DNA of 20,112 nucleotides from a virus. The position numbers were made by a program, and so were the translations under genes. The stretch lies in the IMG/VR virus record IMGVR_UViG_3300022927_000164, positions 1 to 20,112 of that record. One strand, written 5' to 3'. Within the stretch, counting starts at the first letter, position 1; the number at the start of each line of letters is the position of its first letter. Under the pieces are notes generated by a model. The model saw only the letters and a program-made list of their open reading frames with translations. It was not told where the DNA came from and ran no database searches. Positions 1 to 20,112 of the stretch are shown piece by piece.

Positions 1-1095
1 TTGTAGTGTAGTACCTTTTACAGTAAATCCATCAGCATCAGTTGCTACATACATGCCAAGTTTACGGTTTTTAGTATTAAACACCAACGCACACACAGCA
101 CCAATCAATGTCGCTGGTGCCACACTGGCAATACCATAATCAGTATCTGCTTGCTTTAGTTTAAGTTTAGCAACAATTTGATCTGCGCTCTTTTCTTTAA
201 CCTTGCGTGGCTTACGAGTTGCTTTCTGACTTGTAATAATTATATCACAAGCATCAATAATCTTTTTGTACAGTTCCAATGCCGCTTTCTTTTGAGCAGT
301 GCTATAGTGACTGTATCCTTCTTCAAGTTGTGAGATAAGATCTTGCTCTGTTTCACTGAGTTTTTTGCGTTGTGCTGGCGTAGGTAAATTGTTTACTTCA
401 TACAACTCGTCATAACACCCTTCGTAAAAACCTTTGATAATACGAGCATGATTGGCCTTGGCTTCAGCCGCTACCAATACACGATAAGCATCAAACTTTT
501 TAACAACAGCAGGATCTTGAGTTGTAATAAACTCTTCAACAACCTCTTCCAAACCTTCACTCATGTTGATAGAAGTTTCGTGCATAATTTGTTGGATAGT
601 AGGTTTGTATGCTTTTCCTTCTGCCAGTGCTTTGAGTTTTTCTTCTCGTTCTTTTTGTGCTACCAGCGGTTTACCACGTTTAATGGATTCATCAATTTCA
701 CGTTTGACAAATTCACTAACAGGGCGAAGTTCACCACTTGTGCCAGGAAGCGATGCCCAATACTCAGCCTGAGCTTCATGATAATCTGGCATGCCATCAA
801 GTAGCAGTTTAGCATAGATGCCAGCAGTGGTACTAATTATAGTAGCTGCTTTGGCGCATTTGATATCTTTTGCGCTGTATCCTTCTTTTTTCATGTAAGT
901 GTAAATAAACGCATGTAGATCAGATGCTTTAACTTCACTATAAATTTCATCTGTTGCTGCTCGACGCTTTTTATGATACTCAGCGCCACTTAGTTTGTCA
1001 GCATCTGTCCAATCAACAGTTGCTACTTTGCCTTTACGGCGGATTGCGGCACGAGCCTTTTGCTTGCGTGTTTTGCGAGGTACTGAAATAGCCAT
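1..1095 (-). CDS. Lys-rich protein of unknown function, partial (C-terminus off left edge)
   Basis: An open frame of 365 codons runs on the minus strand from ATG at 1095 to the left edge with no stop, so the C-terminus is missing. The start is supported by AGGAGT at 1101-1106, five bases upstream, and by a sigma70-like promoter at 1136-1163. The N-terminus is strongly basic (MAISVPRKTRKQKARAAIRR), which could suit nucleic-acid binding. The middle looks mostly helical and charged, with runs such as EREEKLKALAEGKAYK. The last visible part (SVAPATLIGAVCALVFNTKN) is more hydrophobic and may begin a second small domain. I see no signal peptide and recognise no catalytic motif. It is transcribed away from the late + strand genes and its promoter looks host-like, so early or middle expression is inferred. 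I do not recognise the family. Confidence 0.85.
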   Translation of the reverse strand, partial: MAISVPRKTRKQKARAAIRRKGKVATVDWTDADKLSGAEYHKKRRAATDEIYSEVKASDLHAFIYTYMKKEGYSAKDIKCAKAATIISTTAGIYAKLLLDGMPDYHEAQAEYWASLPGTSGELRPVSEFVKREIDESIKRGKPLVAQKEREEKLKALAEGKAYKPTIQQIMHETSINMSEGLEEVVEEFITTQDPAVVKKFDAYRVLVAAEAKANHARIIKGFYEGCYDELYEVNNLPTPAQRKKLSETEQDLISQLEEGYSHYSTAQKKAALELYKKIIDACDIIITSQKATRKPRKVKEKSADQIVAKLKLKQADTDYGIASVAPATLIGAVCALVFNTKNRKLGMYVATDADGFTVKGTTLQ

Positions 1096-1135
1096 AAAAT
1101 ACTCCTGTTTAGATTTTCCTTACCACTATATAGCC

Positions 1136-1163
1136 ATAATAGCATATTCTTACACTTTGTCAA
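1136..1163 (-). promoter_or_regulatory. Sigma70-like promoter for the left-edge gene
   Basis: On the minus strand a perfect -35 box TTGACA (1158-1163) is followed after 16 bp by TATTAT (1136-1141), one mismatch from the -10 consensus. Transcription would begin near 1129 and leave a leader of about 34 nt before the ATG at 1095. It lies back to back with the late-type box at 1166-1174, so only a few bases separate two promoters of different type and direction. The function is inferred from consensus match and position. Confidence 0.65.
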
Positions 1164-1165
1164 CC

Positions 1166-1174
1166 GATAAATAC
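1166..1174 (+). promoter_or_regulatory. T4-type late promoter box (GATAAATAC)
   Basis: ATAAATAC at 1167-1174 is one base from the T4 late consensus TATAAATA over the core. It sits 24 nt before the ATG at 1198. The same eight bases recur at three other gene starts in this window with matching orientation and spacing, which supports the call. T4 late promoters need only this -10 element, read by the phage late sigma factor gp55, and no -35 box is seen here. Confidence 0.6.
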
Positions 1175-1197
1175 TAGAAACTTATGAGAGGATTCCC

Positions 1198-2373
1198 ATG
1201 AATGTTATCGTTTTAACGCCTGACAGGGTTGGTAGCACCCTGTTACAGCGTTATATCACTGTTATTATGCAAGGGCATGATTACGGTAAGCCAGTAGTAA
1301 ATCTACATGAATTAACCAATGGTCTAGAAACTTACTACAACGAAGAATTTAAAAGAACTATGGTGGGGAAGCCACACCCTAGAGATGAAAATGGTGTTGG
1401 TACTTGGAGTTATCATCAGAGTTTAGATGAAATTATAACCATGTTGGATACCACTGATCATTATAAAACTAGTCGTATGGCACTGTATCATATAGTTAAT
1501 CGAAAAGACGCACCAGAAGATCAACAAAAGTTTTACAAGTATATCAATGATAATTTTTTCATTATTGCGGCGAAACGATTGAATCTATTTGAACATGCCC
1601 TAAGTTGGGTAATTAAAACTAATACAAAAAGATTCAATGCGTACAGTCATGCTGAAAAGTCTGGATTGTTTAACAAATTAGTTGCTAATGGCATTTATGT
1701 TGATGCTGAAATTTTTACAAATTATTTGAGTAGATATCTCAAGTATGAAAGATGGTTAGAAGATAACTTTAGAGTTGACAGTGTATTCAACTATGAAGAA
1801 CACATACAAGACTTAGACGCTTATGTAAGTAGTCTAGACATTTACCCAACCAAAACAGATGTTACTTTTGAAGATGTGATGGGAATGGACTTTAAAACTT
1901 GGAATACTTGTCATTACTTAATCAGTGACGGAAGTAACATTAGCAATTCTATACCTCAACTACTTAGCTCAGAAAAAAATAAAATTTTACTGGAACCGCC
2001 AAAGCAAGTAGAGCAAAATGACGACATGGAAAGACATCGTGTGCTAGGACATCTGACAGATGTAAGTGAAAGAATACAACGAACAGATTTGTCACTACCT
2101 CACCAGGAGTTTTTAGCAGAAAATCTTGGGCAGTATCATGAAATCTGTTTAAAGATGTCCGATTTTAAAAACCGCAGACTAATGGTTAGCCCAATACCAA
2201 TTAAACTAAACACCATGATGGAAAAAGCAAGTATGGTGAGAAACTTTAAAGAACTGTATGAGGCATTTCTCAAATGGTGTGTAGATGAAGATCAAGAACA
2301 CAGAATCATAACACCAGATCAATTAGATGAAAGTGTGTACAACGAACTAGATTTTTGGTATAATAAAAAATGA
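1198..2373 (+). CDS. Sulfotransferase-like protein, copy 1
   Basis: A 391-aa protein. The N-terminal strand-loop-helix (residues 4-20, IVLTPDRVGSTLLQRYI) resembles the 5'-phosphosulfate-binding loop of PAPS-dependent sulfotransferases, where a P-x-x-x-G-[ST]-[ST] type loop grips the 5'-phosphosulfate of PAPS. Residues 121-139 (FIIAAKRLNLFEHALSWVI) resemble the 3'-phosphate motif, a strand ending in Arg followed by a helix with Ser (R127, S136). Residues 218-224 or so (FNYEEH) resemble the Y-E element after the core. A conserved stretch IPIKLNTMMEKASM (333-346) is shared with the next gene and is not a standard sulfotransferase motif. The start follows GAGAGG at good spacing. The stop overlaps the next ATG by 4 bp (ATGA), implying coupled translation. 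The acceptor is unknown. Assignment rests on motifs read by eye, so another P-loop-like transferase remains possible. Confidence 0.6.
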   Translation: MNVIVLTPDRVGSTLLQRYITVIMQGHDYGKPVVNLHELTNGLETYYNEEFKRTMVGKPHPRDENGVGTWSYHQSLDEIITMLDTTDHYKTSRMALYHIVNRKDAPEDQQKFYKYINDNFFIIAAKRLNLFEHALSWVIKTNTKRFNAYSHAEKSGLFNKLVANGIYVDAEIFTNYLSRYLKYERWLEDNFRVDSVFNYEEHIQDLDAYVSSLDIYPTKTDVTFEDVMGMDFKTWNTCHYLISDGSNISNSIPQLLSSEKNKILLEPPKQVEQNDDMERHRVLGHLTDVSERIQRTDLSLPHQEFLAENLGQYHEICLKMSDFKNRRLMVSPIPIKLNTMMEKASMVRNFKELYEAFLKWCVDEDQEHRIITPDQLDESVYNELDFWYNKK

Positions 2374-3539
2374 ATGTTCTAGTGCTTACTCCTGACAGAG
2401 TTGGATCAACTTTATTACAACGTTATATTAGTATAATTATGCAATCACATAATTATGACAAGCCTGTGGTAAATTTACACGAACTCACAAACGGATTAGA
2501 ATTGTACTATAGCGAAAAGCATCAGCGTGAAATGGTGGGCAAACCTCCCACCAAGGATTCACAAGGTAATCGTTTATGGGGATATCACCAAAGTCTAGAT
2601 GAAATTATTGACATACTAGATAGGACAGATCACTATAAAACTAGCAGACTGGCATTGTATCATTTACACAACAGAAATGATGGCCTAGAAAATCAGTTAA
2701 AATTTTATGACTACATTAACAACAATTTCTATCTAATAGCAGCCAAAAGAAAGAACTTATTTGAGTACGGACTGAGTTGGATAATTCAAACTGAAAGTAA
2801 AAAGTTAAATGTGTTTACACATGCTGAAAAAGGCATAGCGTTTAATAAGGTAATGGAAAAAGGTATTGATGTTGATCAAGAAATGCTAACACAATACTTG
2901 GATACCTATCTTGAATACGAAAAATGGATTTCAGACCATTTTAATATCAATATCAACTATTACTATGAGCGTGATAGCCAAAACTTAGACGAGTTTGTAA
3001 AGAAGTTAAACATTTATCCTAACAATGAACAAGCCCATACATTTGAACAAAGTATGGGAATGGATTTTAAACTTTGGAATTCGTGTCATTACTTGTTTAG
3101 TGATACAAGCGGAATTAGCAAAGAGTCAGTTAAACTATTAGGCAACAGTAATGAAATTAAGTTGCTTGAAGCACCAGCGCAGGTAGCACAAAACCAAAAA
3201 AAAGTTACTGGTTCCAAAACATCTGATTTAATGATACGAGCTGAAAGAACAGATTTATCAGTAAATCATCAGGAATTTTTAAAGCAACATTTAGATCAGT
3301 ACAATACAGTATCTAAAAAGATGTGGGATATGAAACAGGACAGAACTCTTGTTAATCCTATACCAATTAAACTAAACACCATGATGGAAAAGGCAAGCAT
3401 GATTAACAACTACCGAGAATGCTTTGAAACATATAATAAATGGTGTGAATCCAGGAATCAACAAGATAGAATCATTGATTTTGAGCAACTAAAAGACATG
3501 GTTTTGGACGAACTTAATTTTTGGTACAGCAACAATTAA
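2370..3539 (+). CDS. Sulfotransferase-like protein, copy 2 (tandem paralogue)
   Basis: A 389-aa paralogue of the upstream gene, well over half identical by eye through the first 150 residues and similar to the end. It keeps the same PAPS-loop-like start (VLVLTPDRVGSTLLQRYI), the same Arg-helix-Ser segment (LIAAKRKNLFEYGLSWII) and the same IPIKLNTMMEKASM block (331-344). A 32-bp stretch coding the last block is identical in both copies (2194-2225 and 3360-3391), suggesting recent duplication, gene conversion or strong constraint. The gene starts inside the stop of copy 1 (ATGA overlap), and its own stop runs into a late-promoter box for the gp14-like gene. Both copies keep the putative binding residues, so neither looks degenerate; they may act on different acceptors or as a heterodimer. 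Function is inferred from motifs only. Confidence 0.6.
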   Translation: MNVLVLTPDRVGSTLLQRYISIIMQSHNYDKPVVNLHELTNGLELYYSEKHQREMVGKPPTKDSQGNRLWGYHQSLDEIIDILDRTDHYKTSRLALYHLHNRNDGLENQLKFYDYINNNFYLIAAKRKNLFEYGLSWIIQTESKKLNVFTHAEKGIAFNKVMEKGIDVDQEMLTQYLDTYLEYEKWISDHFNININYYYERDSQNLDEFVKKLNIYPNNEQAHTFEQSMGMDFKLWNSCHYLFSDTSGISKESVKLLGNSNEIKLLEAPAQVAQNQKKVTGSKTSDLMIRAERTDLSVNHQEFLKQHLDQYNTVSKKMWDMKQDRTLVNPIPIKLNTMMEKASMINNYRECFETYNKWCESRNQQDRIIDFEQLKDMVLDELNFWYSNN

Positions 3540-3547
3540 ATAAATAC
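3539..3547 (+). promoter_or_regulatory. T4-type late promoter box (AATAAATAC)
   Basis: ATAAATAC at 3540-3547 starts just after the stop codon of copy 2 and lies 20 nt before the ATG at 3567. It is identical over eight bases to the boxes at 1167, 11413 and 13340. It would give the neck genes their own late transcript in addition to read-through from 1166. Confidence 0.6.
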
Positions 3548-3566
3548 AGTATAAGGGAATGAAAGT

Positions 3567-4634
3567 ATGCCAAGACTAAGTCTTTACAAACCGTACAAAG
3601 GAAATGATTATAACTTCATGGATAAAAATATTCGTGAGCAATTTCTTATTGGCGGGACCGCGGTACATGTACATAAGTATCTAGGGCCTAAACAACAGTT
3701 AAGCACTGAAGACCCTACTGAACCCAATTATGGAAGTGGATTAGAAGTAGACCTGGAAACAGGTGTTGACATTAATCCAGAAGGTTGGATTAACGAAACA
3801 AAAGTACAAGATTTGCTATTCATGGAAAACAGAGATCGCAAATACGATCCTGATATATATGAGCTACGTGGCGTATACAATGTAAGCGATAACGACTTTG
3901 ATTTAAGCCAGTTTGGTTTATTCTTAACTAACGACACACTGTTTATTACCTTCCATATGAACGACTGTGTAGAGAAACTGGGCAGACGATTAATGCCTGG
4001 AGACGTACTAGAATTACCACATCTAAGAGATGACTTATTACTAAGCCATGAGAAAGATGCTGTAAATAAATTTTATGTTGTACAAGATGCTAGCCGCGGT
4101 AGTGAAGGATTTAGCCAAACTTGGTATCCTCATATCTGGCGTGTTAAAGTAGCACCACTTACAGATACACAAGAATACAGTGATATCCTTGGTACAGCGG
4201 ACGATCCAAACAGTCTCAAGAATGATTTGAGTAACTATAAAACAGAACTTAACATTAGTAATGCTATTGTTAAAGCGGCAGAGATTGCCGATCCAGTTGG
4301 TTTGCCATTAACAGAACATTTGTTCGGTCAAGAGCCAACTGATAATGAATATGAACACGGTGAAACACTACAACAAGGTGATCAGTTTCCTACTGATCCT
4401 AACGATGGTGATTATTTTGTAAGAACAGACTTTAAGCCAAATCGTTTATTTGTATTCCGTGGTAGTAGATGGCACCGCTTGTATGATAACATCACTGAAC
4501 AAACTTGGAGTGATAGAACATATAATGCTAGTTCGTTTATCAACAACGACGCTACAACAGTTGTTGATAATCAAGAATTTCCAGAGCGCCAACCACTTAG
4601 CCAAGTTATTAAACCCAAGAGTGATTTTGAATAA
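3567..4634 (+). CDS. 14: Neck protein, T4 gp14-like
   Basis: A 355-aa virion protein expected in the collar that joins head to tail. Similarity to T4 gp14 is seen in order: a G-x-x-V-x-x-x-x-Y segment (residues 30-39, GTAVHVHKYL); a region Q-D-L-L-F-M-E-N-R (81-89) matching the gp14 'DLIFGED' area; a beta segment with F-G-L-F-L-T-N-D (116-123); then PGDVLELPHLRDDL (144-157), matching gp14 'EGDLIYFPMDNSL', followed by KFYVVQDASRG. It is about 100 residues longer than T4 gp14. The extra C-terminus holds a GDQFPTDPNDGDYFVR...LFVFRGSRWHRL module (271-305) of a type common in phage structural proteins. An AGGG sits about nine bases upstream of the start. The stop overlaps the next start by one base (TAATG), as expected for coupled neck genes, and the gp14-gp15 order is that of T4. 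Confidence 0.75.
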   Translation: MPRLSLYKPYKGNDYNFMDKNIREQFLIGGTAVHVHKYLGPKQQLSTEDPTEPNYGSGLEVDLETGVDINPEGWINETKVQDLLFMENRDRKYDPDIYELRGVYNVSDNDFDLSQFGLFLTNDTLFITFHMNDCVEKLGRRLMPGDVLELPHLRDDLLLSHEKDAVNKFYVVQDASRGSEGFSQTWYPHIWRVKVAPLTDTQEYSDILGTADDPNSLKNDLSNYKTELNISNAIVKAAEIADPVGLPLTEHLFGQEPTDNEYEHGETLQQGDQFPTDPNDGDYFVRTDFKPNRLFVFRGSRWHRLYDNITEQTWSDRTYNASSFINNDATTVVDNQEFPERQPLSQVIKPKSDFE

Positions 4635-5989
4635 TGACACAACAGTATTTTTACGACAAACAGATTCGCAGATACATTCAACAGTTTATTAGGCTGTTTA
4701 GTGGATTCAGTGTACAAATGGGTTTGGATGATAATAAGTTACCGATTTATCAACAAGTACCAGTTCGTTATGGTGATATTAATCGCATGGCAGCACATAT
4801 AACCCGTGAAAATTCAGAGAACGTTGTAAACAGTGTTCCGTTTATTGCCTGTAGTGTTACTGGATTAGAAATGGCGTCTGATAGAAGAACTTATCAGGAT
4901 CATGTTGATAAAGTTCAAGTATTTGAAAAGAAATTAGATCAGTCTACAGGACAATATGTGAATGAGAGTGGTAACAAATATACTATTGAACGACATGCGC
5001 CTGTTCCATATAAAATGATAATGAATACTGACATCTGGACAAGTAACACAGATCAAAAACTACAGTTATTGGAACAAATATTGGTGTTGTTTAATCCAAC
5101 ACTTAACATCAGAACAAGTGATAATCCTTTTGATTGGAGTGCACTAAGTTATGTGGAAATGACTACAATGAACTGGAGTAGCAGAACAGTGGGTAGCACT
5201 ATAGATGACATTATTGATGTTAGTACACTTACATTTGAACTACCAGTGCTTATTAATCCACCAGCAAAAATTAAACAACAAAAACTTATCTATAATTTAA
5301 TCAGTGAACTATACAGTTTAGACGGCGAAGATTTAGATAACTTCCGTAACAATGAAAGTTTTGACACTACCTCTTTGAAGTATACAGTTGTAACTTTTGA
5401 AGACAGGCAAGTTAGATTTGAAAACGGCAAAGCATACTTGCTTAATAAAAACGGCCAGCCAACAGATGCGTCTGGCGCTACACTAACCTGGGAAGATGAT
5501 CTACGTCCGTTTGGTGAACTTAGAGATGGCATCAGTCAAATAAGACTACGAAAAGGAGATAATCCTGGAGATCCATCTAACGATGTTATTGGTAAACTTG
5601 AAACAGACCCAAGTAATAGTAATGCATTAATTGTTACTATTGATAACAGTACATTACCAAACAATACACTAAACGCTGTTGACGCTATTCTTAATCCACA
5701 AGCAAACTATCCAGGTGATGGTATTGTTCCTGCTCCTGTAATCGGACATCGTTACTTGTTAACACAAGACTTACCATTAGCAAACTATGGTGGACTAATA
5801 GCAAACGAAAATGATATTATTGAATATAACGGCAGTGCCTGGGTTGTTAGTTTTGATAGCAAAAATACTAGTGCTAGACATTATATACAAAATATTGCCA
5901 GCAGTGATCAACTTACCTGGGACGGCACTGAATGGACAAACAGTCACGAAGGTATATACAAGCCAGCATTCTGGCGCCTTTACATGTAA
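4634..5989 (+). CDS. 15: Tail completion / sheath stabiliser, T4 gp15-like
   Basis: A 451-aa protein matching T4 gp15, which forms the ring capping the tail tube and sheath and binds the neck. Shared features in order: an aromatic start (YFYDKQIRRYIQQFIRLFS, residues 5-23) like gp15 'YFYNSSFRRYATLMGDLFS'; a V-P-V-x-Y segment (42-46); VPYKMIMNTDIWT (124-136), matching 'SPIKMIYELSIFT'; QLLEQILVLFNP (144-155), matching 'QIVEQILPYFQP'; and LTFELPVLINPPAKI (199-213), matching 'LTFEVNGWMYPP'. T4 gp15 is 272 aa, so about 180 residues are extra. The tail contains a GHRYLLTQD...NDIIEYNGSAWVV module near residues 370-400, analogous to the one ending the gp14-like protein. The start overlaps the gp14-like stop by one base. 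In T4 the terminase genes 16 and 17 follow; here they do not. Confidence 0.8.
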   Translation: MTQQYFYDKQIRRYIQQFIRLFSGFSVQMGLDDNKLPIYQQVPVRYGDINRMAAHITRENSENVVNSVPFIACSVTGLEMASDRRTYQDHVDKVQVFEKKLDQSTGQYVNESGNKYTIERHAPVPYKMIMNTDIWTSNTDQKLQLLEQILVLFNPTLNIRTSDNPFDWSALSYVEMTTMNWSSRTVGSTIDDIIDVSTLTFELPVLINPPAKIKQQKLIYNLISELYSLDGEDLDNFRNNESFDTTSLKYTVVTFEDRQVRFENGKAYLLNKNGQPTDASGATLTWEDDLRPFGELRDGISQIRLRKGDNPGDPSNDVIGKLETDPSNSNALIVTIDNSTLPNNTLNAVDAILNPQANYPGDGIVPAPVIGHRYLLTQDLPLANYGGLIANENDIIEYNGSAWVVSFDSKNTSARHYIQNIASSDQLTWDGTEWTNSHEGIYKPAFWRLYM

Positions 5990-5998
5990 GGATTATCA

Positions 5999-6613
5999 AT
6001 GATTAAGGTAGACGGTCATGATTGTATTCATGAACTGCTTAACAATAAATCTGACAGCGCACTAGATACTATTAGAGTACTCCGTGCTAGATTAAAGCAT
6101 ACTGATAGCGTGTGTGTAGAAATTACTTTTATGAATTTAGAAGTAGTTAAAAATGGACTGCTTGACGAATTGTATGCTGATTATCCAAATATCAAATACG
6201 CATTACTATACCGTACTCCCAAAGAATATCTGGATCCAAACTACGGATTAAATAGTGGTATACTAAGTTTTAATGAGTGGAAAGAAAATTTAGATCATCC
6301 TATAAAAACACAGTTTGTTAATTTATCAAACATAATGGAAGCCAAAACTATGACAAGAGACACTTGGCGGGCGGCTTATGATCATATTGCTAACTTATTT
6401 TGGCCTATTAACAACAATATGCCACTATACTTTGAGTACAACGAACATGAGCCAAATATCTATCATAGATTTTATCAGGTACTAAAAAAGTATAATCCTA
6501 ACTTTACAGTCGAGGAATACCATGATCGCATCAGTAAGAATCTAAAAGAGTATCCACAAATAATTGAAACTGTCAAAAACGAAATTAACAGTTGGGATTT
6601 TACAGATGATTGA
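5999..6613 (+). CDS. Unknown 204-aa protein, possibly a degenerate sulfotransferase relative
   Basis: The start ATG at 5999 is preceded by AAGGA (5988-5992), which overlaps the gp15-like stop, so the gene belongs to the same transcript. I do not recognise it with certainty. Some segments recall the C-terminal two thirds of sulfotransferases: IKYALLYRTPKEYL (65-78) resembles the strand-Arg-helix of the 3'-phosphate site, and MPLYFEYNEHEP (141-152) followed by a helix resembles the Y-E element. There is no P-loop-like start, so if related it has lost the 5'-phosphosulfate site. Its last 8 bases overlap the Nudix start (ATGATTGA). It has no signal peptide or membrane segment. A role next to the two sulfotransferase-like proteins is a guess from motif and proximity. 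Confidence 0.8.
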   Translation: MIKVDGHDCIHELLNNKSDSALDTIRVLRARLKHTDSVCVEITFMNLEVVKNGLLDELYADYPNIKYALLYRTPKEYLDPNYGLNSGILSFNEWKENLDHPIKTQFVNLSNIMEAKTMTRDTWRAAYDHIANLFWPINNNMPLYFEYNEHEPNIYHRFYQVLKKYNPNFTVEEYHDRISKNLKEYPQIIETVKNEINSWDFTDD

Positions 6614-7034
6614 AGCAAGTGGTTGTTTATTTTTAAGTAGTGATACTGGTAGAGTTATGCTACAACAACGAAGTGGAGATACCAGTCATCCTCGCACCTG
6701 GGGATTTTTTGGTGGTAAGAGTGAGGGTAAGGAACGCCCTATTGATACTCTATTAAGAGAATTAGAAGAAGAAATTGGAATGGTGCCTGATATACAAAAA
6801 GTATATCCGCTAAACAAATTTACCAGCCCTGATAAACAATTTGTATATAATACGTTTGTTGTAGAAGTAGTACAAGAATTTATACCGCAATTAAACAATG
6901 AAAGTGATGGATTTTGTTGGGTTAAGATAGGTAATTGGCCGCGTCCATTACATAACGGAGCAAAGGCTCAGTTATTCAACAGACAAATTATTAAAAAAAT
7001 TCGTACAATCTATAGTAATCTTAACCAGCAGTAA
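6606..7034 (+). CDS. Nudix hydrolase
   Basis: A 142-aa protein, the usual size of a single Nudix domain. The Nudix box is complete at residues 37-59: G37, E43, then REL-E-EE-I-G-M with R51, E52, E55, E56 and G58, which fits G-x5-E-x7-R-E-U-x-E-E-x-G-U. The glutamates bind the divalent metal that drives hydrolysis of a nucleoside diphosphate linked to another group. The preceding TWGFFGGK strand is typical. The frame is open 42 bases further upstream, but ATG at 6606 fits the domain start and overlaps the previous stop by 8 bp, suggesting translational coupling. Substrate cannot be read from sequence: nucleotide sugars, ADP-ribose, dinucleoside polyphosphates or oxidised nucleotides are all known in the superfamily. 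T4 also carries a Nudix enzyme (NudE). The gene ends 14 bp inside the oppositely oriented gene at 7021. Confidence 0.9.
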   Translation: MIEASGCLFLSSDTGRVMLQQRSGDTSHPRTWGFFGGKSEGKERPIDTLLRELEEEIGMVPDIQKVYPLNKFTSPDKQFVYNTFVVEVVQEFIPQLNNESDGFCWVKIGNWPRPLHNGAKAQLFNRQIIKKIRTIYSNLNQQ

Positions 7035-8121
7035 TACGCTTCTTCATACTAGCAACAAACTGTTCACGCAACCATTCAAAATCATTGATCTTGTTTAATG
7101 CTTCAACGTCATCTTTGTTTGCTTCACCGTATTCTCTACCTTCTAGTGCGCCTTTGATACAGTAGCGTCCAAAGCGAGCACCATTATCTACAGTACACCA
7201 GGCTTCTAATCGTTCAGCAGTCTCTTTCACAGGAGCATTTGGATTAATCTGACTTGCTAGTTTAACACATTCACGGAATGCTGCTCTCCATGTTCTGTAT
7301 GGATCTTTGTTAAAGTTGGTAATGTTACTTACGTCACTAACTGGTTGATAGAACGAACTACCAGTACTAAAGTCAGGAAGTTCATGTCCCATTTCTTCTA
7401 GTTGTTTTTTAGGGAATAGTTTTACAGCACCATAACCGTATTCCAATCCATTGATTGGGTTTCTGGCTGTCCACACATAAGTCGTGTTATGTCTACTTGA
7501 TAATGGCGGAATAAAATCAAAGTTAAATCTTTCCATAATTTGAGCATCAGCATCAACTATATAAACCATTTCAGTAGTTGCTCTTTTACCAACTTCCCTA
7601 TGAGCATTGCCAATACCTTCAATATTTTTTACATGTTTGGCATCAGGAAAACGTTCTTTTAGGCTAGTAAAGTTTCTATCTGCTTCTGCTTCATGGAAAC
7701 TAATCATAAAGATTTCAAAATCAGCATCGTGGTAAGTAGCATGGATACTATTTTTTAAACTACCATGAGCAAATCCGCCTGTGGGTACAAGTCTCAAATC
7801 TCCCCAACGCACACTACGTCTGCTTCTTTTACCAATACGTGGAAACTCATGTACAAAACTACGTCCTTCAGCACTTGGTTTATAATGCCAGGGAAAATCT
7901 TCTCTAACAACATTGCCCTTTTCCAGTACCCAAACCATATCTGATTGAGTGTTATATTGTCTAGCGACGTCTAAATAGTCGTCAAATAAAGGTAATGCTT
8001 GATCGATTTCATGTACTGGATAACTCTGGAATATATGCTTTTTCAATCTATCCCATGGAGTAATTACATTCTGTTCTTTAAACTCAAATAATTCTGATTT
8101 CAAATCTTTAAAATTAATCAT
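7021..8121 (-). CDS. GT-A-type glycosyltransferase, phage family, 366 aa
   Basis: Probable nucleotide-sugar-dependent glycosyltransferase. The GT-A-like core lies at residues 134-200: FEIFMISFHE, then a helix with FTSLKERFPDAKHV, then IEGIGNAHREVGKRATTEMV, ending in the metal-binding type motif Asp-Ala-Asp (190-192, in YIVDADAQI). Related proteins with the pattern E-x-x-A-D-x-x-x-x-x-L-x-x-x-F-P-x-A-K and a terminal V-D-x-D-A are frequent in large marine phages. Downstream segments YVWTARNPINGLEYGYGAVK and the C-terminal helical part may form the acceptor site. The start overlaps the upstream glycosyltransferase stop by 8 bp (ATGATTAA). The acceptor could be phage DNA, fibre protein or a host polysaccharide. 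Its 3' end overlaps the Nudix gene by 14 bp. Confidence 0.7.
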   Translation of the reverse strand: MINFKDLKSELFEFKEQNVITPWDRLKKHIFQSYPVHEIDQALPLFDDYLDVARQYNTQSDMVWVLEKGNVVREDFPWHYKPSAEGRSFVHEFPRIGKRSRRSVRWGDLRLVPTGGFAHGSLKNSIHATYHDADFEIFMISFHEAEADRNFTSLKERFPDAKHVKNIEGIGNAHREVGKRATTEMVYIVDADAQIMERFNFDFIPPLSSRHNTTYVWTARNPINGLEYGYGAVKLFPKKQLEEMGHELPDFSTGSSFYQPVSDVSNITNFNKDPYRTWRAAFRECVKLASQINPNAPVKETAERLEAWCTVDNGARFGRYCIKGALEGREYGEANKDDVEALNKINDFEWLREQFVASMKKRITAG

Positions 8122-8764
8122 TACAATCGCCTTTTATAGTATATGATTTTGTACCGATGTGAGCAATGTTTTTACTCAAATCATTTTCTAGCCAGACATC
8201 GTATCCTGCTTCTTTTGCTTTTGTACAAAAGTATATATCTTCTCCCATGAGACTATCATTAACTTCGTCCCAAGAGATTCTAAAATGTGGTGCTGGTATG
8301 TTTTCGTAAACTTCTCGTTTTACTAACATACACCCCATACCAACTGCCCAAATCTTTTGTATTCCTGTTCCATCATATACTCTGCTATCTAAGTCGTGTT
8401 CACTTCTAAAAGCAACAGGCCTGTGTGGCGGAACCCTTGTGCTATAGTTACATGCTATAATATCTTTATCATGCGATAGCAGGGCGTTTAAGGTGTATGT
8501 AGGGAAAGATATATCACTATCAATCCATAACAAATGTGTACAATCTGTGTCTAATGCCTGTTCTACTAATTCTTGTCTCTGCATTGTAACTTCGCTACCC
8601 ATAACCATGTTTACCGTAATCTTTTGACCAGCCTGCCCGCACTTATATGTAAGATTGGACAGACTGTTCGCAAACATGATGGTTACAAAGTCACGCACAG
8701 GAACGCAAATAGCAACCCTAGCATCAGTGTTCGTTTTATAATGAAATTTGGGTATGCTTACCAT
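8114..8764 (-). CDS. GT2-like glycosyltransferase, 216 aa
   Basis: A compact GT-A-fold protein. It begins with a strand ARVAICVPVRDFV (15-27) that would start the nucleotide-binding fold. The Asp-x-Asp motif that binds metal and the sugar-nucleotide phosphates is at 82-84 in HLLWIDSDISFP. VGMGCMLVKREVY (141-153) fits the acceptor-loop strand, and GED (174-176, MGEDIYFCTKAKEAGY) fits the catalytic-base region of GT2 enzymes. A final H-I-G (202-204) may be a third metal ligand. It starts one base inside the stop of the 139-aa gene (TAATG) and ends 8 bp inside the next glycosyltransferase, so the three genes form one operon. There is no membrane segment, so it should be cytoplasmic. Sugar and acceptor are unknown. 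Confidence 0.8.
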   Translation of the reverse strand: MVSIPKFHYKTNTDARVAICVPVRDFVTIMFANSLSNLTYKCGQAGQKITVNMVMGSEVTMQRQELVEQALDTDCTHLLWIDSDISFPTYTLNALLSHDKDIIACNYSTRVPPHRPVAFRSEHDLDSRVYDGTGIQKIWAVGMGCMLVKREVYENIPAPHFRISWDEVNDSLMGEDIYFCTKAKEAGYDVWLENDLSKNIAHIGTKSYTIKGDCND

Positions 8765-9183
8765 TAGTCCTGAACAAGATCAGTGGCAAGTTCCGCTTCA
8801 ATTTGACGAACGTTTTCGTTCAATGTTTTAGCAAGTACAGTAGCACTCTTTACACTGGCGGCAAAGGCATCATCACTAAGAGCGGCCATATGATGCATTG
8901 TTTCTGGTTGTACCTTACCAATGGTAAGGATATCAATAGCGGCTAGTTTTGCTAGACGCTCAATCCAGTACTGCTCTTCTTCTGCTTCAATATTTGCTAA
9001 CAATTCTTCTACATTGTTGTTAGCCGCAAAGTCATCATAAACTGCCTGTAGTACTGGAAGATCAGGATGATTTGCCGCTTTTGCCGCTTCTAATTCCACA
9101 GTAAGTGCCTGTGCTTTTCTTGCGGCAGTTGGGTGCGATCCCAACACAAATGTTTCGATTTCGAAACGTGTACGAATACTCAT
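8764..9183 (-). CDS. Conserved-looking 139-aa protein of unknown function
   Basis: A small, acidic, Ala- and Glu-rich protein, almost entirely helical by appearance (for example LLANIEAEEEQYWIERLAKL and a C-terminal helix ending ENVRQIEAELATDLVQD). It has no signal peptide, membrane segment or recognised catalytic motif. The ATG at 9183 is preceded by AGGAGA (9191-9196), and two overlapping sigma70-like promoters lie directly upstream, so this is the first gene of the operon that continues into the two glycosyltransferases. Its stop overlaps the next ATG by one base. It could be an adaptor or assembly factor, but nothing in the sequence decides this. I do not recognise the family. Confidence 0.85.
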   Translation of the reverse strand: MSIRTRFEIETFVLGSHPTAARKAQALTVELEAAKAANHPDLPVLQAVYDDFAANNNVEELLANIEAEEEQYWIERLAKLAAIDILTIGKVQPETMHHMAALSDDAFAASVKSATVLAKTLNENVRQIEAELATDLVQD

Positions 9184-9204
9184 AGATTTTTCTCCTGTGA
9201 ATTT

Positions 9205-9248
9205 ATTATAGAGTTTCTTTATTATACTGTAAAGTATTAAAAAGTCAA
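9205..9248 (-). promoter_or_regulatory. Two overlapping sigma70-like promoters for the glycosyltransferase operon
   Basis: On the minus strand, TTGACT (9243-9248) is followed after 16 bp by TATAAT (9221-9226), and TTTACA (9228-9233) is followed after 17 bp by a second TATAAT (9205-9210). Both -10 boxes are perfect. The first -35 lies inside the 3' arm of the terminator hairpin at 9241-9265. Leaders would be only about 15-35 nt. No late-type ATAAATAC box is seen here, unlike upstream of two of the fibre genes, so earlier expression is inferred. Confidence 0.65.
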
Positions 9249-9265
9249 CTGAATCAGTTGACTTT
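9231..9265 (-). terminator. Rho-independent terminator ending the fibre block
   Basis: A perfect 11-bp inverted repeat (AAAGTCAACTG, 9241-9251, and CAGTTGACTTT, 9255-9265) with a 3-nt loop lies just after the stop at 9271. Read on the minus strand, the hairpin is followed by a T-rich stretch (TTTTTAATACTTT, counting the end of the stem). The + strand side lacks a T run, so it acts on leftward transcription. The stem is only moderately GC-rich, so termination may be partial. Confidence 0.7.
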
Positions 9266-9270
9266 ATAAA

Positions 9271-9453
9271 TTAACTAGCGCCTGTCGGATTAGGATTCTG
9301 CCATCCGCCAAATGTGGCTGATAGTCTAATGTTTGTTGTAACGTTAGGTGAAATATATGTTCCTAAACTATACAAACTTTGAGTACCTGACAAACCAAAG
9401 TATGTTCTGATACTTCCGATACTAATGGTAGAGCCGGTTGCTGGTAGTGCCAT
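9271..9453 (-). CDS. Small 60-aa virion-type protein (fibre or tail tip associated)
   Basis: A short Ser/Thr/Gly-rich protein starting MALPATGSTISIGSIRTYFG. Proteins that open with M-[AS]-L-P-x-[ST]-G-x-[IL]-[ST]-[IL]-x-x-I are common in phage tail and fibre clusters and are usually annotated as structural or hypothetical; this is a short example. It ends SATFGGWQNPNPTGAS with no further domain. AGGAG at 9461-9465 lies seven bases before the ATG, and the gap to the upstream fibre stop is only two bases, so it is co-translated with the S74 fibre. It is followed by a terminator, which makes it the last gene of the fibre unit. A tail-tip or fibre-connector role is inferred from the start motif and position. 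Confidence 0.7.
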   Translation of the reverse strand: MALPATGSTISIGSIRTYFGLSGTQSLYSLGTYISPNVTTNIRLSATFGGWQNPNPTGAS

Positions 9454-9455
9454 TA

Positions 9456-11390
9456 TTATTCTCCTCTTTGGATATTTTGAATTTGACTTTTTAGATCATC
9501 AATCTCTGATTGTTGTTCTTTTACTGCTTGAATTAGTAGTGCCACTATACGATCATATTTAACTGCTTTTATACCATCTTCCCTAGTACCTACTACTTCG
9601 GGAAGAACAGTTTCGATCTCCTGAGCAATCACACCTACATCATGTTTACGAATAAAATAATTGTCTTCGCCACCTTTTGCTTCTAGGTAATCTTGCGTCC
9701 AGTCAAATTCAACACCACGAATCTGCTTAACTTTATTTATCGCATTATCAATTTCAACTACGTTTTCTTTTAATTTTTCGTCAGAACTGTAATACGCTGT
9801 AACGTCTGCTGTAGCACGAATATCTCCAGCAGTACCGCTTGCCGCTGTTCCGGCGCCTATACTATTAAACTGAATATTAATACCGCTACTACTACTCGTA
9901 TCTACTAATTCTTTCCAGGCACCTGAGTGAGCAAAATAACCTTTACCTTCAGCATGTACATGAGCAAACATACCGTGATAACTTGAAGCAGATGGTAAAT
10001 CGCCAGTAGTAGCATATACATTTGAATATGTTATTTTATTTGTGCCTAAATTTAAATCAGCACCCTCAATGTGTGTTCTAACTTTTGTATCAGTATAATA
10101 TTGTGCAGTTGTATGTTCTGCTAAATCTGCTGTGGTATTTTGGGCTAAATCAAACGCACCTGATCCTAGACTTAAATTTGATCCGTCTGCGCTAAGTGTT
10201 GCACCACCAAGGCTAATTGTAGTACCGCTCAAATACAAATCTCTAAATTTAAATGTAGTACTACCTAAATCATAACTAACATCTGTGTCTGGAATAATAT
10301 GCCCGGCTACAGTAGTTGCGCCAAGTGTTTTGTTAGTTAGTGTATCTGTAGAACTTGCTGTAATGTAACCATTTGGATTAGTAGCATTATACGGCGTATA
10401 TCCCAACGCACCTGTTACATCTCCGCTTGTTACTGTATAACCTGTAATGTAACCACTGTCGTTTGTAAATGTGCTTACATTTGTTGGCTGTGTATAACTA
10501 ATAACACCTGTTGTGTTATTATAACTAATACTACCTGTAGCACTTATAGCAGCTCTCGCTCTAGCATCTGTATAATATAAGTTAGCAGAACCTTCTGAAA
10601 TACCGTCAGTGTTACCAGTAAATGTTGATGAACTACCAAATGCTGTATACGCTGAGCCATCGTTTGTAAATTCCCAAACATTGGTGCTTTCATTATATCT
10701 AATAAACACATTGGCTTCAGTGCCACGTTCTACTTCAATACCAGCATTTTGACTTGGTGTTCCAGTTTCGTCAGCGTTTAGTGTAATAATAGCATCGCCA
10801 ATGTTCACTGTATTTGAATTTACAGTGGTTGTTGTGCCACTAACTGTTAAGTTACCACCAATAGTAACATTTCCACCTAATGCAGTGGCAAGATCTGTGT
10901 TAAAATCACTTGTGCCATATGTACTCGCTGTTGGTGCTGCAATCCATGTGCTTGTGGCATTTTCCCAGGTTAATACATAAGTGTCTGCTCTAGCACTATC
11001 GTCTATATCTGCTAGATCACTTAGATTAGCACTAGCAATACGCAAATCTACTCTGCCATCTGTATAGTAAAGATTACTTGATCCTTCAGCAAGGGCATCT
11101 GTATCTGCCAAGGAACCGCCTGAAATTGCACTTGTAACATAACTTTGTGTAGCAAGTGTGCCACTTTCGTCTGGTAAAATTAAATCTCTGTCTGCTGTTA
11201 CTGTTGTTGCTTGTAATTTTGCTTCATAGTCATCAGGGGTTGTGCCTTCAAATATGACTTTTGTTCCTTGCTTTATCCATACATTTTGATCTGGATATAA
11301 AGCAATATCTTGTCCAGACGCACTCTGTAATTGAGTTGCTCCTGAACTGTCTACATCTATGACTGTTTGATTTATTACTTTAAATGCCAC
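9456..11390 (-). CDS. Tail fibre with C-terminal S74 intramolecular chaperone, 644 aa
   Basis: Probable trimeric fibre. The N-terminus (MAFKVINQTVIDVD) parallels that of the next fibre. Residues of about 47-80 carry an F-E-G-T-T-P-D-D...T-A-D-R-D-L-I-L-P-D module seen in many phage fibres. GNLTVSGTTTTVNSNTVNIG (near 177-197) opens a module shared with the other three fibres. A GDLPSASSYHGMFAHVH...YFAHSGAW segment (near 455-495) is shared with the 777-aa fibre. The last 109 residues are an endosialidase-type chaperone (peptidase S74): S536-D-E-K-L-K541, then DVGVIAQEIETVLPEVV and AVKYDRIVALLIQAV, ending in a coiled coil. In the family this domain trimerises the fibre and then cuts itself off just before the serine; the Ser-Lys pair is present. 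The start is GTG, supported by AAGGGG at 11399-11404 and homology of the start to the 628-aa fibre. Confidence 0.85.
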   Translation of the reverse strand: MAFKVINQTVIDVDSSGATQLQSASGQDIALYPDQNVWIKQGTKVIFEGTTPDDYEAKLQATTVTADRDLILPDESGTLATQSYVTSAISGGSLADTDALAEGSSNLYYTDGRVDLRIASANLSDLADIDDSARADTYVLTWENATSTWIAAPTASTYGTSDFNTDLATALGGNVTIGGNLTVSGTTTTVNSNTVNIGDAIITLNADETGTPSQNAGIEVERGTEANVFIRYNESTNVWEFTNDGSAYTAFGSSSTFTGNTDGISEGSANLYYTDARARAAISATGSISYNNTTGVISYTQPTNVSTFTNDSGYITGYTVTSGDVTGALGYTPYNATNPNGYITASSTDTLTNKTLGATTVAGHIIPDTDVSYDLGSTTFKFRDLYLSGTTISLGGATLSADGSNLSLGSGAFDLAQNTTADLAEHTTAQYYTDTKVRTHIEGADLNLGTNKITYSNVYATTGDLPSASSYHGMFAHVHAEGKGYFAHSGAWKELVDTSSSSGINIQFNSIGAGTAASGTAGDIRATADVTAYYSSDEKLKENVVEIDNAINKVKQIRGVEFDWTQDYLEAKGGEDNYFIRKHDVGVIAQEIETVLPEVVGTREDGIKAVKYDRIVALLIQAVKEQQSEIDDLKSQIQNIQRGE

Positions 11391-11398
11391 GGCACTTT

Positions 11399-11404
11399 CC
11401 CCTT
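11399..11404 (-). promoter_or_regulatory. Ribosome binding site fixing a GTG start
   Basis: On the minus strand AAGGGG lies eight bases before the GTG at 11388-11390. An ATG a little upstream (near 11411) is out of frame and soon meets a stop. The protein begins M-A-F-K like the paralogue's M-A-F-R, so GTG is the likely start. Confidence 0.6.
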
Positions 11405-11412
11405 TGTTTCAT

Positions 11413-11421
11413 GTATTTATG
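11413..11421 (-). promoter_or_regulatory. T4-type late promoter box (CATAAATAC)
   Basis: On the minus strand ATAAATAC (11413-11420) overlaps the stop codon of the upstream 628-aa fibre and lies 22 bp before the GTG start of the 644-aa fibre. It is the same 8-mer as at 1167, 3540 and 13340. The overlap means the promoter is embedded in the end of a coding region. Confidence 0.6.
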
Positions 11422-13303
11422 TAATCCACACCGCATCTATTTCATCTGATGCTTCTAAAATGTCAGCACTTACTGTAATTGTACCGTTACTGGTATTAAC
11501 ACTTACTTCACTTGATCTCATGTGTAATCTGTTAATGAATATGTTGTAATTAACAGCATCGCTTAAATCAAAACCCAGCGTAGCCGCTGAAATTGCTAGA
11601 GTACTACCTGTATTATTTGTGACATCACTTGCTGTTACTACATAAGGACTACTATTTTCGTTGCGTGTTAAATTTGCTTGTACGTCACTTGTTAGAGCAA
11701 TGGTTCCACTTTGATCTGGTAAAGTAATAGTTCTATCCGCAGTTGGATCTGTTGCTGTTAAAATTGTTTCAAATGCATCGTCAGTTGATCCTTCAAATCT
11801 TATACTTGACGAACCGTACTCAATAACACCGTATTGGTCTATTGTGTATAATCTTGTAAAATCATTTGAAGTATAACCTGAAGTAACTGCTGTTACCTCG
11901 CTACTATTTGAACTTACTGTAACATTGCTTTGTTGTGATGAATCTCTAGGAATAATGTCAATGTCACAGGTTATAGTTCCATAAATGGTAGCGTTTATAC
12001 CTAGAGCAAAAATAAAACCAGCAGTTGTTGTTTCTTTTGTCCACAAATAAGGTGTTACCATTCTAGTACTTGTACCAGTAAGTTCTTCACTGTATGTCGC
12101 ACTCCAACTTAAATCTGGTAGTGTATTACTTCTGAAACCCATGTTAACATATAAAACTTGAATTGCTGATCCAGACTGCACTGTTACACGACCAATAACT
12201 TGATAGTTTTGACTGCTACCACTCGGAATAATTGTTACTACTGGTTGAAATTCTCCATTTACTAGATAACTATTACTGCCAGCGCCGCCACCATTAAACT
12301 TTTGTGCTGTTCGCATAGTATTGGCATTTACAAAACGTTGTTCAATAAATTTAGGACTGTTGCTACCATCTTCAAATGTTGGAGCTCTTAATGTTTTATT
12401 TTCTAATGTATCTGTTGAAGTTGCTGTAATTTTTGTGTCTAGTTGTGTTTGGATAGCACTTGTAACGCCATCAACATAGTTCAGTTCAGCGGCTGTCGCT
12501 GTGACTGCTGTTCCACCTATATCAATGCCGCCAACTTTGATTGTACCTAATGTACCACTACTGACTTCGTTTGTTACTGCTCCATCTGTGATAAATGTAA
12601 ACTTACCATCACTGTCGTCAAAGCCAAAGAAACCTACTTTAGTATTACCTCCAGTATTCCATTTGAAAGCAATACCTCTGTCTTTGTTATCATCACTAGC
12701 ACTGCTACCCAGTGTTATAATAGGGTCTGCGATATCAACTACTGTGCTATTAACTGTTGTTGTAGTACCACTTACTGTCAAGTTTCCACTGACTGTAAGG
12801 TTACTACTAATTGTACCACCAGATGTGCTTAATTTTCCATCTAGTTGTGTTTGAATATTGCTAGTGACGCCATCGCTGTAGTTTAACTCTGTTATGGTGC
12901 TTGTTAAACCTGTTAGCGTAGTCGCTGAATCAGCATTACCAGTCACGTTACCAGTAAGGTCACCTGTAACATCTCCAGTTACGTCGCCAGTAAGATTACC
13001 TGTAACATCGCCAGTTACATTTCCAGTGAGACTTGCTGTAATTGTGTTTGCTCTAAAGTTAGCATAACTTGAAATACTTACATCACCAGTTGTTGAACCA
13101 TCTTCGCTTGTCACAATAACAGCAAACTGGTCAGCACTTTCATCCCAAATTAATCCAACGTTATCATAACTACCCCTAGCATAAATTGTACCCACATCAT
13201 ACGCATTATTTCCAGTGATTCCATAGTTAAAAACTAAAAGCGGATCTTCAATATTTGCTACATCTGTGTCAATGAGTTGTAGATCGATTTTTCTAAAGGC
13301 CAT
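11417..13303 (-). CDS. Tail-fibre-like repeat protein without S74 domain, 628 aa
   Basis: Likely fibre or fibre-associated virion protein. The N-terminus (MAFRKIDLQLIDTDVAN) may be the attachment part. Residues of about 93-120 are a 4-residue T-G-[DN]-[VL] repeat coded by seven 12-bp units (12942-13025). Two ELNYxDGVTSxIQTQLD units flank an SGNLTVSGTTTTVNSTVVDI module (near 168-190) followed by SDDNKDRGIAFKW and KVGFFGFDD, shared with the right-edge fibre. A central region (about 320-480) is less repetitive and could be the receptor-binding part. Near 496-535 is the F-E-G-S-T-D-D...T-A-D-R-T-I-T-L-P-D module. The end (FINRLHMRSSEVSVNTSNGT...EIDAVWIT) matches the beta end module of the right-edge fibre. 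It has its own terminator-promoter unit upstream. Confidence 0.8.
   Translation of the reverse strand: MAFRKIDLQLIDTDVANIEDPLLVFNYGITGNNAYDVGTIYARGSYDNVGLIWDESADQFAVIVTSEDGSTTGDVSISSYANFRANTITASLTGNVTGDVTGNLTGDVTGDVTGDLTGNVTGNADSATTLTGLTSTITELNYSDGVTSNIQTQLDGKLSTSGGTISSNLTVSGNLTVSGTTTTVNSTVVDIADPIITLGSSASDDNKDRGIAFKWNTGGNTKVGFFGFDDSDGKFTFITDGAVTNEVSSGTLGTIKVGGIDIGGTAVTATAAELNYVDGVTSAIQTQLDTKITATSTDTLENKTLRAPTFEDGSNSPKFIEQRFVNANTMRTAQKFNGGGAGSNSYLVNGEFQPVVTIIPSGSSQNYQVIGRVTVQSGSAIQVLYVNMGFRSNTLPDLSWSATYSEELTGTSTRMVTPYLWTKETTTAGFIFALGINATIYGTITCDIDIIPRDSSQQSNVTVSSNSSEVTAVTSGYTSNDFTRLYTIDQYGVIEYGSSSIRFEGSTDDAFETILTATDPTADRTITLPDQSGTIALTSDVQANLTRNENSSPYVVTASDVTNNTGSTLAISAATLGFDLSDAVNYNIFINRLHMRSSEVSVNTSNGTITVSADILEASDEIDAVWIT
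12942..13025 (-). repeat. 12-bp tandem repeat in the 628-aa fibre, 7 units
   Basis: Seven degenerate 12-bp units on the + strand pattern GTNA-x-x-T-x-x-CCW, each coding four residues T-G-[DN]-[VL] on the minus strand. The same unit occurs in the other large fibres. Confidence 0.75.
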
Positions 13304-13339
13304 GTTATTTGCTAACTCCGTATACTTTTATCTTATACT

Positions 13340-13348
13340 GTATTTATA
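13340..13348 (-). promoter_or_regulatory. T4-type late promoter box (TATAAATAC)
   Basis: On the minus strand TATAAATAC matches the T4 late consensus TATAAATA exactly and adds the C seen at the other three sites. It lies 36 bp before the ATG at 13303 and directly follows the T run of the terminator at 13351-13378, so termination of one fibre transcript and initiation of the next share about ten bases. Confidence 0.75.
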
Positions 13349-13378
13349 AAAAAAGCGGCGTATTGCTACGCCGCTTTT
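13344..13378 (-). terminator. Rho-independent terminator after the 777-aa fibre
   Basis: A perfect 12-bp stem (AAAAGCGGCGTA, 13351-13362, with TACGCCGCTTTT, 13367-13378) and a 4-nt loop. On the minus strand the GC-rich stem runs into seven T residues, a classic intrinsic terminator, 22 bp after the stop at 13400. The + strand side has only four T, so it may work weakly in the other direction. Confidence 0.88.
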
Positions 13379-13399
13379 CAGGTCAGTTAAACTTAAAAC

Positions 13400-15733
13400 T
13401 TAGTGTAAAGTATTACCTTTTTCTGCTTTAAGTTCGTTAACTTCTTCTTTTAGATCTTTAATTGCTTCAATTAGTAGACCAACTAGGTTACCATATTTAA
13501 CAGCCATTAGACCTTCTTCGTCAGTTGACACCGCTTCTGGAAGAACTGCGTGTACATCCTGTGCGCTAACACCAGTAGAAATACTACCGTCTGCAATACG
13601 CTCAAATGTAATACCACGAAGTGCCATTACTTTATCTAGACCATTTTCAATTTCATGAACGTTAGTCTTTAGACGATCATCTGAGTAAGCAGTTACGTCG
13701 CCAGCAGCATAAATTGCTCCGCCAACACCTAAACCACCACTGATTTTAACAGCACCAGTTGTTGCTGATGTTGCAGCAGTTGTATTACTAAATGTAATAA
13801 CACCAGTTGCTGTATCGTTAGCATTTGAAGCAATGTAGTTACTGTGTGAGTGACTATCATTTGCCACTGTAGCAGTTAGTGTAGCATTACCTAAGTTAGT
13901 AAATGTAGCACTACCAGACACATCACCAGTTAATGTTAGTGTTGGATCTGCTGTTGCTGTTGTTGAGATACTTACGTTACCTAGGTTTGTCATCGTACCA
14001 GAACCAGTAACAGCACCTGTTAATGTAACTGTTGGACTCTGGTTTTGTTTAGCAAGTTGTACCCAATTACCACTGTGAGCAAAATACGCAGCGCCTTCAC
14101 CGTGAACGTGAGCAAACATACCGTGATATGAACTTGCTGATGGTAAGTCACCAGTTGTAGAATAAACGTTTGAGAACAATATCTTGTTTGTTCCTAAGTC
14201 TAGATCAGCACCTTCAATTTCTGTTCTCACAGCTGCATCAAAGCCATCAATATTTGATGTAACGTGATTGTGGCTATCATCAGCAACCGTTACAGTTAAT
14301 GTAGCACTTCCTAGATTAGTAAGAGTTGCGCTACCTGAAGCATCACCAGCAAGTGTGATTGTTGGATCACTTGTTGCTGTTGTTGCCAGTGATACGTTAC
14401 CACTACCATCAATGCTTGCACTACCTGTGACAGCACCTGTTAGGCTTAGTGTACGAGCTGTTTCCCATGTACTTGCTGTATCAGCGTTACCACTGAAACC
14501 ACCGCCGGCGGCAATTTTACTTCCATCGGCACTGATTGTAGCACTACCAAGTTTAATTGTGCTACCACTTAGATATAGGTCACGCCATTTTAACGAACTT
14601 GAACCCAAGTCATATGTAACATCTGTTTCTGGTAACATGTGACCAGTTTTTAGTGTTTCAGCATTTGTTGTCCACTCGTCGTTTGTTTCGTCCCAAACAA
14701 AACTTACGTTAGAACTTGAACCACGCTCAATTTCAAAACCACCGTTTTGACTTGGAGCACCAGTTTCGTCACTGTTAAGTGTTATAACACTATCACCAAT
14801 ATTAACTGTATTACTGTTAACAGTAGTTGTTGTTCCTGAAACTGTTAGGTTACCACCAACTGTAACGTTACCACTTGTACCAAGAGATGTAAATGTACCA
14901 GCTGCTGGAGTGTTACCACCAACGATACCGTCTAGGTTACCAGTTACGTTACCAGTTACGTCACCAGTTACGTCACCAGTTACGTTACCAGTTAGGTCGC
15001 CAGTTACATCACCAGTGATTGTACTACTAGCGTCAATTGTTGTAAAGTTACCTGCTGCAGCTGTTGTACCACCAATAGTTGTGCCGTCAATGTTACCACC
15101 ATTGATATCCACTGTTGGAATAGTTGTTGTTCCGGTAAATGTTGGACTTGCTGTAGGTGCTTTAGTGTTGATCTGTGTTTGAACATTACTTGTTACACCG
15201 TCCATGTAGTTTAGTTCAGCAGTTGTAGCAGTAACACCATCTAGGATGTTTAGTTCTGCTGTAGAAACTGTAGCACCATCTAGGATGTTTAGTTCTGCTG
15301 TAGAAACTGTAGCACCATCTAGTTTGTTTAACTCAGTACCAGTAGCAGTAACTTGTTTACCAGCAATCTTTAATGTACCAGCATCTACTGTACCTGCTGA
15401 TGCGTCAATAGTTGTTTTAACTAACATGGTGTCATTAAAAAGTGTGTCACTTTTAAAACGCACTGAATTAGTAAATTTATCAGGATAACTTGCGTCATCG
15501 CTGTCAGTCGCGTTACCGTCAGTTGTTTTAAGTGTTGCCGCTATAATCGAAACGTTACGTTCTAGGTCAGCAATACGTCTTAGGTTAGATTTACTACCAG
15601 TAAAAACGATATCTGTATCGCCCGGTTCACCAGTAAATTCTGTAAGTGTACCATCCGCACTATATTTGTATTTCTTGGTTCTGTCTAGACTACTGTCACT
15701 AGTTGAACCACCACTTCTTAGTTTTCTTGCCAT
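13400..15733 (-). CDS. Tail fibre with C-terminal S74 intramolecular chaperone, 777 aa
   Basis: Probable trimeric fibre. The N-terminus (MARKLRSGGSTSDSSLDRTK, then GEPGDTDIVFTGSKSNLRRI) differs from the other fibres and may be its own attachment domain. Around residues 130-185 are four 13-residue repeats of the type T-V-S-T-A-E-L-N-I-L-D-G-A. Near 240-264 is a T-G-[DN]-[VL] repeat (14943-15014). GNLTVSGTTTTVNSNTVNIG (near 291-310) opens a module like that of the 644-aa fibre, as does GDLPSASSYHGMFAHVH near 525-541. The last 94 residues are an S74 chaperone: S684-D-D-R-L-K689, then VSAQDVHAVLPEAV and AVKYGNLVGLLIEAI, with a coiled-coil end (DLKEEVNELKAEKG). The Ser-Lys pair for self-cleavage is intact. 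AAGGGGAGA (15741-15749) precedes the ATG. The leader upstream is strongly structured. Confidence 0.85.
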   Translation of the reverse strand: MARKLRSGGSTSDSSLDRTKKYKYSADGTLTEFTGEPGDTDIVFTGSKSNLRRIADLERNVSIIAATLKTTDGNATDSDDASYPDKFTNSVRFKSDTLFNDTMLVKTTIDASAGTVDAGTLKIAGKQVTATGTELNKLDGATVSTAELNILDGATVSTAELNILDGVTATTAELNYMDGVTSNVQTQINTKAPTASPTFTGTTTIPTVDINGGNIDGTTIGGTTAAAGNFTTIDASSTITGDVTGDLTGNVTGDVTGDVTGNVTGNLDGIVGGNTPAAGTFTSLGTSGNVTVGGNLTVSGTTTTVNSNTVNIGDSVITLNSDETGAPSQNGGFEIERGSSSNVSFVWDETNDEWTTNAETLKTGHMLPETDVTYDLGSSSLKWRDLYLSGSTIKLGSATISADGSKIAAGGGFSGNADTASTWETARTLSLTGAVTGSASIDGSGNVSLATTATSDPTITLAGDASGSATLTNLGSATLTVTVADDSHNHVTSNIDGFDAAVRTEIEGADLDLGTNKILFSNVYSTTGDLPSASSYHGMFAHVHGEGAAYFAHSGNWVQLAKQNQSPTVTLTGAVTGSGTMTNLGNVSISTTATADPTLTLTGDVSGSATFTNLGNATLTATVANDSHSHSNYIASNANDTATGVITFSNTTAATSATTGAVKISGGLGVGGAIYAAGDVTAYSDDRLKTNVHEIENGLDKVMALRGITFERIADGSISTGVSAQDVHAVLPEAVSTDEEGLMAVKYGNLVGLLIEAIKDLKEEVNELKAEKGNTLH
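14943..15014 (-). repeat. 12-bp tandem repeat in the 777-aa fibre, 6 units
   Basis: Six 12-bp units close to GTTACGTCACCA on the + strand, coding T-G-[DN]-[VL] repeats on the minus strand. Two neighbouring units (14955-14978) are identical. Confidence 0.8.
15241..15318 (-). repeat. Perfect 39-bp tandem duplication in the 777-aa fibre
   Basis: Bases 15241-15279 and 15280-15318 are identical. They code two copies of the 13-residue unit TVSTAELNILDGA and are flanked by diverged copies on both sides. Identity at silent positions suggests recent slippage or recombination. Confidence 0.85.
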
Positions 15734-15766
15734 TTTAATCTCTCCCCTTAGAGTTTAACTACCACG

Positions 15767-15826
15767 AGCCAGTAACTCAGTTACCGCAAGCCGTTTCCGG
15801 CACCTAGGGGGTTGGCTCCCCCTAGG
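15767..15826 (-). other. Structured RNA element with possible pseudoknot upstream of the 777-aa fibre
   Basis: Read on the minus strand after the stop of the right-edge fibre there are three hairpins in about 55 nt: a 9-bp stem CCTAGGGGG/CCCCCTAGG with loop AGCCAA (15803-15826), a GCCG-GAAA-CGGC stem with a GNRA tetraloop (15790-15801), and a 5-bp GTAAC/GTTAC stem (15772-15784). The loop bases AGCCA of the first hairpin are complementary to TGGCT just after the third (15767-15771), which would close a pseudoknot round the two inner hairpins. No T run follows, so it is not a standard terminator. It could be a processing or stability element, a cis-regulatory RNA or an attenuating structure. 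I do not recognise it as a known RNA family. Confidence 0.45.
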
Positions 15827-15842
15827 TTTGGATAGTTATAAA

Positions 15843-18800
15843 TTAAGCATTAACATGCTTTAGTCCTGTTACTTCTAGTTCGTCGTTTGTTTCTAGAACA
15901 CCCTGAACAATAGTTAGTGTTGAACCACTAACTGTATATTCTGTTGTTGGACGAAGTAACTGTCTGTTCAAGAACACTTGATATGTCAACGCTGTTGACA
16001 GATCGCTAAATGTATATGCTTGTGTTCCTGAAGCGTTAGCAGTTGCTTCACCACTAGAAACCACAGTTACTGAACTATGGAAGTGTGTAAAGTCGCTTAC
16101 ATCTGTAAGTGAGCCAGTTAAATCACCAGTTACGTTACCAGTTACGTTACCTGTAACATCACCTGTAACATCACCAGTTAAATCACCAGTTACATTACCT
16201 GTTACGTTACCTGTTAGGGCACCGTAAATAGCATCACCGTGAATTTCTGCAAACGCTGTACCACTAGCACCTAAATCATATGTGCTATTAGCACTTGGTA
16301 AGATGTCACTAGCAACATCTGCGCTAAACGCAACAGTGTCAGTAGCCGCATCACCAAATGTTAAGTTACCAGCAATAGTAGCATCACCAGTAACTGTTAG
16401 GTTACCAGCAATATTAACATCAGCATCTGCTGTTAGTGTACTTGTAACGTCTAGTGTACCAGCAATATCAATGTTTGTAGCAAGTTTAGCACTTGTTACA
16501 GCATTGTTCTGGATCTCACCTGTACCAACACCATTAGTTGGAACATATGGAACCGCACTACTATCAGCACTTACAACCACAGCACTTGTGCCTGTTGGCA
16601 TAGTGTCTGTAAATGTAACTGTCTGGTTACTAGCATTAAACGAGTAGTGTGTACTTGGATCCTGGATAATACCACCAACGAACACAAGTGTTCCGCTGTT
16701 TGGTGTAAATCCTAGATTAAATGTTGTTGAACTACCGTCACCGTTTAGTGTTACACGGTTTTGTGTACTAAACGAAACCGTAGCAGGGTCAACAAGCTCA
16801 AATCCACTAGCATCTGCTTTAACCTGTAGTAGGTAATCGCCTTTACCAGTAAGACTTGTATCACTAACGTCTGCTAGGTCTACAACATTGAAGTAACGGC
16901 TTGCGTTTACCCAAGCACTACCATTGTAGTATATGCCATCATCAGCAGACGCACTTGTTATAGTTACGTTGCCAAGGTCTGTTAGGTCATGGTTACTAAT
17001 GTCACTTACAGTACCAGTTACATCACCAGTTAGGTCGCCAATAAAGCCACCGTTACCAGTAATTGCGCCAGTTGCTGTTGTAGCACCAGTAATTGCTAGT
17101 GTACCACCGATTGCTGTGTTACCACTTGTATCAGCAACAGTAAATACTCCATCTACATCAATACCACCATCTAGTGAGGCAAGTCCTGTTACGTCTAGTG
17201 TACCACCAAATGTAACGTTACCAGTAACATCAAGTGTACCAGCAACCGCTGTATTACCGTTTGATACAGCAACAGTAAAGTTACCAGCACCAATATCAAA
17301 GTCAGTACCATCAAATGTTAAGTTAGTACTGTCTTCTAGCGCACCACCTGTACCTGCTAGTACAATACCGTTTGCTGTAAGATCACTAACTGTAGCACTT
17401 GCTAAGGTTGCTTCACCAGTTGAACCTAGTGTACCGCCGATTGTTACGTTGTTAGTAACACTAACGCTACCAAATGTAACGTTAGCAGTTGTAGCAACGT
17501 CCTGACCAATTTCAATTTCAACATCGTTATCAGTAATAGTTGTCGCAACACCTGTACCACCACTAAATGTTAGTGTATCAGTACCAACAGTTACACTGTC
17601 TGTACCACTGTCACCAGCAATATCTAGACTACTTGGAATACTGACTTCGGTAACAGCAGTAATTAAACCTTTACCGTTTACAGTAATTTGAGCAACGTTT
17701 GTACTGTCACCAAATGTACCAGTATCAGAGTTAACAGTTGCTAGAGTTAAAGCACCACTTACGTTAGCACTACCATCAAAACTACTAATTGTAGCAGTAC
17801 CATCGCCAGTTAGGCTTAAATCTCTTGCTGTTGCCAACGCTGTGGCTGTATCAGCATTACCAGTTAAGTCACCTGTTACATCACCTGTTACATCACCTGT
17901 TAGGTCACCAGTGAATGATGTACCTGTAACAGCACCAAATACCGCATCAGCAGCTGTACCACTAAACACTTCACTTGTGTTTGTAGCACCTACTAAAGCA
18001 GTAAATGTTCCAGCACTGTCATCATAACCAAAGAAACCAACTTTTGCTGAGCCGTCGTTATACTTGAACTCAACACCGCGGTCTTTGTTATCATCTGATG
18101 CGTTAGAACCAATTGTGTAAACTGGATCTGTGATTTCAACCACTGTACTGTTAACAGTTGTAGTTGTACCACTTACAGTTAAGTCGCCTGTAACAGTAAG
18201 GTTATTACCGATAGTTACATCATTGGCAAGACCAACTGTAACTTCGTTATCACTTACAACAACAGTTGTTTCATTTGCTGTAGCAGTAAATGTCAACACG
18301 TCTGTGGCAAGGTTAACTGTATCAGTGTTTGATCCGTCTGTCATATCAAGTTCAGTACTGATGCTTGCTGTGGTTACTCCAGTAATTTGACCTTGTGCGT
18401 TATATGTTAGAACCGGAATAGCAGTTGTACTACCAACTGAACCCGCTGTAATCTGATCACTTAGTGTGACCGTAATTGTGTCTGTTGTACTAGCATCTGT
18501 TTCGATACCAGTTCCACCAGCAATAGTAAATGTGTCTGTACCAACAGCAATACTGTCAGTATCAACATCACCAGCAATCGACATTGCGATGCCAATGCTT
18601 GCTGTACCAGCAGAGGTTAGTCGACCTTGTTGATCTACTGTAAATGTTGGAATAGCACTTGAACTACCATATGATCCTGGAGTTACCGCAGTATCACTCA
18701 AGTCATATGTTACAGTGTTAGCAGTTACAGTTGATTCAACACCAGTACCACCACTAAATGTTAGTGTTTCAGTACTAGTAATAAGGTTGTCAGTACCAGT

Positions 18801-20112
18801 ATCACCAGCATACGCCATGCTTACGCTTGGAGTTGCTGTGCTTGTACCAGTAATACGACCTTTTGCGTCTACTGTAATAACTGGAATCTGTGTTGTACTG
18901 CCTACTGTACCAGCAGTTACACCACTGTTAGCAAGTGTTAGTGTAGCACTTACATTTTGTGAACCATCAATACCAACTAGTGTAGCAGTTGCGTCACCAG
19001 TTAAACTTAGGTCACGGGCTGTTTCCCATGCTGTTGCTGTACTAGCATTACCAGTTACGTCACCAGTTAAATCACCAGTTGCCATACCTGTTGTAGCATT
19101 AATAGTAAAGTTGTTATTAATGTTTAGGTTGCCAGTCATTGAGATTGTAGTAATACCACTTAGAGCACCGCTTGTTAAACTTGCTGTGCCATCACTAATT
19201 GTACCAGTGGCATCAATATCAGCAAATGTTACGTTTGCTGTAGTAGCAACATCCTGTCCAATACTAAAGTCAACATCGTTATTAGTAACTGCTGTTGTTA
19301 CACCTGTACCACCAGTGAATACTAGGGTATCTGTACCAACAACCACTGTGTCAGTTGCTGCTCCGTCACCAATAGTAAGTGAAGCACCACTGTTTGCTGT
19401 TGTAACACTAGTAACACGTCCTTTACCATCTACAACAATTACTGGAATTGCTGTAGCACTACCGTATGTACCAGCAGTAACACCACTATTAGCAAGTGTT
19501 GAACTTAGAGCAACGTTACCTGTACCATCAAAACTAATTGCTGGAGCAGTCACATCACCTGTAATACTAAAGTTACGAGCACTTGCTAGAGCAGTTGCTG
19601 AACTTGCATTACCAGTAAGGTCACCAGTTACATCGCCTGTAAATGTAGCATCACTACCGTCTGTACCGTTTTCAAGTATCTTAGTACCGTCACCAGCAAG
19701 AATGTCGCCAGTTACGTCACCAGTTACACTACCAGTATAACCACCAGTTGCTACAAGAGTTGTAAAACTACCTGCGGCTTTAGTAGTAGCACCAATAACT
19801 GTACCATCAATGTTACCGCCGTTAATATCAACAGTAGTAAATGTACTTGTACCACTTGATGTAATATCACCAGTTACGTCACCAGTTACGTCACCTGTTA
19901 CATTACCTGTTACGTCACCAGTTACGTCACCTGTTACATTACCTGTTAGGTCACCAGTTACATCACCAGTTACATTACCAGTTAGGTCACCAGTTACATC
20001 ACCAGTAAATGTAGCATCTGTGCCGTCTGTGCCAGCGTCTAGTACTGAAGTACCGTCTGCAGCTAAAACGTCACCGTTTAGGTTACCAGTAAATGTTGTT
20101 GCAGAAATATCT
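15843..20112 (-). CDS. Giant repeat-built tail fibre protein, partial (N-terminus off right edge)
   Basis: The frame is open from the right edge to the TAA at 15843-15845, at least 1422 codons. The GTG at 19553 is an internal valine (ITGDVTAPAISF), not a start: the reading continues upstream through fibre modules to the edge. Contents in reading order: T-G-[DN]-[VL] repeats (19873-20004), five copies of an 80-residue unit of the type VTAGTYGSATAIPVIVVDGK (starting near 19505, 18938, 18697, 18455 and 17750), an NLTVSGTTTTVNSTVVEI module (near 18200-17950) shared with the 628-aa fibre, further TGDVTG repeats, an LNGDGSSTTFNLGFTPNSGT module near 16760, and an end module VFLNRQLLRPTTEYTVSGST like that of the 628-aa fibre. 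There is no S74 domain. Composition is Thr, Gly, Asp and Val-rich with almost no Cys. Likely a long virion fibre, secreted only as part of particles. Confidence 0.85.
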   Translation of the reverse strand, partial: DISATTFTGNLNGDVLAADGTSVLDAGTDGTDATFTGDVTGDLTGNVTGDVTGDLTGNVTGDVTGDVTGNVTGDVTGDVTGDITSSGTSTFTTVDINGGNIDGTVIGATTKAAGSFTTLVATGGYTGSVTGDVTGDILAGDGTKILENGTDGSDATFTGDVTGDLTGNASSATALASARNFSITGDVTAPAISFDGTGNVALSSTLANSGVTAGTYGSATAIPVIVVDGKGRVTSVTTANSGASLTIGDGAATDTVVVGTDTLVFTGGTGVTTAVTNNDVDFSIGQDVATTANVTFADIDATGTISDGTASLTSGALSGITTISMTGNLNINNNFTINATTGMATGDLTGDVTGNASTATAWETARDLSLTGDATATLVGIDGSQNVSATLTLANSGVTAGTVGSTTQIPVITVDAKGRITGTSTATPSVSMAYAGDTGTDNLITSTETLTFSGGTGVESTVTANTVTYDLSDTAVTPGSYGSSSAIPTFTVDQQGRLTSAGTASIGIAMSIAGDVDTDSIAVGTDTFTIAGGTGIETDASTTDTITVTLSDQITAGSVGSTTAIPVLTYNAQGQITGVTTASISTELDMTDGSNTDTVNLATDVLTFTATANETTVVVSDNEVTVGLANDVTIGNNLTVTGDLTVSGTTTTVNSTVVEITDPVYTIGSNASDDNKDRGVEFKYNDGSAKVGFFGYDDSAGTFTALVGATNTSEVFSGTAADAVFGAVTGTSFTGDLTGDVTGDVTGDLTGNADTATALATARDLSLTGDGTATISSFDGSANVSGALTLATVNSDTGTFGDSTNVAQITVNGKGLITAVTEVSIPSSLDIAGDSGTDSVTVGTDTLTFSGGTGVATTITDNDVEIEIGQDVATTANVTFGSVSVTNNVTIGGTLGSTGEATLASATVSDLTANGIVLAGTGGALEDSTNLTFDGTDFDIGAGNFTVAVSNGNTAVAGTLDVTGNVTFGGTLDVTGLASLDGGIDVDGVFTVADTSGNTAIGGTLAITGATTATGAITGNGGFIGDLTGDVTGTVSDISNHDLTDLGNVTITSASADDGIYYNGSAWVNASRYFNVVDLADVSDTSLTGKGDYLLQVKADASGFELVDPATVSFSTQNRVTLNGDGSSTTFNLGFTPNSGTLVFVGGIIQDPSTHYSFNASNQTVTFTDTMPTGTSAVVVSADSSAVPYVPTNGVGTGEIQNNAVTSAKLATNIDIAGTLDVTSTLTADADVNIAGNLTVTGDATIAGNLTFGDAATDTVAFSADVASDILPSANSTYDLGASGTAFAEIHGDAIYGALTGNVTGNVTGDLTGDVTGDVTGNVTGNVTGDLTGSLTDVSDFTHFHSSVTVVSSGEATANASGTQAYTFSDLSTALTYQVFLNRQLLRPTTEYTVSGSTLTIVQGVLETNDELEVTGLKHVNA
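16117..16223 (-). repeat. 12-bp tandem repeat in the giant fibre (C-terminal array)
   Basis: About nine 12-bp units of the form GTTA-x-x-T-x-ACCW in a row code a TGDVTGNVTG-type segment about 90 residues before the C-terminus, just upstream of the beta end module. Confidence 0.75.
17863..17910 (-). repeat. 12-bp tandem repeat in the giant fibre (middle array)
   Basis: Four 12-bp units, the two central ones identical (GTTACATCACCT), code T-G-D-[VL] repeats directly after the shared VGFFGYDD module. Confidence 0.75.
19873..20004 (-). repeat. 12-bp tandem repeat with 36-bp higher-order period in the giant fibre
   Basis: Eleven uninterrupted 12-bp units. Units 1-3 (19873-19908) are identical to units 4-6 (19909-19944), and units 7-8 are identical to units 10-11, so the array has a 36-bp period of two GDx units and one GNx unit. 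The array codes T-G-[DN]-[VL] repeats on the minus strand. Confidence 0.85.

Follow-up and report, generated by a model that had tools for sequence, protein, structure and literature searches.

Phage fibre genes determine the bacteria to which a phage attaches. Stable RNA structure between the cistrons of phage messages is familiar: T4 mRNAs carry stable intercistronic hairpins, and T7 mRNAs carry intercistronic RNase III sites. The RNA described here, found between two tail-fibre genes of a large uncultured bacterial virus, has in common with these elements a stable structure between cistrons of what is probably a late message, and its second hairpin (P2) can bear UUCG or GNRA loops, a further likeness. 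Unlike the T4 and T7 elements, each a single hairpin recurring at many gaps, it is a four-way junction with conserved letters and covariation at one fixed locus. The manA and wcaG motifs (RF01745 and RF01761), which occur in marine T4-like cyanophages (PMC2864571), are likewise structured RNAs of untranslated regions that came from comparative genomics of marine metagenomes and T4-like phages; they precede metabolic genes, whereas the present RNA is found only between two fibre genes, and their Rfam models gave no gathering-score match in the window (the whole 20,112-nt stretch analyzed, from IMG/VR record IMGVR_UViG_3300022927_000164) and 18 relatives. Translational coupling by intercistronic structure (reviewed in PMC12548453) likewise places stop codon, structure and Shine-Dalgarno in close succession; unlike coupling systems, in which gaps are short or overlapping, the gap here measures ~86-160 nt and the Shine-Dalgarno is already accessible.

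A Four-Way Junction Between Fibre Genes A and B

Both flanking genes, A and B, lie on the minus strand, and the hairpins are read on that same strand, with the RNA taking up the whole gap from the stop codon of fibre gene A, upstream, to the Shine-Dalgarno of fibre gene B, downstream. The initial annotation had described three consecutive hairpins in this gap, one of them GNRA-capped; these are present as claimed but belong to a larger four-way junction (15838-15756, minus strand), in which P1, P2 and P3 are joined by a closing helix, P0, that was missed at that stage and whose covariation support is strong. The elements follow one another in the order P0-CAA-P1-P2-UUG-P3-GCUCGU-P0'-Shine-Dalgarno-AUG (Table 1). 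The core of hairpin 1, CCTAGGGGG-AGCCAA-CCCCCTAGG, occupies 15826-15803 and reaches 10 bp if A15827-T15802 is counted, and hairpin 3 can be written as (CG)GTAAC-TGA-GTTAC(TG), 15786-15770. Stability exceeds that of shuffled sequences, with z of -3.25 for the gap and -3.93 for the exact element. The existence of the four-way-junction RNA is very well supported, and its self-contained fold measures 74-105 nt.

Table 1. Features of the A-B gap and its surroundings, in window coordinates
Feature	Position	Strand	Remarks
TAA stop of gene A	15843..15845	-	TAA likewise in all 39 hand-aligned relatives' RNAs
P0, 5' strand, TAACTATC	15831..15838	-	4 nt past gene A stop; covariation
Junction J01, CAA	15828..15830	-	YAA in 39/39 hand-aligned RNAs
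P1 hairpin, ACCTAGGGGG-AGCCAA-CCCCCTAGGT	15802..15827	-	folding; covariation
P2 hairpin, GCCG-GAAA-CGGC, GNRA loop	15790..15801	-	folding; covariation
Junction J23, UUG	15787..15789	-	U invariant; usually AUG/UUG/AUA
P3 hairpin, CGGTAAC-TGA-GTTACTG	15770..15786	-	folding; covariation
TGGCT, proposed partner of AGCCA (15817-15813)	15767..15771	-	not conserved
Junction J30, GCUCGU with conserved YCG	15764..15769	-	39/39 hand-aligned RNAs
P0, 3' strand, GGTAGTTA	15756..15763	-	pairs with TAACTATC; covariation
Shine-Dalgarno of gene B, AAGGGGAG	15742..15749	-	accessible beside folded RNA
Gene B, fibre, 777 aa	13400..15733	-	Peptidase_S74 chaperone at C terminus
Intrinsic terminator GCGGCGT-AGCAAT-ACGCCGC-T7, then late-promoter-like TATAAATA	13341..13399	-	end of A-RNA-B unit

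Gene A encodes a long fibre protein whose reading frame stays open to the end of the window and, counted from the listed start, covers 1236 aa or more. Gene B, which starts at 15733, matches distal subunits of long tail fibres in PHROG and PDB; AlphaFold gave its N-terminal 90 aa a pLDDT of 63, an uninformative model. No homologue of gene B was found in the genome collection; in tblastn searches against phages, the B N termini of three clades gave no match and the A C terminus of one relative gave short-stretch matches only. The tail-sheath stabilizer and neighboring proteins are 33-40% identical to those of PA5oct, Atu_ph07 and similar phages, which places the window near the jumbo T4-like group. 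Elsewhere in the window, two tandem similar ORFs of ~390 aa (1198-2373 and 2370-3539) start with MNV(I/L)VLTPDRVGSTLLQRY and have no significant Pfam family, and a glycosyltransferase-like gene (Anp1/PHROG; 8114-8764) and an adjacent gene without Pfam or PHROG family, together at 7021-8764 on the minus strand, adjoin the fibre cluster.

Compensatory Change Across Homologous Gaps

A search of IMG/VR with the N terminus of gene B yielded 66 loci. Between clades the gap sequences look unrelated, yet all four arms recur in their folds, always in one order. Because MAFFT alone misaligned P2 and P3 between clades, we aligned by structural element: 33 gaps were cut by hand into their elements, and 16 diverse ones were N-padded for pair counts. 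In these 16 sequences, 91% of cells are paired, 28 of the 34 pairs have both sides changed, double-changed cells number 137 against 45 in shuffled sequences, and the covariation score is 0.60, compared with 0.19 for shuffled sequences and at most 0.14 for slid partners; the count rests on element boundaries that we set ourselves, and the slid controls collapse nonetheless. All four helices contribute, with 10 of the 11 P1 pairs changed on both sides across the family. A set of 38 sequences, fitted to the covariance model and hence leaning its way, gives the same picture (275 double-changed cells vs. 82). Parsimony on a tree of gene-B N termini counts 128 branches with both-side pair changes vs. 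23 with single-side changes, figures that are approximate, since the deep branches of the tree are weakly supported.

Compensatory changes above both the shuffled and the slid controls reveal a structured RNA under selection. The initial annotation had suggested that the RNA in this gap acts in cis and is no simple terminator, and looked to paired stem changes in homologous gaps as a check; such changes are found, and the reading gains strong support from them. Across the family, compensatory change has kept the predicted P0/P1/P2/P3 fold together with the YAA, U and YCG letters of the junction.

Junction Letters and Natural Variants

All 39 distinct hand-aligned RNAs have YAA in J01, U in J23 and YCG in J30, without exception; J23 is mostly AUG, UUG or AUA, and J12 is empty in 18 of the 39, with P1 directly abutting P2. 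In L214, which was found after the 39-RNA alignment, UCAG replaces YCG, and in L260 all junction letters are present. Invariant unpaired letters of this kind would be expected of a specific tertiary fold or a binding site, and only because of them is a riboswitch or protein-binding leader hinted at. The P2 loop of L033 is UUCG instead of GNRA. Although only 33 of 989 pairs are G-U, the occurrence of both loop kinds in P2 favours an RNA over a DNA cruciform.

Reduced forms also occur. L003 (906-979) and L004 (1909-1982) have no P2, leaving a three-way junction, and L070 (1051-1141), on the same contig as L253, has a gene-B homologue and an A-B gap with a P1-like hairpin only (GGGGGATGACATCCCCC); L070/L253 is a natural reduced variant. 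Part or all of the fold can thus be lost.

Distribution of the RNA

The covariance model places the RNA at the A-B gap in 71 of 77 loci with a gene-B homologue (E < 0.001), many of the 77 contigs being near-duplicates. Five near-identical loci (L206-L210) fall at E 0.12-0.16, and hand folding gives them the same arms; the remaining locus is L253, with its P1-like hairpin only. Members left out of the building of model R2 scored 58.8 bits (L116), 50.3 (L123), 48.6 (L216), 42.1 (L260), 37.2 (L214) and 31.2 (L224). Whole records, those of 160-342 kb included, usually contain one copy, as in 23 of 25 records with model R1, and L004, which R1 missed, was found by R2. Weak antisense matches at the A-B gap are mirror images of the hairpins.

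Outside these loci, a distant blastn search with the gap as query found nothing among 50,697 phage records. An Rfam 15 search, proposed with the initial annotation, returned no family at the gathering threshold in the window and 18 relatives, and the matches below that score were at chance level (E above 1). R2 gave no convincing copy, only weak matches, in eleven cultured phages (eight jumbo relatives, P-SSM2, HTVC008M and T4), and weak matches only in one uncultured 484-kb record. We took the HTVC008M match, which follows the major head gene, the P-SSM2 match, between purL and hsp20, and the strongest PA5oct matches, among small hypothetical genes, to be chance hairpins. In PA5oct (MK797984), several weak R2 matches cluster at 14824-35461, within and beside small hypothetical genes of the terminal repeat; these are probably unrelated intergenic hairpins. 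No description of the RNA was found in the open-access PMC literature.

Possible Role of the RNA in the Fibre Message

The A-B gap contains no late promoter (TATAAATA) at any of the 39 loci and no terminator-like site was found there; the earlier statement that the gap has no T run is borne out by the window sequence. The longest T run is 2-4 in most relatives, and runs of 5-6 occur in the gaps of L013, L030 and L033 but do not follow P1. After gene B, most readable loci have a hairpin with T5-9, followed in several by TATAAATA; in the window, this T4-type late-promoter-like sequence stands at 13348-13341, before the next fibre gene. Many clade B and C contigs have another short-gap gene after B instead. 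Because neither a T-run terminator nor TATAAATA stands between A and B, and most readable relatives carry a terminator behind B, A, the RNA and B probably form one dicistronic or longer late mRNA.

It is plausible, as originally suggested from the window, that the RNA controls, protects or processes the fibre mRNA. We give about an even chance to a reading in which the four-way junction, lying in the intercistronic region of a late dicistronic A-B fibre mRNA, would act in cis and control gene B post-transcriptionally. In the mechanism that we infer, A, the RNA and B would be transcribed together as one late message, the folded junction would be a recognition platform on which the ribosome, or a protein of phage or host, could act, and this platform would set the amount of fibre B made from the A-B message. 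In relatives, the distance from the gene A stop to P0 is mostly 2-7 nt, and that from the end of P0' to the gene B start is mostly 16-30 nt (4-7 nt in clade D, where P0' overlaps 3 nt of the Shine-Dalgarno). P0 would be reachable by a ribosome terminating on A, so that translation of A could reset the fold. By RNAfold energies, the cost of opening the region from Shine-Dalgarno to AUG in the window goes from 5.8 to 6.2 kcal/mol when the P0 5' strand is freed, and in other members it shifts by ~2 kcal/mol or less, in either direction. Because this cost barely moves, the calculation provides no direct link between fold and initiation. That counts against the favoured mechanism, as do the reduced forms described above and the report that coupling is weakened by structure right behind a stop codon (PMC12548453). 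A Shine-Dalgarno-masking switch was considered and rejected: the Shine-Dalgarno of B is unmasked in most clades, and the opening of P0 barely changes the cost, as judged from RNAfold energies only.

We favour the recognition platform, and its main rival is an mRNA stability or processing element, in which the junction would stop or steer nucleases of the host or the phage at the A-B boundary and give each half of the message its own lifetime, as the T7 RNase III sites and the stable T4 hairpins do. A strong compact fold set precisely where two cistrons of a shared message meet, and leaving the Shine-Dalgarno downstream free, is what such an element would look like, and the frequent P1-P2 adjacency (J12 empty, as above) would permit stacking into a longer helix; however, a pure roadblock has no need of invariant YAA, U and YCG letters, and arms of 4-12 bp are short for RNase III, so we consider this reading rather unlikely. 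The placement of the P0 strands, at the distances from stop and start given above, also fits a passive termination-reinitiation bridge, in which P0 closure would bring the A stop and B start, ~110 nt apart, to within ~20-30 nt and ribosomes coming off A would restart on B, and the overlap of the clade D P0' with the Shine-Dalgarno goes the same way. Against this, P0 would be covered and melted by any ribosome that terminates on A, structure just downstream of a stop codon is reported to lower coupling (PMC12548453), and the opening of P0 frees no Shine-Dalgarno in the calculation; such a bridge is distinctly improbable. Less probable still is a separate small noncoding RNA or ribozyme that would be cut from the fibre message and act in trans or in the virion. 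A single-copy, self-contained fold of 74-105 nt with conserved junction letters might be taken that way, but the RNA is strictly linked to the A-B gap and to homologues of gene B, and neither the window nor the 18 relatives searched reach the gathering score of a self-cleaving ribozyme family in Rfam (hammerhead, HDV, twister or pistol).

We see very little chance that the functional core is the hairpin-loop pseudoknot AGCCA/TGGCT, which the first reading of the window had put forward. The complementarity itself is present (five of five positions), but ~7% of shuffled loops equal it, and it is lost in relatives: L002, the nearest (~90% identical in gene B), has TGTCT with three complementary positions, L003 and L004 have TAGCT, also with three, and L013 has no complement, with two positions only. 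Among the 39 RNAs, P1 loops mostly match the 3' side no better than shuffled loops do; three near-identical clade-B gaps (L005, L006 and L017) exceed the shuffles through GACA/TGTC, and close relatives are without it. The TGGCTC stretch, moreover, overlaps P3 and the conserved YCG letters, with which the pairing would compete. From these comparisons we conclude that the pseudoknot is not a conserved feature. An intrinsic transcription terminator after gene A is scarcely credible, since the gap has the requisite GC-rich stem, the P1 hairpin soon after the stop codon, but no T run directly behind P1 at any of the 39 loci, and the T5-9 terminators sit after gene B in most readable relatives.

Significance for Phage Biology

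Because it has no Rfam match, no convincing copy in the cultured relatives searched and no description in the open-access PMC literature, we regard the RNA as a new family of functional RNAs, of the known kind that comprises structured leader and intercistronic RNAs. The family is marked by a shape that dozens of related viruses have kept although their sequences have changed heavily, and a covariance model for it is already available. Compensatory changes have accumulated in it at a very high rate, so that RNA evolution in phages can be tested cleanly on this family. The presence of a dedicated RNA of conserved structure between two fibre genes suggests RNA-level regulation of fibre production. 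We tentatively raise the possibility of a new phage riboregulator class, in which the invariant YAA/U/YCG core might bind a small ligand or a specific protein, such as a fibre protein or the chaperone of one, and so tune fibre production or ratio during infection; if true, this class would belong to a widespread group of uncultured phages related to the cultured jumbo T4-like phages.
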